DNA from: Oceanicella actignis
Lineage (GTDB): Bacteria; Pseudomonadota; Alphaproteobacteria; Rhodobacterales; Rhodobacteraceae
Reading direction: 5' to 3'
Length of the DNA: 64,000 nucleotides
Assembly: GCF_008124525.1 (NCBI RefSeq)
Contig: NZ_VNHJ01000002.1
Location: 1 to 64,000, forward strand
Position 1 is the first letter of the stretch; each line of letters begins with the position of its first letter. Shown here in pieces: positions 1-64,000 of the stretch. Under the pieces are notes generated by a model. It had not been told where the DNA came from. It saw only the letters and a program-made list of their open reading frames with translations, and ran no database searches. The position numbers were made by a program, and so were the translations under genes.

Positions 1-848
<848 letters not shown>

Positions 849-860
849 GCGCGCCATCCG

Positions 861-919
861 CGGGGCCGCGAGGCCCCGCCTGGCGCAGCGCCCCGCCGGT
901 TCCGCCGGCGGGGCGTTTT
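861..919 (+). terminator. Tandem hairpin terminator of tuf
   Basis: A first GC hairpin lies at 861-878 (CGGGGCC / GGCCCCG). A second has an 11-bp perfect stem, 889-899 pairing with 905-915, a 5-nt loop, and TTTT at 916-919. The second is a classical Rho-independent terminator just after the tuf stop. Confidence 0.85.
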
Positions 920-1115
920 CGTGCGCGCCGTTTGCCGATGAGGGCCGGCGCCAGGCCCATGCCGCGCCGCCGGTGGCGGGCGGTCGCAACGCTATCCGTG
1001 CGACGCCGGCGCCGGGCCCACGCCGCGCCCCCCTTCGCCGCCAAGGAGCGCGCATGATTCGCGCGCCACGGCTGGACCGAGGCGCAGCGGTCATCGATGT
1101 CAGGACGTCGCTTGG

Positions 1116-1133
1116 AAAACGCTTGGGCGTTTT
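1116..1133 (-). terminator. Intrinsic terminator of tRNA-Gln
   Basis: Read on the minus strand, directly after the tRNA 3' CCA, AAAACGC pairs with GCGTTTT around a 4-nt loop. The T-run is part of the 3' arm. It abuts the tRNA end, as expected for a single-gene tRNA transcript. Confidence 0.65.
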
Positions 1134-1206
1134 GGCTGGGGAACCTGGATTCGAACCAGGACCGACGGAGTCAGAGTCCGCTGTTCTACCGTTAAACTAT
1201 TCCCCA
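1133..1206 (-). tRNA. tRNA-Gln (anticodon CTG)
   Basis: On the minus strand the acceptor stem is TGGGGAA / TTCCCCA. The D-arm contains AACGGTAGAAC. The anticodon stem GCGGA / TCCGT encloses the 7-nt loop CTCTGAC, which puts CTG at the anticodon. The T-arm is CCTGG-TTCGAAT-CCAGG, with discriminator G and an encoded CCA. The T1-A72 acceptor start is typical of bacterial tRNA-Gln. It stands alone, convergent with tuf and divergent from the probable 6S RNA and fthC. Confidence 0.95.
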
Positions 1207-1317
1207 ACGGCGTGTGGCGGCTCAGATATCGGCTGCGGCCGGCAAGGTCAAGAGGGGGCGCGCGAAAAATCCTGCGCGACGGGGCTTTTCGAGCCGCGCC
1301 CGGCGGCCTATCTAGAC

Positions 1318-1465
1318 GGCAGGCGGGTTCTGTCCTTCTCGTCAGGGGCCCTAGATCCTGGTGGCCTAAGCATTCTCGCGGGAGCTGGCTCTGCGACTGG
1401 CCGTGGCCTATCGCACCTGGCGCCCACCTGGTTATCCAGGCTCGCGAGGATTAGACGCCTCGACG
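1318..1465 (+). ncRNA. ssrS: Probable 6S RNA (SsrS)
   Basis: 6S RNA binds sigma70-RNA polymerase and inhibits it by mimicking an open promoter. Seen: a non-coding stretch directly upstream of fthC, the common bacterial position of ssrS. The segment CCTGGTGGCCTAAGCATT can pair through GGTGG (about 1360) with CCACC (about 1424). An apical helix GCGA...TCGC closes around 1392-1413. A side hairpin CCTGG-TTAT-CCAGG lies at 1427-1440. A TATCTA -10-like box at 1309-1314 would place the RNA start near 1320. Ends are approximate; AGGCG near 1321 and CGCCT near 1456 could form the closing stem. Position and general fold support the call; no covariance model was run. Confidence 0.62.
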
Positions 1466-1590
1466 GTCGCGACGGGCCCGCCGCCCCCGATTCCGCCCCT
1501 GACGCCGCCCGCGCCGCACATGCCGCGCGGTCGACGCCGCAGGTCGCTTTCGGCGCAGTCCCGCGCCGCGCAGCAAGGCACCTTCGCTTC

Positions 1591-2166
1591 ATGAACACGC
1601 ATGATACGCTTGGCCAGCTCAAGGCCGCCGCCCGCGCCGACGCCTTCGCGCGCCGCGCCGCCGCGCATGGCGTCGCGGACCCCGCGCCTGCGCAGCGCGC
1701 GCTGATGGCGCTGCTCGAACCGCTCGGCCCGCGCGTGGTCGCCGGCTACATGGCCATGCGCACCGAGATCGACCCGGCCCCGGTCATGGCCGCGCTGCAT
1801 GCGCGCGGCGCGCGGATCTGCGTGCCGGTGATCGAGGGGCGCGGCCGGCCGCTGCGCTTTCGCGAGTGGACGCCCGACGCGCCCATGGTCCCCGGCCCCT
1901 TCGGCGCGCGCGTGCCGGCCGAGGGCGACTGGCTCGAGCCCGACGCGCTGATCGTTCCGCTGGTGGCGTTCGACGGAGGGCTCAACCGGCTGGGCTATGG
2001 CGGGGGCTTTTACGACCGCACGCTGGCCGGTCTGCGCGCCGCGCGGCCGACCTTCGCAGCCGGGTTCGCCTACGCCGCCCAGCAGGCCGAGGCGCTGCCG
2101 CTCGAGCCGACCGACCAGCCGCTGGACGCCATCGTCACCGAGGCGGGCGTGCTGCGCCGCGGCTGA
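1591..2166 (+). CDS. fthC: 5-formyltetrahydrofolate cyclo-ligase
   Basis: ATP-dependent conversion of 5-formyl-THF to 5,10-methenyl-THF in the cytoplasmic folate pool. The protein has 191 residues, normal for the family. The family signature PLVAFDGGLNRLGYGGGFYD lies near residues 125-145, and the C-terminal EPTDQPLDAIVTEAGV matches the usual end. The frame stays open far upstream, but homology begins only at the ATG at 1591 (MNTHDTLGQLKAAARA). It lies downstream of the probable 6S RNA and may be read from the same transcript, as in other bacteria. It is convergent with the YmdB-like gene, with only 3 bases between stop codons. Confidence 0.93.
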   Translation: MNTHDTLGQLKAAARADAFARRAAAHGVADPAPAQRALMALLEPLGPRVVAGYMAMRTEIDPAPVMAALHARGARICVPVIEGRGRPLRFREWTPDAPMVPGPFGARVPAEGDWLEPDALIVPLVAFDGGLNRLGYGGGFYDRTLAGLRAARPTFAAGFAYAAQQAEALPLEPTDQPLDAIVTEAGVLRRG

Positions 2167-2169
2167 CGC

Positions 2170-2988
2170 TCAGAGCTCGGGAAGCGCGGGCGCCAGCTTG
2201 CCGCCCACGCGCAGCGGCGCGACGCTGCGGGCGAGGCCGGTGGCGTCGTCGGTCTCGACCACGACGCCCGACAGCGTGGCCTCGCCCGTGGCGGGCTCGA
2301 ACCGGCCCTTGGGCAGGCCGGTGACGAAGCGGCGCATGGGCTCGTCGGGCTTCATGCCGATGACCGAGTCGTAGTCGCCGCACATGCCCGCATCGGTCAT
2401 GTAGGCCGTGCCGCGCGGCAGGATCATGGCGTCGGCGGTGGGCACGTGGGTGTGCGTGCCCACGACCAGGCTGGCGCGCCCGTCCAGCCAGCGGCCCATG
2501 CCCATCTTCTCGGACGTCGCCTCGGCGTGGAAATCGACGATGACGGCGTCCACGCCCCCGCCCAGCGGCGCGGCCCTGAGCGCGGCGTCGAGCGCCGAGA
2601 AGGGGTCGTCATAGGGGCGGCTCATGAACACGCGCCCCAGCGCCTGCGCCACGGCCACGCGCCGCCCGCGCGGCGCCTCGAACACGCGAAATCCCGCCCC
2701 CGGCGCGGCCTTGGCGATGTTGAGCGGGCGCAGCACGCGCGGCTGGCGCTCGATGTAGGACAGCATGTCGCGCTGGTCGAAGGCATGGTCGCCCAGCGTG
2801 ATCGCATCGGCGCCGGCCTCGAGCAGCTTGTCGGCGATCGCGCCGGTCAGGCCCGCGCCCGAGGCGGCGTTCTCGGCATTGACGACCACGAAGTCCAGCT
2901 TGAGCCGCTCGCGCAGCTCGGGCAGGCGCGCGGCGACCGCTTCGCGGCCGGCCCGGCCCATGACGTCTCCGAGGAACAGAATTTTCAT
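2170..2988 (-). CDS. YmdB-family metallophosphoesterase (TIGR00282)
   Basis: Calcineurin-like phosphoesterase of the YmdB/TIGR00282 group; Bacillus YmdB hydrolyses 2',3'-cAMP-type substrates, while the role in alphaproteobacteria is open. The protein has 272 residues, the usual length. Metal-binding motifs are visible in order: FLGDVMGRAGR at the N-terminus, VVNAENAA near residue 38, TLGDHAFDQ near 65, VDFHAEATSEKMG near 155, and GTHTHVPTADA near 175. The Asp, Asn and His ligands are intact, so it should be active. It is divergent from the SLC13 transporter (146-bp gap) and convergent with fthC. Confidence 0.88.
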   Translation of the reverse strand: MKILFLGDVMGRAGREAVAARLPELRERLKLDFVVVNAENAASGAGLTGAIADKLLEAGADAITLGDHAFDQRDMLSYIERQPRVLRPLNIAKAAPGAGFRVFEAPRGRRVAVAQALGRVFMSRPYDDPFSALDAALRAAPLGGGVDAVIVDFHAEATSEKMGMGRWLDGRASLVVGTHTHVPTADAMILPRGTAYMTDAGMCGDYDSVIGMKPDEPMRRFVTGLPKGRFEPATGEATLSGVVVETDDATGLARSVAPLRVGGKLAPALPEL

Positions 2989-3134
2989 GCCCTCGGACTA
3001 GACCAGCGCGCCCCGCTCCGCAAGCGCCCGCCAAGGGAGGGTGCGCAAGAACGGGTTACACGGCCCGCGCGAGGCGCTAAGTTCGTCCGCCGGCGGCCCG
3101 GCCCGGCCGCGCCTGCATCGGGAGAACGCGAAGC

Positions 3135-4910
3135 GTGACGAGCTTCTTCATCGACAACGCGGCGGCCCTGGCGTCGCTGCTGGTCGTCGCGGTCATGTTC
3201 GCCGCCTTCGTGGCCGAGAAATACCCGGCCGAGGTGGTCGCCATCGCCGGCGTCGCGGCCCTTCTGGCCATGGGCGTGCTGCCCGTGTCGGGGCTGCTCG
3301 ACGCGGTCGCCAACCCCGCGCCGATCACCATCGGCGCCATGTTCGTGCTGTCGGGGGCGCTGGTGCGCACCGGCGCGCTCGAGGCGTTCACGCGCTTCGC
3401 CTCGCAGCGGGTCGAGTCGCATCCGAACCTGACGCTGGCCTGCTTTGCGCTGTTCACGCTGTTCGCCTCGGCCTTCATGAACAACACGCCGGTCGTGATC
3501 GTGCTGATCCCGGTGGCCGTGCGGCTGGGCAAGCGGGTCGGGGCGCCTGCCTCCAGGCTGCTGATCCCGCTCAGCTACGTCGCCATTCTGGGCGGGATGT
3601 GCACGCTGATCGGAACCTCGACCAACCTGCTGGTCGACGGCGTGGCGCGCGCCGAGGGGCTGGCGCCGTTCACGCTGTTCGAGATCACCCCGCTGGGTCT
3701 GGCGCTGGCCGCGTTCGGGCTGCTGTATCTGCGGATCATGGCGCCGCGCCTTTTGCCCGACCGCGAATCGCTGGCCGATTTCCTGACCGACAAGAAGGCG
3801 CTGCGCTTCTTCACCGAGGTGGCGGTCCCGCCGGGCTCGCCGGTGATCGGCCAGCCGGTGCTGAAGGTGGACCTGTTCCGCCGCGACGGCATGCGCGTGA
3901 TCGACGTTCTGCGCGGGGACGAGTCGCTGCGCCGCGACCTGGCCTCGGTGGTGCTGCAGGAGGGCGACCGCGTGGTTCTGCGCACCGGCGTGGACGAGCT
4001 GCTGGGCCTGCGCGATTCGCGCGCCCTGGCGATGGTGGACAAGCTGTCCGAGAAGAAGACCGTCACCGTCGAGGCGCTGATCGGCCCGGGCTGCCGCCTG
4101 ATCGGCCGCACGCTGGGCCAGCTGCGGCTGCGGCGACGCTATGGCGTCTATCCGCTGGCCGTCCACCGGCGCAATCAGAACGTGGGCACGCAGCTTGACG
4201 ACGTCTATGTGCGCGTGGGCGACACGCTGCTGCTCGAGGGCGACCCGGAGGACATCAAGCGCCTGGCGGACGATGTGGGGCTGGTCGACATCTCGACCCC
4301 GACCGAGCGCCCCTACCGCCGCGACCGCGGGTGGATCGTGCTGATGGCGCTGGCCTTCGTGGTGCTGTCCTCGACGCTCGAGCTGCTGCCCATCGTGGCG
4401 GCGGCGATCATCGGCATGGCGGCGGTGCTGATCACGCGCTGCATCGACGCCGACGAGGCCTTCGAGTTCATCGAGGGCCGCCTGCTGGCCCTGATCTTCG
4501 CCATGCTGGCCGTCGGCGCGGCGCTGCACGATTCGGGCGCGGTGTCGCTGATCGTGGACGCGCTTGCGCCCAGCTTCCAGGCCATGCCGCCGGCGCTGGT
4601 GCTGTGGCTGATCTACCTGATGACCTCGGCCCTGACCGAGATGGTCTCGAACAACGCCGTGGCCGTGGTGGTCACGCCCATCGCCATCGGGGTCGCGCAT
4701 GCGCTGGGGGTCGATCCGCGGCCCTTCGTGGTGGCGGTGATGATGGCCGCCTCGGCCAGCTTCGCGACGCCGATCGGCTACCAGACCAACACGCTGGTCT
4801 ATGCGCCGGGCGGCTACCGCTTCACCGATTTCGTGCGCATCGGCCTGCCGCTGAACCTGATGCTGGGGGTTCTGGCCTCGCTGCTGATCCCGCTCATCTG
4901 GCCGTTCTGA
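3135..4910 (+). CDS. SLC13/DASS-type transporter with tandem RCK_C (TrkA_C) domains
   Basis: Inner-membrane Na+- or H+-coupled anion transporter of 591 residues. The N-terminal membrane half (about 1-200) carries [15 protein letters not shown] and [15 protein letters not shown] cytoplasmic segment (about 210-385) contains two RCK_C-like units with [10 protein letters not shown] and [14 protein letters not shown]. The C-terminal membrane half carries [16 protein letters not shown] and [21 protein letters not shown], the paired SNN/T family signatures. This RCK_C-bearing subgroup includes sulfate and dicarboxylate carriers, so the substrate cannot be fixed. Start is GTG at 3135, with GGAG about 10 bases upstream. 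It stands alone between a divergent gene and yebC. Confidence 0.88.
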
Positions 4911-4986
4911 GCGCGCCGCCGCCTTGACCGCGGGGCGCGCGCTTCCTAAAAGCGCGGGGTTCACCGCACAAGACGAGGGTTCACGC

Positions 4987-5733
4987 ATGGCCGGCCATTC
5001 CAAATGGGCGAACATCCAGCACCGCAAGGGTCGCCAGGACGCGGCGCGCTCGAAGCTGTTCTCGAAGCTCGCCAAGGAGATCACCGTCGCCGCCAAGCTG
5101 GGCGACCCCGATCCCGACAAGAACCCGCGTCTGCGCCTGGCCGTGCGCGAGGCGCGCGCCAACTCGGTGCCCAAGGACGTCATCCAGCGCGCGATCAACA
5201 AGTCGCAGGGCGGCGACGCCGAGAACTACGAGGAGATCCGCTACGAGGGCTACGCCCCCGGCGGCGTGGCGGTGATCGTCGAGGCGCTGACCGACAACCG
5301 CAACCGCACGGCCTCGTCGGTGCGCTCGATCTTCTCCAAGCATGGCGGCAATCTGGGCGAGACGGGCTCGGTCGCCTTCATGTTCGACCGCAAGGGGCAG
5401 ATCGTCTATCCCGCCGCGGCCGGCTCGGCCGACCAGGTCATGGAGGCCGCCATCGAGGCGGGCGCCGAGGACGTGGAATCGGATGACGAGAACCACGTCA
5501 TCTGGTGCGAGGCCACCGAGCTGGCCGAGGTTTCGGCCGCGCTCGAGGCCAGCCTGGGCGAGGCCGAGACCGCCAAGCTGGTGTGGAAGCCCAACATCAC
5601 CAACGAGCTCGACCTCGAGGGCGCGCAGAAGGTGATGAAGCTGATCGCCGCGCTCGAGGACGACGACGACGTGCAGAGCGTGACCGCGAATTTCGAGGTC
5701 TCGGACGAGGTCATGGCCCAGCTGGCCGGATGA
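4987..5733 (+). CDS. yebC: YebC/PmpR-family protein
   Basis: 248-residue member of the YebC family, with DNA-binding regulators (PmpR type) and translation-related factors that act on difficult proline runs. The highly conserved N-terminus [20 protein letters not shown] fixes the start at the ATG at 4987 although the frame is open further upstream. The middle holds [19 protein letters not shown] and the C-terminal part [15 protein letters not shown]. It is first in the yebC-ruvC-ruvA-ruvB order shared by many proteobacteria, 90 bases before ruvC. Confidence 0.95.
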
Positions 5734-5823
5734 GCCGCGCGCCCCTGTTCCGCGTTCGCCTTTCGTGCTAACCCATCGGTTGCGGGCCGGATCGGGCGCC
5801 CGCGGCGGACAGGAGCGGCGCGG

Positions 5824-6327
5824 ATGCGCGTGATCGGCATCGACCCGGGATTGCGGCGAACCGGCTGGGGGGTGGTTGACGTGGCCGGCGCCCGCCTGAC
5901 CCATGTGGCCAACGGCGTCTGCGCCTCGGAGGGGCCGGACCTGGCCCAGCGTCTGCGCAGCCTTTACGTTCAGCTGACCGAGGTCATCGCGCGCCACGCG
6001 CCCGACCAGGCCGCGGTCGAGCACACCTTCGTCAACAAGGACGCCGCCGGCACGCTCAAGCTGGGCCAGGCGCGCGCCATCGCGCTGCTGGCGCCGGCCA
6101 TGGCGGGCGTGCCCGTGGCCGAATACGCGCCGAACGCGGTGAAGAAGACCGTGGTCGGCGTGGGCCACGCCCAGAAGGCGCAGGTCGAACACATGGTCCG
6201 CCTGCAGCTGCCGCGCGCGGACATCGCCGGCCCGGACGCGGCCGACGCGCTGGCCATCGCGCTGTGCCACGCCCATCATGCGCGCTTCGGCGGGCGGCTG
6301 GCGCAGGCGCTGGCCGCGGCGCGCTGA
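5824..6327 (+). CDS. ruvC: Crossover junction endodeoxyribonuclease RuvC
   Basis: Holliday-junction resolvase that cuts four-way DNA symmetrically as part of RuvABC. The protein has 167 residues. The four acidic catalytic residues are at the expected places: D7 (GIDPG), E66 (AVEHTF), D138 and D141 ([17 protein letters not shown]). The [18 protein letters not shown] segment is typical. ruvA follows after 13 bases, so they are almost certainly co-transcribed. Confidence 0.97.
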
Positions 6328-6340
6328 AGGGGGGCGGGGC

Positions 6341-7066
6341 ATGATCGGCAAGATCACCGGGCGCATCGACCACATCGCCGAGGATCACGTCCTGATCGAG
6401 GCGGCGGGCGTGGGCTATGTGATCCATTGCTCGGCGCGCACGCTGCGCCAGCTGCCGCCGGCGGGCGAGGTGGCCGCGCTCTACACAGAGCTGCTGGTGC
6501 GCGAGGATCTGATGCAGCTTTTCGGCTTCGCGACCCTGCTGGAGAAGGAATGGCACCGCCTGCTGTGCTCGGTGCAGGGGGTGGGCGCCAAGGCCGCCCT
6601 GGCGATTCTGGGCGAGCTGGGCCCCGAAGCCCTGTCGCTGGCCATCGCGGCGGGCGACGCGCGGATGATCCGCGCCGCGCCCGGCGTCGGGCCCAAGCTG
6701 GCCGCGCGCGTGGTCAACGAGCTGCGCGACAAGGCGCCGGCGCTCATGCACCGCGCCGCGCCCCCGGCCCGGCCGGCGGCGCCGCCCGTCCCGCCGGCCG
6801 AGGGCGCGCCCGAGGCCGCCGACGCGCCCCCGGCCGGAAGCCGCGCGCGCCGCAAGACCGCCGCCAAGGACCCCGCCGCCGCCGAGGCGCGCGCCGCGCA
6901 GCTGCGCGCCGCCGAGGCCCGCGCCGCCGCGCTGGCGGCGCTCAGGGGCGTGGGCTTTTCGGCCGCCGAGGCCGCCGCCGCCGTCGCCGAGGCCGCCGAT
7001 CGGCACGAGGGCGACGAAAAGGCGCTGATCGAGGCGGCGCTGCGCAAGCTGGCGCCGAAGACATGA
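6341..7066 (+). CDS. ruvA: Holliday junction branch migration protein RuvA
   Basis: Tetrameric DNA-binding subunit that loads RuvB helicase onto Holliday junctions. 241 residues against about 200 in E. coli. Domain I (residues 1-62) begins [10 protein letters not shown]. Domain II holds two helix-hairpin-helix motifs, [13 protein letters not shown] (78-90) and [13 protein letters not shown] (113-125). Domain III (about 195-240) contains [11 protein letters not shown]. The extra length is a Pro/Ala-rich linker at about 139-195, the flexible hinge to the RuvB-contacting domain. The start follows a GGGGCGGGG purine tract; an in-frame opening inside ruvC has no family similarity. Confidence 0.96.
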
Positions 7067-7103
7067 GCGCGCATTTCCCCGCATCCCGCAAGGCGCCCCG
7101 CCG

Positions 7104-8147
7104 ATGAGCCAGACCGACCGCATCGTCAAGCCCGACCCCCTGCCCGACGAGGGCGAGGACCGCGCCCTGCGCCCGCAGAAGCTGGCCGATTTCGTCGGCC
7201 AGGCCAAGGAGCGCCGCAATCTCGAGGTCTACATCGAAAGCGCCCGCCGCCGCGGCGGCGCGCTGGATCACGCGCTGTTCTACGGCCCGCCGGGGCTGGG
7301 CAAGACGACCCTGGCGCAGATCGTCGCGCGCGAGCTTGGCGTGAACTTCCGCATGACCTCGGGCCCGGTGCTGGCGCGCGCGGGCGACCTTGCCGCCATT
7401 CTGACCAATCTCGACGCGGGCGACGTGCTGTTCATCGACGAGATCCACCGCATGAACCCCGTGGTCGAGGAGGTGCTCTACCCCGCCATGGAGGATTTCG
7501 CCCTTGACCTGGTGATCGGCGAGGGGCCGGCCGCGCGCACCGTGCGCATCGATCTCAAGCCCTTCACCCTGGTCGGGGCGACGACGCGGCTGGGGCTCTT
7601 GAGCACGCCGCTGCGCGACCGTTTCGGCATTCCGGTGCGGCTCGAATTCTATTCGGTCGAAGAGCTGGTCAGCATCGTCACGCGCGCGGCGGGGCTGCTG
7701 GGCGTGCCGGCCGAGGCCGACGGCGCCGAAGAGATCGCCCGCCGCGCCCGCGGCACGCCGCGCATCGCCAACCGGCTGCTGCGGCGGGTGGTGGATTTCG
7801 CCGTGGTCAAGGGCGACGGCCGCATCACCCGCGCCATCGCCGACATGGCGCTGACGCAGCTCGGGGTGGATCATCTGGGGCTGGACGGCGCCGACCGGCG
7901 TTATCTGCGCCTTCTGGCCGAGCACTACGCCGGCGGCCCGGTCGGGGTCGAGACCATCGCCGCGGCGCTGTCGGAATCGCGCGATGCGCTCGAAGAGGTG
8001 ATCGAGCCCTTCCTGCTTCAGCAGGGCCTTTTGCAGCGCACCCCGCGCGGGCGCATGCTGGCGCCGCGCGCCTGGCGCCATCTGGGGCTCGAGCCTCCGC
8101 GCGACGGCTCGGCCCAGGGCGCCCTGTTCGAGGACGACGCGCCATGA
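7104..8147 (+). CDS. ruvB: Holliday junction branch migration DNA helicase RuvB
   Basis: AAA+ motor of the RuvAB branch-migration complex, 347 residues. Walker A GPPGLGKT is at 61-68, Walker B DEIH at 112-115, sensor 1 at GATTRLG, and the arginine-finger/sensor 2 region includes TPLRDRFG and [12 protein letters not shown]. The C-terminal winged helix carries [17 protein letters not shown]. It lies 37 bases after ruvA and completes the ruvCAB repair operon. Confidence 0.97.
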
Positions 8148-8205
8148 GCGCGCGGACCCCGGCGGCGCGCATCCCGGGCGAAGCGGCAGCATAGGACCGA
8201 CGCGC

Positions 8206-8601
8206 ATGCACGCCATGGACATCCGCATCTATTACGAGGACGTCGATTTCGGCGGCGTCGTCTATTACGCCAACTACCTGCGCTTTTTCGAGCGCGGCCG
8301 GACCGAGGCGCTGCGCGCGCTGGGCGTCGATCAGACCGCGCTCAAGGATGCGGGGCTGGTCTTCGTGGTGCGCCGATTCGAGACCGACTACCTGCGGCCG
8401 GCGCGCTTCGACGACCTGATCCGCATCGAGACGCGCGTGCTGCGCGTGGCCGGCGCCTCGGTCGAGATGGCCCAGCGCGCCCTGCGCGAGGGGGTCGAGC
8501 TGGCCCTCGCGCGCGCGCGCATCGCCTGCATGACGCTCGACGGGCGGCCCGCCCGCCTGCCGGCCGATCTGCGCGCCGCGCTGGCCGCGCTGGCCGGCTG
8601 A
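8206..8601 (+). CDS. ybgC: Tol-Pal associated acyl-CoA thioesterase YbgC
   Basis: Hot-dog fold acyl-CoA thioesterase of the 4-hydroxybenzoyl-CoA thioesterase family, 131 residues. The active-site Asp lies in YYEDVDFGGVVYYANYLRFFERGRTE, the family signature. ETDYLRPARFDD and the basic C-terminus are normal. A second in-frame ATG at 8215 is also possible. Its place before tolQ is the classical ybgC-tolQRAB arrangement. In E. coli the protein associates with the membrane and phospholipid metabolism, but its exact role in Tol-Pal function is unsettled. Confidence 0.94.
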   Translation: MHAMDIRIYYEDVDFGGVVYYANYLRFFERGRTEALRALGVDQTALKDAGLVFVVRRFETDYLRPARFDDLIRIETRVLRVAGASVEMAQRALREGVELALARARIACMTLDGRPARLPADLRAALAALAG

Positions 8602-8788
8602 GGCGGCGCGCCCGAAAATCGCCGCCTCGGCGCCGCCCGGGCGCCGCGATGCGGGGCGCCGGGCTCTGGTTTCGCGCCGGGCGATGCTCTATCATCCCGC
8701 CACAAGGAAGGCGCCGGGCTTGACAACGGCGCCCGGCGGCGCTCAGGGCGCGAGCAGGCCCGCGCGCCGCGAAACATGAGGCAGGCGG

Positions 8789-9487
8789 ATGGAAGCCGAT
8801 ACCCTGGCGGCCGCGCGCGAGCTGGATTTCTCGCTCGTCGCGCTGTTCCTGAGGGCCACGCTGGTCGTGCAGCTGGTGATGGTCCTGCTGATCGTCGCGT
8901 CGGTCTGGTCGTGGGCGATCATCATCGCCAAGTCCATGGCCTTCGCCCGGGCGCGGCGGCAGGCGGACGCGTTCGAAGAGGCGTTCTGGTCGGGCCGGCC
9001 GCTTGACGAGCTGGCCGAGCGGCTGGGCGACGCGCCCCCCGGCGCGATGGCGCGCGTCTTCGTCGCCGGCATGGCCGAGTGGCGCAAGTCGCACCGCGAG
9101 ACGGGGCTGATCCCCGGCGCGTTGCAGCGCATCGAGCGCGCCATGCGCGTCGCCGTCAACCGCGAGGCCGAGGCGCTGGAGGCGCGGCTGGGCTTTCTGG
9201 CCACGGTCGGCGCCACGGCGCCCTTCGTGGGCCTGTTCGGCACGGTGTGGGGCATCAAGAACAGCTTCGAGGCCATCGCCATGCAGCAGAACACCAATCT
9301 GGCCGTGGTCGCGCCCGGCATCGCCGAGGCGCTGGTGGCCACCGCGCTGGGCCTTCTGGCGGCGATCCCCGCGGTGGTGGCCTACAACCGCCTGTCGGCC
9401 GAGGCCGACGCGCTGATCGGGCGGATGGAGAATTTCGTGGACGAGTTCGCCGCGATCCTGTCGCGTCAGCTCGAGCTGGAGGGCTGA
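8789..9487 (+). CDS. tolQ: Tol-Pal system protein TolQ
   Basis: MotA/TolQ/ExbB-family proton-channel subunit of the inner-membrane TolQRA motor, 232 residues. The first membrane helix is near 22-45 (LVVQLVMVLLIVASVWSWA). The last two helices surround LATVGATAPFVGLFGTVWGI (about 130-150) and IAEALVATALGLLAAIPAVV (about 170-190), the conserved proton-path region. It begins the tolQRAB-pal-cpoB run, 187 bases after ybgC. Confidence 0.96.
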   Translation: MEADTLAAARELDFSLVALFLRATLVVQLVMVLLIVASVWSWAIIIAKSMAFARARRQADAFEEAFWSGRPLDELAERLGDAPPGAMARVFVAGMAEWRKSHRETGLIPGALQRIERAMRVAVNREAEALEARLGFLATVGATAPFVGLFGTVWGIKNSFEAIAMQQNTNLAVVAPGIAEALVATALGLLAAIPAVVAYNRLSAEADALIGRMENFVDEFAAILSRQLELEG

Positions 9488-9490
9488 GCG

Positions 9491-9949
9491 ATGGGCGCGG
9501 GGCTGGTCTCGCGGCGGTCGGGGCGCGGGCGGCGGCGCAGCCGTCCCATGTCCGAGATCAACGTCACGCCCTTCGTGGACGTGATGCTGGTGCTGCTGAT
9601 CATCTTCATGGTCGCCGCGCCGCTTCTGACCGTGGGCGTGCCGCTCGAGCTGCCGCGCACCGCCGCCAACCCCCTGCCCCAGCCCGACGAGCGGCCGCTG
9701 ACCATCCAGCTGGCCGCCGACGGCCGCGTCTTCGTGCAGGATGAAGAGGTTGACCCCGCGCGTCTGCCCGCCCTTCTGGCCGCGCTGGCGCGCGAGCGCC
9801 GCGACGAGAAGGTCTATCTGCGCGCCGATCAGGGCCTGCCCTATGGCCGGGTGATGGAGGTGATGGGCGCGCTCAACGCCGGCGGCTTCCGCTCGATCGG
9901 GCTGGTCGCCGATCCCGCGGCGCCCGCCTCAGGGGACAAGGCGGGGTGA
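9491..9949 (+). CDS. tolR: Tol-Pal system protein TolR
   Basis: ExbD/TolR-family stator subunit, 152 residues. A short cytoplasmic N-terminus is followed by EINVTPFVDVMLVLLIIFMV (about 18-37), the single membrane helix with the conserved proton-translocating Asp. The rest is the periplasmic domain, which can engage peptidoglycan. It starts 3 bases after tolQ and overlaps the tolA start. Confidence 0.95.
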   Translation: MGAGLVSRRSGRGRRRSRPMSEINVTPFVDVMLVLLIIFMVAAPLLTVGVPLELPRTAANPLPQPDERPLTIQLAADGRVFVQDEEVDPARLPALLAALARERRDEKVYLRADQGLPYGRVMEVMGALNAGGFRSIGLVADPAAPASGDKAG

Positions 9950-11202
9950 GCGCGGCGGCGGCTCATGGCGGCCCGGCGCCGGGCGACGAGCCGCTCGGCC
10001 GCGCGCTTGCGCTTTCGGCGGGGCTGCACGCGGCGCTGCTCGCGGCGGCCTTGCTGGGCGGCGTGTTCGGCGACCCTCCGCCCGAAGAGCCCATGCGCCT
10101 GACCGAGGCCGAGGTGATTTCCGGCGCCGCCTTCGAGGCCGCCCTGTCCAGCGCGCCGGCCGCGCCGGAGGCCGAGCCGCCCGCCCCCCTCGCGCCGCCC
10201 GAAGCCGACGCGCCGGCCCAGGCCGCGCCCGCCGATGCGCCGCCCGCCCATGACGCCGCCCGGGACGCCGCCGCGCCGCCCGCCCCCGACGCGGCGCCGG
10301 ATCTGAGCGCGCTGACCCGCGCCGCGCCGTCGGCCGATGCGCCCCCGCCGCGTCCCGCGCCCGACGCGCCGGCCGAGGCCGCGCCGCCGCCGCGCGGCGT
10401 CGCATCCCTGGCGCCGCCCCTGCCGGCGGGGCCGCGCCGCCTCGACGCGCCCGAGCGCCAGGGCCCCGCGCGGCTCGACGCCGCCCCCTCGCGCGCGGCG
10501 GCGCGCGTAGCGCCGACGCCGTCCGAGGCGCCGGACAACGCCGCAACGGCCGAGCGCGCCGTCCCCGAGGCCGCGCCCGTTCCGGGCGCCCAGACCCCGC
10601 CCGAGCCCGCGCGCAAGGCCGCCGCCCCGCCCGAGGCCGCCGACCGCATCGTGACCGAGGCGGACGAGACGTCCGAGCGCCTGGCGCCCGCGCCCGTCGC
10701 CATGGCGCCGCCGCCGGGCCGCCCCGAGGGTCTTGCGCCGCCGGTCGAACAGCCCGCGCCGACCCCGCCAGCGCCCGCGCAGACCGCCGCGGCCGATGCG
10801 CTCGCGCCCGCGCCCGCGTCCAAGGCGGCGGGCGGCGCGGCCGCCGCCCCCGCGCCCGCCGCCCTTCCGGTCGGCCCGCCCCTGACCCGGGCCGAGCTGG
10901 ACGGCCTGCGCGCGGGCATAGAGAGCCGCTGGCGCAAGGGGCAGATCATGAACATGGCCAATTACGAGGAGCTGATCGTGACCGTGCGCATCACCCTCGA
11001 CCCCGAGGGCCGCATCGTGGGCGACCCCGAGCCGGTGACCGAGCTGCGCGACGCGCGCTTCCGCCGCGCCTTCGAGTTCGCCGCGCGCGCCCTGCGCCAG
11101 GCCGCGCCCTTCCGTCTGCCGCCCGAGAAATACGCGCGCTGGCGCGTCATCGAGGTCACATTCAACCCCGCCCGCGGCGTGTCGGGCGTCGGTTCGGGAT
11201 GA
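9946..11202 (+). CDS. tolA: TolA-like cell envelope protein
   Basis: Bridges the TolQR motor to TolB-Pal at the outer membrane. 418 residues: one N-terminal membrane helix (about 21-42), a long Ala/Pro-rich low-complexity arm (about 50-300), and a C-terminal TolA/TonB-C-like domain starting near ELDGLRAGIESRWRKGQIMN and ending in PPEKYARWRVIEVTFNP. The Pro-rich arm replaces the helical Ala/Lys repeat of E. coli TolA, as is usual in alphaproteobacteria. Start is GTG overlapping the tolR stop (GTGA), which indicates translational coupling. Confidence 0.88.
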   Translation: MSAAAAHGGPAPGDEPLGRALALSAGLHAALLAAALLGGVFGDPPPEEPMRLTEAEVISGAAFEAALSSAPAAPEAEPPAPLAPPEADAPAQAAPADAPPAHDAARDAAAPPAPDAAPDLSALTRAAPSADAPPPRPAPDAPAEAAPPPRGVASLAPPLPAGPRRLDAPERQGPARLDAAPSRAAARVAPTPSEAPDNAATAERAVPEAAPVPGAQTPPEPARKAAAPPEAADRIVTEADETSERLAPAPVAMAPPPGRPEGLAPPVEQPAPTPPAPAQTAAADALAPAPASKAAGGAAAAPAPAALPVGPPLTRAELDGLRAGIESRWRKGQIMNMANYEELIVTVRITLDPEGRIVGDPEPVTELRDARFRRAFEFAARALRQAAPFRLPPEKYARWRVIEVTFNPARGVSGVGSG

Positions 11203-11216
11203 GGAGAGGCGAGCAC

Positions 11217-12545
11217 ATGAGAGCATTCATCGCATCCGTCGCCGCGCTGCTGCTGGTCCTTGCGGCCGCGCCCCAGCTCCGCGCCCAGGACTCGGCGCCG
11301 GGGCCGCTGCGGCTCGAGATCAGCGAGGGCGTGATCGAGCCCATGCCCATCGCCCTGCCGCCCTTCGGCGGCCCCGACGGCGCCGTGCTGGGCGAGCAGG
11401 TGCGCCGCATCGTCAAGCGCGATCTCGAGGATTCGGGCCTGTTCCGCGTGATCGACGAGGCCGCGTATCTTGAGCGTCCGGCCGGCGCGGACATGCGCCC
11501 CAACTTCGCCAACTGGGCGATCCTGAACGCCGAGGCGCTGATCATCGCCGACGCCCAGGTCGAGCCCGACGGCCGCCTCGCGGTGCGCATGCAGCTTTGG
11601 GACGTGTTCGGCGAGCGCGCGCTGGGCGACGGGCTGGGCCTGCGCGCCTCGCCCGAGGCCACGCGGCGCGTGGGGCACAAGCTGGCCGACGCCATCCACC
11701 TGGCGCTGACCGGCGAGCCCGGCTATTTCGACAGCCGCATCGCCTATGTCGCCGAGACGGGGCCGAAGAACGCGCGCGTCAAGCGCATCGCCATCATGGA
11801 CCAGGACGGCGCCAACCTGCGCTACCTGACCGACGGCGGCGACCTGGTTCTGTCGCCGCGCTTTTCGCCCGACGGGGCCTATCTGGTCTATCTGAGCTAC
11901 AAGGGCGGCCATCCGCGCGTGCGCATCATGGACGTGCTGACCGGCCGCGACCAGGATCTGGGCGGCTTTCCCGGCATGACCTTCGCGCCGCGCTTCTCGC
12001 CCGACGGGCGCAAGGTGCTGCTGTCGCTTGCGCGCGGGGGCGACTCGGACATCTACGAGATGGACCTTGCCAGCCGCGAGATGCGCGCCCTGACCTCGGG
12101 CCCGGGAATCAAGACCTCGCCCAGCTATGCGCCGGACGGGCGGCGCATCGTCTTCGAAAGCGACGCGGGCGGCACGCAGCAGCTCTACGTCATGGACCTT
12201 GGGGGCGGCGCGCCGCGGCGCATCAGCTTCGGCGAGGGGCGCTACGGCACGCCCGTCTGGTCGCCGCGCGGGGATCTGATCGCCTTCACCAAGATCCTGC
12301 GCGGCCGCTTCCATGTCGGCGTCATGCGCCCCGACGGCGCCTCCGAGCGCCTGCTCACCGCCAGCTTCCTGGACGAGGCGCCCGTCTGGTCGCCCAACGG
12401 ACGGGTCCTGCTGTTCTTCCGCGAAACCCCTGGCCCCAACGGCGCGCCCGCCCTGTGGCGGGTGGACGCGACCGGGCGCAACCTGCGGCGCGTGCCGACC
12501 GCGACGCCGGCGTCCGACCCTTCGTGGTCGGCGCTTCTGCCCTGA
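11217..12545 (+). CDS. tolB: Tol-Pal system translocation protein TolB
   Basis: Periplasmic beta-propeller that binds Pal and TolA. About 442 residues with a Sec signal peptide (MRAFIASVAALLLVLAAAP, cleavage likely after LRAQ). The N-terminal domain runs to about 150. The rest has repeated blades with SPDG/APDG/SPNG WD-like motifs, for example SPRFSPDGAYLVYLS and SPSYAPDGRRIVFES. An ATG at 11199 is also in frame, but 11217 has AGGAG about 10 bases upstream and gives a clean signal peptide. A perfect 24-bp palindrome separates it from pal. Confidence 0.95.
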   Translation: MRAFIASVAALLLVLAAAPQLRAQDSAPGPLRLEISEGVIEPMPIALPPFGGPDGAVLGEQVRRIVKRDLEDSGLFRVIDEAAYLERPAGADMRPNFANWAILNAEALIIADAQVEPDGRLAVRMQLWDVFGERALGDGLGLRASPEATRRVGHKLADAIHLALTGEPGYFDSRIAYVAETGPKNARVKRIAIMDQDGANLRYLTDGGDLVLSPRFSPDGAYLVYLSYKGGHPRVRIMDVLTGRDQDLGGFPGMTFAPRFSPDGRKVLLSLARGGDSDIYEMDLASREMRALTSGPGIKTSPSYAPDGRRIVFESDAGGTQQLYVMDLGGGAPRRISFGEGRYGTPVWSPRGDLIAFTKILRGRFHVGVMRPDGASERLLTASFLDEAPVWSPNGRVLLFFRETPGPNGAPALWRVDATGRNLRRVPTATPASDPSWSALLP

Positions 12546-12546
12546 C

Positions 12547-12570
12547 GCCGCGCCGCCCGGGCGGCGCGGC
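12547..12570. repeat. Perfect 24-bp palindrome between tolB and pal
   Basis: The 12-base half GCCGCGCCGCCC is followed exactly by its reverse complement, two bases after the tolB stop. In RNA it forms a very stable GC hairpin without a T-run. It could protect the mRNA 3' end, or lower or separate tolB and pal expression; no function is demonstrated. Confidence 0.7.
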
Positions 12571-12618
12571 CCCGAACGAATCCGGGCGCCTGCGCGCCCC
12601 ACAGGAGGAGATCTCATC

Positions 12619-13149
12619 ATGACCCGATTCAACCTCGTTTCGCGGCTGATCCTCGCCGCGACCCTTTCGGCGGCGCTGGCGGCGTGCTCCAGCGACGAGG
12701 CCGCGCGCGGCGGCGCCGATGCGGCGGCGGGCGCCGGGGCCGGCGCCGGCGGCGCGACGGCGGCCGGGCAGCTCGACCCCGGCAGCATCGAGTATTTCCG
12801 CACCGCCGTCGGCGACACCGTCTGGTTCGACACCGACAGCGCGGCGCTGAGCGCCGAGGCGCAGCAGACGCTGCGCCGGCAGGCCGACTGGCTGCTGCGC
12901 AATCCGGGCATCAACGCCGTGATCGAGGGCCATGCCGACGAACGCGGCACCCGCGATTACAACCTGGCCCTGGGCGCGCGCCGCGCCACGGCGGCCCGCA
13001 ACTTCCTGATCGGCGAGGGCGTGGCGCCCGAGCGCCTGACCACCGTCAGCTACGGCAAGGAGCGTCCAGTCGCCCTGTGCTCGGACGAAAGCTGCTGGCG
13101 CCAGAACCGCCGCGCGGTCACCGTCGCGGCCGGCGCGCCGCTGAGCTGA
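12619..13149 (+). CDS. pal: Peptidoglycan-associated lipoprotein Pal
   Basis: Outer-membrane lipoprotein that holds peptidoglycan and binds TolB. 176 residues: signal peptide with lipobox LAAC (acylated Cys at 23), a short Gly/Ala linker, then an OmpA-type domain with TVWFDTDSAALSAEA and the binding motif EGHADERGTRDYNLALGARRA. It ends in SCWRQNRRAV. An AGGAGG ribosome site lies upstream of ATG 12619. The stop overlaps the cpoB start (TGATG). Confidence 0.96.
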   Translation: MTRFNLVSRLILAATLSAALAACSSDEAARGGADAAAGAGAGAGGATAAGQLDPGSIEYFRTAVGDTVWFDTDSAALSAEAQQTLRRQADWLLRNPGINAVIEGHADERGTRDYNLALGARRATAARNFLIGEGVAPERLTTVSYGKERPVALCSDESCWRQNRRAVTVAAGAPLS

Positions 13150-13850
13150 TGCGCGCCCTCATGCGCGCCCTGGCCGGCGCCGGACTGGCGTCGGCCATTC
13201 TGGCGGCGGGGCCGGCCGCGGCGCAGCAGGCGGCGGGCGGCGACGCCTACGCCCGCATCCAGAAGCTCGAGGAAGAGATCCGCCGCCTCAACGGGCGCGT
13301 CGAGCTGCTCGAGAACCAGCTGCGGCTGATCGCCGAGGATGGCGGGCGGCGCCTGAACGACGTCGAGTTCCGCCTGACCGAGCTCGAAGGCGGCGACGTC
13401 TCGGTGGTGGGCGAACCCATCCCCCTGGGCCGCGAGGGCGCCGCGCCCGCCGGCGCGCCCGCCGTCGCGGTGACCGAGCAGGCGGCCTTCGACGCGGCCC
13501 GCGCCGCGCTGCAAGAGGGCGACGCGGCCAAGGCCGAGGCGCTGCTGGCCGCCTTTCTGCGCGATTTCGGCGACGGGCCGCTGGCCGACGAGGCGCGCCT
13601 TCTGCTGGGTCGCGCGCAGCTGGCGCAGAACAAGCTGCGCCCCGCGGCCGAAACCTTCCTGGCCGCGACCACGGCCGCGCCCGACGGCCCGCTGGTGGCC
13701 GAGCACCTGCTCGAGCTGGGGCGCACGCTGGCGCTTCTGGGCCAGCGCGACGAGGCTTGTCTGACCTTTGACGAGCTCTTGCGCCGGCGTCCCGATTCGG
13801 CTCCGGCCGAAGCGGCCCGCAAGGAGCGCGAGGGCCTTGGCTGCCCATGA
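13149..13850 (+). CDS. cpoB: Cell division coordinator CpoB (YbgF)
   Basis: Periplasmic TolA-interacting protein that links peptidoglycan synthesis with Tol-mediated constriction. 233 residues. It has a Sec signal (cleavage after GPAAAQQ), an N-terminal coiled coil (about 35-75, IQKLEEEIRRLNGRVELLENQ), then a TPR region (about 110-233) including AFDAARAALQEGDAAKAEALLAAF in two parts. Start overlaps the pal stop and the stop overlaps the tilS start, so all three should be translationally coupled. Confidence 0.92.
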   Translation: MRALMRALAGAGLASAILAAGPAAAQQAAGGDAYARIQKLEEEIRRLNGRVELLENQLRLIAEDGGRRLNDVEFRLTELEGGDVSVVGEPIPLGREGAAPAGAPAVAVTEQAAFDAARAALQEGDAAKAEALLAAFLRDFGDGPLADEARLLLGRAQLAQNKLRPAAETFLAATTAAPDGPLVAEHLLELGRTLALLGQRDEACLTFDELLRRRPDSAPAEAARKEREGLGCP

Positions 13851-15118
13851 CGCCCCCTGACGGGGCGGCGGCGCGCATCGCGGCGCGGCTCGACGCGCTG
13901 GCGCGCGGGCCGCTGGGGGTGGCGGTCTCGGGCGGGGGCGACAGCATGGCGCTGGCCGCGGTGGCCGCCGAATGGGGGCGCGCGCGCGGCGTCCGCGTCG
14001 AGGCGGCGACCGTCGATCACCGCCTGCGCCCCGAATCGGCCGACGAAGCGGCCTGGACGGCGGCCGCCTGCGCGCGGCTTGGCGTCCGGCACGAGACGCT
14101 GGTCTGGCAGGCGCCGCCCGCGCGCGGCAACCTGCCCGCCCAGGCGCGCGAGGCGCGCTACGCCCTGCTTGGCGGATGGGCGGCGCGGCGCGGCCTGGCG
14201 GCCGTGGCGTTGGCGCACACCCTCGACGACCAGGCCGAGACGGTGCTGATGCGGCTTGCGCGCGGCTCGGGGGTCGATGGGCTGTCGGCCATGGCCGAGC
14301 GGATCGAGCGGCGCGGCATGGTCTGGCTGCGCCCGGCCCTGGCCGAGCGGCGCGCGGCGCTGCGCGGCATCCTGCGCGCGCGCGGCCAGGACTGGCTCGA
14401 GGACCCCACCAATCGCGACCCCGCCTTCGCCCGCGTGCGCGCGCGCCATGCGCTCGAGGCCCTGGCGCCGCTCGGGCTGGACGCGGTCGGGCTGGCCGCG
14501 GCCGCGACGCGCCTGCGCGCCCAGCGCGAGGTGCTCGAGGACGCGGCGCGCGCGCTGGCGGCGCGGGCGCTGCGGGTCGGCCCCGCGGGCGAGGCGCGGA
14601 TCGACCGCGCGGCCTATGCCGAGGCGCGCGCCGACACGCGCTATCGGCTGCTGGCGGCGACGCTGGCATGGCTGGGCGGCGGGCGGCGGCCGCGGCAGGC
14701 GGGGCTCGAGCGCGCGGACGCCGCCATCCTGGCCGCCGCGCCCGGGGTGACCCTGCATGGCTGCATGATCCTGCCCGCCCCGGCGCGCCTGCCCGGCCTG
14801 GCCCTTGTCTGCCGCGAGTCGCGCGTCCTGACCGCGCCCGTTCCCGCGCCCGGCCCGTGGGAGGGCTGGAGCGCCCCGGGCGCGCCGGCGGATGCCATGA
14901 TCGGGCCGCTCGGGGCCGAGGGGCTGCGCGCGCTCGAGGAGGCAAGGCGCCGCGGCGAATGGACGGCGCCCGAGGATTGGTCTCGCCTGCCGCGCCCGGC
15001 GCGCCTGGCGGCGCCGGCGCTCTGGCGCGCCGGGCGGCTGGCGGCGGCGCCGGGCGCGGGCCATGCGGCCGCGGGCGCCGAGGGCTGGCGCCTGTCGCGC
15101 GCGCCGCTGGCGCTCTAG
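13847..15118 (+). CDS. tilS: tRNA(Ile)-lysidine synthase TilS
   Basis: Modifies C34 of the CAT-anticodon tRNA-Ile to lysidine, changing codon reading from AUG to AUA. 423 residues with the N-type ATP-pyrophosphatase loop SGGGDS at 28-33, and TVDHRLRPESADEA and ALAHTLDDQAETVLMRLARG typical of the family. DWLEDPTNRDPAFARVRAR is also conserved. The C-terminal domain is Ala/Arg-rich. It overlaps cpoB by ATGA and precedes ftsH, the usual alphaproteobacterial order. Confidence 0.95.
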   Translation: MTPPDGAAARIAARLDALARGPLGVAVSGGGDSMALAAVAAEWGRARGVRVEAATVDHRLRPESADEAAWTAAACARLGVRHETLVWQAPPARGNLPAQAREARYALLGGWAARRGLAAVALAHTLDDQAETVLMRLARGSGVDGLSAMAERIERRGMVWLRPALAERRAALRGILRARGQDWLEDPTNRDPAFARVRARHALEALAPLGLDAVGLAAAATRLRAQREVLEDAARALAARALRVGPAGEARIDRAAYAEARADTRYRLLAATLAWLGGGRRPRQAGLERADAAILAAAPGVTLHGCMILPAPARLPGLALVCRESRVLTAPVPAPGPWEGWSAPGAPADAMIGPLGAEGLRALEEARRRGEWTAPEDWSRLPRPARLAAPALWRAGRLAAAPGAGHAAAGAEGWRLSRAPLAL

Positions 15119-15325
15119 GCGCGCGGGCCTGGCCTCCGGCGGCCGCGAAAGCCATCCGGGCGCCCGACGGCGCCGCGGGTGGGATGCGGCGGCTTCGGGT
15201 CCAGCGTCGAGGGGCGCAGCGCCCGGCGCCAGGCGCCCCAAGCGTCGGCGCGTGCGCGATGAACGCGCGCCTTGGGCGCCTGCGCTCGGCCCGCGCGGCG
15301 CCGGCCCCCGTGGGCTGCAAGCGCC

Positions 15326-15685
15326 GATGCCGCCTTTGCCGCGCGCCGGTCGGATGTGGCGTCATCGCGCGCCTTGCGACCTTGCCCCCTCGCAGGCGGG
15401 GGCGTCGAATGCCGCGATCAGCGGTTTGCCGCCCTAGCCCCCACGCACGCGGGGGCGTCGGAAGGCGGGGGCGTCGGAAGAACGAGGCCGTCAATCCCAC
15501 GCAAAACGACCTCGCTCCCGCGTGCGCGGGGGCGTCGGCCCCCGGGGACGGAAAGCGCCGTTCGGGCCGCCGGGGCCGCCCGCCGGCGTGGCCCGCAGAT
15601 GCCGCCCTTGCCGCGCGCCGGCCCGGCCCTGGGCCATGGCGCGCCTTGCGGTTTCGCCTCCACGCGTCCCCGGCGTCGAGGCCGG
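15326..15685 (+). repeat. Direct duplication of an ~88-bp segment carrying the palindrome
   Basis: 15326-15413 and 15598-15685 align at a constant offset of 272 bases. The first 24 bases differ at one position (GATGCCGCC then T or C, then TTGCCGCGCGCCGG in part). A 12-base core GCGCGCCTTGCG is identical. The distal part includes hairpin copy 1 in the left unit and a decayed version in the right. It indicates an old duplication or two insertions of the same non-coding element. Confidence 0.65.
15384..15537. repeat. Three dispersed palindromic (REP-like) units
   Basis: Each unit is a 20-nt hairpin followed by GTCG: 15384-15403, 15437-15456 and 15514-15533. All have GCCCCC or GCTCCC on the left arm and GGGGGC on the right. 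Loops differ, and in the third the stem extends through GCG/CGC. The GGGGGCGTCGG right arm is also present once more as a half unit (about 15465-15477). Spacing is irregular (53 and 77 bases between starts) and the intervals do not resemble CRISPR spacers. Confidence 0.75.
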
Positions 15686-15877
15686 CGCGGCGCATAGTTC
15701 GGGCGAATCGCCCCCCGGATATGGTCTTGGCGGGCCGGACATGCGATGATCGCGCCATGCCGCGCCGTTCGGACGCGGCGCCGCGGGCGTTGATTCCGCG
15801 CCGCGAGGGAATATCTTGCCGCAAGCGGCCGCCGCCCGGCGTGCGGCGACGGGCTTGCAGCTGACGGAGATCGGATT

Positions 15878-17797
15878 TTGGGCAACGCGAAGAACCTGGC
15901 CTTCTGGGCGGTCGTCATCCTGCTTCTGGTGGCGCTGTTCAGCGTCTTTCAGGACGGCGGCGCAAGCCGCCAGGGCGCGCGGATCACCTTCTCGGACTTC
16001 CTCGAAAGCGTCGAGAACAACCAGGTGGCCAGCGTCGTCATCGACGGCGAGCGCATCGCCGGGCGGCTGACCTCGGGGCAGCAGTTCCAGACCGTCCAGC
16101 CGCGCAACGCGGACATCCTGGACGACCTGCGCGCCCATGGCGTCGAGATCATGGTCGAGCCGCAGGAAAGCTCGGGCCTGCTCAGCACGCTGGGCTTCTG
16201 GCTGCCGATGCTGATCCTGATCGGCGTGTGGATCTTCTTCCTCAACCGCATGCAGGGAGGCGGGCGCGGCGGCGCCATGGGCTTCGGCAAGTCGCGCGCC
16301 AAGCTGCTCACCGAGCGCACCGGCAAGGTCACCTTCGACGACGTCGCCGGCATCGACGAGGCCAAGGAGGAGCTGGAAGAGATCGTCGAGTTCCTGCGCA
16401 ACCCGCAGAAATACTCGCGCCTGGGCGGCAAGATCCCCAAGGGCGCGCTGCTGGTCGGCCCGCCGGGCACCGGCAAGACGCTGCTGGCGCGCGCCATCGC
16501 CGGCGAGGCGGGCGTGCCCTTCTTCACCATCTCGGGCTCGGATTTCGTCGAGATGTTCGTAGGCGTCGGCGCCAGCCGCGTGCGCGACATGTTCGAGCAG
16601 GCCAAGAAGAACGCCCCCTGCATCGTCTTCATCGACGAGATCGACGCCGTCGGCCGCCACCGCGGCGCCGGCTATGGCGGCGGCAATGACGAGCGCGAGC
16701 AGACGCTCAACCAGCTGCTGGTCGAGATGGACGGCTTCGAGGCGAACGAGGGCGTGATCCTGATCGCCGCCACCAACCGCCCCGACGTGCTCGACCCCGC
16801 GCTGCTGCGCCCGGGCCGCTTCGACCGGCAGGTGACGGTGCCCAACCCCGACGTGGGCGGGCGCGAGAAGATCCTGCACGTGCATGCGCGCAAGGTGCCG
16901 CTGGCGCCGAACGTGGATCTGAAGGTCATCGCGCGCGGCACGCCCGGCTTCTCGGGCGCGGATTTGGCCAACCTGGTCAACGAGGCCGCGCTGACCGCCG
17001 CGCGCCTGGGCAAGCGCCTTGTGACCATGGAGGATTTCGAGACCGCCAAGGACAAGATCATGATGGGCGCCGAGCGGCGCTCGATGGTCATGACCGAGGA
17101 CGAGAAGCGCCTGACCGCCTATCACGAGGCGGGTCACGCCATCGTCGGGCTGAATGTGCCCCAGCACGATCCCATCCACAAGGCCACCATCATCCCGCGC
17201 GGCCGCGCGCTGGGCCTTGTGCTGTCGCTGCCCGAGCGCGACCACCTGTCGGTGTCCAAGACCAAGTATGAGTCCAAGATCGCCATGGCCATGGGCGGCA
17301 AGGTGGCCGAAGAGCTGGTCTTCGGCCCCGAGAACGTGACCTCGGGCGCGGCCTCGGACATCCAGCAGGTCACCCGCATCGCCCGCGCCATGGTCACGCA
17401 GTTCGGCATGTCCGAGCGCCTTGGGAACATCGACTACGCCAACGAGCAGCAGAGCTTCCTCGGCGCCTACCAGGCGCCGGCGCACATCTCGCCCGAGACG
17501 CAGGAGATCATCGACGAAGAGGTGCGCCGCATCGTCGATCAGGGCTACGAGACGGCCAAGCGCATCCTGACCGAAAAGCGCGAGGATCTCGAGCGTCTGG
17601 CCCAGGGCCTGCTGGAATACGAGACCCTGACGGGCGACGAGATCCACAAGGTGCTGCGCGGCGAGCCGCTCGACCGTTCGGACGACGGCGGCGCGCCGCC
17701 CGCGCCCGAGGGCTCTGCGCCGGGCGTGGTCTCGATTCCCAAGGCGGGCAAGCGCCCGCGCGACGACGGCGGCATGGCGCCTCAGCCCCAGGGCTGA
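15878..17797 (+). CDS. ftsH: ATP-dependent zinc metalloprotease FtsH
   Basis: Membrane-anchored AAA+ protease for quality control of membrane proteins and turnover of regulators. 639 residues: membrane helices at about 7-22 and 104-122, Walker A GPPGTGKT at 194-201, Walker B FIDEID near 251, second region of homology near RPGRFDRQV, and zinc motif HEAGH at 416-420. Start is a TTG at 15878 with GGAG 8 bases upstream; residues GNAKNLAFW match FtsH N-termini and no suitable ATG lies nearby. The C-terminus is a Pro/Gly-rich tail. Confidence 0.96.
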
Positions 17798-17899
17798 GGG
17801 CCGCCGCCCCTCCGCGCCCCGCCGCGCCGCTGGACGGCGGCGGCGCGGCGATCTAGGCTTCGCCCGATTGCGAAACGGTTTTCCGCGTCGGAGGAGCCC

Positions 17900-19036
17900 A
17901 TGACCCCCTTCACCTTCCGCACCACCCCCGCCATCCTGTCCGAGCCGGGGGCCACGGCGCGCATCGGCGCGCTGGCGGCCGATCTGGGCGTGACCCGCGC
18001 CGCCTTCGTCACCGACCGCATGATCCTGGATCTGGGCCTGGCGCAGCCGGCGCTGGACGGTCTGGCGGCGGCGGGCATCGAGGCGACGGTGTTTTCCGAC
18101 GTGGTCGCCGATCCGCCCGAAGAGGTGGTTCTGGGCGCCGTCGCGCGCGCGCGCGAGGCCGGCTGCGACGGCGTGGTGTCGGTGGGCGGGGGCTCGTCCA
18201 TGGACACGGCCAAGCTGGTCGCGCTGCTGCTGGTCAGCGACCAGCCGCTCGAGCAGATCTACGGCGTCGATCAGGCGCGCGGCCGCCGCGCGCCGCTGAT
18301 CCTGGCGCCGACCACGGCGGGCACGGGGTCCGAGGTCACGCCGATCTCGATCGTCACCACCGGCCAGGCCGAGAAGAAGGGCGTGGTCGCGCCGCAGCTT
18401 CTGCCCGACTGGGCGGTGCTGGACGCCGACCTGACGCTGGGCCTGCCGCGCGAGGTCACGGCCGCCACGGGCGTGGACGCCATGGTTCACGCGATCGAGG
18501 CCTACACCAGCCGTCACCGCAAGAACCCCGTCTCGGACGCGCTGGCGCGCGAGGCGCTGCGCCTTCTGGGCGCGAACATTCGCCGCGTGTGCGACAACCC
18601 GCGCGACCGCGAGGCGCGCGCGGCCATGCTGCTGGGCTCGATGCTGGCGGGGCAGGCCTTCGCCAATGCGCCGGTGGCGGCGGTCCATGCGCTGGCCTAT
18701 CCGCTGGGCGGGCATTTCCATGTGCCGCACGGGCTGTCCAACTGCCTGGTGCTGCCGCATGTGCTCGAATACAACATGCCGGCCGCCGAGGCCCTTTACG
18801 CCGAGCTTGCGCCCATCGTCTTCGAGGGCGCGCGCGGCGCGGCCGATCTGGTCGAGGGGTTCCGCCGCCTTGCGCCAGAGATCGGGCTGAAGACGCGGCT
18901 GTCCGAGGTCGGGGTGGGCCACAACCACCTGCCCATGCTGGCCGAGGACGCGATGAAGCAGACGCGGCTTCTGGTCAACAACCCGCGCGAGATGACGCTG
19001 GAGGCCGCGCGGGCGATCTACGAGGCGGCGCTCTGA
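17900..19036 (+). CDS. Iron-containing (group III) alcohol dehydrogenase
   Basis: NAD(P)-dependent Fe-type alcohol dehydrogenase of 378 residues. Nucleotide-binding VVSVGGGSSMDTAKL is near residue 94. The metal-site region includes ATGVDAMVHAIEAY (Asp and His ligands) and AVHALAYPLGGHFHVPHGLSN with further His ligands. PTTAGTGSEVTPISI is the family block. It stands alone between ftsH and the minus-strand CPBP gene, convergent with the latter. The substrate is not deducible. A second, distinct member is at 41532. Confidence 0.9.
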   Translation: MTPFTFRTTPAILSEPGATARIGALAADLGVTRAAFVTDRMILDLGLAQPALDGLAAAGIEATVFSDVVADPPEEVVLGAVARAREAGCDGVVSVGGGSSMDTAKLVALLLVSDQPLEQIYGVDQARGRRAPLILAPTTAGTGSEVTPISIVTTGQAEKKGVVAPQLLPDWAVLDADLTLGLPREVTAATGVDAMVHAIEAYTSRHRKNPVSDALAREALRLLGANIRRVCDNPRDREARAAMLLGSMLAGQAFANAPVAAVHALAYPLGGHFHVPHGLSNCLVLPHVLEYNMPAAEALYAELAPIVFEGARGAADLVEGFRRLAPEIGLKTRLSEVGVGHNHLPMLAEDAMKQTRLLVNNPREMTLEAARAIYEAAL

Positions 19037-19054
19037 GCGCCCGCGCCGAAGGCG

Positions 19055-20086
19055 CTAGGGGCGCTCGGGCGGGGCGGGGCGGCGCGTCGCCTCGCCCGGC
19101 GCGTAGATCTTCATGGGAAGCGGCTCGGCCGGGCGTCCGGCCGACTGCGTGGCGCGCTTGTGCGCCTTCCACTCGCGCAGGAAACGCAGATCCATGCGCG
19201 CCATGAAGACCGTCGCGCCCAGGAACATCACCGCGATGTAGGTGTAGATGGCGGCGCGCGCGTCCATGCCGGGCGGGTAGACGAACAGGGCCAGCCCGCT
19301 CAGATGCCGCTCGGGCGAGACGATCAGCAGGTTGACCAGATTCGTGCCCAGATGCAGCCCGATCGCCCCGCCCAGATTCGCCGTGCGCGAGGTGACGGCG
19401 GCCATGACCAGGCCGAACACGAAGTGATACCAGCTGATCCCGAGCGGACCCGCCGCCGCCGGATGGGCCATGGCGAACAGCGCCGAGGGCAGCACCGACC
19501 ACCCCAGGATCGACCAGGTGCGCGCCGCGATCTGCTGCAGCAGATAGCCGCGGAAGAACAGCTCCTCGGCGGCCGCCTGAATGAAGATCATCGGCGCCGC
19601 CGCCAGCGCCAGCGGCGCCCAGACCCCGAGCGGCGCCAGCGCGAAGGTCTCGGGGCCATGCCGGTGCAGGATCGGCAGCCAGGCCAGCGCCCCGACCCCG
19701 AGCGAAATGCCCAGCCCGATTCGGAAGTGGCGCCAGTTCACCCGCCCGTCCGGCCCGAACAGCGTCGCGCCCGGGCGCCGGTGCAGCACGCGCACCACCA
19801 GCCACAGCGCGGGCCATACGCCCAGAAAACCGACCAGCGTGCCCAGCATGTCCGCCGCCCCGGGCGGGATCAGCGTCGCCAGCGGCCCGCCCTCGGCCAT
19901 GGCGGTGAAAAAGCCGCGCCGCGCCAGCGCGCCGAAGCCGATCGCCAGCCCCGCCGCCAGCGCCGCGCCCAGCGCCGTGCGCCAAAGCTCGGCCCGCGCC
20001 TGCGCCGGCGCGCTGAAGGCACGCAGCGGGTGCACGAAGGGCCGGGGCGGCGGCGATGGCGGGGTCTGGCTGCTCACGAGGCGCAA
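19055..20086 (-). CDS. CPBP-family intramembrane glutamic endopeptidase
   Basis: Multi-pass membrane protein of 343 residues, Abi/CPBP (CAAX protease-like) fold. Catalytic motif 1 is EELFFRGYLL (Glu 174 and 175, Arg 179). Motif 2 is the FAMAHP His (about 208). Motif 3 is GLHLGTN with His about 245. About eight hydrophobic segments lie between residues 35 and 310, with a Pro-rich N-terminus and a basic C-terminal tail. Family members process prenylated or regulatory peptides; the target here is unknown. It is convergent with the alcohol dehydrogenase and divergent from ilvD. Confidence 0.88.
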   Translation of the reverse strand: MRLVSSQTPPSPPPRPFVHPLRAFSAPAQARAELWRTALGAALAAGLAIGFGALARRGFFTAMAEGGPLATLIPPGAADMLGTLVGFLGVWPALWLVVRVLHRRPGATLFGPDGRVNWRHFRIGLGISLGVGALAWLPILHRHGPETFALAPLGVWAPLALAAAPMIFIQAAAEELFFRGYLLQQIAARTWSILGWSVLPSALFAMAHPAAAGPLGISWYHFVFGLVMAAVTSRTANLGGAIGLHLGTNLVNLLIVSPERHLSGLALFVYPPGMDARAAIYTYIAVMFLGATVFMARMDLRFLREWKAHKRATQSAGRPAEPLPMKIYAPGEATRRPAPPERP

Positions 20087-20266
20087 ACTAGCGCCGGCCC
20101 CCCGGCGCGTCCATGCCCCCCGGCGCGCTTGCGCCGGCGCGCGCGCTTGTCTAAGCCTTTTCGGGCCCGGACGGCCCGACGCCGCCGGGGCGGCGCGCCC
20201 GGCCGCGGCTTTTCCCGCGGCGGCGCCGGCGCGCCGGTCTCAAGCCTGCCCATGGGGAACGCCGCG

Positions 20267-22000
20267 ATGGACGCCAAGACCGACCTCAAGAACCGCCTGC
20301 CCAGCCGCCATGTGACCGAGGGACCGGCCCGCGCGCCGCATCGCTCGTATTACTACGCCATGGGCATGACCGATGAGGAGATCCACCGCCCCTTCGTCGG
20401 CGTCGCCACCTGCTGGAACGAGGCCGCGCCGTGCAACATCGCCCTCAACCGCCAGGCCCAGGCGGTCAAGCAGGGCGTGAAGGAGGCCCACGGCACGCCG
20501 CGCGAGTTCACGACCATCACCGTCACCGACGGTATCGCCATGGGGCATGAGGGCATGCGCTCGTCCCTCGCCTCGCGCGAGGCGATCGCCGACACGGTCG
20601 AGCTGACCATGCGCGGCCATTGCTACGATGCGCTGGTCGGGCTGGCCGGCTGCGACAAGTCGCTGCCGGGCATGATGATGGCCATGGTGCGGCTGAACGT
20701 GCCGTCGGTCTTCATCTATGGCGGCTCGATCCTGCCGGGGCGGCTCGACGGGCGCGACGTGACCGTGCAGGACGTGTTCGAGGCGGTCGGCCAGCACCAG
20801 GCCGGGCAGCTGTCGACCTGCGAGCTCGAAAAGCTCGAGCGCGTCGCCTGCCCCTCGGCCGGCGCCTGCGGCGGGCAGTTCACCGCCAACACCATGGCCT
20901 GCGTGTCCGAGGCGATCGGCCTTGCGCTGCTCAACTCGTCCGGGGCGCCCGCGCCCTATGAAAGCCGCGACCAGTATGCCGAGGCCTCGGGCCGCGCGGT
21001 GATGAACCTGATCGAGAAGAACATTCGCGCGCGCGACATCGTCACGCGCAAGGCGCTCGAGAACGCCGCGCGCGTGGTCGCCTGCACCGGCGGCTCGACC
21101 AATGCCGGCCTGCACCTGCCGGCCATCGCGCACGAGGCGGGCATCGACTTCACGCTGTTCGACGTGTGCGACATCTTCCGCGACACGCCCTATTTCGTCG
21201 ATCTCAAGCCCGGCGGCCGCTATGTGGCCAAGGATCTTTACGAGGCCGGCGGCGTGCCCGTCATCCTCAAGGAACTGCGCAAGGCCGGCCTTCTGCACGA
21301 AGACTGCATGACCGTCTCGGGCCGCACCCTGGGCGAGGAGCTGGACGAGATCGCGCGCGAGGCGGACGGGCGCGTCATCCATCCCGTCAGCAACCCCATC
21401 TCGAAGACCGGCGGCGTGGTCGGGCTGAAGGGCAACCTCGCCCCCGAGGGCGCCATCGTGAAGATCGCCGGCATGAGCGAGGACCAGCTGCGCTTCACCG
21501 GCCCCGCCCGCGTCTTCGAATGCGAAGAGGATGCCTTCGCCGCCGTGCAGAACCGCGAATACAAGGAAGGCGACGTGATCGTCATCCGCAACGAGGGCCC
21601 CGCCGGCGGCCCCGGCATGCGCGAGATGCTGGCCACCACCGCCGCGCTTTCGGGGCAGGGCATGGGCAAGAAGGTGGCGCTGATCACCGACGGGCGCTTC
21701 TCGGGCGCCACGCGCGGCTTCTGCGTCGGGCATGTGGGTCCCGAGGCGGCGCATGGCGGCCCCATCGCGCTGCTGCGCGACGGCGACATGATCACCCTCG
21801 ACGCCGTCAAGGGCGAGATCTCGGTCGATCTGTCGGACGAGGAGCTGGAGCGCCGCCGCGCCGAGTGGAAGGGCCCGCGCGAGACGATCTACGCTTCGGG
21901 CGCGCTGTGGAAATACGCCCAGCTGGTCGGCAAGACCTATCTCGGCGCCGTCACTCATCCGGGCGCGAAGGCCGAGAAGCACGTCTACGCCGACCTCTGA
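20267..22000 (+). CDS. ilvD: Dihydroxy-acid dehydratase IlvD
   Basis: Dehydrates 2,3-dihydroxy-isovalerate and -methylvalerate to the keto acids in Val/Ile synthesis; an Fe-S enzyme. 577 residues from ATG 20267 (MDAKTDLKNRLPSRHVTEGP), preceded by GGGGAAC at a normal distance; an ATG at 20252 is also in frame. Cluster and active-site Cys motifs are GLAGCDKSLPGMM, CPSAGACGGQFTANTMA and CTGGSTNAGLHLPAIAH. The conserved ends TDGRFSGATRGFCVGHVGPE and ASGALWKYAQLVG are present. Its stop overlaps the next start by TGATG. Confidence 0.96.
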   Translation: MDAKTDLKNRLPSRHVTEGPARAPHRSYYYAMGMTDEEIHRPFVGVATCWNEAAPCNIALNRQAQAVKQGVKEAHGTPREFTTITVTDGIAMGHEGMRSSLASREAIADTVELTMRGHCYDALVGLAGCDKSLPGMMMAMVRLNVPSVFIYGGSILPGRLDGRDVTVQDVFEAVGQHQAGQLSTCELEKLERVACPSAGACGGQFTANTMACVSEAIGLALLNSSGAPAPYESRDQYAEASGRAVMNLIEKNIRARDIVTRKALENAARVVACTGGSTNAGLHLPAIAHEAGIDFTLFDVCDIFRDTPYFVDLKPGGRYVAKDLYEAGGVPVILKELRKAGLLHEDCMTVSGRTLGEELDEIAREADGRVIHPVSNPISKTGGVVGLKGNLAPEGAIVKIAGMSEDQLRFTGPARVFECEEDAFAAVQNREYKEGDVIVIRNEGPAGGPGMREMLATTAALSGQGMGKKVALITDGRFSGATRGFCVGHVGPEAAHGGPIALLRDGDMITLDAVKGEISVDLSDEELERRRAEWKGPRETIYASGALWKYAQLVGKTYLGAVTHPGAKAEKHVYADL

Positions 22001-22854
22001 TGCATGACCATCACGGACGCCGCCGCCTTCGCGCGGCGGCCGCGGCGGCGGCGCTGACGGCCGCCGCCTTCGTTTGGGGCTGCGCGGCGCCCCCGCCGGG
22101 CGCACCGGGCGCGCTGGGCCGCGGCGGCGCGCCGGCCGCCGACCCGGCGCTTTTGACGGCGGGCGGCGCGCGCGTGCGCATCGATCCGCCCGAGGGGTTC
22201 TGCCTTGACCCGGCCTCGGCCGTCAGCGGCCCGCAGGGCGCATTCGTCATGATGCAGGGCTGCGGCGACGATGACGAGCGCCCCGCGCAGGTGCTGCTGG
22301 TGTCGCTGGGCGCGGGGCCGATGTTCGCCGCGCCCGAGCAGGACCGGGCGGCGCGGGCCGCGGCGCTGGATGCGCTCGAGGCTTTCGTGCAGACGCCCGA
22401 GGGGCGCGTGTCGGCCGGCATGGGCGGCCCCGCGGATCGGGTCGAGATCCTGGCGATGCGCCGCGCGGGCGACAGCCTGTTCGTGCTGGTGCGCGACGAG
22501 GAAAACCCCTTCGCCCGCGCCATGGGCGAGCGTTTCTGGCGCGCCTTCACGCAGCTGGGCGGCCGCGCGGCGGTGGTGTCGAGCGGCGTCTTCGGCGCGG
22601 GTCCGCTGGACGACGACCGCTTGCTGATCCGTCTGGCGCGGGCGGTGGTCGCGCTCAAGCGCGCGAATGGCGATCCGATCTCGGCGGATGAGCGCGAACT
22701 GGCCGAGGCCGAAGCCGCGCCGGCCATGCGCCCCGCCCCCGATTCCATCGCCGATTCCATCGCCGTTCCGGCCTCGCGCCCCTCGCGCCGCACGGTCGCC
22801 GGCGGGGGCGGCCCGCCGGCCGCGCCCATGCCCCGGCCGCGCCCCGCCGTCTGA
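22000..22854 (+). CDS. Hypothetical secreted protein downstream of ilvD
   Basis: I do not recognise the family. 284 residues. The basic N-terminus HDHHGRRRLRAAAAA followed by a hydrophobic stretch (about 10-26) ending in VWGC looks like a signal peptide or an imperfect lipobox. The middle has VRIDPPEGFCLDPAS and MMQGCGDDD, two Cys that could pair. The C-terminal 60 residues are Pro/Ala/Arg-rich with a tandem DSIADSIAVP. It overlaps ilvD by TGATG and so is probably co-translated, though a role in branched-chain synthesis is not implied. Start chosen for the overlap and signal sequence. Confidence 0.68.
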   Translation: MHDHHGRRRLRAAAAAAALTAAAFVWGCAAPPPGAPGALGRGGAPAADPALLTAGGARVRIDPPEGFCLDPASAVSGPQGAFVMMQGCGDDDERPAQVLLVSLGAGPMFAAPEQDRAARAAALDALEAFVQTPEGRVSAGMGGPADRVEILAMRRAGDSLFVLVRDEENPFARAMGERFWRAFTQLGGRAAVVSSGVFGAGPLDDDRLLIRLARAVVALKRANGDPISADERELAEAEAAPAMRPAPDSIADSIAVPASRPSRRTVAGGGGPPAAPMPRPRPAV

Positions 22855-23208
22855 TCGCGGGGGGTCTGATCGGGGGGCCGCCGCCGCACGCGGCGGAACT
22901 GCGCCGCGCCGCGCGGATGGCGCGGACGGGGTCGGCGCTTGTGCGCGAGGCCGCATTCCCGACGCGCGCGGCGGCGGGTCCGTCCGGCCAGGGCCGCCGC
23001 GCCGCGGGCCGGCGGCGTGGGGCGGGAGTTGGGGCGTTGACTGGGGCGCGGCTGGCCGGAGCGTCGCCCGATCCGCGCGGAGGGGCGGATGCCCGGCCCT
23101 GCGCACGGCCGGCCGCCCCGAGGCGCGCCGCCGCGCGGCCCTGCCGAGCGGGGCGCACAGGCGACGTCGCCCCGGCGGCCTTGCGCCGCCGACCCGGGCC
23201 GCGTCGCT
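22855..23208. other. 354-bp gap between convergent genes, no gene seen
   Basis: No credible coding or RNA gene. It begins with a near-duplicate of TCTGATCG plus a G-run (22850-22877), one copy including the stop codon of the preceding gene. A GC hairpin CCGCCGC / GCGGCGG lies near 22878-22895 and may help end transcription. The rest is featureless GC-rich sequence. Confidence 0.5.
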
Positions 23209-26200
23209 TCAGGCGGCGCCTTCGGCCTCGAGCGCGGCGATGCGCGCCTTGACCTCTTCGACCGCCTGCGCCTTCACCGGGCCGAAGCCGCGGATGTCCA
23301 TGGGCGCGCGGGCGATCTCGATCGCGCGCGGCAGGGTCTGCGCCGTCAGCTCCGACAGCTGGCGCTCGATCAGGGCGCGATACCAGGCGGGCAGGGCGCG
23401 CTCCATGCGGCGCTCGGCGGTGCGGCCGAAGGGGTCGAGCGCCGTGCCGCGCAGCCGCTTCATCCGCGCCAGAACGCGGAACGCGCCGCGCACCCACGGC
23501 CCGAAGGCGCGCTTGCGCGGACGCCCGCGCCAGTCCTTGCCCAGCGGCAGAAGCGGGGGCGCGAGGTGGTGGCGGATGACGAAGCCCTCCTCGAACTCGT
23601 CGCGCAGCCTGGCCTCGAAGGCGGGGTCCAGATGCAGCCGCGCCACCTCGTATTCATCCTTGACCGCCATCAGCTTGAACAGCGCGCGGGCGACCGCGTC
23701 GGTCAGCGCCTCGGAGCCCAGCGGGGCCTCGGCGGCGCGCACCTTTTCGACGAAGGCGCGGTAGGTCTCGGCATAGGCCGCGTCCTGGTAGTCGGTCAGG
23801 AAGGCGACGCGCCGCTCGATGACCTGGTCGAGCGTGCGCGCGCGCTCGTCGGGCTTGCGCCAGGCGGCGGCGAAGGCCTCGGGATCGGCCGCGGCCAGAC
23901 GCCCCCAGGCGAAGGCCGCCTTGTTCGCCTCGGGCGCGACGCCGTTCAACTCGATGGCGCGCATCAGCGCCTCGAGCCCCGCGGGAACAAGCCCCGCCTG
24001 CCACGCCATGCCCAGCATCAGCACATTGGCGAAGACCGCGTCGCCCAGCAGCGCCTCGGCCGCGGCGTTGGCGTCCACGGTCAGCGGCTGCGCGCCGGTC
24101 AGCGCGGCGATGCGCGCGACGCGCTCGTCGATGCGCAGATCCGCATCGCGGTTCAGCACCACGTCGCCCGTCGGCATGGGGGCCACGTTGAGCGCGGCCC
24201 ACATCCCGGGCCGATACATCGGGCTGGCCTTGGCCGAGGCCGACACCACCGCGTCGCAGCCGATCAGCGCATCGGCCGAACCTTCGTCGATGCGCACCTG
24301 GTTGAGCTGCTCGGGCGCGTCGGCGATGCGCAGATAGCTCAGCACCGGGCCGAATTTCTGCGCGAAGCCGGTGAAGTCGAGCACGCTCGCGCCGCGTCCC
24401 TCGAGATGCGCGGCCATCGAGATCAGCGCCCCCACCGTCACCACGCCGGTGCCGCCCACGCCGGTCACCAGCAGGTTCCACGGCCGGTCGGTCGGCGGCA
24501 GGGCGGGCTGGGGCAGGCGGGCGGCGGCCTCGTGCGGGTCGATCCCGGCGCCGGTCTTCTTGCGGCGGCGGGCGTTCTCGACCGTCACGAAGCTGGGGCA
24601 GAAGCCGTCAAGGCACGAGAAATCCTTGTTGCACGAGCTCAGATTGACGCGCCGCTTGCGGCCGAACTCGGTCTCGACGGGCTCGACGCTCAGGCAGTTC
24701 GAGGCGACCGAGCAGTCGCCGCAACCCTCGCAGACCAGCTCGTTGATGACGGCGAAGCGGGGCGGGTCCTCCATCGTGCCGCGCTTGCGGCGGCGGCGCT
24801 TCTCGGTGGCGCAGGTCTGCTCGTAGATGAGCACCGACACGCCGGGAACCTCGCGCAGCTCGCGCTGCACGGCGTCCAGCTCGGAGCGATGGTGGAAGGT
24901 GACGCCGGCGGGGAAGTCGGCGGCGCGGAACTTGCCCGGCTCGTCCGAGACGAGGGCGATGCGCTCGACCCCCTCGGCGCGCACCGACATGGCCACGCGC
25001 TGCACGCTGACCGGCCCGTCCACGGGCTGGCCGCCGGTCATGGCGACGGCGTCGTTGTAGAGGATCTTGAAGGTGATGTTCACCCCCGCCGCCAGGCACT
25101 GGCGGATGGCCATCGAGCCCGAGTGATACCAGGTGCCCTCGCCCAGGTTCTGGAACATGTGCCGGTTGCCGGTGAAGCGCGCGGCGCCGGCGCGGGGCAC
25201 GCCCTCGCCGCCCATCTGGACGAAGCCGGCGGTGTTGCGGTTCATCCAGGTCGCCATGACGTGGCAGCCGATGCCCGCCCCGGCGGTCGAGCCCTCGGGC
25301 ACGCGGGTCGAGGTGTTGTGCGGGCAGCCCGAGCAGAAATAGGGCGTGCGGGTCGCGCCCTCGACCACGATCGGCGCCGGCGCCCTGGGCAGGGCCTCGG
25401 CGCGGGCGGTCAGCTCCAGCCCCGGGAACAGCGCGTCCAGCCGCCGCGCCACGACCTGCGCCAGCATCCGCGGCGACAGCTCGCCCGTCCAGGGGATCAG
25501 GCGCTCGCCGTTCTCGTCGTGCTTGCCGACCATGCGCTGGGGCTTGTCGCCGGGAAAGTCGTAGAAATATTCCTTGAGCTGGCTCTCGACGATGCCGCGC
25601 TTTTCCTCGACCACCAGGATCTCGCGCTTGCCGCGCACGAAGTTCAGCGCGTCGCGCCGGGCCAGCGGCCAGACCATGCCGACCTTGTAGACCTCGATGC
25701 CGATGCGCCGGCAGGTCTCGGCGTCCAGCCCCAGCAGGCGCAGCGCCTCCATCAGGTCCAGGTGGCCCTTGCCGGTGGTGACGATGCCGTAGGTCGCGGC
25801 GGGCGTGCCGAAGATGGCGCGGTCGATGGGGTTGGCCTCGGCGAAGGCGTAGATGGCCTTCTTCTTCTCGGCGAGGCGCAGCTCGATCTCGGGGCTGGGC
25901 GGGTCCATCAGCCGATAGTGCAGCCCGCCCGGCGGCGGCGCGTAGTCGGGCGCGGCGAAGACGCGGGGGGGCTTGAGCTCGACCGAGGCGCCGGATTCGA
26001 CGATCTCGGACACCACCTTGAACCCCACCCAGGCGCCCGAGAAGCGGCTGAGCGCGTAGCCGTATTCGCCGAACTCCAGATACTCGGCCACCGAGGCGGG
26101 CGACAGCACCGGCATGAACCAGCTCAGGAACGCCGCGTCCGACTGGTGCGGCATCGACGAGGACACGCAACCGTGATCGTCGCCCGCCACGGCCAGCACC

Positions 26201-26631
26201 CCGCCATGGGGCGACGAGCCATAGGCGTTGGCATGCTTGAGCGCATCGCCCGAGCGATCGACCCCCGGGCCCTTGCCATACCACATGCCGAACACGCCCT
26301 GGACCTGGCGGTGGGGGTCGGTCTCGACCTGCTGCGAGCCGATGACGGCGCTGACGGCCAGATCCTCGTTCACGGCGGGCAGGAATTCGATGCGGTGGGC
26401 GTCGAGCAGCTTCTTCGCGCGCCACAGCTCCAGGTCCAGCCCGCCAAGCGGCGAGCCGCGATAGCCCGAGACGAAGCCGCCGGTCTTCAGCCCGGCGGCG
26501 CGGTCGCGGCGGGCCTGGTCGATGAGGATGCGGGTCAGCGCCTGCGTGCCGGTCAGAAAGACGCGGCCGCTTTCGGCGGCGTAGCGGTCGTCAAGCTTGT
26601 AGTCGCGAAGGGCTGGGGCGGCGTCGAGCAT
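23209..26631 (-). CDS. Indolepyruvate:ferredoxin oxidoreductase, fused alpha-gamma type
   Basis: Thiamine-diphosphate and Fe-S enzyme that oxidatively decarboxylates arylpyruvates (from aromatic amino acid transamination) to aryl-CoA with reduction of ferredoxin. 1140 residues, the fused single-chain form common in alphaproteobacteria. N-terminal pyrimidine-binding part has GFVSGYRGSPLGGLD (about 52-66). The TPP-binding part has CSGCPHNTST and GIGCHVMATWMNRNT. Cys motifs CEGCGDCSVASNC and SSCNKDFSCLDGFCPS bind clusters. The gamma domain is VTGVGGTGVVTVGALISMAA. Divergent from an Lrp-type regulator, which suggests amino-acid-responsive control. Confidence 0.94.
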   Translation of the reverse strand: MLDAAPALRDYKLDDRYAAESGRVFLTGTQALTRILIDQARRDRAAGLKTGGFVSGYRGSPLGGLDLELWRAKKLLDAHRIEFLPAVNEDLAVSAVIGSQQVETDPHRQVQGVFGMWYGKGPGVDRSGDALKHANAYGSSPHGGVLAVAGDDHGCVSSSMPHQSDAAFLSWFMPVLSPASVAEYLEFGEYGYALSRFSGAWVGFKVVSEIVESGASVELKPPRVFAAPDYAPPPGGLHYRLMDPPSPEIELRLAEKKKAIYAFAEANPIDRAIFGTPAATYGIVTTGKGHLDLMEALRLLGLDAETCRRIGIEVYKVGMVWPLARRDALNFVRGKREILVVEEKRGIVESQLKEYFYDFPGDKPQRMVGKHDENGERLIPWTGELSPRMLAQVVARRLDALFPGLELTARAEALPRAPAPIVVEGATRTPYFCSGCPHNTSTRVPEGSTAGAGIGCHVMATWMNRNTAGFVQMGGEGVPRAGAARFTGNRHMFQNLGEGTWYHSGSMAIRQCLAAGVNITFKILYNDAVAMTGGQPVDGPVSVQRVAMSVRAEGVERIALVSDEPGKFRAADFPAGVTFHHRSELDAVQRELREVPGVSVLIYEQTCATEKRRRRKRGTMEDPPRFAVINELVCEGCGDCSVASNCLSVEPVETEFGRKRRVNLSSCNKDFSCLDGFCPSFVTVENARRRKKTGAGIDPHEAAARLPQPALPPTDRPWNLLVTGVGGTGVVTVGALISMAAHLEGRGASVLDFTGFAQKFGPVLSYLRIADAPEQLNQVRIDEGSADALIGCDAVVSASAKASPMYRPGMWAALNVAPMPTGDVVLNRDADLRIDERVARIAALTGAQPLTVDANAAAEALLGDAVFANVLMLGMAWQAGLVPAGLEALMRAIELNGVAPEANKAAFAWGRLAAADPEAFAAAWRKPDERARTLDQVIERRVAFLTDYQDAAYAETYRAFVEKVRAAEAPLGSEALTDAVARALFKLMAVKDEYEVARLHLDPAFEARLRDEFEEGFVIRHHLAPPLLPLGKDWRGRPRKRAFGPWVRGAFRVLARMKRLRGTALDPFGRTAERRMERALPAWYRALIERQLSELTAQTLPRAIEIARAPMDIRGFGPVKAQAVEEVKARIAALEAEGAA

Positions 26632-26715
26632 GGCGGCTGTCCTTGCGGGCGTCCTGGCGGGTTCGCGGCTCAGGATAGGCGGTTGCGCGCGGAAAGTTTC
26701 ACCGTTTTCGCCGTC

Positions 26716-26747
26716 TTGCGTGGTGCAAACGGAAGGAATTTTCGTTT
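26716..26747. promoter_or_regulatory. Candidate Lrp/AsnC operator in divergent promoter region
   Basis: In the 116-bp divergent gap, an A/T-richer patch has two inverted repeats side by side: TTGC-GTGGT-GCAA (26716-26728) and AAACG...CGTTT with an imperfect centre (26727-26747). Lrp-family dimers often bind such paired palindromes next to their own gene. The second repeat abuts the ATG at 26748, which favours the later start for the regulator. Inference only. Confidence 0.4.
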
Positions 26748-26774
26748 ATGACTGAATTGCGAAAGGATTTGCCG

Positions 26775-27239
26775 ATGACCGCGCCCAAGCTCGATTCCGC
26801 CGACCGCGCCCTGCTGCGCCTGCTCCAGACCGACGCGCGGCTCAGCAACGCCGAGCTGGCCGAGCGCGCGGGCCTGTCGCCCTCGGCCTGCTGGCGGCGC
26901 GTCCGGGCGCTGGAGGAGGCCGGCGTGATCCGCCGCCATGTGGCCGAGCTGGACCCGGCGCGCGCCGGCATCGGCTTTCGCGCCATCGTGCATGTCTCGC
27001 TGATCCGCCATGTGAAGGAGAACGCCGAGGCCTTCGCCCGCGCCGTCGCCGCCCGCCCCGAGGTGCGCGACTGCTGGTCCACCACCGGCGAGGCGGACTA
27101 TCATCTGCATGTGGCCTGCGCCGATCTGGCGGCCTACAACGCGTTTCTCGAAATGCTGTTCGAGCTGCCGGGCGTGTCCAACGTGCGCACCAATCTGATC
27201 CTGCGCGACGTCAAGACCGGCGGCCCCCTGCCGCTTTGA
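26775..27239 (+). CDS. Lrp/AsnC-family transcriptional regulator
   Basis: About 154 residues. N-terminal winged HTH (LDSADRALLRLLQTDARLSN to SPSACWRRVRALEEAGVIRRH) followed by a RAM/AsnC ligand-binding domain with VRDCWSTTGEADYHLHV and LPGVSNVRTNLILRDVK. The ATG at 26775 (AAAGGA 6-7 bases upstream) places the HTH at the usual distance from the N-terminus; the ATG at 26748 adds nine residues and is also preceded by AAGGA. Divergent from the indolepyruvate oxidoreductase, so it probably controls that gene in response to an aromatic or other amino acid. Confidence 0.9.
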   Translation: MTAPKLDSADRALLRLLQTDARLSNAELAERAGLSPSACWRRVRALEEAGVIRRHVAELDPARAGIGFRAIVHVSLIRHVKENAEAFARAVAARPEVRDCWSTTGEADYHLHVACADLAAYNAFLEMLFELPGVSNVRTNLILRDVKTGGPLPL

Positions 27240-27271
27240 GGCGGCGCAAGGCGAAATGCGAAAGGCTTGCG

Positions 27272-28219
27272 ATGACCCGCATCGTCACCGTCACCCTCAA
27301 TCCCGCGCTCGACCTGTCCACCAGCACGCCCAGGGTCGAGCCGGGGCGCAAGCTGCGCTGCGCGCCCGCGCGCATGGACCCGGGCGGGGGCGGGATCAAC
27401 GTCTCGCGCGCGATCGCGCGCATGGGCGGCGCCAGCGTCGCGCTGGCGGCCATGGGCGGCGGCGTCGGGCGCGACCTGCGCGCGTTGCTCGAGGCCGAGG
27501 GAATCGAGACGCACGGCCTTGGGGTGCGCCGGCCCACGCGCCAGAGCCTGGCCGTGACCGAAGAGGAGACGGGCGCCCAGTTCCGCTTCGTCCTGCCCGG
27601 TCCGAGCTGGAGCGCCGAGGACTGCGAGGCCGCCGCCCGGCGCATCGCGCGCGCCGTCGGCGCGGGCGATCTGGCCGTGCTCAGCGGCAGCCAGCCCCCC
27701 GGCGTGCCGGCGGGCTTCGCGCCCGATCTGGCCGACCGGCTGGCGGCGAAGGGGGCGCGGCTGGCGCTCGACACCTCGGGCGCGCCGCTGCGCGCCGCCG
27801 CGGCCCATCGCGGCGCGCCCTTCGAGCTCTTGCGCATGGACTCGGTCGAGGCGGCCGAGCTGGCCGGCCGCCCGGTCGATCGGCCCGCCGAGGCCGCCGC
27901 GCTGGCCGCCCGGCTGGTCGCCGAGGGCGCCGCGCGCATGGCGGTGGTGGCGATGGGGGCGCGCGGCTCGGCGCTGGCGTGCGCCGATGGGCGGTGGATG
28001 TGCGCCCCGCCCCCGGTCAAGGTCGTCAGCGCGGTCGGGGCGGGCGACAGCTTCGTGGCCGCCTTCGTGCTGACGCTGGCGCGCGGGGGCTCGGCGCTCG
28101 AGGCGTGCCGCATGGGCGTGGCCGCCGCCGCCGCCGCGGTGCAGACCCCCGCCACCGAGCTGTGCGAGGGCGACGAGGTGCTGCGGCTTGCGCCCCTGGT
28201 GACCTGCGAGGCGCTTTGA
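27272..28219 (+). CDS. PfkB-family sugar kinase, 1-phosphofructokinase-like
   Basis: Ribokinase-fold kinase of 315 residues in the 1-phosphofructokinase/tagatose-6-phosphate kinase branch. The N-terminal TVTLNPALDLSTST and GGGGINVSRAIARMGG bind sugar phosphate. The C-terminal signature GAGDSFVAAFVLTLARGG contains the catalytic Asp. In proteobacteria a PfkB kinase of this kind can serve as the glycolytic phosphofructokinase or in fructose uptake; no PTS gene is adjacent, so the role is uncertain. Start at ATG 27272 with AAAGG upstream; it lies 32 bases after the Lrp gene. Confidence 0.86.
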   Translation: MTRIVTVTLNPALDLSTSTPRVEPGRKLRCAPARMDPGGGGINVSRAIARMGGASVALAAMGGGVGRDLRALLEAEGIETHGLGVRRPTRQSLAVTEEETGAQFRFVLPGPSWSAEDCEAAARRIARAVGAGDLAVLSGSQPPGVPAGFAPDLADRLAAKGARLALDTSGAPLRAAAAHRGAPFELLRMDSVEAAELAGRPVDRPAEAAALAARLVAEGAARMAVVAMGARGSALACADGRWMCAPPPVKVVSAVGAGDSFVAAFVLTLARGGSALEACRMGVAAAAAAVQTPATELCEGDEVLRLAPLVTCEAL

Positions 28220-28359
28220 GCGGGGCGCGGGGCATGGGGGCCTGAACCAAGGCGCCGCCTTGCGCGGGCCGCGCCCTCTGGACGCGGCGCGCTCGGGCGG
28301 CGATAGTCGAGCCGACCGCGCGGCCCGCGACGCTGCGCCAGATCGGGAGGAAGGCGAAA

Positions 28360-29424
28360 ATGGCTCGCAAGATCATGGGCGAAACGCGCCGCGCGGCGGC
28401 GCAAGGCTGGACGCGCCGCGCCGCGCTGGGGCTGGCGGCCGGCCTCGGGCTTGGCCTGGCGATGGCGGCGGGCGCCGCGGCGGCGGCCGAAAAGGTGGCC
28501 GTGGGCGCGCTGCGCTTCACCTCGCACGCGCCGACCTTCATCGCGTACGAGCGCGGCTATTTCGCCGATGAGGGGCTGGACGTCGAGCTCAAGTTCTTCC
28601 AGGCCGCGCAGCCCGTGGCGGTGGCGGTCGCCTCGGGAGACGTGGATTTCGGCGTCACAGCGCTGACGGGCGGCTTCTTCAGCCTGGCCGACAAGGGCGC
28701 CGTCAGGGTGATCGGCGGGCTGATGTCCGAGCATCCCGATCACGACGGCTCGGCGGTGCTGGTCTCGAACAAGGCGTGGGACGAGGGCGTGCGCTCGATG
28801 GCCGACCTGCGCGGGCGCAGCTTCGCGCTGACGCAGTTCGGCTCGTCCTTCCACTACATGGCGGGCCGCATCGCCGAGGCGAACGGCTTCGCGCTCGAGG
28901 ACATGCGCCTTGTGCCGCTGCAGAAGGTCGGCGCCATGATCGGCGCGCTCAAGTCGGGGCAGGTCGACGCCATGGCCATCGTGCCGCACATCGCGCGGCC
29001 GCTCGACGCGGCGGGCGCGGCGCATATCGTCGGATGGGTGCGCGATCTGGGGCCGTATCAGGTCACGACCATCTTCACCTCGGCGGCCAACACGACCGAA
29101 CGCCCCGAGCTGGTGCGCCGCTTCATGCGCGCCTATGCGCGCGGCATCGCCGACTATCGCGCCGTGATGCTGGACCAGGACCGCGACCCCGCCGCCACCG
29201 AGGCGATGGTCGATCTGATCCACAAATACGTCTATGCCGACCGTCCGCGCGAAAAGGCCGCCCCTTCGATCAAGGCCGGCGCGGTGCATCTGAACGCGGG
29301 CGCGGCGCTGGACGTCGCGGATGTCGAGCGGCAGCTGACCTGGTTCAAGAAGCATGGCCTGGCCCCCGCCGGGCTGACCATGGACAAGCTGGTCGATCCG
29401 CGCTTTCAGCCCGCGGGCGAGTGA
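28360..29424 (+). CDS. ABC transporter substrate-binding protein (NMT1/SsuA-like)
   Basis: Periplasmic solute receptor of 354 residues for the ABC importer encoded next. A Tat-type signal (GWTRRAALGLAAG near 20-32, cleavage about AAAAAEK) leads the protein. The mature part begins VAVGALRFTSHAPTFIAYERGYFADEGLDVE in two parts, the classical start of the aliphatic sulfonate/taurine/thiamine-precursor group. GDVDFGVTALTGG follows. Substrates in this family range from sulfonates and nitrate to pyrimidines, so none is assigned. GGGAGGAAGG lies just before the ATG. No riboswitch was recognised in the 140-bp leader. Confidence 0.9.
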   Translation: MARKIMGETRRAAAQGWTRRAALGLAAGLGLGLAMAAGAAAAAEKVAVGALRFTSHAPTFIAYERGYFADEGLDVELKFFQAAQPVAVAVASGDVDFGVTALTGGFFSLADKGAVRVIGGLMSEHPDHDGSAVLVSNKAWDEGVRSMADLRGRSFALTQFGSSFHYMAGRIAEANGFALEDMRLVPLQKVGAMIGALKSGQVDAMAIVPHIARPLDAAGAAHIVGWVRDLGPYQVTTIFTSAANTTERPELVRRFMRAYARGIADYRAVMLDQDRDPAATEAMVDLIHKYVYADRPREKAAPSIKAGAVHLNAGAALDVADVERQLTWFKKHGLAPAGLTMDKLVDPRFQPAGE

Positions 29425-29440
29425 GCGCGAGGAGAAGCCG

Positions 29441-30208
29441 ATGGATCTGCGCGTCGTCGGCCTGACGCATGTCTATGCCGGCGCGCCGGTCCTGCAGGAC
29501 ATCGACCTCGAGATCCCCTCGGGGCGCATCCTGTGCGTGGTCGGCCCGTCGGGCTGCGGCAAGTCCACGCTCTTGCGCATGCTGGGCGGGCTCGAGCGGC
29601 CCGACGCGGGCGCCGTCCTTCAGGTCGGCGAGCCGCCCGAGGGCTGCCTGAACCCGCTCACCTACATCTTCCAGGACTTCGCGCTGCTGCCCTGGCGCAG
29701 CGTGGCGGGGAACGTGGCGCTGGCGCTCGAGGATCGCCGCCTGGGCCGGGCCGAAATCGCGCGCATCGTCGACGACGTGCTGGCGCGCACGCGGCTGAGC
29801 GCCTATCGCGACGCGCTGCCGCGCCAGCTTTCGGGCGGGATGCGCCAGCGCGTGGCCATCGCGCGGGCGCTGGCGGTGCGGCCGGCCTGCCTGTTGATGG
29901 ACGAGCCCCTGTCCGCCCTCGACGCCCAGACGCGCGAGCTGCTGATGGACGATCTGGTCGGCCTGTGGCTGCGCGAGGGCTTCACCGCCTGCTACGTCAC
30001 CCACAACCTTGCCGAGGCGGTGCGCCTTGGCCATCGCGTGGCGGTGCTGTCGCGCCGGCCCGGCCGGGTGCGCGAGGTGATCGAGATCGACATGCCGCTC
30101 GAAGAGCGCGCCGAGCGCATGCCCGAGCTGGCCGTTCACGAACGCCGCCTGTGGCAGCTTCTGCGCGAAGAGGCCGCCGCCGCCGATCAGGAGCTTGCCG
30201 ATGTCTGA
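29441..30208 (+). CDS. ABC transporter ATP-binding protein
   Basis: Cytoplasmic ATPase of the NMT1-type importer, 255 residues. Walker A GPSGCGKST at 35-43, Q-loop YIFQDFALLPWR near 75-86, signature LSGGMRQR at 130-137, Walker B LLMDEP at 151-156, and switch His in YVTHNLAEA near 187. It lies 16 bases after the binding protein and overlaps the permease by 8 bases (ATGTCTGA). Confidence 0.95.
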   Translation: MDLRVVGLTHVYAGAPVLQDIDLEIPSGRILCVVGPSGCGKSTLLRMLGGLERPDAGAVLQVGEPPEGCLNPLTYIFQDFALLPWRSVAGNVALALEDRRLGRAEIARIVDDVLARTRLSAYRDALPRQLSGGMRQRVAIARALAVRPACLLMDEPLSALDAQTRELLMDDLVGLWLREGFTACYVTHNLAEAVRLGHRVAVLSRRPGRVREVIEIDMPLEERAERMPELAVHERRLWQLLREEAAAADQELADV

Positions 30209-31019
30209 ACCCGCCTGCGCCCATGCGCGCGAGGGCGCGCGGCCCGTGCCCTATCGCGGCGGCGGCTTTGCGCCGCGCCCGCGCCGCTGGGCGGGGGCGG
30301 CCTTTCTGGCGGGGCTGATCGCGTTCTGGGAGATGTGCTCGCGCCTTGGCTGGATCAGCCCGCTGGCGCTGCCGGCGCCGTCCGAGGCGCTGGCCGCGTT
30401 GCGCGACCTGGCCCAGTCGGGGCTGCTGGCCAAGCATCTGGGCGCCTCGCTGGGACGGCTGGCGCAGGGCTGGACGCTGGGCGTGCTGGCGGGGATCGCG
30501 GCCGGGCTGGCGGCGGGGCTGTTCTCTCTGGCGCGGGCGGGGATCTTGCCGCTGGTGGCGGCGCTGTTCCCGATTCCCAAGATCGCGCTCTTGCCGCTGT
30601 TCATCATCTGGTTCGGCATCGGCGAGGAATCCAAGGTCGCCACCATCCTGTTCGGCACGTTCTTTCCCATGACCATCGCGGTCTATGGCGGGGTCGACAA
30701 CGTGGATCGGACGCTGATCCGCATGGGGCAGAGCTTTGGGCTGTCGCGGCTGTCGATCATCCGCAAGATCGTGCTGCCCGGCGCCATGCCGGCGATCCTG
30801 TCGGGCATGCGCATCTCCGCCTCGATCGCCATCATCCTGCTGGTCGCGGCCGAGATGATCGGCGCCGAATACGGCGTGGGCGCCTATATCCTGCTGGCGG
30901 GCAACCTGATGGCGACCGATCAGCTGGTCGCCGGGGTGATGATCCTGTCGGCCATGGGGCTGACGGTCAGCTGGCTTCTGGGCATGGCCGAGCGCCGCCT
31001 GCTGCGCTGGCGCGCCTGA
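30201..31019 (+). CDS. ABC transporter permease (SsuC/TauC-like)
   Basis: Membrane subunit of the importer, 272 residues, six predicted helices between about 30 and 265. The ATPase-contact EAA loop is near 175-200 (GQSFGLSRLSIIRKIVLPGAMPAI in part). Start at ATG 30201 has AGGAG 9 bases upstream; an ATG at 30195 is in frame but lies inside the ribosome site spacing. Last gene of the three-gene importer; convergent with tspO. Confidence 0.94.
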   Translation: MSEPACAHAREGARPVPYRGGGFAPRPRRWAGAAFLAGLIAFWEMCSRLGWISPLALPAPSEALAALRDLAQSGLLAKHLGASLGRLAQGWTLGVLAGIAAGLAAGLFSLARAGILPLVAALFPIPKIALLPLFIIWFGIGEESKVATILFGTFFPMTIAVYGGVDNVDRTLIRMGQSFGLSRLSIIRKIVLPGAMPAILSGMRISASIAIILLVAAEMIGAEYGVGAYILLAGNLMATDQLVAGVMILSAMGLTVSWLLGMAERRLLRWRA

Positions 31020-31045
31020 GCCGGATGCGCGGGCCGTGGCCCGGT

Positions 31046-31519
31046 TCAGCGGTTCAGCTGCCAGAAGGCGCCGTTCAGGACCGCGGCGAAGCTCACCCAA
31101 CCAAGATAGGGCAGCAGCAGCAGCGCGGCGATGCGATCGACCCGCCAGGCGAGCGCCGCAAGCAGGGCGATCGAGACCAGCAGGCAAAGGATCACGGCGA
31201 ACGCGCCGCGCAGATCATGTGCGCCGAAGAAGACGGGCGTCCACAGGGCGTTGAGCACCATCTGCAACGCCCACAGCCCGATGCAGGCGGCGACCGTCGC
31301 GCCGCCGCCCGACGCAAGCGCCAGGCGCGTTCCCGCCGCGGCGATCATCAGGTAAAGCACGGTCCACACGGGGCCGAACACCCAGGCCGGCGGGCGGAAG
31401 GACGGCGCGGCAAGGCCTTGATACCACGCTCCGCCCACGTCGAAGAACGCTCCCGAGGCCGCCGCCGCGAATGCGGCCGCGAAGAAGGGCAGGGCGACGA
31501 GCAGGGTCGTCATGTTCAT
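31046..31519 (-). CDS. tspO: TspO/MBR-family tryptophan-rich sensory protein
   Basis: Five-helix membrane protein that binds porphyrins; in Rhodobacter it modulates tetrapyrrole export and photosynthesis gene expression in response to oxygen. 157 residues. Typical motifs: PSFRPPAWVFGPVWTVLYLM (39-58), ALWTPVFFGAHDL (91-103), LPYLGWVSFAAVLNGAFWQLN at the C-terminus. Its ATG overlaps the stop of phrB (ATGA), so it is the last gene of rpoE-chrR-phrB-tspO and should be induced with them. Confidence 0.93.
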   Translation of the reverse strand: MNMTTLLVALPFFAAAFAAAASGAFFDVGGAWYQGLAAPSFRPPAWVFGPVWTVLYLMIAAAGTRLALASGGGATVAACIGLWALQMVLNALWTPVFFGAHDLRGAFAVILCLLVSIALLAALAWRVDRIAALLLLPYLGWVSFAAVLNGAFWQLNR

Positions 31520-32979
31520 GGAGCTTCTCCTTGCGCTTGCGCATCGCGCTCTTCGGCCGCCGCCCTGGCGCCAAGGGCGCGATGCGCGTCCAGCGCCCGC
31601 TGGCGCGAAGCGGCCAGATCGACCAGCGGGCGCGGGTAGTCCCGCCCCAGCCGCAGCCCCGCCTGCGCCAGGACTTCGGCGGGGGCGGACCATGGCGCGC
31701 CCAGCCAACGGTCGGGCAGGCGCGCAAGCTCGGGGACGAAGCGGCGGATGTAGTCGCCTTGCGGGTCGAACTTCGCCGCCTGGGCGGCGGGGTTGAAGAC
31801 GCGGAAATAGGGCGCGGCGTCGGCGCCCGATCCGGCCACCCATTGCCAGCTTGCCAGGTTCGAGGCGGGGCTGTGATCGACGAGGCAGTCGGCGAACCAG
31901 CGCGCGCCCGCGCGCCAGTCGATCAGCAGGTTCTTGGTCAGGAACGAGGCGACCACCATGCGCACGCGGTTGTGCATGTATCCCGTTTGCCACAGCTCGC
32001 GCATGCCCGCGTCGACCAGCGGAACGCCCGTGCGCCCGCGCCGCCATGCCTCCAGCCCCTCGGGGTCGTCGCGCCAGGGCATGGCGGCGAATTCGGGCCG
32101 CAGCGGCGCGTGCGCCAGCTTCGGGAAGTGGAACAGCAGATGGGCGCTGAACTCGCGCCAGCCAAGCTCGGCGCGAAAGCTGGCCACGTCCTCGGGCGGG
32201 CCCGCCGCCTCGACCGCGTGCCAGACCTGGTTGGGCGAGAGCTGGCCATGCGCCAGATACGGCGACAGGCGCGAGGTCCGCCCCAGCGCCGGGAAATCGC
32301 GCCCCTTGGCGTAGCCGGCCAGGCGCTCCTGCACGAAGCCTTGCAGCGCGTCGTGCGCGGCGTCCTCGCCGATGCGCCAGAGGCGCCCCAGCCTGGCCTG
32401 CCATGGCGCCTCGTCGGGGGCGGCGAGGCCCGGCTCGTCGGGCGCGCGCGGCACAAGGTCGAGACGCGGCGCGGGCAGCGGCCGACGCGGCGGCGCCGCG
32501 CCCAGACAGCCGCGCCGGTAGAAGGGCGTGAAGACGCGATAGGGCGCGCCGTCGGGCTTGAGCGTTTCCCACGGTTCCCAAAGCAAGGCGCCGTTGGCGC
32601 TGCGCGCCTGCAGCCCGGCGCCGGCAAGCGCGGCCTTGACGGCCGTGTCGCGCGCGATCGTCCAGGGCTCGTAGGCGCGGGTCCAGGTGATCAGGCTTGC
32701 GCCATGGCGCGCGGCCAGGGCCCGCAGCGCCTCGGCTGGGTCGCCGCGCAGCGCCCGCAGCGTTCCGCCCAGCGCGCGGTCGAGCGCGGCCAGCGCGCGC
32801 CCGCGCCACCAGGCGAAGGCGGCGCCGGCGGGGTGCGCGGCCTCGAGCGCGGGATCTTCGATCGCCACCGGGATCACGCGCCCATGCGCCGCCGCCGCCG
32901 CAAGCGCGGGGTTGTCGGACAGGCGCAGATCGTTGCGGAACCAGTGGATCGCGACCGGGGCGGAAGAAGCGGCGCCCAT
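31516..32979 (-). CDS. phrB: Deoxyribodipyrimidine photolyase (class I cryptochrome/photolyase)
   Basis: Light-driven repair of pyrimidine dimers using FADH-. 487 residues: N-terminal antenna-binding Rossmann domain (IHWFRNDLRLSDNPALAAA) and C-terminal FAD domain with GRTSRLSPYLAHGQLSPNQVW, GYMHNRVRMVVASFLTKNLL and DHSPASNLASWQWVAGSGAD, where the conserved Asn, Arg and Trp residues are intact. It begins 1 base after the chrR stop and overlaps tspO. In Rhodobacter sphaeroides a photolyase gene belongs to the RpoE regulon; here it is in the rpoE operon itself. Confidence 0.95.
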   Translation of the reverse strand: MGAASSAPVAIHWFRNDLRLSDNPALAAAAAHGRVIPVAIEDPALEAAHPAGAAFAWWRGRALAALDRALGGTLRALRGDPAEALRALAARHGASLITWTRAYEPWTIARDTAVKAALAGAGLQARSANGALLWEPWETLKPDGAPYRVFTPFYRRGCLGAAPPRRPLPAPRLDLVPRAPDEPGLAAPDEAPWQARLGRLWRIGEDAAHDALQGFVQERLAGYAKGRDFPALGRTSRLSPYLAHGQLSPNQVWHAVEAAGPPEDVASFRAELGWREFSAHLLFHFPKLAHAPLRPEFAAMPWRDDPEGLEAWRRGRTGVPLVDAGMRELWQTGYMHNRVRMVVASFLTKNLLIDWRAGARWFADCLVDHSPASNLASWQWVAGSGADAAPYFRVFNPAAQAAKFDPQGDYIRRFVPELARLPDRWLGAPWSAPAEVLAQAGLRLGRDYPRPLVDLAASRQRALDAHRALGARAAAEERDAQAQGEAP

Positions 32980-32980
32980 G

Positions 32981-33622
32981 TCAGATGCGGAAGATCGGCT
33001 GCAGCGCCCGCGGGATCAGGCCGCGAAAGCGCAAGGGGGCGTCGGTGGCGGCGAGGCAGATGCAGGGCGCGCCCTCGTCGGCGACGGGCGTGTGCTCGAG
33101 GCTCTCGTCGGCATATTCGACGTCGCCGACGCCAAAGCGCCCCGTCTCGTCATGGAAGGCGCCTTGCAGGACCAGCGTCAGCTCGCGCCCCTTGTGGCCA
33201 TGATCGGGCACGGCCCGGCCCGGCGGGATGTAGAGAAGCCGCAAAGAGCCGTCCGGCCCGGCATGCAGCATGGCCTGCCGGATGCCCGCGCCCATGCTGC
33301 GCCATCGCGGCGGGCGTCCTCCCAGCGCCGCCATCACCGGCCCGGGGTAGATGCCCGAGGGCCGCGGCGGCTCGGGCGGCGCGGCGGCCGGATCGTCGAG
33401 GCGGGCCATGACGCGGGCCATCAGCTCGTCCGACACGGGTTCGGGGGGCAGGGTCTCGAGCACGGCGCCGCCCGCCGCCTCGTGCGCGGCCAGCCGGGCG
33501 CGGCATTCGTCGCACAGCGAGACATGCGCCGCCGTCGCGACCGAAAACGCATGCCCCAGGCGGCCCGCGGCGTAGTCCGCCAGCATCGGCTCGGGGATAT
33601 GGTGCGTGACGTCGTGGGTCAT
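32981..33622 (-). CDS. chrR: Anti-sigma factor ChrR
   Basis: Zinc-dependent anti-sigma factor that holds RpoE until singlet oxygen triggers release. 213 residues, the length of Rhodobacter ChrR. The N-terminal anti-sigma domain has the ZAS motif His33-x3-Cys37-x2-Cys40 (HVSLCDEC) with a further His at 7 or 8. The C-terminal cupin domain has His141, His143, Glu147 (HGHKGRE) and His177, the same four zinc ligands at the same numbers as known for R. sphaeroides ChrR. Start overlaps the rpoE stop (ATGA). Confidence 0.95.
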   Translation of the reverse strand: MTHDVTHHIPEPMLADYAAGRLGHAFSVATAAHVSLCDECRARLAAHEAAGGAVLETLPPEPVSDELMARVMARLDDPAAAPPEPPRPSGIYPGPVMAALGGRPPRWRSMGAGIRQAMLHAGPDGSLRLLYIPPGRAVPDHGHKGRELTLVLQGAFHDETGRFGVGDVEYADESLEHTPVADEGAPCICLAATDAPLRFRGLIPRALQPIFRI

Positions 33623-34182
33623 GGGCGGCGAAGGTCCTTGAGTTCGTGGCGCAGGCGCGTCAGCGCCAGGCGGATGCGCGACTTGATGGTGCCCAGCGGC
33701 AGGCCGGTGACGGCGGCGATCTCGCCATGGGACAGCTCGCCCAGATAGGCGCGCTCGATCATCTCGCGCTGGGCCGGCGGCAGCGCGCCAAGCGCGTCGC
33801 GCAGGCGCCGGGTCTCTTGATCCAGTGCCAGCGCGTCGGCCGCGTCGGGGTCGTGCGCGAGCTCTTCGGCCAGCTCGTCGGGAACGGGACGCCCCTCGCG
33901 GCGGAACATGTCGATCTGCCGGTTGCGGGCGATGCGATAGATCCAGGCCGAGGCGCTGGCGCGTGCGGGGTCGAACTGGGCGGCCTTGCGCCAGACGGCC
34001 AGCATCGCCTCCTGCACCACCTCTTCGGCCTGGGCGTTGGCCATGCCGCCGCGCCGCAGCATGGCCTTGAGCCGGGGCGCGTAATGCGCGAACAGCGCCG
34101 CGAAGGCCTGGCGGTCGCGCCGGTCGCGCACCGCGATCAGAAGCCGCGTCTGCTCGCTGAGCGCATCGCCCGTTTCGCTCAT
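33619..34182 (-). CDS. rpoE: ECF sigma factor RpoE (singlet-oxygen response)
   Basis: Group IV sigma factor, 187 residues from ATG 34182 (MSETGDALSEQTRLLIAVRD), which has AGGA at normal distance; the frame is open further upstream but without family similarity. Region 2 spans about 20-95 (DRQAFAALFAHYAPRLKAML, SASAWIYRIARNRQIDMFRR). Region 4 spans about 130-180 (LPPAQREMIERAYLGELSHGEIAA, GTIKSRIRLALTRLRHEL; each given in part). Paired with chrR downstream, as in the Rhodobacter singlet-oxygen system. A sigma-E-like promoter lies upstream, indicating autoregulation. Confidence 0.95.
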   Translation of the reverse strand: MSETGDALSEQTRLLIAVRDRRDRQAFAALFAHYAPRLKAMLRRGGMANAQAEEVVQEAMLAVWRKAAQFDPARASASAWIYRIARNRQIDMFRREGRPVPDELAEELAHDPDAADALALDQETRRLRDALGALPPAQREMIERAYLGELSHGEIAAVTGLPLGTIKSRIRLALTRLRHELKDLRRP

Positions 34183-34354
34183 GGATCCTGCCTGCCTCTT
34201 GCCCGCAGCGCGCGCGCACGCCGTCTTGCGCCCGTCGCCTTTCGCGCGAGCGTAGCCGAGCGGGGGCGCGGGGCAAAGCGCCGCGCGCGGGGCCGGCCCG
34301 GCCTTTGGCGCGGCGGCGCGGCAGGTTTCCATGTCGATCGCGCTGGTCATGCAT

Positions 34355-34384
34355 CCTTTACGCGGCGCCGGGCGGGGCGGATCA
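34355..34384 (-). promoter_or_regulatory. Sigma-E-type promoter of rpoE-chrR-phrB-tspO
   Basis: On the minus strand TGATCC (34384-34379) is followed by exactly 18 bases and TAAAGG (34360-34355). The -35 box agrees with the TGATC-type -35 of Rhodobacter RpoE promoters, and the -10 is of the expected TA-rich kind. It points into rpoE about 170 bases ahead. It implies that RpoE drives its own operon. Confidence 0.75.
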
Positions 34385-34421
34385 CTTGCGGCGCCGAAAA
34401 AACGGCTCGCGTCCGCGCGAG

Positions 34422-34451
34422 TGATCCGACAGCGGTCTTCATGCGTATGTT
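34422..34451 (+). promoter_or_regulatory. Sigma-E-type promoter of the rightward lipid-response operon
   Basis: TGATCC (34422-34427), an 18-base spacer, then TATGTT (34446-34451), 28 bases before the ATG of the FAD oxidoreductase gene. The -35 and spacing are identical to the divergent rpoE promoter; the two -35 boxes are 37 bases apart, back to back. Confidence 0.75.
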
Positions 34452-34478
34452 CACAAAGACTTCACGCAGGAGAGCGAC

Positions 34479-35789
34479 ATGGCATTCGATTTGCGGCCCT
34501 CGGCCCCGCGGCGCATCGCGATCATCGGGGGCGGGGTGACGGGGCTTTACGCCGCGCGGCTTCTGGCGCCGGGGCGCCATGTCACGCTGTTCGAGGCCGC
34601 GCCCCGCCTTGGCGGACATGCGCGCACCGTCGCCGCGGGCCGACGCGGCGACAGGCCGGTGGATACGGGCTTCATCGTCTTCAACCACGCCAACTACCCG
34701 CATCTGGGCCGGCTGTTCGACGAGCTGGACGTGCCCCTGCTCAGGACCGACATGAGCTTCGGCGCCTCGCTCGAGGGCGGCGCGATCGAATACGGGCTGC
34801 GCAATCCCGGCGCCGTCTTCGCGCAGCCGTCCAATGCGCTGCGCCCGGCGTTCTGGGGCATGATCCGCGACGTCCTGCGCTTCAACCGCCTGGCGCCGGC
34901 CGCCGCCCGCGACGACATGACCCTGGCCGAGCTGTCGGCGCGCCTTGGCCTCGGGCGCTGGTTCGAGCGCCACTACCTGCGGCCCATGTGCGCCGCGATC
35001 TGGTCCACGCCCGCCGCGCAAATCGGCGCGTTTCCGGCGCGGCGGATGGTGCGCTTCTTTCTCAATCACGGGCTGATGTCGGTCTCGGGCCAGCACCAGT
35101 GGTGGACGGTCGCGGGCGGGTCGATCTCTTACGTCGAGCGCCTGGCCGCCGATCTGCGCCGCCGCGGGGTCGATCTGCGCATCGGCGCGCCGGTCGCGGC
35201 GGTCCTGCGCGGCGAGGGGGGCGTGCGCGTGCGCGCCGCGGGGGCCGAGCCCGAGCGCTTCGACGAGGTGGTCTTCGCCTGCCACGCCGACGTGGCGCTG
35301 CGCCTTCTGGCCGATGCCGCGCCCGAAGAGCGCGCGGCGCTGTCCGCCGTCCGTTTTCAGGACAACCGCGCCGTGCTGCACGCGGACGCCGCGCTGATGC
35401 CGCGGCGGCGCAAGGCATGGTCGGCGTGGAACTATGTGTCGGGCCGCGGCGGCGGCGACGCGGGCGTGGGGGTGACCTACTGGATGAATCGCCTCCAGAG
35501 CATCCCCGAGGACGATCCGCTGTTCGTCACGCTGAACCCGCCCGCCTCGCTGCGCGACGAGCTGATCCAGGACGAGACGACCTTTCGCCACCCGGTCTTC
35601 GACCACGGGGCCATCGCGGCGCAAGAGCGCATCGCCGCCATGCAGGGCGCGCGCGGCGCATGGTTCGCCGGCGCCTGGCTGCGCCACGGCTTTCACGAGG
35701 ATGGCTGCGCGACCGCGGCCCGCGTCGCGCGCGCCATCGCGGCCAGGGCCGAGCGCGGCGCGGATGCGCGCACGGGGGCGACGGCATGA
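34479..35789 (+). CDS. FAD-dependent amine-oxidase-like protein; candidate fatty acid desaturase UfaD
   Basis: Flavoprotein of 436 residues of the NAD(P)/FAD amine-oxidase type (COG2907-like). The dinucleotide-binding start is IAIIGGGVTGLYAARLL (13-29), followed by LFEAAPRLGGHARTV and DTGFIVFNHANYPHL. Near the C-terminus GAWFAGAWLRHGFHEDG is the FAD-closing motif. The equivalent first gene of the Rhodobacter RpoE-dependent locus beside rpoE is of this family, and furan fatty acid synthesis there uses a flavin-type desaturase (UfaD) on methylated phospholipid acyl chains. Assigning that step here is inference. GGAG lies 9-10 bases before the ATG. First gene of an eight-gene operon. Confidence 0.85.
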   Translation: MAFDLRPSAPRRIAIIGGGVTGLYAARLLAPGRHVTLFEAAPRLGGHARTVAAGRRGDRPVDTGFIVFNHANYPHLGRLFDELDVPLLRTDMSFGASLEGGAIEYGLRNPGAVFAQPSNALRPAFWGMIRDVLRFNRLAPAAARDDMTLAELSARLGLGRWFERHYLRPMCAAIWSTPAAQIGAFPARRMVRFFLNHGLMSVSGQHQWWTVAGGSISYVERLAADLRRRGVDLRIGAPVAAVLRGEGGVRVRAAGAEPERFDEVVFACHADVALRLLADAAPEERAALSAVRFQDNRAVLHADAALMPRRRKAWSAWNYVSGRGGGDAGVGVTYWMNRLQSIPEDDPLFVTLNPPASLRDELIQDETTFRHPVFDHGAIAAQERIAAMQGARGAWFAGAWLRHGFHEDGCATAARVARAIAARAERGADARTGATA

Positions 35790-36586
35790 TCGCGCGCGCC
35801 TCGGGAAACGCCCCGCCCAACGCCCCGCCCGCGCGCCTGCCCCTGCGCCTTGCGGGCGCGACGACCCATCTGCGGCGGGGTTCGGCTCGCCACAGGCTGA
35901 CCCATCGGGCCGAGATGGTGCTGATCGATCCCGAGTCGCCCACGCCCCCGCCCTTTCCCCTGCGGCGCAACCGCTTCGGCCTGCTTTCGGTGTCCGATCG
36001 CGACCATGGCGGCCCGCCCGGGCGCGGGCGCGGCGCGGCATGGGCGCGCCAGACCCTCGAGGCGCGCGGCGTGACGGCCGACCGGCTGGCCCTTCTGACC
36101 ACGCCGCGATTCCTGTGGTGGGGGTTCAACCCCGTCAGCTTCTGGCTGGCGTGGCGGGACGAGGCGCTGGTCGCGGTCATCGCCGAGGTGACCAACACCT
36201 GGGGTCAGCGCCACGCCTATGTCTGCCGCCATGAGGACGGCCGCCCGATAACCCCGGACGACAGGCTGACCGCGGCCAAGATCTTTCACGTCTCGCCCTT
36301 TCAGGACGTGGCGGGCGACTACGCCTTCCGCTTCGACTTTGACTTCGGCGCGCGCGCGCTCGACATCCGCATCGTGCACCGGAACGGGCCCGAGGGCGTG
36401 GCCGCCAGCCTGGCGGGGCCGCTCATGCCGCTGGGCCGCCGCGCGCTGGCGGGCATGATGCTGCGCCATCCCTTCGGGCCGCTGCGCACGCTGGCCCTGA
36501 TCCACTGGCACGCGCTGCGCCTTGCCCTCAAGGGCGCGCGCTGGCGCGAGCGCCCCGCGCCCCCCGCTTCGGAGACCAGCCCATGA
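35786..36586 (+). CDS. DUF1365 protein; candidate furan fatty acid oxygenation factor
   Basis: 266 residues of the DUF1365 family. Visible family blocks are NRFGLLSVSDRDHG, TTPRFLWWGFNPVSFWLAW, EVTNTWGQRHAYVC and KIFHVSPFQDVAGDYAFRF. Enzymatic function is not proven for most members. Such genes almost always travel with the FAD oxidoreductase and the cyclopropane-synthase-like methyltransferase found on each side here. In the Rhodobacter furan fatty acid pathway an O2-dependent step is assigned to UfaO, which may be this family; that link is from memory and uncertain. Start overlaps the previous stop (ATGA). Confidence 0.85.
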   Translation: MIARASGNAPPNAPPARLPLRLAGATTHLRRGSARHRLTHRAEMVLIDPESPTPPPFPLRRNRFGLLSVSDRDHGGPPGRGRGAAWARQTLEARGVTADRLALLTTPRFLWWGFNPVSFWLAWRDEALVAVIAEVTNTWGQRHAYVCRHEDGRPITPDDRLTAAKIFHVSPFQDVAGDYAFRFDFDFGARALDIRIVHRNGPEGVAASLAGPLMPLGRRALAGMMLRHPFGPLRTLALIHWHALRLALKGARWRERPAPPASETSP

Positions 36587-37755
36587 CCGCCCCTCTCGTC
36601 CGCCTCGCGCCCGCGCCGCGCGCCCGCCGGCCTGGCCCAAACGCGCGCTCGGCCTTTCTCGACGCCTGCGCGGCGATCGCGCACGGCAGCCTGCGGCTGA
36701 CCACCCCCGAGGGCGCCGTGCGCCATTTCGGCGATGGCGCGCCGCAGGCCGAGCTCATCCTGCACGACTGGGCCGCCCTGGCCACCGCGCGCGATCGCGG
36801 CGAGGCCGGTTGGGCCGCGGCCTATGCCGCGGGCCTGTGGGACAGCCCCGACATCGAGGCCGTCTGCGCGCTGGCGCTGCGCAACCCGCGCGCGCCGTTC
36901 GGCTTGGACGCGCCCCGGCCCGCGGCGCGGCTGGCGGCGACGGCGGCGCGCGCGCTTGGGGCCGAGCCCCGCGCCGATGGCGGGCCGCTGATGCTTGTCC
37001 GGCCCGAGCTGGGCGCCGAGTTCTACCGCCAGTGGCTGGACGAGGGCATGCATTGCTCCGCGGCGCTTTTCGCGCGCGAGGGCGATTCGCTCGAGCGCGC
37101 GCAGCTTGCCAAATGCGACCGGATCCTGGATCTGCTCGGCCCCGCGCCGGGCGCGTTGCTCGAGCTCGGCTGCGGCTGGGGCGGCTTTGCCGAGCGCGCC
37201 GCCGAGCGCGGCCACCGGGTCACGGGCATCGCCGCCACGCCCAACCACAAGGCCTATGCCGACGCGCGCCTCGACGGCCGCGCCGAGATCCGCCTGCAGG
37301 GCGACCGCGAGGACCGGGTGCAATACGACGCCATCGTCGCGATCGAGTCCATCGGCGCCGTCGGCGCGCGCCGGCGGCCCGCCTGGTTCAAGAGCCTTGC
37401 CGCGCGCCTCAAGCCCGGTGGGCGGGCGGTGGTGCAGGCCGTCGTCACGCCCGACGAGGCGGCCGAAGCCGGGCCGGGCGCATTTCCCGGCGCCCTCGCC
37501 CCGCGCGAGGCGGCGATCGCGGCCGAGGCGCGGCGGGCCGGATTGACCGTGGCCGGGCGCCTGGCCTTCGGCGAGCACCATGCGCGCACCCTGCGCGCCT
37601 GGGATGAACGGATGCAGGCCCGTGCCGGGCGGCTGGCGCAATACGGCTTTGACGCCGCGACGCTGCGGCGCTGGCGCTATCGTCTGAACGCCGGCGCCGC
37701 GGCCTTCGCCGCCGGGCGGGTCGATGTGGTTCAGCTGGCGCTCGAACATGGCTGA
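36583..37755 (+). CDS. Cyclopropane-fatty-acid-synthase-like SAM methyltransferase; candidate UfaM
   Basis: SAM-dependent methyltransferase of 390 residues acting probably on unsaturated acyl chains of phospholipids. The SAM-binding motif ELGCGWGGF is at 194-202. The segment FYRQWLDEGMHCSAALFA (148-165) corresponds to the substrate/bicarbonate region of cyclopropane synthases, but the classical YSCxYF reads CSAALF and the preceding HYDLGN-type motif is absent. That fits a methylating rather than ring-forming enzyme. Rhodobacter uses such an enzyme (UfaM) to make 11-methyl-octadecenoate, the furan fatty acid precursor. Overlaps both neighbours. Confidence 0.85.
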   Translation: MTAPLVRLAPAPRARRPGPNARSAFLDACAAIAHGSLRLTTPEGAVRHFGDGAPQAELILHDWAALATARDRGEAGWAAAYAAGLWDSPDIEAVCALALRNPRAPFGLDAPRPAARLAATAARALGAEPRADGGPLMLVRPELGAEFYRQWLDEGMHCSAALFAREGDSLERAQLAKCDRILDLLGPAPGALLELGCGWGGFAERAAERGHRVTGIAATPNHKAYADARLDGRAEIRLQGDREDRVQYDAIVAIESIGAVGARRRPAWFKSLAARLKPGGRAVVQAVVTPDEAAEAGPGAFPGALAPREAAIAAEARRAGLTVAGRLAFGEHHARTLRAWDERMQARAGRLAQYGFDAATLRRWRYRLNAGAAAFAAGRVDVVQLALEHG

Positions 37756-38995
37756 GTCCGCGCCCCTTGCCGGCGCGCCGGAGGGCGCGCGTTGGCGCAT
37801 GGCGCTGACGGCGGGTCTGCTGGCCTCGGCGGGGCTGCCGCTCTATGTGCATCTGCCGCGCTTCGTCGCCGCGCTGGATCTGCCGCTGGCCGCGGCGGGC
37901 GGGCTGCTGCTGGCGCTGCGCGCGCTTGATTTCGCGCAGGACCCGCTGCTTGGCCGCCTTGTGGACCGGATGCGCGCGCGCGCCGGGTTGCTGGCGGCGC
38001 TGGCGCTGGGCGGCCTTGGCGCCGGCTTCGCCGTCGTGTTCGCCGCGCAGCCCGGGATATGGGCGCTGACGGGCGGGCTTGCGCTTTTGTTCACCGCCTA
38101 CAGCCTGGGCATGATCCTGCTTTACGCGGCGTCGGTCGATCTGGCGGCCAGTTCCGAGGCCGGACCGCATCTGAACCTTGCCGCCTGGCGCGAAAGCGGC
38201 GCGCTGGCGGGCGTGCTGCTGGCCGCGGTCCTGCCGGCGGCGCTGACGGCGGCGGTGGGGCCGCGCGCGGGCTACGCCGCCTTCGGACTGCTCATGGCCG
38301 GGGCGGCGCTGGCGGTGTGGCTGGCGAGCCGTCCGCTCTGGCGCGCGCTGGCCCCGCGCCGCGCCCCGGCCTTCGCGCTGCGCCCGCTTTTCGCCGCGGG
38401 CGGGGGCTGGCTGCTGGCGCTGGCTCTGGCGAACGCGCTGCCGGTGGCGATCACGGCGACGCTGTTCCTGTTCTTCGTCGAGGATCACCTCAGGCTCGGC
38501 GCGCTGGCGGGGCCGTATCTGGCGGCCTTCTTTCTCGCCGCCGCAATGGCCGCGCCCGGCTGGGCGGCGCTGGCGCGGCGTCTTGGAACCCGGCCGGTGC
38601 TGGCGGCAGCCATGGCGCTGGCCGTCGCGGCCTTCGCCTGGGCCGCCCTGCTGCCGGCCGGGGCGGCCTGGGCCTTTGCGGCGATCACGGTGGGCTCGGG
38701 CGCGGCGGTGGGGGCCGAGCTGGTGCTGCTGCCGGCGCTGTTCGCGGCGCTTCTTGCGCGCCATGGCCTGCCGCAGGGCGTGGCCTTCGGCCTGTGGTCG
38801 CTGGCCGGAAAGCTGGCGCTGGCCATCGCCGCCGCCGTGGCGCTGCCGGCGCTGGCGCTGACGGGGTATGTCCCCGGCGCCCCGCCCGGGCCGGAGGCGG
38901 CGCGCGCCCTTGTGCTGGGCTACGCCGTCCTTCCCTGCATTCTGAAGCTGCTTGCGCTGGGCCTTCTGCTGGCGCTGCCACGAAAGGTGTTCTGA
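37748..38995 (+). CDS. MFS transporter (GPH/MelB-like)
   Basis: Twelve-helix major facilitator of 415 residues. Start at ATG 37748 overlaps the previous stop by 8 bases. The cytoplasmic loop motif FAQDPLLGRLVDRMRAR (about 66-82) is the GPH-family form of the MFS loop 2-3 signature. Substrate unknown; in this context a lipid, lysolipid or oxidised fatty acid cargo is possible but is only inference. The equivalent Rhodobacter RpoE-regulated locus also carries a transporter of this type. Confidence 0.85.
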   Translation: MAESAPLAGAPEGARWRMALTAGLLASAGLPLYVHLPRFVAALDLPLAAAGGLLLALRALDFAQDPLLGRLVDRMRARAGLLAALALGGLGAGFAVVFAAQPGIWALTGGLALLFTAYSLGMILLYAASVDLAASSEAGPHLNLAAWRESGALAGVLLAAVLPAALTAAVGPRAGYAAFGLLMAGAALAVWLASRPLWRALAPRRAPAFALRPLFAAGGGWLLALALANALPVAITATLFLFFVEDHLRLGALAGPYLAAFFLAAAMAAPGWAALARRLGTRPVLAAAMALAVAAFAWAALLPAGAAWAFAAITVGSGAAVGAELVLLPALFAALLARHGLPQGVAFGLWSLAGKLALAIAAAVALPALALTGYVPGAPPGPEAARALVLGYAVLPCILKLLALGLLLALPRKVF

Positions 38996-39558
38996 TGCTC
39001 AAGCTCCTTGCCGCGCTGTTCGTCGTTCTTGCGCTGGCGCTGGCGATCCAGCGCCACTTCTTCAGCTTCGGGGCGCAGTCTCCGGCGCGCTACGCCGGCT
39101 CGGAGCCCGCCTTCGATCTGAGCCGGCATCTGGGCGGCGACATGATCTCGGAGGGCGTCATCTTCGGCCCCGCCGGCGCCGTGGTCAGCCGCTTCACCGC
39201 CCGGATGCGCGGCGTCTGGTCGGGCGCCGAGGGCCGGCTTTCGGAAAGCTTCCGCTATGCCTCGGGCGAGGAGCAGGAGCGCGAATGGACCATCGTCCGG
39301 GGCGAGAACGGCCGCTTCTCGGCGACGGCGCCCGACATCGTAGGCGTCGCGCGCGGTCAGGTTTCGGGCGCGGCCGCGCGCCTGACCTACAGGCTGCGCC
39401 TGCCGCAATCCTCGGGCGGGCATGTGCTGAGCGTGGTGGACTGGATGTATCTGACCCCGGACGGCGTCATCATCAACCGCTCCGAGATGCGCAAGTTCGG
39501 CGTCAAGGTGGCCGAGCTGATCGCCACCATCCGCCCGGCCGGGACGGATGCGCGATGA
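38995..39558 (+). CDS. DUF3833 family protein
   Basis: 187 residues. An N-terminal hydrophobic helix (LKLLAALFVVLALALAI, about 2-18) anchors or exports the protein. No lipobox Cys is present, unlike many DUF3833 members annotated as lipoproteins. The body contains SRHLGGDMISEGVIFGPAG, REWTIVRGENGRFSATAPD and SVVDWMYLTPDGVIINRSEM, typical of the family and suggestive of a beta-rich lipid-binding fold. Function unknown. Overlaps MFS (TGATG) and SDR (ATGA). Confidence 0.85.
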   Translation: MLKLLAALFVVLALALAIQRHFFSFGAQSPARYAGSEPAFDLSRHLGGDMISEGVIFGPAGAVVSRFTARMRGVWSGAEGRLSESFRYASGEEQEREWTIVRGENGRFSATAPDIVGVARGQVSGAAARLTYRLRLPQSSGGHVLSVVDWMYLTPDGVIINRSEMRKFGVKVAELIATIRPAGTDAR

Positions 39559-40331
39559 GCGCCGTCGCGGGGCTGCGCTGGTGGATCGTCGGGGCCAGCT
39601 CGGGCCTTGGGCGCGCGCTGGCGCTCGAGATGGCGCGCGCGGGCGCCGAGGTGATCGCCTCGGCCCGCAGCGCCGACGCGCTTGCGGCGCTGGCGGGCGA
39701 GGATGCGCGCATCGCGCCGCTGCCGCTTGACGTGACCGATCCGCGCTCGGTCGCCGAGGCGGCGGCGCGGATCGGCGCGCCCGACGGCGTGATCTACGCC
39801 GCCGGCGCCTATGAACCCATGCGCGCGCAGGACTGGCGTTTGGGCGTGGCCGAGGCGGTGGCCGAGGTCAACTTCATCGGCGCGCTGACCGTCCTGTCGC
39901 ATGTCGTGCCGGGCATGGCCGAACGCGGGGCGGGGCGGGTGGTTCTGATCGGCTCGCTGGCGGGCTTTCGCGGTCTGCCCGGCGCGATCGGCTACGGCGC
40001 CTCGAAGGCCGCGCTGATGCATCTGGCCGAGAACCTGCGCGCCGATCTTGCCGGCTCGGGCGTGACGGTGCAGCAGGTCAATCCGGGCTTCATCCGCACC
40101 CGGCTGACCGCCAGGAACGATTTCCACATGCCGCAGATCATGACGCCCGAAGAGGCCGCGCGCCGCACGCTGGCGGCGATCCGCTCGGGGCGTTTCTCGA
40201 CCAGCTTTCCCGCGCCCTTCGCCTGGCTGTTCACGCTGGGCCGCTTCGCGCCGCTGCCGCTGTTCCACGCCCTGTTCGGCGGCGGCGCGAAGGCGTCGGG
40301 GCGCGCCGACAGGAAGGAGAAGAAGGGATGA
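39555..40331 (+). CDS. Short-chain dehydrogenase/reductase
   Basis: NAD(P)-dependent oxidoreductase of 258 residues. Nucleotide-binding GASSGLGRALALEMARAG (13-30), catalytic Ser in VVLIGSLAGFRG, and active site YGASKAALM (Tyr and Lys). NPGFIRTRLT follows. The C-terminal tail is hydrophobic, then basic (GRADRKEKKG), suggesting membrane association. A role in reducing lipid-derived aldehydes or ketones would suit the operon, but the substrate is unproven. Overlaps both neighbours by ATGA. Confidence 0.9.
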   Translation: MSAVAGLRWWIVGASSGLGRALALEMARAGAEVIASARSADALAALAGEDARIAPLPLDVTDPRSVAEAAARIGAPDGVIYAAGAYEPMRAQDWRLGVAEAVAEVNFIGALTVLSHVVPGMAERGAGRVVLIGSLAGFRGLPGAIGYGASKAALMHLAENLRADLAGSGVTVQQVNPGFIRTRLTARNDFHMPQIMTPEEAARRTLAAIRSGRFSTSFPAPFAWLFTLGRFAPLPLFHALFGGGAKASGRADRKEKKG

Positions 40332-40885
40332 TCCGCCGCCGAGACATCTTCCGCCTGGCCGCCGGCGCCGGCGCGCTGGCGCTTGCGCCGGGGGCCGCGC
40401 GCGCCGCCAGCGCCTGGGATTTCGTCTTCGAGGCCCTCGAGGGCGGGCCGATGCCCCTTGCGCAGTGGCGCGGCAAGGTGCTGCTCGTGGTCAACACCGC
40501 GTCCTTTTGCGGCTTCACGCCCCAGTATCGCGCGCTTGTCCGCATCTGGCGCGAATATCGCGACCGGGGCCTGGTCGTGATCGGCGCGCCCTCGACGGAT
40601 TTCCGGCAGGAATACGCCGAGAAGGACAAGATCAAGGCGTTCTGCGAGCTCACCTATGGCGTCGATTTTCCCATGACGGCGCCGGTGCATGTGGTGGGGC
40701 CGGACGCGCACCCCTTCTTCGCCTGGGCCGCGGCCGAGACCGGCGAGCGCGTGCGCTGGAACTTCAACAAGTATCTGATCGGCCGCGACGGTCGCGTCAT
40801 CGCCTGGATGCCCAGCACGCTCGACCCCGCCGCGCGCAAGGCCCGCGAGGCGATCGAGGCGGCGTTGGCCGCGCCCGAGGCATGA
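40328..40885 (+). CDS. Exported glutathione-peroxidase family protein
   Basis: Thiol peroxidase of 185 residues, with a twin-arginine-like signal (RRRDIFRLAAGAGALALAPG, cleavage near ARAAS), so it is probably periplasmic. Active-site Cys61 lies in NTASFCGFTPQY, and Trp144 and Asn145 in RWNFNKYL. The usual NQFGxQEPG block reads STDFRQEYAEKD, keeping a Gln at 94. Most bacterial members use thioredoxin rather than glutathione. As part of the RpoE-controlled run it should reduce lipid hydroperoxides outside the cytoplasm. Start overlaps SDR. Confidence 0.9.
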   Translation: MIRRRDIFRLAAGAGALALAPGAARAASAWDFVFEALEGGPMPLAQWRGKVLLVVNTASFCGFTPQYRALVRIWREYRDRGLVVIGAPSTDFRQEYAEKDKIKAFCELTYGVDFPMTAPVHVVGPDAHPFFAWAAAETGERVRWNFNKYLIGRDGRVIAWMPSTLDPAARKAREAIEAALAAPEA

Positions 40886-41307
40886 GCCCCGCGCGCGCGG
40901 CGGCGCTTCTTGGCGCGGCGGGGCTGGTTCCCTTCTGGGGATTCGCGCTGGCCGCGCATGTGGCCGCCGCAAGCCCGGCCGCGGGGACGGCGCTTCGGGC
41001 CGAGCTGGCCTGGGGCGCGACGATCCTGGCCTTCATGGCCGGCGCCCGCTGGGCCATGGCGCTGGCGGCCGGGGCCGGCGGCGCGCGGCTGGCGGCCTTT
41101 GCGCTGGCCAGCCTGCCGGCCTTCGGCGCGCCGTTCATGCCGGCGCCGGCCGGCCTTGGGCTGCTAGCCGCGGCCTTCGTCGCGCTGCTGGCGGTCGAGC
41201 TTGCCCCTGCAAGCCGGGCCGAGGCGCCGCCCTGGTATCCGGCGCTGCGCATCCGGCTGACATCGGGGGTTCTGGCGGCGCTGGGCGTCGCGGCGCTTGC
41301 CGCGTGA
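40882..41307 (+). CDS. DUF3429 family membrane protein
   Basis: 141 residues with four hydrophobic helices. The N-terminal AALLGAAGLVPFWGFALAA and the GATILAFMAGARWAMAL segment are the DUF3429 hallmarks. Function unknown. Overlaps the peroxidase stop (ATGA) and ends the eight-gene operon, which places it in the oxidative lipid response by context only. Confidence 0.82.
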   Translation: MSPARAAALLGAAGLVPFWGFALAAHVAAASPAAGTALRAELAWGATILAFMAGARWAMALAAGAGGARLAAFALASLPAFGAPFMPAPAGLGLLAAAFVALLAVELAPASRAEAPPWYPALRIRLTSGVLAALGVAALAA

Positions 41308-41475
41308 GGGCCGCGTCGGGGGCCGGCGGCGTGCCGGCTTGGGGCCGCCTTGCGGGCGGGGCCCAACGGCGCCGGGGCGCGATCGCGGCGCGTCAGGGCG
41401 CCCGGCGCATCTCGGCGAAGGCCCGCGCGAGGCGCAGGCGCGCCCCGGCCGGCCGGAAAAGGCGCGCGGCGCGGT

Positions 41476-41522
41476 CGGCGCGCCCGCCGCCTGACCCTGC
41501 CGGGCCGCCGGCGGGCGCGCCG
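41476..41522. terminator. 14-bp inverted repeat between convergent operons
   Basis: 41476-41489 is the exact reverse complement of 41509-41522 with a 19-base loop. It lies in the 224-bp gap between the ends of the rightward lipid operon and the leftward amine operon. There is no T-run, so it would be a bidirectional pause or Rho-assisted terminator, or a transcript-end stabiliser. The remainder of the gap has no gene. Confidence 0.5.
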
Positions 41523-41531
41523 CAGACGGCC

Positions 41532-42677
41532 TTACCAGGCGGCGCGCAGCAGCTCGAGCGCGGCCTGCTCGGTCAGCTCGACCGGGTTGCCGCCCGCGCT
41601 CGGGTCCTTGACGGACATGGCGGCGATCTGGGCGAAGCTGTCCTCGGTCACGCCCAGCTCGCGCAGCCGCGCGGGCACGCCCAGATCGGCGCGCAGCCGC
41701 TCGAAGAACCGCACGAAGCCGTCGAAGCCGCCCTCGACGCCCAGATAGGCGGCGGCCTGGACGATGCGCTCTTCGATCGCGGGGCGGTTGAAGGCCATCA
41801 CCGCCGGGATCAGCACCGCGTTGGTCGCCCCGTGATGGGTGTTGAACATGGCGCCGATCGGGTGCGAGAGCGCATGGACCGCGCCCAGCCCCTTCTGGAA
41901 GGCGACCGCGCCCATGGCCGCGGCGCTCATCATGTGGGCGCGGGCCTCGAGATCGCCGGGGGTGGCGTAGGCGCGGGGCAGCCATTCCTTGACCAGGCGC
42001 ATGCCCTCGAGCGCGATGCCCTGGCTCATGGGATGGTAGAAGGGCGAGGAGAACGCCTCGAGGCAGTGCGCGAAGGCGTCGAGCCCCGTGCCGGCGGTGA
42101 TGGCCGGCGGCATCGAGACGGTCAGCTCGGGGTCGCAGATCACCTGCGCGGGCAGCATGCGCGGGTGGAAGATGATCTTCTTCTCATGCGTGGCCGAGTT
42201 GGTGAGCACGCCCGCGCGCCCCACCTCGGACCCCGTGCCCGCCGTGGTCGGCACGGCCACGATCGGGGCGATGGCGTCGGCGTCGGCGCGCGACCACCAG
42301 TCGCCGATGTCCTCGAAATCCCAGACGGGGCGGGTCTGACCGGCCATGAAGGCGATCAGCTTGCCCAGGTCCAGCGCCGAGCCGCCGCCGAAGGCGACGA
42401 CGCCGTCATGGCCGCCCTCGCGGAAGGCGGCGACGCCGGCGGCCAGGTTGCCCTCGTTCGGGTTGGGGTCCACCTGGCTGAACAGCGCGCGGCCCAGCCC
42501 CGCCGCGTCGAGCGCGTCGAGCGCGCGCGCGACGATGGGCAGCGGCGCGAGGCCGCGATCTGTGACCAGCAACGGACGGCGCATGCCCGCCGCCGCGCAG
42601 GCCTCGGGCAGCTCGGCGATGCGGCCGGCGCCGAAGCGGATCGCGGTCGGGTAGCTCCAGTTGGCGACGAGCTTCAT
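41532..42677 (-). CDS. Iron-containing alcohol dehydrogenase
   Basis: NAD(P)-dependent Fe-type dehydrogenase, 381 residues. Cofactor motif GGGSALDLGKL is near 97-107 and the family block PTTAGTGSEVGRAGV near 143-157. Metal-site blocks are TGLDAFAHCLEAFSSP and AVHALSHPIGAMFNTHHGATN. Last gene of the leftward operon, 3 bases after the aldehyde dehydrogenase. In this company it would oxidise the alcohol group of an imported or gamma-glutamylated amino alcohol, feeding the neighbouring aldehyde dehydrogenase. Distinct from the paralogue at 17900. Confidence 0.93.
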   Translation of the reverse strand: MKLVANWSYPTAIRFGAGRIAELPEACAAAGMRRPLLVTDRGLAPLPIVARALDALDAAGLGRALFSQVDPNPNEGNLAAGVAAFREGGHDGVVAFGGGSALDLGKLIAFMAGQTRPVWDFEDIGDWWSRADADAIAPIVAVPTTAGTGSEVGRAGVLTNSATHEKKIIFHPRMLPAQVICDPELTVSMPPAITAGTGLDAFAHCLEAFSSPFYHPMSQGIALEGMRLVKEWLPRAYATPGDLEARAHMMSAAAMGAVAFQKGLGAVHALSHPIGAMFNTHHGATNAVLIPAVMAFNRPAIEERIVQAAAYLGVEGGFDGFVRFFERLRADLGVPARLRELGVTEDSFAQIAAMSVKDPSAGGNPVELTEQAALELLRAAW

Positions 42678-42680
42678 GGC

Positions 42681-44066
42681 TCAGACCTTCTTCTTGAGGT
42701 GGTAGGATTTCGGACGCGTGAGGTTGTGGAACCCGATCACCGACAGCGCCCCGCCGCGGCCGGTGTCCTTGCAGCCGGTCCAGCACAGCGCGGGGTCGAG
42801 ATAGTCGCAGCGGTTCATGAACACCGTGCCGGTGCGCAGCCGCTCGCCCACCCGCGCGGCGCGCGCCGCGTCGCGGGTCCAGAGCGAGGCGGTCAGCCCG
42901 TAGTCGCTGTCGTTCATCAGCGCCACGGCCTCGTCGTCGTTCTCGACCTTCATGATGCCGACGACGGGGCCGAAGCTTTCCTCGCGCATCACGCGCATCT
43001 GGTGGTTGACGTCGGTCAGCACCTGCGGCGCCAGATAGGTTCCGCCGTCATCCTCGGGGAACAGGGCCGGGTCGATATGGGCCTTCGCGCCTTGGGCCAG
43101 GGCCTCGGCGATCTGCTCGCGCACGGTGCGGGCCACGCGCAGATTCGCCATCGGGCCAAGAGTGGTGGCCTTGTCCAGCGGGTTGCCCAGCCGGTATCCC
43201 TTCACGATCTCGACCGCCTTCTCGACGAAGGCGTCGTAAAGCGGCGCGGCGACGTAGATGCGCTCGATGCCGCAGCAGCACTGGCCCGAGTTGAACATCG
43301 CCCCGTCGATCAGCCCCGCGGCCGCGGCGTCAAGGTCGGCGTCGTCCATCACATAGCCCGGATCCTTGCCGCCCAGCTCGAGCCCGAGCGGGGTGAAGGT
43401 GCCGGCGGCGGCGCGCTCGATGGCGCGGCCGGCCTCGACCGAGCCGGTGAAGTTCACGAAGTCGAAGCTGCGCGCGGCGATCAGCCCCTCGGTGGTCTCG
43501 TGGTCGAGGAAGAGGTTGACGAAGACATCCTCGGGCACGCCGGCCTGGTGGAAGGCCTCGGCCAGGCGCTCGCCGGCCAGAAGGGTTTGCGTGGCGTGCT
43601 TGAGCACCACCGCGTTGCCGGCCATCAGCGCCGGGGCAAGGGTGTTGATGGCGGTCAGATAGGGGTAGTTCCACGGCGCGATGACGAAGACGACCCCGTG
43701 CGGCTCGCGGGCGATGCGGCGCTCGAAGGCGTCGGAGTTCTCGATCACGAGGGGGGCGAGCGCCTCGTCCGCGATCGAGGCCATGTAGGCCGCGCGCTCG
43801 CGCACGCCGCCGAACTCGCCGCCATAGCGCACGGGCCGGCCCATCATGTGGGCCAGCTCGACCACGAGGCGGTCGTTCATGCGGCCCAGATTCTCGACGC
43901 CCTTCATCACCAGCTCGACGCGCTCGGCCAGCGGGCGGGCGGCCCAGGCGGCCTGGGCGACGCGGGCCGCCTCGACGGCGTGCGCGGCCTGAACGGGGTC
44001 GGCGACGGGCCGCTCGGCATAGACCGAGCCGTCGATGGGCGAAATGCAGCGCAGGGTCTTGGTCAT
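42681..44066 (-). CDS. NAD(P)-dependent aldehyde dehydrogenase
   Basis: 461 residues of the ALDH superfamily. Catalytic Glu is in LELGGKDPGYVMDDAD and catalytic Cys in FNSGQCCCGIERIYV. NAD-binding NFTGSVEAGRAIE and APWNYPYLTAINTL are intact, with EESFGPVVGIMKV later. Similar enzymes oxidise gamma-glutamyl-aminoaldehydes in the PuuC type of polyamine and amino-alcohol breakdown. Between the glutamine-synthetase-like gene and the alcohol dehydrogenase, with only 3 bases on each side. Confidence 0.94.
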   Translation of the reverse strand: MTKTLRCISPIDGSVYAERPVADPVQAAHAVEAARVAQAAWAARPLAERVELVMKGVENLGRMNDRLVVELAHMMGRPVRYGGEFGGVRERAAYMASIADEALAPLVIENSDAFERRIAREPHGVVFVIAPWNYPYLTAINTLAPALMAGNAVVLKHATQTLLAGERLAEAFHQAGVPEDVFVNLFLDHETTEGLIAARSFDFVNFTGSVEAGRAIERAAAGTFTPLGLELGGKDPGYVMDDADLDAAAAGLIDGAMFNSGQCCCGIERIYVAAPLYDAFVEKAVEIVKGYRLGNPLDKATTLGPMANLRVARTVREQIAEALAQGAKAHIDPALFPEDDGGTYLAPQVLTDVNHQMRVMREESFGPVVGIMKVENDDEAVALMNDSDYGLTASLWTRDAARAARVGERLRTGTVFMNRCDYLDPALCWTGCKDTGRGGALSVIGFHNLTRPKSYHLKKKV

Positions 44067-44069
44067 GGG

Positions 44070-45437
44070 TCAGGCTCTTTCGAATCCGCGGCGCAGCTCC
44101 CAGTCGGTCACCGCGCGGTCATGTTCCATCTGCTCCCAGCGGGCGGCGTGGACATAGTGGTCCACCACCGCGTCGCCGAAGGCTTCGCGCAGCAGCGCCG
44201 AGCGGTCCAGAAGCTCGGTCGCCTCGCGCAGCGTGCGGGGGATCTCGGCGACGTCCGCGCCGGCATAGGCGTCGCCGACATAGGGCGGCTCCAGTTCCAT
44301 GTTCTTCTCGATCCCGTCAAGCCCCGCCGCGATCAGGGCCGCCATGGCCAGATGGGGGGTCAGATCGGCGCCGCCGATGCGGCACTCGACGCGCACGGCC
44401 TTGCTCGCCTCGCCGACCACGCGGAAGCCCGCGGTGCGGTTGTCCAGCGACCAGACGGTCTTGGTCGGCGCGAAGGTGCCGGGCGCGAAGCGCTTGTAGG
44501 AGTTGACGTGCGGCGCGAGGAAATAGGTGATCTCGCGAGCGTGGCGCAGCAGGCCGGCCAGCCAGGCGCGCATCAGCGCCGACATGCCGTGCGGCGCCTC
44601 GGGGTCGAAGAACAGCGGCTTGCCGTCCATGTCGACCAGCGACTGGTGGATGTGGCTGGAGTTGCCGGCGTGGCGGGCGCTCCACTTGGCCATGAAGGTG
44701 ACGGCGTGACCCTTGGCCCAGGCGATCTCCTTGGCGCCGTTCTTGATGATGGCGTGCCGGTCGGCCATGGTCAGCGCGTCGGCGTAGCGGACGTTGATTT
44801 CCTCCTGCCCGGCGTCGGCCTCGCCCTTGGTGTTCTCGATCGGGATGTCGGCGCCGTAAAGCCCGTTGCGGATGGCGCGCATCACCGCCTCTTCCTTGGT
44901 GGTCTGGAAGATGTGGTAGTCCTCGTTGTAGGCGCTGATGGGCTCGAGCCCCATATGGCCGGCGGCCTGGGCCTGCTCGTAGCTCTGGCGGAACAGGAAC
45001 AGCTCAAGCTCGGTGGCCATCATGGCGCGCATGCCCATGGCTTCGAGGCGCGCGACCTGCTTCTTGAGCATCGCGCGCGGCGAGTGGGGCACGGGCGCGT
45101 GGTCGTGGTGGTCGAGCACGTCGCAGATCACCAGCGCCGTGCCCTCGAGCCAGGGAACGCGGCGCAGCGTGTCGAGATCGGGCTTCATGACGTAGTCGCC
45201 ATAGCCCGACTCCCACGAGGTGGCCTTGTAGCCCTCGACGGTGGACATCTCGAGGTCGGTGGCCAGCAGGTAGTTGCACGAATGCGTCTCCTCCCAGGCG
45301 GAGTCGACGAAATGGCGCGCGTGGAAGCGCTTGCCCATCAGGCGGCCCTGCATGTCCACCTGCGCGGCGAGAACGGTGTCGATCTCGCCCGTTTCGGTCA
45401 GCGCGCGAAGCTCGTCCAGTGTGAGTTTGCCAGGCAT
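44070..45437 (-). CDS. Glutamine-synthetase-family gamma-glutamylamide ligase
   Basis: ATP-dependent ligase of 455 residues in the PuuA/IpuC/GlnT side branch of glutamine synthetase, which joins glutamate to an amine. N-terminal beta-grasp part has DTVLAAQVDMQGRLMGKR. Catalytic domain has ATELELFLFRQ (metal Glu), NVRYADALTMADRHAIIKNG, HAVTFMAKW, SSHIHQSLVDMDG and the Arg-rich NRTAGFRVVGE and ECRIGGADLTPHLAMAA. Context (aldehyde and alcohol dehydrogenases, TRAP uptake) argues for amine glutamylation, not ammonia assimilation. The amine is unknown. Confidence 0.9.
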   Translation of the reverse strand: MPGKLTLDELRALTETGEIDTVLAAQVDMQGRLMGKRFHARHFVDSAWEETHSCNYLLATDLEMSTVEGYKATSWESGYGDYVMKPDLDTLRRVPWLEGTALVICDVLDHHDHAPVPHSPRAMLKKQVARLEAMGMRAMMATELELFLFRQSYEQAQAAGHMGLEPISAYNEDYHIFQTTKEEAVMRAIRNGLYGADIPIENTKGEADAGQEEINVRYADALTMADRHAIIKNGAKEIAWAKGHAVTFMAKWSARHAGNSSHIHQSLVDMDGKPLFFDPEAPHGMSALMRAWLAGLLRHAREITYFLAPHVNSYKRFAPGTFAPTKTVWSLDNRTAGFRVVGEASKAVRVECRIGGADLTPHLAMAALIAAGLDGIEKNMELEPPYVGDAYAGADVAEIPRTLREATELLDRSALLREAFGDAVVDHYVHAARWEQMEHDRAVTDWELRRGFERA

Positions 45438-45467
45438 GGGCGTGTCGTCCTTCGTTCTCGTCGCGGC

Positions 45468-45498
45468 GCCGCCCCCGGCGCGCGGCGGCGGCGGGGGC
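45468..45498. repeat. GC hairpin between dctP and the ligase gene
   Basis: GCCGCCCCC (45468-45476) pairs with GGGGGCGGC (45490-45498) in the 88-bp gap inside the operon. As a stable mRNA hairpin after the solute-binding protein gene it may raise dctP mRNA over downstream genes, a common arrangement for binding-protein transporters. Inference from position. Confidence 0.45.
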
Positions 45499-45525
45499 GG
45501 CGGATGATCGGATTCGGCGGGCCGC

Positions 45526-46572
45526 TCAGTCGTAGCGGTAGGGGCGGCCGGCCTTGGCCATGACCTCGTTGTATTCCTTGAAGATCTGCACCACGCGGGC
45601 CGCGCGCGGCGAGGTCTGGGCGATCTCGTCCCAGAACTTGTGCGCCTCGGCCTCGACCTGGGCCCATTCCTCGTCCGGGATGGTGGTCAGCTGCATCTTC
45701 TTGCCATGCACGCGCAGCTTGGCCTCGCCGCCCCAATACCAGTGCTGGCGGTAGTAGTGCGAGCTGTCCATGCACACGCGGAACAGCGCCTTGAGGTGCT
45801 CGGGCAGCTCGTTCCAGCGTTCTTCGTTGGCGAAGTAGCTGCCGATCCACGCGCCCGAGATGTTGTTGGTCAGGAAGTAGTCGGTCACGTCGGCCCAGCC
45901 GACGGTGTAGTCCTCGGTGATGCCCGACCAGGCGATGCCGTCAAGCTCGCCGGTCTGCACGGCGACCTCGACGTCCTCCCAGGGCAGCGTCACGGGCACG
46001 ACGCCGAAACGCGACAGGAAGCGGCCCGCGGTCGGGAAGGTGAACACGCGCAGCCCCTCCAGATCCTTGAGCGAGCGGATGGGCTTCTTGGTGGCGAAGT
46101 GGCACGGGTCCCAGGCGCCGGCCGACAGCCACTTGACGCCCTCGACCTCGTCATAGGCCTCTTCCCAGATCTCCTTGAGGCCGTATTGCTCGAACAGCAC
46201 CGGCACGTCCAGCGAGTAGCGCGTGGCGAAGGGGAAGTAGCCGCCGAACACGCTCACATCCGTCGGCGCGGCGATCGAGTCGTCGTCCGACTGCACCGCG
46301 TCCACCAGCCCGCGCTGCATGGCGCGGAACAGCTCGCCCGTGGGCACCAGCTGGTCGGCGTAGTAGAGCTGGATCTCCATCTCGCCGTTGGCGATCTTGT
46401 TGAACATGTCGATCGACGGCTTGATGACGTGCTGCGCCAGCGCCGGGCCGGCATAGGTCTGAAGGCGCCACACGATCTTCGACTGCCCGTGAACGGCGGG
46501 GGCGGCCAGCGCGCCGGCGCCCGCGGCCGCGCCGACGGCGGTGGTGCGGAGGAAATCTCGTCTCGTCGTCAT
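45526..46572 (-). CDS. dctP: TRAP transporter substrate-binding protein DctP
   Basis: Periplasmic receptor of 348 residues with a Tat signal (TTRRDFLRTTAVGAAAGAG, cleavage near VHGQS). The mature part starts WRLQTYAGPALAQHVIKPS, and the DctP-fold ligand Arg region is EGLRVFTFPTAGRFLSRFG near 145-165. GIAWSGITEDYTVGWADV and GSYFANEERWNELPEHLK follow. The sequence is of the type seen in keto-acid or amine-containing operons, but the ligand cannot be read from it. Start at ATG 46572; upstream in-frame sequence has no signal-peptide character. Confidence 0.93.
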   Translation of the reverse strand: MTTRRDFLRTTAVGAAAGAGALAAPAVHGQSKIVWRLQTYAGPALAQHVIKPSIDMFNKIANGEMEIQLYYADQLVPTGELFRAMQRGLVDAVQSDDDSIAAPTDVSVFGGYFPFATRYSLDVPVLFEQYGLKEIWEEAYDEVEGVKWLSAGAWDPCHFATKKPIRSLKDLEGLRVFTFPTAGRFLSRFGVVPVTLPWEDVEVAVQTGELDGIAWSGITEDYTVGWADVTDYFLTNNISGAWIGSYFANEERWNELPEHLKALFRVCMDSSHYYRQHWYWGGEAKLRVHGKKMQLTTIPDEEWAQVEAEAHKFWDEIAQTSPRAARVVQIFKEYNEVMAKAGRPYRYD

Positions 46573-46668
46573 GGTCGTTTTCCCTGTCTGAGGGGCCCTC
46601 GGGCCCGGTTTGCGCCCGCCTTGTGCGCCGGCGGGTCTTGTGGTTGTCGCTCGCCCCATCCTTCGGCC

Positions 46669-47991
46669 TCAGCGCCCGTAATGCTGCTCGGGCAGCCAGA
46701 GGGCGATCTGCGGGAACATCATCACCAGCGCCAGCGCCAGGATCATCACCCCCACGAAGGGAATGATCGAGGCGTAGATGTCCCGCAGCCGCACCTCGGG
46801 CGGCGCCATGGCGCGCATCAGGAACAGGTTGTAGCCGAAGGGCGGGGTCATGTAGGCGATCTGGCAGGTGATGGTGTAGAGCACGCCATACCACACCAGA
46901 TCGAAGCCCAGCGCCTTGACCAGCGGCACATAGAGCGGCGCGACGATGACCAGCATGGCCGTGTCGTCCAGGAACGTGCCCATGAGCAGGAAGCTCAGCT
47001 GCATCAGGATCAGCACTTCCCACGGGCCAAGGCCCAGATCCTGCAGGAAGAAGCCCTCTATGGCCCGCACCGCGCCCAGCCCGTCGAACACCGCGCCGAA
47101 GCACAGCGCCGCCAGGATGATCCACATGAACATGCAGGTCACGCCAAGGCTCTTTTGCAGGATCACGCCCATGACCTGCCGGTTGAGCCGGCCCTTGGCC
47201 AGCGCCGCCAGCGTCGCCGCCAGCGCGCCCACGGCCGAGCTTTCGACCAGGCTGGTGTAGCCCATCAGGAACAGCCCGGTCATCGAGAAGAAGATCGCCA
47301 GCGGCGTGATGCCCGCGCGCAGCAGGCGCAGCTTGTCGGCCAGCGGCATGGCGCGCTCTTCGGGCGGCAGGGCCGGCCCCAGCGCCGGGTTCAGCCTGCA
47401 GCGCACGACGATGTAAAGGATGAACAGCCCCGCCATCATCAGGCCGGGGAACACCCCCGCCAGCCACAGCTGCCCCACCGGCTGGCGCGCGATCATGCCG
47501 TAAAGCACCAGAACCACCGAGGGCGGCACCAGGATGCCAAGGCTGGATCCCGCCTGAATCACCCCCGTGACCATGCGCTTGTCATAGCCGCGGCGCAAAA
47601 GCTCGGGCAGGGCGATGGTCGCGCCGATGGCCATGCCCGCCACCGACAGCCCGTTCATGGCCGAAATGGCCACCATCAGCACGATGGTCCCGATCGCCAG
47701 CCCGCCCGACAGGCCGCCGAACCAGACGTGGAAGGCCTCGTAAAGGTCGTCGGCGATGCGGCTTTCGGACAGGACGTAGCCCATGTAGATGAAAAGCGGC
47801 AGCGTCAGCAGCGGATACCACTTCATCAGCTTCATCGCCGCCGAGAAGGCGAACTCGGCCCCGCCGTCGCCGTAAAGGAACAGCGCCGACAGCGCGCCCA
47901 CCGCTCCGATGGCCGCGAACACGCGCTGCCCGGTCAGCAGCATGACCATCATCGAGGCGAACATGGTCGTGGCGATCAGCTCGTAGGACAT
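46669..47991 (-). CDS. dctM: TRAP transporter large permease DctM
   Basis: 440 residues, about 12 hydrophobic helices, the Na+-coupled translocation subunit. SAMNGLSVAGMAIGATIALPELLRRGYDK and GSSLGILVPPSVVLVLYG (parts given) are the DctM hallmarks, as is FLDDTAMLVIVAPLYVPLV. It begins 1 base before the dctQ stop region and lies 96 bases before dctP. Confidence 0.95.
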   Translation of the reverse strand: MSYELIATTMFASMMVMLLTGQRVFAAIGAVGALSALFLYGDGGAEFAFSAAMKLMKWYPLLTLPLFIYMGYVLSESRIADDLYEAFHVWFGGLSGGLAIGTIVLMVAISAMNGLSVAGMAIGATIALPELLRRGYDKRMVTGVIQAGSSLGILVPPSVVLVLYGMIARQPVGQLWLAGVFPGLMMAGLFILYIVVRCRLNPALGPALPPEERAMPLADKLRLLRAGITPLAIFFSMTGLFLMGYTSLVESSAVGALAATLAALAKGRLNRQVMGVILQKSLGVTCMFMWIILAALCFGAVFDGLGAVRAIEGFFLQDLGLGPWEVLILMQLSFLLMGTFLDDTAMLVIVAPLYVPLVKALGFDLVWYGVLYTITCQIAYMTPPFGYNLFLMRAMAPPEVRLRDIYASIIPFVGVMILALALVMMFPQIALWLPEQHYGR

Positions 47992-47992
47992 G

Positions 47993-48499
47993 TCAGAGCT
48001 CCTCGCCGCGCAGCTTGGCGACGTCCTTGAACAGCAACGCGAAGGCCTGGAGCAGCATCAGGAAGATGCCGATGCAGGCCACGATCTTGATCGGCGCCAT
48101 GTAGGGCGCCCAGGACGAGTAGCTGCGCTCGCCATATTTCAGCGCATAGGCGGTCGAGGACAGGCCGCCATAGAACAGCAGCGCCAGATAGGCGATCAGG
48201 AACAGCACGGTGAAGCTGTCCATCCACGCCTTCGCACGGTCCGACAGCGCGCCGTAGAGCAGGTCCATGCGCACATGCTCGCCCGCCTGCAGCGACCACG
48301 GGCCGCCCAGGATGTAGTAGGCGACCATGGTGAACTGCGCCATTTCCAGCGTCCAGTTCGCCGGCACGAAGAAGGCCTTCGAGATCGAGGACCACAGCAG
48401 GATGCCCATCAGCGCAAAGATCAGCAGCATCGCGAAGCGGCCGATCGCGGCGTTGACCGCATCGACGGCGCGGACGTAGCGGCGGATCATGTCGGGCAT
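47993..48499 (-). CDS. dctQ: TRAP transporter small permease DctQ
   Basis: 168 residues, four helices. Typical features are NAAIGRFAMLLIFALMGILLW, WTLEMAQFTMVAYYILGGPW and EHVRMDLLYGALSDRAKAWMD in parts. Start at ATG 48499 has AGGAG 7 bases upstream; the ATG at 48532 is in frame but falls in a short tandem repeat without a ribosome site. Pairs with dctM (overlapping region) and receives cargo from dctP. Confidence 0.92.
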   Translation of the reverse strand: MPDMIRRYVRAVDAVNAAIGRFAMLLIFALMGILLWSSISKAFFVPANWTLEMAQFTMVAYYILGGPWSLQAGEHVRMDLLYGALSDRAKAWMDSFTVLFLIAYLALLFYGGLSSTAYALKYGERSYSSWAPYMAPIKIVACIGIFLMLLQAFALLFKDVAKLRGEEL

Positions 48500-48518
48500 G
48501 GCGCGGCTCCTGCTTCGG

Positions 48519-48547
48519 TCATCGGTCGTCATCGGTCGTCATCGGTT
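48519..48547. repeat. Short 10-bp tandem repeat at a gene junction
   Basis: ATCGGTCGTC is repeated about 2.7 times across the stop of the amidohydrolase gene and just before dctQ. It encodes the DDD run at the end of the former. Slippage here would alter only the last residues. Confidence 0.55.
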
Positions 48548-49305
48548 GCGCTTGGCGCCAGGCGCGCAAGCGCGTCGCGCAGCGCGTCCGAGAGGAGCTC
48601 GGCCATGGCGCGCTGGGATTGGGCGTCGGCGATCAGGTCGTTGCGGATCTCGATCATCACATTCGCCAGGCCGCGGGGCAGGGCGTGGGCGCGCAAGGTG
48701 TGGGTCACGCCGTCCTGCGGGCCGTAGGGCCGGTTGCGCGCCGCCGGGGCGCCGGCCGCGTCCAGCGCGGCCAGAAGGGCGTCGGCCAGGCGCGCATCCT
48801 CGTCATGCAGCACGCCCAGACGCACGTCGCGCGGCCGGCCCATCCAGACGGGCGTGAAGCTGTGCACCGTGACCAGCGCGGCGGGCGCGCGCGCGTCAAG
48901 CATCGCGCCCAGCGCGTCGCGGAACGGCTCGTAGATGCGGCGCGTGCGGTCGGCGCGCGCCTCGGGGGTCAGGTTCTCGTTGCCGGGAATGCGGAATCGC
49001 TCGACCTGCGCGGGCATGGCGCCGGGCGCCTCGGGCGGGCGGTTGCAGTCGTAGATCAGTCGCGACACCTGGCCCGCCACCAGCGGCGCGTCCAGGATGC
49101 GCGACATCTCCTCGGCCACGGCCAGCGCGCCGGGGTCCCACGCGGCGTGGCTGAGCCGCGCCTCGGGCGCAAGGCCCATGTCGCCGAACTCGGGCGGGAT
49201 CCGCGGCGAGGCATGCTCGCACGCCAGGACGACGGGTCCGAGGCCGTCCGCGTTGCGGACAAGGGGCGCGTAGACGGGCTTGGACTGGGGCGCGGCGGCG
49301 TGCAT
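48529..49305 (-). CDS. N-formylglutamate amidohydrolase-like protein
   Basis: Zn-dependent amidohydrolase-type protein of 258 residues. Motifs in order: LACEHASPRIPPEF (metal His), YDCNRPPEAPGAMP, ALVTVHSFTPVWMG and NVMIEIRNDLIAD. The family includes HutG, which frees glutamate from N-formylglutamate, but no histidine utilisation genes are nearby. As first gene of the operon, it could hydrolyse a gamma-glutamyl or formyl amide made in the pathway; that is inference. Start at ATG 49305 with GAGGAG upstream gives the best fit. Confidence 0.85.
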   Translation of the reverse strand: MHAAAPQSKPVYAPLVRNADGLGPVVLACEHASPRIPPEFGDMGLAPEARLSHAAWDPGALAVAEEMSRILDAPLVAGQVSRLIYDCNRPPEAPGAMPAQVERFRIPGNENLTPEARADRTRRIYEPFRDALGAMLDARAPAALVTVHSFTPVWMGRPRDVRLGVLHDEDARLADALLAALDAAGAPAARNRPYGPQDGVTHTLRAHALPRGLANVMIEIRNDLIADAQSQRAMAELLSDALRDALARLAPSATDDDR

Positions 49306-49360
49306 CGTCTGTCTCCTCGGGTTCGAGCATTCCAGAACCGCCGCGCCAGTCAACCAATTT

Positions 49361-49407
49361 TTGTAAGAAATGTTTCGCGCCGCTTCATTCTGGCGCATAC
49401 TTTACAC
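49361..49407. promoter_or_regulatory. Candidate RpiR operator in divergent promoter region
   Basis: TTGTAAGAAATG (49361-49372) and, facing it, CATACTTTACAC (49396-49407) form an inverted repeat agreeing at 8 of 12 positions, with TGTAA and TTACA intact. This is the only A/T-rich patch in the 146-bp gap between the amine operon and the RpiR gene. TGTAA/TTACA-like halves occur in RpiR-type operators. Inference. Confidence 0.42.
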
Positions 49408-49451
49408 CAAGGGGGCGCAAGGGGCCGCGCCCCGAACAAGCGGAGGCGCCC

Positions 49452-50324
49452 ATGGCGGCCGACGACAGGACCGTGGCCGAAAGGCTGCGCGCCCGTTTCG
49501 AGGATCTGACCCGCGCCGAGCGCCAGCTGGCCGACGCCATGCTGCGCGACTATCCGATGCTGGGCCTGGGCAGCATCACCGCGCTGGCCGAGGCGGCGCA
49601 TGTGTCCTCGCCCACGGTGGTGCGGCTGGCGCGCAAGCTGGGCTATGGCGGCTTTTCCGATCTTCAGGCGGCGCTGCGCGACGAGCTGCAGGCCACCATC
49701 TCGAACCCCATCGCCCGCCACGACCGCTGGGCCGAGGACGCGCCCGCGGCCCATGCGCTGAACCGTTTCGCGGATGTGGCGCTGAGCAACATGCGCCAGA
49801 CGATCAGCAGCATCGACCCGGCCGATTTCGACGCCGCCGCGGCGCTGCTCGCGGACCGCAAGCGCGCGGTGTTCGTCACCGGGGGGCGCATCTCGCACGC
49901 GCTGGCCGACTACCTTTACACCCATCTGCAGGTGATCCGCGCGCGCGTGACGCTTGCGCCCGGCCATGGCGCGACCTGGCCGCACCACGCGCTCGAGATC
50001 CGCGCGGGCGACGTGCTGATGATGTTCGACATGCGCCGCTACGAGCGCGACCTGCTGCGCTTCGCCGAGGCGGCGTCCGAGGCCGGGGCGCAGATCGTGC
50101 TCATCACCGATCAGTGGGGCTCGCCCATCGCCAAGCTGGCCGCGCACAGCTTCCACGCCCGCATCGAGGCCCCCTCGGCGTGGGATTCGAACGTGGCGCC
50201 CATGGTGCTGGTCGAGGCGCTTCTGGCCGCGGTCGAGGCGCGCGACTGGGACGACACGCGCGAGCGCATGCGCCGGCTCGAGGCGCTGTTCGACCGCAGC
50301 CGCACCTTCCGCAAGTTCACCTGA
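49452..50324 (+). CDS. MurR/RpiR-family transcriptional regulator
   Basis: 290 residues. N-terminal HTH_6 domain (about 1-77; ITALAEAAHVSSPTVVRLARKLGYGGF in part) and C-terminal SIS domain (about 120-260; RAVFVTGGRISHALADYLY, DVLMMFDMRRYERDLLRFAE in part) that normally binds a phosphosugar or related ligand. Divergent from the amidohydrolase-TRAP-ligase operon, so it probably senses the imported compound or an intermediate. GGAGGCGCC lies before the ATG. Confidence 0.92.
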   Translation: MAADDRTVAERLRARFEDLTRAERQLADAMLRDYPMLGLGSITALAEAAHVSSPTVVRLARKLGYGGFSDLQAALRDELQATISNPIARHDRWAEDAPAAHALNRFADVALSNMRQTISSIDPADFDAAAALLADRKRAVFVTGGRISHALADYLYTHLQVIRARVTLAPGHGATWPHHALEIRAGDVLMMFDMRRYERDLLRFAEAASEAGAQIVLITDQWGSPIAKLAAHSFHARIEAPSAWDSNVAPMVLVEALLAAVEARDWDDTRERMRRLEALFDRSRTFRKFT

Positions 50325-50328
50325 GGGC

Positions 50329-50451
50329 TCAGAGCCGCACGGCCTGGCTTGCGGTGCGTTCGGCCGCGCTCCAGCCCATGGCGTGCAGGGCGCGGTCCGC
50401 GGCGATGGCGATGACGATCATGGCCGCCAGGGCGGCGAGAAAGGCGCGCAT
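50329..50451 (-). CDS. 40-residue single-helix membrane peptide
   Basis: A very small gene 26 bases after the formate dehydrogenase gamma gene. ATG 50451 has AAGGAG 7 bases upstream; another ATG two codons earlier is too close to it. The peptide is one hydrophobic helix (AFLAALAAMIVIAIAA, 3-18) followed by a short polar tail, GWSAAERTASQAVRL. It could be an accessory peptide of the membrane cytochrome, but the family is not recognised with certainty and no function is known. Confidence 0.58.
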   Translation of the reverse strand: MRAFLAALAAMIVIAIAADRALHAMGWSAAERTASQAVRL

Positions 50452-50477
50452 GGTCATGCTCCTTGCGATCGCGTCGG

Positions 50478-51725
50478 TCAGCCTTGCCCGGCCGGGGCCG
50501 AAGGCGCGGGCGCCTTGCCCTGCGCCTCGAGTTCGGCCAGCCACAGATTGTGATGCTCGGCCGCCCAGTTGCGGTCCACCTCGCCCGAGCCCATGGCCTC
50601 GAACCCGCCCTCCATGCCGATCGTGCCGATGTAGATGTGCGCCAGGATGATGGTCGTCAGCCCCAGCGCCACGATGGCGTGCCAGATGCTGGCCAGCTGC
50701 ATTTCCTCATGCGGGGCCAGCTGCGTGGGCAGGCCGGCGTCGAACCCCGCCAGCGCGGCCAGGTCGTTGATGTGCGCGAAGGTGGCGGCGAAAAGCGGCA
50801 GCTCGAAGGGGAACAGCAGCGACAGGCCCGAGACCGCCAGCGAGGCGCCCAGCACCACCACCGACCAGAAGATCAGCTTCTGCCCGGCGTTGAACTTGCG
50901 CGAGGGCGGATGGCCGCCCCCGAAGAACCCGCCGCCCATGGCCAGCCATTTCAGATCGTGCCGGTTGGGCAGGTTCTGCCCGACCCACATGACGAACACC
51001 ATGACCAGGCCCGCCATGAAGGCCCAGGCGACGTTGTTGTGCGCCCATTTGCCCGCGGCCGCCAGGGCGGCGAAGGCCTCCTTGCCCATCAGCGGGATGA
51101 GCGCCGGGCGGCCGTAGGTGACCATCAGTCCGGTCAGCGCCAGGACGATGAAGCTGCTGGCCAGCAGCCAGTGGGCGAAACGCTCGACGCCGGCGAAGCG
51201 GCGCACCTTGACGCCCGAGCGGCCGCCCTCGATGCGGATCGGGCCGCGCAGCAGGTAGAAGACCGCCAGCAGCGCCAGCATGCCGCCCATCGCCCACAGC
51301 CCGTATTCGCGCAGCGGCCCGTTGCGCGCCGCCAGCCAGCGCATGCCGCCGTCCTGCACCAGCACCCGATCGACCGGGCGCCGGGTCGAGACCGTGACCT
51401 CGGCCGTGCCGAAGCGCAGGGCGCGCCATACATCCGCATCCGACGCCCCGCCCAGCGTGCCGAGCGGCGCGCGCATGCCCATGGGCGGCGGCAGATCGAG
51501 GGGCGGGTTGGCGGCGCGCCGCCGCTCGACCGCCGCGCGGTCGCCCGCCTGTCGGCGCAGGATGTCCTCGAGCGTCTGGGACGTGGGCGCGGGCGGCGCC
51601 GGCGCGACGACGGCGTCGGCGCGCGCCGCCCCGTTCGGCGTCGGCGCGGCGGCCAAGAGCAGCGCCGCGCCAAGCGCAAGCGTCAGCCGCGCGACGGCGC
51701 GGCGGATCTGGCTGCAAGAGATCAT
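50478..51725 (-). CDS. Formate dehydrogenase gamma subunit (cytochrome b556 type)
   Basis: Inner-membrane di-heme cytochrome b that passes electrons from the Fe-S beta subunit to quinone. 415 residues: signal-like N-terminus (RLTLALGAALLLAAAP), a periplasmic extension to about 150, then helices with heme His in ERFAHWLLASSFIVLALTG and later SIWHAIVALGLTTIILAHIYIGT (in parts). The N-terminal extension makes it longer than E. coli FdnI (217 residues), which is usual for this alphaproteobacterial form. Start at ATG 51725. Confidence 0.9.
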   Translation of the reverse strand: MISCSQIRRAVARLTLALGAALLLAAAPTPNGAARADAVVAPAPPAPTSQTLEDILRRQAGDRAAVERRRAANPPLDLPPPMGMRAPLGTLGGASDADVWRALRFGTAEVTVSTRRPVDRVLVQDGGMRWLAARNGPLREYGLWAMGGMLALLAVFYLLRGPIRIEGGRSGVKVRRFAGVERFAHWLLASSFIVLALTGLMVTYGRPALIPLMGKEAFAALAAAGKWAHNNVAWAFMAGLVMVFVMWVGQNLPNRHDLKWLAMGGGFFGGGHPPSRKFNAGQKLIFWSVVVLGASLAVSGLSLLFPFELPLFAATFAHINDLAALAGFDAGLPTQLAPHEEMQLASIWHAIVALGLTTIILAHIYIGTIGMEGGFEAMGSGEVDRNWAAEHHNLWLAELEAQGKAPAPSAPAGQG

Positions 51726-51819
51726 GCGCAGGTCTCCGGGTCCTGGCCGCTGGGGCCGGTGCAGAATTCCACGCCGCGGGGGCGGGCGCGCCGCCCCCGC
51801 GGATCGGCCGCGGCGGCGC

Positions 51820-52428
51820 TCAGCCGCCCTTGAGCCCGTAGGCCGTTCCCCAGCCCCAGGCGCCCGAGCCGAAGCCGCGGGCGACGACGCGCTCGCGGTA
51901 GATGGCGGACACCTCGTCGCCGTCGCCGGCGAGCAGGGCCTTGGTCGAGCACATCTCGGCGCAGATGGGCAGCTTGCCCTCGGCGATGCGGTTGCGCCCG
52001 TATTTCTGGAACTCGGCCTGCGAGTTGTCCTCTTCGGGGCCGCCGGCGCAGAAGGTGCACTTGTCCATCTTGCCGCGCGAGCCGAAGTTGCCCGCCTGCG
52101 GAAATTGCGGCGCGCCGAAGGGGCACGCGTAGAAGCAATAGCCGCAGCCGATGCACAGATCCTTCGAGTGCAGCACCACCCCGTCCTCGGTCTGGTAGAA
52201 GCAGTCGACGGGGCAGACCGCCATGCACGGCGCGTCCGAGCAGTGCATGCAGGCGACCGAGATCGAGCGCTCGCCCGGCTTGCCGTCGTTGATGGTGACC
52301 ACGCGCCGGCGGTTGATGCCCCAGGGCACCTCATGCTCGTTCTTGCAGGCGGTCACGCAGGCGTTGCATTCGATGCACCGCTCGGCGTCGCACAGGAACT
52401 TGGCCCGCGCCTTTCCTCCGAGTGCCAT
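51820..52428 (-). CDS. fdh3B: Formate dehydrogenase beta subunit (four [4Fe-4S])
   Basis: Electron-transfer subunit of 202 residues. Cys clusters: CIECNACVTAC (18-28), CMHCSDAPCMAVCP, CIGCGYCFYACPFGAP, and CTFC with later CAEMC, giving four cubane sites in the DMSO-reductase/FdnH pattern. No signal peptide, so it is carried out with the Tat-exported alpha subunit. Between alpha and gamma genes, 15 bases from the alpha stop. Confidence 0.92.
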   Translation of the reverse strand: MALGGKARAKFLCDAERCIECNACVTACKNEHEVPWGINRRRVVTINDGKPGERSISVACMHCSDAPCMAVCPVDCFYQTEDGVVLHSKDLCIGCGYCFYACPFGAPQFPQAGNFGSRGKMDKCTFCAGGPEEDNSQAEFQKYGRNRIAEGKLPICAEMCSTKALLAGDGDEVSAIYRERVVARGFGSGAWGWGTAYGLKGG

Positions 52429-52443
52429 GTCTGACGTCCTCCC

Positions 52444-55344
52444 TTATGCCGCCCAGATCTTGCACAGCGTCGCCTTGGTCTCCTGCATCTGGGTGACCGA
52501 GTCGTAGCCGTAGGTCTGCGCCGTGTTGGTGGATTCGCCGAGCACATAGGGGTCGGCGCCCTTGGGGTATTTCGATCTGCGGTCCTCGCCCTGGAACCAG
52601 CCGCCGAAGTGGAACGGCATGAAGGCGACGCCGGCGCCCACGCGCTCGGTGACCATGGCCTTGACCTTGACCTTGCCGCCCTCGGGGCCCTCGACCCACA
52701 CCATCTGACCGTCGCGGATGCCCAGGTCGTTGGCGTCGCGGGTGTTGACCTCGACGAACATGTCCTGCTGCAGCTCGGCCAGCCAGGGGTTCGAGCGGGT
52801 CTCGTCGCCGCCGCCCTCGTATTCCACCAGGCGCCCCGAGGTGAGGATGATCGGGTAGTCCTTCGAGAAGTCCTTCTTCTGGATCGACGCGTAGAGCGTC
52901 GGCAGACGGTAGAACTTGCGGTCCTCGTAGGTCGGATAGTCGGCCACGAGGTCGCGCCGGTTGGTGTAGAGCGGCTCGCGATGCAGCGGCACCGGGTCGG
53001 GGAAGGTCCAGACCACGGCGCGGGCCTTGGCGTTGCCGAAGGGCGCGCACTCGTGCTTGATCGCCACGCGCTGGATGCCGCCCGACAGGTCGGTCTTCCA
53101 GTTGGTCTTGTCGCCGGCGATGCCTTCGATGACCGCGCGCTCCTGATCCGTCAGGTCCTTGTCCCAGCCCAGCTCCTTGAGCATGGCCATGGTGAACTCG
53201 GGATAGCCGTCGCGGATCTCGGACCCGGCCGAGTAGACGCCCTCGGCCAGCAGGCTCTGGCCGTCGCGCTCGACCCCGAAGCGGGCGCGGAAGGTCAGGC
53301 CGCCCTTGCTGACGGGCTTGGACATGTCATACAGGATCGGCGTGCCCGGATGGCCCATCTCGGGCGTGCCCCAGCACGGCCAGGGCAGGCCGTAATACTC
53401 GCCGTCATTGGGCCCGCCCACCGCCTGAAGCGTGGTCCGGTCGAAGGTGTGCTGGTTCTGCATGTGCGAGCGCAGGCGCTCGGGCGACTGGCCGGTGTAG
53501 CCGATGGTCCACATGCCGCGGTTGAACTCGCGGGTGATGTCCTCGACCTTGGGCTCGGGGCCGCGGTCGGTCTCCTGCACCTCGATGTTGCGGAACAGCC
53601 GGTCGGCGAAGCCGAACTTGCGCGCGAACATCGCCATGATGGTGTGGTCGGGCCGGCTCTCGAACAGCGGATCGACGACCTTCTCGCGCCACTGGATCGA
53701 GCGGTTCGACGCGGTGACCGAGCCGTAGGTCTCGAACTGGGTGCAGGCGGGCAGCAGGTAGACGCCGTCCTTGCGGTCGTGCAGCACGGCCGAGACGGTG
53801 GGATAGGGATCGACCACCACCATCAGGTCCAGCTTCTCCATCGCCTTCTTCATCTCGGGAAGGCGGGTCTGCGAGTTGGGGGCGTGGCCCCACAGGACCA
53901 TGGCGCGGACGTTGTCGGGCTGGTCGATGTTCTCCTTGGCCTCGAGCACGCCGTCGATCCAGCGCGAAACCGGGATGCCGGTTTCGTTCATCAGCGGCTT
54001 GTCCTTGCCGTCCTTGCCCTTGAGCGTGGCGAAGCGCGACTTGAGCCAGTCCAGATCCTCGCCCCACACGCGCGCCCAGTGCGCCCAGGCGCCGGCCGAC
54101 AGGCCGTAATAGCCCGGCAGGGTGTGGCTGAGCACGCCAAGGTCCGTCGCGCCCTGCACGTTGTCATGGCCGCGGAAGATGTTCGTGCCGCCGCCGGCCG
54201 TGCCCATGTTGCCCAGCGCCAGCTGCAGGATGCAGTAGGCGCGGGTGTTGTTGTTGCCGTTGGTGTGCTGCGTGCCGCCCATGCACCAGATGACGGTGCC
54301 GGGCCGGTTGTTGACCAGCGTGCGCGCCACGCGCTCGAGCTGCGCGCCGGGCACGCCGGTGACGCGCTCGGTCTCGGCCGGGTTCCACTTGGCCACCTCG
54401 GCGCGGATCTGGTCCATGCCCCACACGCGGGTGCGGATGAACTCCTTGTCCTCCCAGCCGTTCTCGAAGATGTGCCAGAGGATGCCCCAGACCAGCGCCA
54501 CGTCCGAGCCCGGGCGGAAGCGGACGTATTCGTCGGCATGCGCGGCGGTGCGGGTGAAGCGCGGATCGCACACGATCAGCGGCGCGTTGTTGCGCTCCTT
54601 CGCGCGCAGGATGTGCAGCAGCGAGACCGGGTGCGCCTCGGCCGGGTTGCCGCCGATGACGAAGATGGCCTTCGAGTTGTGGATGTCGTTGTAGGAGTTG
54701 GTCATCGCGCCATACCCCCACGTGTTCGCGACGCCCGCGACCGTGGTGGAGTGGCAGATGCGCGCCTGGTGATCGACGTTGTTCGTGCCCCAGTAGGCGG
54801 CGAACTTGCGGAACAGGTAGGCCTGCTCGTTCGAGTGCTTGGCCGAACCCAGCCAGTAGACGCTGTCGGGGCCGCTCTTCTCGCGGATCTCCAGCATCTT
54901 GTCGCCGATCTCGTTGATGGCCTCGTCCCAGCTGATGCGGACCCACTCGCCGTTCACCAGCTTGGTGGGATATTTCAGCCGGCGCTCGCCATGGGCGTGC
55001 TCGCGCACCGAGGCGCCCTTGGCGCAATGGGCGCCCATGTTGAAGGGGCTGTCCCAGCCGGGCTCCTGCCCGACCCAGACGCCGCTCTGCACCTCGGCGA
55101 CCACCGTGCAGCCGACCGAGCAGTGGGTGCAGACGGACTTGATGATCTCGACGTTGTCGGCCGCGGACTGCGCGCGCGCGCGCGTCACGCCGGCGCCCGT
55201 GGCGCCCAGCGCCGCCAGGCCGCCGACCGCCAGACCCGAGCCGCGCAGGAAGCTGCGGCGGTCGATGGATTTCGATGCGATGCGCGACAGGACCGATGCG
55301 GCGCGGGGGCCTTGCGCAACCCCGTCGCTCTTTTTCCTGAGCAT
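52444..55344 (-). CDS. Formate dehydrogenase alpha subunit (Mo/W-bis-MGD, periplasmic)
   Basis: Catalytic subunit of 966 residues, oxidising formate to CO2. Tat signal with RRSFLRG (29-35). The proximal [4Fe-4S] site uses Cys72, Cys75, Cys79 and Cys107 (CTHCSVGC...GAHCAKG). The metal ligand position is Cys197 in DHQARICHSTTVAG, where selenium-containing relatives have selenocysteine; the His after it is kept. MGD-binding segments include NPAEAHPVSLLHILRAK and the C-terminal domain with VEVNTRDANDLGIRDGQM. GGGAG precedes the start. Needs the TorD-type chaperone encoded upstream. Confidence 0.95.
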   Translation of the reverse strand: MLRKKSDGVAQGPRAASVLSRIASKSIDRRSFLRGSGLAVGGLAALGATGAGVTRARAQSAADNVEIIKSVCTHCSVGCTVVAEVQSGVWVGQEPGWDSPFNMGAHCAKGASVREHAHGERRLKYPTKLVNGEWVRISWDEAINEIGDKMLEIREKSGPDSVYWLGSAKHSNEQAYLFRKFAAYWGTNNVDHQARICHSTTVAGVANTWGYGAMTNSYNDIHNSKAIFVIGGNPAEAHPVSLLHILRAKERNNAPLIVCDPRFTRTAAHADEYVRFRPGSDVALVWGILWHIFENGWEDKEFIRTRVWGMDQIRAEVAKWNPAETERVTGVPGAQLERVARTLVNNRPGTVIWCMGGTQHTNGNNNTRAYCILQLALGNMGTAGGGTNIFRGHDNVQGATDLGVLSHTLPGYYGLSAGAWAHWARVWGEDLDWLKSRFATLKGKDGKDKPLMNETGIPVSRWIDGVLEAKENIDQPDNVRAMVLWGHAPNSQTRLPEMKKAMEKLDLMVVVDPYPTVSAVLHDRKDGVYLLPACTQFETYGSVTASNRSIQWREKVVDPLFESRPDHTIMAMFARKFGFADRLFRNIEVQETDRGPEPKVEDITREFNRGMWTIGYTGQSPERLRSHMQNQHTFDRTTLQAVGGPNDGEYYGLPWPCWGTPEMGHPGTPILYDMSKPVSKGGLTFRARFGVERDGQSLLAEGVYSAGSEIRDGYPEFTMAMLKELGWDKDLTDQERAVIEGIAGDKTNWKTDLSGGIQRVAIKHECAPFGNAKARAVVWTFPDPVPLHREPLYTNRRDLVADYPTYEDRKFYRLPTLYASIQKKDFSKDYPIILTSGRLVEYEGGGDETRSNPWLAELQQDMFVEVNTRDANDLGIRDGQMVWVEGPEGGKVKVKAMVTERVGAGVAFMPFHFGGWFQGEDRRSKYPKGADPYVLGESTNTAQTYGYDSVTQMQETKATLCKIWAA

Positions 55345-55491
55345 GGTTCTCTCCCTTGGCTTGACCTTCCTGCGGAAGGCTTGGCTTGCCGGCGCGCGCC
55401 CCGCGTCGCCGGAGCGCCCGGCCCGCGGGCGTCGGGGCCTTTCGCAACCCTTCGCCGCGTCAGCGGGCCGGACGGATGAGCGCTGGCGCGC

Positions 55492-55677
55492 TCAGAAACG
55501 CGCCGAGCGCAGGTATTTCTCGACGTGTTCGGTCCGGCGCAGCCCGGCCGGCGCCTTGGCGGGCGCGGCGGCCTTTGCTGCGGCGGGGGCGACCACGGCC
55601 GCCGCGGCGGCCGGCGCGGCCGCCCCCGCCAGCTTCAGGAAGTCGCGCCTGGTCGCGGCGGCGTCTTTCTTGCTCAT
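55492..55677 (-). CDS. Formate dehydrogenase region Tat-target peptide (FdhX-like)
   Basis: 61 residues. Tat motif TRRDFLKLAGAA (9-20), an Ala-rich stretch, then the conserved tail RRTEHVEKYLRSARF. These features define the small TAT-target family found next to periplasmic formate dehydrogenases. Function unproven; it may assist export or assembly. GGAGG lies 5 bases before the ATG. Between the chaperone and alpha genes. Confidence 0.88.
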   Translation of the reverse strand: MSKKDAAATRRDFLKLAGAAAPAAAAAVVAPAAAKAAAPAKAPAGLRRTEHVEKYLRSARF

Positions 55678-55724
55678 CCTTTCCTCCCATCATGAACCGC
55701 GACGAGCGGTCCGGTTTCGCGCGC

Positions 55725-56342
55725 TCAGCCCTCGAGGCGGAAGGCCTCGCGCTCGATCTGCATGAAGGTGCGGCCCAGAAGGCCCACCGGCGCATAGAGC
55801 GCCGACGACTCGGCGCCCTCGAGATCGGTGAAGAAGTGTTCGGCCCAGGGGGCCAGATGCGCGTTGAAGAAGTCGCGCTGCGTGCGCAGATCGGCCGGCG
55901 CGCCATAGGCGCCGCGGATCAGGCCCGCCATCATCTCGCACAGCGAGGCGATGTTGTCCTCGGGCTCGAACACGCCCTCGGCGCGGGCGATGCCCAGACG
56001 GGTCATGTCCGCGCGCAGCCGCGCCAGCGGCTTTTCGTTCAGGAACCCCGTCATGTAATACGAGCCATAGGGCAGCAGCTCGCCCCGGCCGACGCCGATG
56101 AACAGGGCGTCGAACTCGCGCCGGGCCGAGGTTTCGGTCGCCGCGCGCGCAAGACGGGCCAGCGCCGTCACGGCGCGGCCCACGGGGGTGTCGTCGCCCT
56201 CGAGCCCGGCGGCGCGGTCCAGAAGATCGCGCGAGGGGGGACGCGCCAGCAGCGCGGCGAGAAAGCCGTAGAGGTCCGCGCGCAGCAAATCCTCGGGCGC
56301 GGGGGCGTGCGGCGTCTGCGCGGTTTGGCCGGATGTCGACAT
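55725..56342 (-). CDS. TorD/DmsD-family cytoplasmic chaperone
   Basis: 205 residues. TorD-fold protein that proofreads Tat signals and keeps molybdoenzymes open for cofactor insertion. EDLLRADLYGFLAALLARPP at the N-terminus, FDALFIGVGRGELLPYGSYY and EPEDNIASLCEMMAGLIRG in the middle, and FFNAHLAPWAEHFFTDLEGA at the C-terminus are characteristic. It should serve the formate dehydrogenase alpha subunit encoded just downstream. Confidence 0.9.
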   Translation of the reverse strand: MSTSGQTAQTPHAPAPEDLLRADLYGFLAALLARPPSRDLLDRAAGLEGDDTPVGRAVTALARLARAATETSARREFDALFIGVGRGELLPYGSYYMTGFLNEKPLARLRADMTRLGIARAEGVFEPEDNIASLCEMMAGLIRGAYGAPADLRTQRDFFNAHLAPWAEHFFTDLEGAESSALYAPVGLLGRTFMQIEREAFRLEG

Positions 56343-56459
56343 GTCCTCCCCAGGCGTCGGTTTCAGGCAGCATCCAGTAAGCGCCAGGCGCGCCGCAATG
56401 TCGATCCGTTCGATGGTCGGATGAGGGACGTTTTCATCAGGCGGCGCCCCGCCTCGCGC

Positions 56460-56511
56460 GGCGGACTCGCGTGGCGGACTTGCGTGGCGGACTGGCGTGG
56501 CGGACTCGGGC
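56460..56511. repeat. Four tandem 13-bp repeats
   Basis: The unit GGCGGACTCGCGT and variants is repeated four times (56460, 56473, 56486, 56499) with changes only at positions 9, 11, 12 and 13. It lies in the 180-bp gap between the chaperone start and the DUF3306 stop. No inverted symmetry is clear. A minisatellite that may vary between strains. Confidence 0.8.
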
Positions 56512-56522
56512 GGCGGGGCGGG

Positions 56523-57461
56523 TCAGCCGCGGGGGTCGGCGCCGCCCGGCTCGTCGTCGAAGACGAAGCGCATGCGCGGGCGCGGCCGGGCCGGCGTCGC
56601 GTCGCGGGCGGCGTCGAAGCGCGCGGGGGCGCCGCCGGCGGCGGCGGCGTCGGCTGCAGCGTCGTCGGCCGAGGCGCCATGGGCGGGGGCGGTTCTTGCG
56701 GCGTCGGATCGGGCCAGGCCCGCCGCCGGGCCCGAGTCCGGCGCGGGCCGGGGCGCGAGGGCCGCATCCTCGGGCTGCCGCGCGGCCCGAGAGGGCGCGT
56801 CATCGCGCGCGTCGTCGGGCGCGTCGTCATGTGCATGGCGGGGCGAGACGGCGCGCCCGGCGGCGTCGCCTGAAGCGGGCGCGGTCTCGGGCTCCGACCC
56901 GGTGGCGGCCGCGCCCGCCTCGGCGGCCGGGCGCGGGTCTGGCCGCGGCGCCTCGGGCGAGTCGCTCTCCCACGCCGCGGCAAGCCCCCTGCCGACCTGG
57001 TAGATCGTGGACACCGCGCCGGCGCCCACGGCCCGGTCGGTGAAATCCTCGGCGTAGTCGAGCAGTCCGTCCGGGGCGCCCAGGCCCGGCTTGGCCCGCC
57101 ACAGCGCGCGCAGCGCGCGCCTGCGCAGCGATTCGGGCGCGTCGGCGCGCAGGAAGGCCGAGAAATCGCCCTCGGGGCCCAGCGTTTCCGGGGCGGGCAG
57201 GTTCAGGCGGGCCAGGGCCTCTTCGTCGCTTTCCTCGCGCCCGGGCGCGCCGGCCTCGCCGCCTTCGGGGGCGGGCCTGGCGCCGGGCGAGCGGGCCTGA
57301 GGCGTTGGCGCGGCCTCGGGCGGCGCGGGGTGTGCGGGGCCCTCGGCGCGTTCGGCGGGGGGCGCGGGCGGCTTGGCCTCGCGCGGGGCGGCGGCGCGGC
57401 GTTTGCGCGCCGACCAGCGGGCCAGGAACCCGTCGGGGCGGTCGCTGTCGGGCGGGGTCAT
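56523..57461 (-). CDS. DUF3306 family protein
   Basis: 312 residues. Starts with DRPDGFLARWSARKRRA, the DUF3306 opening. The conserved core (about 85-160) has LARLNLPAPETLGPEGDFSAFL, RRRALRALWRAKP and DGLLDYAEDFTD in parts. The C-terminal half is acidic, Ala/Asp-rich and disordered, with DDAPDD-type repeats and a closing RPRMRFVFDDEPGG. Found with formate dehydrogenase genes in many alpha- and betaproteobacteria; role unknown. Start overlaps the DUF3305 stop (ATGA). Confidence 0.85.
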   Translation of the reverse strand: MTPPDSDRPDGFLARWSARKRRAAAPREAKPPAPPAERAEGPAHPAPPEAAPTPQARSPGARPAPEGGEAGAPGREESDEEALARLNLPAPETLGPEGDFSAFLRADAPESLRRRALRALWRAKPGLGAPDGLLDYAEDFTDRAVGAGAVSTIYQVGRGLAAAWESDSPEAPRPDPRPAAEAGAAATGSEPETAPASGDAAGRAVSPRHAHDDAPDDARDDAPSRAARQPEDAALAPRPAPDSGPAAGLARSDAARTAPAHGASADDAAADAAAAGGAPARFDAARDATPARPRPRMRFVFDDEPGGADPRG

Positions 57462-58039
57462 TCGCTTTCGTCTCCGGGGGTCAGGCGGGGCTTGACCTGC
57501 GCGGGCGCGCGGTAGACGTCGGCGGGCTGGCGGATGCGCGGATCGCCCACGCCCTGCGCGGCGCCGGCCGGGCGCGCCTTGTCGCGGCGGCGCTTGACGA
57601 AGGGCGTCTCGCGGTGATGCGCGGCGCAGAAGGCGCGCACGAACTCGGCCAGCGCCGGGGGCATGGGCGCCGGCTCGACCAGCTCGTCGCCGCCGTCCTG
57701 GTGGTCCTGCGCCTCGTAGGCCGAGGCGGTGACCGCATGCACGCGCCACTCATGCGGGGCGTCGGGGTCCTCTTCGGGGCGCAGGATCACGAAAGCCGTC
57801 GGCTGGGCCATGTTCAGCGAGACCATGTAGGCCTCGGCGTCGGCGCGGTGCAGCTCCATGTCCACCGTGGCCGCATGGTATTCGACCGCCTCGCCCTCGC
57901 GCCGCAGCTCGCGCCAATCGGCCGGGCCGGCGCCGGGCAGGAGCGCCGCGACGCGCCAGTTCCAGCGCGCCCAGCGGGTGGCGCCGGGGGTGCGGCGCAG
58001 GACGACGCCGACGGGAATGGTGGCGGCGGGCGTGGTCAA
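57458..58039 (-). CDS. DUF3305 family protein
   Basis: 193 residues. Family blocks are IPVGVVLRRTPGATRWARWNW (in part), ALLPGAGPADWRELRREGE and ELHRADAEAYMVSLNMAQP. ALAEFVRAFCAAHHRETPFVKRRR near the C-terminus is also conserved. Start is probably TTG at 58039, with GGAGG 8 bases upstream; no in-frame ATG exists near the homologous start. First gene of the leftward formate dehydrogenase run; always near DUF3306 and the multi-cluster ferredoxin in relatives. Function unknown. Confidence 0.85.
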   Translation of the reverse strand: MTTPAATIPVGVVLRRTPGATRWARWNWRVAALLPGAGPADWRELRREGEAVEYHAATVDMELHRADAEAYMVSLNMAQPTAFVILRPEEDPDAPHEWRVHAVTASAYEAQDHQDGGDELVEPAPMPPALAEFVRAFCAAHHRETPFVKRRRDKARPAGAAQGVGDPRIRQPADVYRAPAQVKPRLTPGDESE

Positions 58040-58171
58040 TTTTCCATCCTCCGGCGGGCGCGGGGCGTTTGCGCCCTTGCCGCGGCGGGCTGCGCGGCTA
58101 GGCTGCGGGTCGAGGATAGCCGGTTCGGCGCGCCTGTCCATGGGGCGCCGCAGCGAAAGGGAGAGGACCGC

Positions 58172-60175
58172 ATGCCCCAGTTCGACGCCTTGCTTGTGTG
58201 CGACTGCGCGGGCAGCATGAGGCTGAACCCCGACGCGCTGGCCGATGCGGCCGGCGTGCCGCGCGAGCGCACGCGGGCATGCTCGCGCCTGTGCACGGCC
58301 GAGCTGGACGCGGCGCGCGAGGCGCTCGGGAGCGGCGCGACGCTGATCGCCTGCGGCCAGATGGCGGGCCTGTTCCACGATCTGGCGGCCGAGCTGGGCG
58401 CGGAGGAGCGGCTGACCTGCGTCGACATCCGCGATCGCGCCGGCTGGACCGATGCGGGCGATCCCACGCCCAAGCAGGCCGCCTTGCTGGCCGAGGCCGC
58501 CCTGGACGCGCCGCCCATGCCGGCGATGGACGTGCGCTCGGACGGCGTGTGCCTGGTGCTGGCCGGCGCCCGCCCCGAACCCGCGCTCGAGGCCGCGCGG
58601 CTTCTGGCGCCGAGCCTGTCGGTGACCGTGATCGCCGAGGCCGCGCCCGATCTTGCCGCCCCGCCCGAGGGGTTCGAGCTGGCGCTGGGGCGGCTGCGCG
58701 CGGCGCGCGGCGCGCTGGGCGGGTTCGAGGTGACGATCGACGGGTTCGCGCCGCTCGATCCCGCCGGGCGCGGCGCGCCGCGTTTCGGCCAGCCGCGCGA
58801 CGGCGCCCGCTCGGGCTGCGACGTGATCGTGGACCTGCGCGGCGGCGCGCCGGCCTTTCCCGCGCCCGACAAGCGCGACGGCTATGTGCGCGTCGATCCG
58901 GCCGAGCCGGGCGCCGCGGCGCGCGCGGCCCTGGAGGCGGGGCAGCTGCGCGGCGAGTTCGAGAAGACCCTGCACATCCGCTTCGACCCGATGCTCTGCG
59001 CCCACTCGCGCGCGCGCAAGCCGGGCTGCTCGCGCTGTCTCGAGGTCTGCCCGACCGGCGCCATCCAGCCCGCCGGCGACGCGGTCTCGATCGATCCGAT
59101 GGTCTGCGCGGGCTGCGGCGCATGCGCGGCGGTCTGTCCCTCGGGGGCGGCCAGCTACGACGCGCCCCCCGTCGCCCATCTTTTCGCGCGGCTGCGCACG
59201 CTGGCCTCGGCCTGGCGCGCCGCGGCGGGGCCGGGGGGCGGCGCGCCGCGGGTCCTGTTTCACGACGCCTGGGGCGCCGAGATGATCGCCCTGTCGGCCC
59301 GCTTCGGCCGCGGCCTGCCGGCCGACGTGATCCCGGTCGAGGTTCCCGAGGTCGAAGGCGTGGGACATGCCGAGCTGATGGCGGCGCTGGGCTCGGGCTT
59401 CGCGCAGGCGCTGATCCTGGCCGGCCCGCGGACCGAGCGCGCGGCGCTTGCGCCGCAGCTGGCGCTGACCCGCGCCCTGCTGCGCGGCGCGCGAAGCGAC
59501 GAGGAGCGCGCGGGGCTGATCGAACCGGCCGACCCCGACGCGCTCGAGGCCGCGCTGCGCGCCCCCGCGCCGCCGCCGCATGGCGCGGCGCCGATCATGG
59601 CGCTGGGCGGCCGGCGCGAGGTCGCGCGCCTTGCCGTCGCCGCCCTTGCGGGCGATCCGCCGCCCGAGCCTTTCGCCCTGCCCGCGGGCGCGCCCTATGG
59701 CGCGGTCGAGGTGAACGCCGACGCCTGCACGCTGTGCCTCGCATGCGTGTCGCTGTGCCCGGTCGGCGCGCTGGGCGACAATCCCGACCGCCCGCAGCTG
59801 CGCTTTCAGGAGGCCGCGTGCCTGCAATGCGGCATCTGCGCCGCGACCTGTCCCGAATCGGCCATCACGCTGGTTCCGCGCTTCGACCCGCGCCCGCAGG
59901 CCCTGTCGGCAAGGGTGCTGCACGAGGAGGAACCCTTCGAATGCGTCGAGTGCGGCAAGCCCTTCGGCGTGCGCTCGACCATCGAGCGGATCGCCGCGAA
60001 GCTCGAGGGCAAGCACTGGCTCTACGCCAACCCCGAGGCCGGGCGGATGATCCGCATGTGCGACGATTGCCGCGTGCGCGCGCAGTTCCACGCCAGGGAC
60101 AACCCCTTTGCGCTGGGCGCGCCGCGCCGCCCGCGCACCACCGACGACTATCTGTCCGCCGATGACGAGGACTGA
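58172..60175 (+). CDS. Multi-[4Fe-4S] ferredoxin-type protein of formate dehydrogenase loci
   Basis: 667 residues, cytoplasmic. The N-terminal 260 residues contain CDCAGSM and CSRLC Cys pairs. Four cubane motifs follow: CSRCLEVCPTG (about 285), CAGCGACAAVCPSG (about 311), CTLCLACVSLCPVG (about 519), CLQCGICAATCPES (about 550). The C-terminus has two CxxC pairs (CVEC about 591, CDDC about 630) that could hold zinc or a further cluster. It looks like a dedicated electron carrier or Fe-S donor. Divergent from DUF3305; first gene of the rightward run. GGGAGAGGA precedes ATG 58172. Confidence 0.87.
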   Translation: MPQFDALLVCDCAGSMRLNPDALADAAGVPRERTRACSRLCTAELDAAREALGSGATLIACGQMAGLFHDLAAELGAEERLTCVDIRDRAGWTDAGDPTPKQAALLAEAALDAPPMPAMDVRSDGVCLVLAGARPEPALEAARLLAPSLSVTVIAEAAPDLAAPPEGFELALGRLRAARGALGGFEVTIDGFAPLDPAGRGAPRFGQPRDGARSGCDVIVDLRGGAPAFPAPDKRDGYVRVDPAEPGAAARAALEAGQLRGEFEKTLHIRFDPMLCAHSRARKPGCSRCLEVCPTGAIQPAGDAVSIDPMVCAGCGACAAVCPSGAASYDAPPVAHLFARLRTLASAWRAAAGPGGGAPRVLFHDAWGAEMIALSARFGRGLPADVIPVEVPEVEGVGHAELMAALGSGFAQALILAGPRTERAALAPQLALTRALLRGARSDEERAGLIEPADPDALEAALRAPAPPPHGAAPIMALGGRREVARLAVAALAGDPPPEPFALPAGAPYGAVEVNADACTLCLACVSLCPVGALGDNPDRPQLRFQEAACLQCGICAATCPESAITLVPRFDPRPQALSARVLHEEEPFECVECGKPFGVRSTIERIAAKLEGKHWLYANPEAGRMIRMCDDCRVRAQFHARDNPFALGAPRRPRTTDDYLSADDED

Positions 60176-60211
60176 GCGCCCGCCATCCCGACCCCCCAGC
60201 AAGGAGGCTCC

Positions 60212-60418
60212 ATGACCGAAGACAGCTTCGACACGTCCCTGCGCAAGTTTCTCAAGACCGTCGGCGTCACCTCGCAGCAGCGCATCGAGCAGGCCGTGCG
60301 CGAGGCCCGCGCGCGCGGCCAGCTGCCGCCGGCGCTGCGCGCGCGCATGACGCTGCGCGTCGAGGAGCTGGGCCTTGAGCACGTCGTCGAGGGCGAGATT
60401 CGTCTGGACGAGGCATGA
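60212..60418 (+). CDS. DUF6494-like small protein
   Basis: 68 residues, soluble and mostly helical. The strong AAGGAGG ribosome site and the ATGA overlap with mrp support it as real. The conserved core is FLKTVGVTSQQRIEQAVREA and RMTLRVEELGLEHVVEGEI (parts). Family assignment is from recognition of this pattern beside formate dehydrogenase mrp genes. Function unknown. Confidence 0.78.
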   Translation: MTEDSFDTSLRKFLKTVGVTSQQRIEQAVREARARGQLPPALRARMTLRVEELGLEHVVEGEIRLDEA

Positions 60419-61665
60419 GCATGTCCGCCGACCGACCCGACTCCCGCCCCGACGATGCGGCCTTGCGCGAGGCGGCGCTGCAGGCGCTGTCGCGCGTGGC
60501 CGACCCGGCTGACGGAACCGACCTCGTATCCGCCGGGCGCGTGCAGGGGCTGAGCGTGCGCGACGCCGTCGCCCGCTTCGCCATCGAGGCCGATCCCGCC
60601 CGCGCCGCCGCGCTCGAGCCGCTGCGCCGCGCCGCCGAAGAGGCCGTGCGCGCCGTTCCGGGAATGGCGGGCGCGCTGGCCGTGCTGACCGCGCATGCCG
60701 AACCCGGCGCCGCCCGCCCGGCGCGCTCCGCGGCCGCGCCCCGTCCCGCCGCGCCCGATCCCGCCGCGCCCGATCCCGCCGCGTCTCGACCAGCCGCCGC
60801 GTCCGCCTCGGCCCCGCCGCCCGACCTGCGCGGCGCGCGTCCCGATGCGCGCGCCCCGGCGCAGGCGCCCGGACCCGCGCCCATGCCCGGCGTCGGCGCG
60901 GTGGTGGCGGTGGCCTCGGGCAAGGGCGGCGTCGGCAAGTCCACCGTCGCGGCCAACCTCGCCGTCGCGCTGGCGGCGCGCGGGCTGCGCGTGGGGCTGC
61001 TGGACGCCGACGTCTACGGCCCCAGCCAGCCGCGCATGCTGGGCGTGTCGGGCCGGCCCTCGAGCCCGGACGGCAAGACGATCCTGCCGCTGCGCAATCA
61101 TGGCGTGACGATGATGTCCATCGGCCTGATGACCCCCGAGGACCAGGCCGTGATCTGGCGCGGCCCCATGCTGATGGGCGCGTTGCAGCAGATGCTGGGG
61201 CAGGTGGCCTGGGGGCGGCTCGACGTTCTGCTGGTGGACCTGCCGCCGGGCACGGGCGACGTGCAGATGACCCTGTGCCAGAAGGTGCGCGTGGCCGGCG
61301 CGGTGATCGTCTCGACCCCCCAGGACATCGCGCTGATCGACGCGCGCAAGGGCATCGACATGTTCCGCCGCATGCAGGTCCCCATCCTTGGCGTGATCGA
61401 GAACATGGCCGCCTTCGTGTGCGACGGCTGCGGCAAGGTGCACCACCCCTTCGGCCATGGCGGCGCGCGCGCCGAGGCCGAGAAGCTGGGCGCGCCCTTC
61501 CTGGGCGAGATCCCGCTCGACCTGGCGATCCGCACGGCCGCCGACGGCGGCGCGCCGATCGTCGTCCAGGCCCCCGAAAGCCCGCAGGCGCGCGCCTTCG
61601 CCGATGTCGCCGCGGCGCTGGCCGATGCGTTGCGCGATCCGGCCGGCGCGCCGGAGGGCGCATGA
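60415..61665 (+). CDS. mrp: Mrp/NBP35-family Fe-S carrier P-loop ATPase
   Basis: 416 residues. N-terminal MIP18-like (DUF59) domain (about 15-92), a Pro/Ala linker (about 95-158) with PAAPD repeats, then the ATPase domain with GKGGVGKST at 169-177 and LLVDLPPGTGD. Cys336 and Cys339 (CDGC) form the dimer-bridging Fe-S site. The family carries and transfers Fe-S clusters. Its place between the ferredoxin-like protein and the ligase-like protein suggests a cluster-supply role for the formate dehydrogenase module. ATG at 60415 overlaps DUF6494; 60421 is an alternative. Confidence 0.92.
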   Translation: MSMSADRPDSRPDDAALREAALQALSRVADPADGTDLVSAGRVQGLSVRDAVARFAIEADPARAAALEPLRRAAEEAVRAVPGMAGALAVLTAHAEPGAARPARSAAAPRPAAPDPAAPDPAASRPAAASASAPPPDLRGARPDARAPAQAPGPAPMPGVGAVVAVASGKGGVGKSTVAANLAVALAARGLRVGLLDADVYGPSQPRMLGVSGRPSSPDGKTILPLRNHGVTMMSIGLMTPEDQAVIWRGPMLMGALQQMLGQVAWGRLDVLLVDLPPGTGDVQMTLCQKVRVAGAVIVSTPQDIALIDARKGIDMFRRMQVPILGVIENMAAFVCDGCGKVHHPFGHGGARAEAEKLGAPFLGEIPLDLAIRTAADGGAPIVVQAPESPQARAFADVAAALADALRDPAGAPEGA

Positions 61666-62366
61666 GCGCGCCGCTCTTCCCGCCGCTTTTGCGCGGCGAG
61701 GCGGTGCGCGCCGGCATCGACCCGCTGGGCAAGGCGATGGCGGCGGGCATGCTGGGCGCGGATCCGGGGCTTGTGGTCTGGTCCGAGGACCCGGACGCGC
61801 TGGATGCGGCGGTGCTGCTGGCGCCCGAGGTGCCGCTGCGCCAGGCGGCGGGGGCGGCCTTCGCCGTCATGCTGGGCTTCGCCGACGCGCTGGGCGCGCT
61901 GGCCCCGCCCGAGGTGGCGGTGCATTTCGACTGGCCCTTCGGGCTGCGCGTCAACGGCGCCGCCTGCGGGCGGGTGCGCGTGGCGGCGGGCGGGGCCGAT
62001 CCCGACCGGGCGCCCGACTGGCTGGCGCTGGCGCTGCGCGCGCCGCTGCGGCTGCGCGGGCGGGAGCCGGGCGAGGATCCCGCCGTCACCGCCCTGGCCG
62101 AGGAGGGCTGCGCCGAGCTGACCGCGCCGCAGCTGCTCGAAAGCTGGTCGCGGCACTTCCTGGTCTGGCTGAACCGCTTCGTCGATGACGGCATGCCCCC
62201 TCTTCACGCCGCCTGGCGCGGGCGCTGCGAGGCCATCGGCGGCGCGGTCGAGAGCCCGGCGCGGGGGCTGTTCCTGGGGCTTGACGAGGATGGCGGCATG
62301 ATCTTGCGCGAAGGCGCGGCGACGCGGATCATACCCCTGACCGACATGATGGAGCCCGAGCGATGA
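61662..62366 (+). CDS. Biotin/lipoate protein ligase-fold protein (DUF4444), catalytically degenerate
   Basis: 234 residues with the ligase fold and a C-terminal DUF4444-type domain (GLFLGLDEDGGMILRE). In active biotin ligases the WPND motif and the following GxKxxG Lys hold the acyl-adenylate; here it reads WPFG (91-94) and NGAACG (98-103), without the Asp or Lys. The Gly/Arg-rich ATP loop is also not recognisable (PLRQAAGAAF near 58-67). It is probably not a ligase, so it may bind a cofactor or partner instead. Overlaps mrp and DUF6505 (ATGA both). Confidence 0.8.
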   Translation: MSAPLFPPLLRGEAVRAGIDPLGKAMAAGMLGADPGLVVWSEDPDALDAAVLLAPEVPLRQAAGAAFAVMLGFADALGALAPPEVAVHFDWPFGLRVNGAACGRVRVAAGGADPDRAPDWLALALRAPLRLRGREPGEDPAVTALAEEGCAELTAPQLLESWSRHFLVWLNRFVDDGMPPLHAAWRGRCEAIGGAVESPARGLFLGLDEDGGMILREGAATRIIPLTDMMEPER

Positions 62367-62851
62367 GCGCCGATCCGACCCTCAAGCTGGCGCGCACCCT
62401 GCGCCTTGACGACAGCGACGCGCTGGTGTTCGAGCGCCCGGCCGAGCCGTTCGAATGGGCGATCTCGGGGGCGTTCGAGTTCTCGAACTGGACCGAGGCC
62501 GATCTTGCGGGCAAGCGCCGCCAGGCCTTCGCCAATGGCTGGCTGGGGCTCGAGTCCTTCGGCCGCGCGACGCTGGTCGCGGTGACGGCGATCTCGCCGG
62601 CCGAGTATGACGCGCTGATCGAGCGGCTGAGCGCGCATTTCGTCGAGCGCTACGGCGCGCCCGACCTCGAGGCCGCGCGCGGCCCCGCGCGCGAAGAGCT
62701 CGAGCACATGCGCGCCATGTGCGAGGACCAGCCCGACAACGCCATCCTGACCGTCTCGCGCGAGCTGGTCCCGGCCGGCGTCAAGGAAAGCTTCCGCGTC
62801 ATCCCCCCGCGCGAGGCGGGGCTTGAAAGCTTCGCCGTCCACGGCGGCTGA
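62363..62851 (+). CDS. DUF6505-like protein
   Basis: 162 residues, soluble. Starts TLKLARTLRLDDSDALVFER; the middle has WAISGAFEFSNWTEADLAGK and RQAFANGWLGLESFGRATLV, and the end VSRELVPAGVKESFRVIPPRE. Such proteins sit at the end of the same formate dehydrogenase accessory run in relatives. No catalytic motif seen. Start overlaps the ligase-like stop. Confidence 0.78.
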   Translation: MSADPTLKLARTLRLDDSDALVFERPAEPFEWAISGAFEFSNWTEADLAGKRRQAFANGWLGLESFGRATLVAVTAISPAEYDALIERLSAHFVERYGAPDLEAARGPAREELEHMRAMCEDQPDNAILTVSRELVPAGVKESFRVIPPREAGLESFAVHGG

Positions 62852-62864
62852 CCGCGGCGAGCAT

Positions 62865-62948
62865 CCCCGCCGCGGCCCCGCGCGGCATCGGCCCCCGCCG
62901 CGGCCCTGCGCGGCATCGGCTCCCGCCGCGGCCCCGCGCGGCATCAGC
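62865..62948. repeat. Three tandem 28-bp palindromic repeats
   Basis: Copies at 62865, 62893 and 62921 differ at three or four positions. Each contains GCCGCG...CGCGGC, which can form a hairpin. They fill the gap between the convergent DUF6505 and amino acid permease genes and overlap the last codons of the permease. No spacers, so not a CRISPR. A likely bidirectional transcript end or minisatellite. Confidence 0.75.
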
Positions 62949-63681
62949 CGACGATGGTCGGCGCGCCCAGATGCGCCCCCTGCGCCGCCGCTTCCTCGCG
63001 CGCGGGCAGAAGGTGGCGCATGTAGCGCCGCTCGATCAGGCGGAACAGCCCGACCAGCGCGAAGGTGATGGCCATGTAGAGCAGCGCCGCGGTCACGAAG
63101 CCCTCATAGGCCACGTAATACTTGGCGTTGAGCGTGCGCCCCGCGCCCAGGATGTCCTGGATGGTGATGACCGAGGCGACCACCGATCCGTGCAGCATGA
63201 ACACGATCTCGTTCATGTATTGCGGCGCGGCGCGGCGCAGCGCCGAGGGCAGCAGGATCAGCCAGGTGATCTGGCGCGGCGTGAAGCCCAGCGCCGCGGC
63301 GGCCTCGAGCTCGCCGCGCGGGGTCGTCTGGAAGGCGCCGCGCAGGATCTCGGTCGCATAGGCGCCCGAATTGAGCGAGAAGGCGATCAGCGCGCACCAC
63401 CACGCCTCGCGCAGAATGCTCCAGGCCCAGCTTTCGCGCACGAAGTCGAACTGCGCCAGGCCGTAATAGATCAGATAGGTCTGCACCAGCAGCGGCGTGC
63501 CCCGAAAGACATAGGCGTAGCCCGCCGCCAGCCGCCAGCCCGGCGACTTGCGCCAGATCGCCAGCGCGCAGGGCAGGGCGATGAAGAAGCCCGCGCCGAC
63601 GGACAGAAACGTCAGGACCAGCGTCGTCCACACCCCGGTGGCGAACAGGTCCCAGTGCTTGAGCGGCAGCCAGATGTCCAT
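62944..63681 (-). CDS. Polar amino acid ABC transporter permease (HisM type)
   Basis: 245 residues, five helices. HisMQ-type permease: GVWTTLVLTFLSVGAGFFIA near the N-terminus, FRGTPLLVQTYLIYYGL, NSGAYATEILRGAFQTTPRGELEAAAALGF (in part), the ATPase-contact loop, and LPSALRRAAPQYMNE. Start at ATG 63681, 1 base after the next gene's stop region. Substrate probably a basic or polar amino acid or opine; the binding protein and ATPase lie outside the window. Confidence 0.93.
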   Translation of the reverse strand: MDIWLPLKHWDLFATGVWTTLVLTFLSVGAGFFIALPCALAIWRKSPGWRLAAGYAYVFRGTPLLVQTYLIYYGLAQFDFVRESWAWSILREAWWCALIAFSLNSGAYATEILRGAFQTTPRGELEAAAALGFTPRQITWLILLPSALRRAAPQYMNEIVFMLHGSVVASVITIQDILGAGRTLNAKYYVAYEGFVTAALLYMAITFALVGLFRLIERRYMRHLLPAREEAAAQGAHLGAPTIVG

Positions 63682-63682
63682 C

Positions 63683-64000
63683 TCAGCGCCCCTGCCCAAG
63701 GTTCAGCCGCGCCTCGGCGCGCGCCAGCAGCGCGTTCGAGACCGAGGTGATGGCCAGATAGACCAGGATCACCGCCAGGAAGAAGGTGAAGGGCTCGCGC
63801 GTCGATTTCGCCGCCTTGTCCGCAAGGCCGACCAGATCGTCCAGCCCGATCACCGACACCACCGCCGTGGATTTCACCAGCACCTGCCAGACATTGCCGT
63901 AGCCGGGCAGGGCGAAGCGCGCCATCTGCGGCCCGGTCACCGTCCAGAGCGTGGCCAGCGGACGCATGCCCAGCGCCTTGGCGGCCTCGGCCTGGCCGCG
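63683..64000 (-). CDS. Polar amino acid ABC transporter permease (HisQ type), 5' truncated by window edge
   Basis: C-terminal 105 residues of the partner permease. The frame runs off the right edge; the first visible residues RGQAEAAKALGMRPLATLW contain the EAA ATPase-contact loop. STAVVSVIGLDDLVGLADKAA is typical of HisQ/OccQ permeases. The stop is directly before the HisM-type gene start, so they form one operon. Confidence 0.9.
   Translation of the reverse strand, partial: RGQAEAAKALGMRPLATLWTVTGPQMARFALPGYGNVWQVLVKSTAVVSVIGLDDLVGLADKAAKSTREPFTFFLAVILVYLAITSVSNALLARAEARLNLGQGR

Follow-up and report, generated by a model that had tools for sequence, protein, structure and literature searches.

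Anatomy of the operon and its promoter region

We analysed a 64,000-nt stretch of the Oceanicella actignis genome (the window), in which eight plus-strand open reading frames span positions 34479-41307 and overlap at all seven junctions (by 4, 4, 8, 1, 4, 4 and 4 bp in gene order; Table 1). Pfam searches agreed with all eight family calls (Amino_oxidase/NAD_binding_8, DUF1365, CMAS, MFS_2, DUF3833, adh_short, GSHPx and DUF3429), confirming the eight-gene, fully overlapping operon described in an earlier sequence-only reading of this DNA.

That reading had also placed the operon behind a sigma-E-like promoter and beside rpoE-chrR, and both features were borne out. Between rpoE and the operon we found two exact, divergent matches to TGATCC-N16-CGTA, one facing each, against a chance expectation of 0.03 in the window (shuffled sequence). 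The whole 3.28-Mb genome contained six exact sites and none for a backward control, and exact sites were present at 54 of 58 related loci examined; the Shewanella RpoE2 motif closely resembles this sequence (PMC4336711). NCBIfam backed the identity of rpoE and chrR, with a TIGR02451 score of 201.5 bits for ChrR (the cut-off being 124.5). Both proteins could also be aligned to the solved R. sphaeroides complex, ChrR over its length (2z2s chain B). By homology, RpoE would be expected to induce the operon in response to singlet oxygen. On the minus strand, the rpoE-chrR-photolyase-tspO set was packed nearly as tightly as the operon.

Table 1 Features of the operon and the adjoining minus-strand genes (window coordinates)
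Feature	Position	Strand	Basis
UfaD homologue, FAD-dependent amine-oxidase-type enzyme, 436 aa	34479..35789	+	PF01593, PF13450; position as RSP1091
UfaO homologue, DUF1365, 266 aa	35786..36586	+	PF07103, 197 bits
Degenerate operon-type methyltransferase, CMAS fold, 390 aa	36583..37755	+	CMAS 152 bits; SAM motif present, catalytic and substrate residues gone
GPH-type MFS transporter, counterpart of RSP1089	37748..38995	+	PF13347
DUF3833, predicted membrane-anchored beta barrel, counterpart of RSP1088	38995..39558	+	PF12915; position and length
Short-chain dehydrogenase (SDR), counterpart of RSP1087	39555..40331	+	PF00106
Exported GPx-family peroxidase	40328..40885	+	PF00255; twin-arginine-like N-terminus by eye
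DUF3429, small hydrophobic, probably membrane protein, last gene	40882..41307	+	PF11911
RpoE (ECF11)-type promoter of the operon, TGATCC-N16-CGTA	34422..34447	+	exact motif match
Divergent RpoE-type promoter of rpoE-chrR	34359..34384	-	exact motif match
rpoE, ECF11 sigma factor	33619..34182	-	likely start 34182; ORF open to 34350
chrR, zinc anti-sigma factor	32981..33622	-	TIGR02451; aligns with 2z2s chain B
DNA photolyase, downstream of chrR	31516..32979	-	PF03441, PF00875
TspO/MBR family protein, 4-bp overlap with photolyase gene	31046..31519	-	PF03073

UfaD and UfaO are conserved

In R. sphaeroides, furan fatty acid synthesis involves RSP1091 (UfaD), the DUF1365 protein RSP1090 (UfaO) and RSP2144 (UfaM) (PMC7380195). 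On sequence grounds, the FAD enzyme of the window operon is a homologue of UfaD and its DUF1365 protein a homologue of UfaO, both intact: the window UfaD differed at 4 of 119 invariant columns, all by conservative changes, and UfaO at none of 45. The DUF1365 gene is the sole copy in the genome. A search of NCBIfam matched no model for UfaM, UfaD or UfaO, and DUF1365 had no relative among solved structures. The desaturase activity of UfaD and the ring-closing activity of UfaO are ascribed here by analogy with their homologues. The region is, as the sequence-only reading proposed, an RpoE-ChrR-linked furan-fatty-acid locus, and it holds these intact homologues and an exported peroxidase.

The operon methyltransferase has lost catalytic and substrate residues

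The third gene of the operon encodes a protein with the CMAS family match and SAM motif of a UfaM, and AlphaFold modelling of this protein alone still placed it in the CFA-synthase fold, at a TM of about 0.74 to the enzymes of E. coli and Lactobacillus; confidence was low in residues 107-141 and 298-304. Alignment with eight other operon copies revealed that 40 of the 118 columns invariant among them were changed in the window methylase; the same test gave 1-5 changes in about 80 columns for every other operon methylase copy and 1 in 47 for the window SDR. The catalytic bicarbonate of E. coli CFA synthase is held by Glu239, His266 and Tyr317 (PMC11387697). In the window enzyme the equivalents of Glu239 and Tyr317 are Gly258 and His333, while the His266 position is Gln throughout the family of the operon methylase. 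The HYDxGN motif is replaced by RPELGA, and Tyr158 and the YRRxxD loop are also lost.

Accelerated evolution was also restricted to this gene. Relative-rate tests of the window methylase against its sister, L002, were significant with all five outgroups (p 4.7e-6 to 4e-9), whereas no window-side acceleration was detected in the ufaD, ufaO, MFS or DUF3833 genes and that of the SDR gene was nominal only, with one of the five outgroups (p 0.029). In the phylogenetic tree the window methylase, the composition of which was flagged as deviant, had an end branch of 1.27 as against 0.25 in L002, and by a rough count of dN/dS between the two, the methylase stood at about 0.52 and the other operon genes at 0.23-0.35. 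A frameshift or assembly error was considered and ruled out by alignment in a single frame, by stops in the other frames and by typical codon-position composition; most of the losses are substitutions. A second degenerate operon methylase, phylogenetically separate from that of the window, was found in genome G001, with 17 of 78 columns changed.

These residue losses indicated that the window methyltransferase most likely lacks UfaM activity. The sequence-only reading had taken it to be an active UfaM, which would make the eight-gene cistron a self-contained furan pathway with its own clean-up enzymes. In favour of that view, the reading frame is open with typical codon-position composition, the SAM motif and predicted fold are kept, and relatives hold intact copies at the same operon position, where the R. 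palustris methylase is active (PMC7380195). However, both bicarbonate-ligand equivalents, the HYDxGN motif and the YRRxxD loop are gone, the acceleration is limited to this one gene, and an intact alternative is encoded elsewhere in the genome. We therefore regard an active operon UfaM as quite unlikely. With catalytic residues missing from its methylase, and that gene evolving far more rapidly than those around it, the cistron is probably not self-contained.

The losses were distributed unevenly along the protein, affecting none of 11 columns in the SAM motif segment (P 0.008), 10 of 16 in the substrate segment, 11 of 15 in the catalytic segment and 4 of 23 in the C-terminal segment, although these segments were picked after the data had been seen. 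Such a pattern, along with the intact predicted fold and retained reading frame, would fit a pseudoenzyme that binds SAM and lipid and aids UfaD/UfaO or signalling, with no methylation of cis-vaccenate. Against selective retention, a GC-rich genome holds frames open without selection, translational coupling to the MFS gene could by itself preserve the frame, and dN/dS reaches about one half on the rough count above. We consider a retained pseudoenzyme of this kind rather unlikely. Equally tentative is the more specific idea that selection maintains it as a subunit with an accessory or sensor role, for UfaD/UfaO or in the turnover of ChrR, a state reached separately in two or more Rhodobacterales lineages whose genomes have an intact methylase at another locus.

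An intact second methylase lies on another contig

The genome encodes a second methylase (contig C9, 96499-97728), which is intact and keeps the bicarbonate and substrate residues that the window copy has lost. It joined a photolyase-linked clade with support of 100/100, the other members of which adjoin a photolyase gene at 13 of 14 loci. R. sphaeroides shows the same pairing in phrA-ufaM (RSP2143-2144, RSP2143 being the photolyase PhrA; PMC7074977, regulon table), so by synteny we took the clade to correspond to R. sphaeroides UfaM. The C9 gene itself has no photolyase neighbour in this genome and no RpoE site upstream of it on its strand; matches to the promoter with two mismatches were at chance level in the C9 search (12 as against 9.1 expected). 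The C9 methylase may thus be expressed independently of RpoE and escape co-induction with the operon.

An intact methylase of the operon or photolyase-linked clade was present in all 51 sampled genomes with DUF1365 and in 3 of 10 without (Fisher p 3e-7, counting genomes as independent despite their shared ancestry). Both genomes with a degenerate operon methylase, that of the window and G001, retain the other methylase, which at n=2 is too few for a test. The survey also provides a testable rule, namely that a sampled genome with DUF1365 always has an intact methylase at one or the other of two sites.

We also weighed whether the organism lacks furan fatty acids altogether, the route being in the course of loss and UfaD/UfaO serving another purpose. 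The C9 methylase, with neither an RpoE site nor a photolyase neighbour, would be compatible with such decay, but constraint on UfaD and UfaO is not relaxed, and the consistent presence of an intact methylase alongside DUF1365 also argues against it; we judge this explanation very unlikely.

Accessory genes of the operon

The sequence-only reading had suggested that the MFS, DUF3833, SDR and DUF3429 proteins might complete or export the product. In R. sphaeroides, deletion of RSP1089, RSP1088 or RSP1087 had no effect on the profile of fatty acids (PMC7380195), so the MFS, DUF3833 and SDR proteins need not complete the path. The DUF3833 protein was predicted (pLDDT 92) to be a membrane-anchored beta barrel, weakly matching calycin-type barrels (TM about 0.58), a model that would suit lipid binding. 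The peroxidase contains both cysteines of a thiol peroxidase (C61 and C106) as well as W144 and N145, with Asp at the usual position of the catalytic Gln, and removal of peroxides by this exported enzyme is plausible from its sequence. For the DUF3429 genes of other genomes, control by RpoE was unsupported, a site being found in 1 of 30 flanks.

A probable split of the pathway over two loci

Building on what was observed (gene layout, promoter motifs, lost residues, the second methylase gene and the phylogeny), and taking enzyme activities, regulation and lipid products from homologues, we consider it probable that the furan pathway is split over two loci, with an inactive methylase in the operon and step one supplied by the C9 methylase. 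Singlet oxygen or lipid peroxides would free RpoE from ChrR, upon which both divergent TGATCC-N16-CGTA promoters would fire and the operon would yield UfaD and UfaO along with the accessory MFS, DUF3833, SDR, peroxidase and DUF3429 proteins. The operon methyltransferase, its SAM motif and fold kept and its catalytic-bicarbonate and substrate-pocket residues gone, would be inactive, and the C9 methylase would methylate cis-vaccenate to 11Me-12t-18:1, which UfaD would desaturate to a diene and UfaO close to the furan ring in an O2-dependent step. Two points count against the split model: the C9 gene, with neither an RpoE site nor a photolyase beside it, may not respond together with the operon, and the full retention of the SAM motif in the operon methylase could mean residual or altered activity.

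A ufaD-ufaO-methylase cluster is easily mistaken for a complete pathway. The present case indicates that the clustered methylase may be catalytically degenerate, with another copy of the gene sustaining the route, so that gene order by itself predicts too many self-contained pathways.

Comparison with known systems

We surveyed 56 named loci with a close DUF1365 relative and 61 genomes of the order. Nearly all of the 56 loci diverge from rpoE-chrR and begin with the FAD gene followed by DUF1365, while a methylase lies within the cluster at six of them, three of which (L002, L003 and L037) have the full D-O-M-MFS-DUF3833-SDR order (ufaD, ufaO and methylase first). Across the order, the methylase is in the cluster in 16 of the 61 genomes, 12 of these 16 in D-O-M order. 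The Rhodobacterales-type loci L002, L003 and L037 share with the window this gene order, the divergence from rpoE-chrR and the promoter motif, but their methylases keep the conserved residues and neither a peroxidase nor DUF3429 follows the SDR gene. At L092 and L093 the operon also ends in a peroxidase, in the order D-O-M-MFS-SDR-membrane protein-GPx. The arrangement therefore recurs in relatives, and what the gene-order comparison left as particular to the window was DUF3429, found inside the operon there only, among 121 genomes.

Clustering of the three genes is likewise known from R. palustris, where RPA2571, 2570 and 2569 are UfaD, UfaO and UfaM and were shown to be necessary and sufficient (PMC7380195), and from Halomonas sp. 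YLGW01, in which the three ufa genes are consecutive (PMC12089945). The consolidation seen by the sequence-only reading thus stands insofar as a methylase gene is clustered with ufaD-ufaO, but it is not new, and the R. palustris and Halomonas methylases are demonstrated to be active whereas the window copy is without key catalytic residues.

With R. sphaeroides RSP1091-1087 the window shares the order of UfaD, UfaO, a GPH-type MFS, an RSP1088-size protein and an SDR, upstream of rpoE-chrR. The statement of the sequence-only reading that R. sphaeroides has its methylase at a different locus agrees with the literature (PMC7380195, PMC7074977), and the pathway here is probably split in the same way, with a pseudoenzyme remaining in the operon. 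Unlike R. sphaeroides, the window has a degenerate methylase gene after ufaO, its SDR gene is followed by the peroxidase and DUF3429 genes, a photolyase gene follows chrR, and the second methylase of the genome has neither a photolyase neighbour nor an RpoE site. GPx-family peroxidases are known under RpoE2 in Shewanella oneidensis (PgpD; PMC4336711) and beside rpoE-chrR in R. capsulatus (BsaA1; PMC7074977), but those have their own operon, whereas the window peroxidase gene overlaps the SDR gene inside the Ufa operon. The locus is thus a variant of a known one and no new system; what is new here is that the operon methylase is degenerate while a second methylase in the genome is intact, a combination seen in two lineages.

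Comparison of Ufa loci and linked genes

The entire locus on contig RFJD01000577.1 (L002) was the nearest relative of the window's Rhodobacterales locus, although the record is labelled a Verrucomicrobia MAG; this contig is probably mislabelled or mis-binned. The photolyase of the tightly packed run divergent from the operon was found at the same place in L002, where tspO, matching in position, was 65% identical to the window copy.

In the sampled genome G001, the operon methylase was changed at 17 of 78 columns and had lost the HYD motif, while the other methylase was retained. This is a second degenerate operon methylase, with degeneration separate from that of the window copy. Four Ufa operons carried a membrane protein gene directly after the SDR gene, the products being 55-67% identical and having no Pfam match.

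Besides the two sites between rpoE and the operon, the Oceanicella genome has four more exact RpoE-type sites. One of them, at L109, lay ahead of a gene for an exported fasciclin-domain protein, which overlaps a short photolyase N-terminal-domain ORF; these genes are a possible further RpoE target. The high-confidence predicted structure of DUF3833 comprised an N-terminal membrane helix and a ten-stranded barrel, the latter predicted to resemble nitrobindin and fatty-acid-binding-like proteins.

Coordinates of the features discussed
Feature	Locus	Position	Strand
rpoE-chrR-photolyase-tspO	window	31046-34182	minus
DUF3833	window	38995-39558	
Degenerate operon methylase	L125, G001	C1:1084066-1085184	
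Membrane protein after SDR	L006	12645-13361	
Membrane protein after SDR	L057	12646-13347	
Membrane protein after SDR	L092	5607-6302	
Membrane protein after SDR	L093	11215-11847	
Fasciclin-domain locus	L109, own genome	C5:188506-191531	
RpoE-type site	L109, own genome	C5:190006-190031	minus
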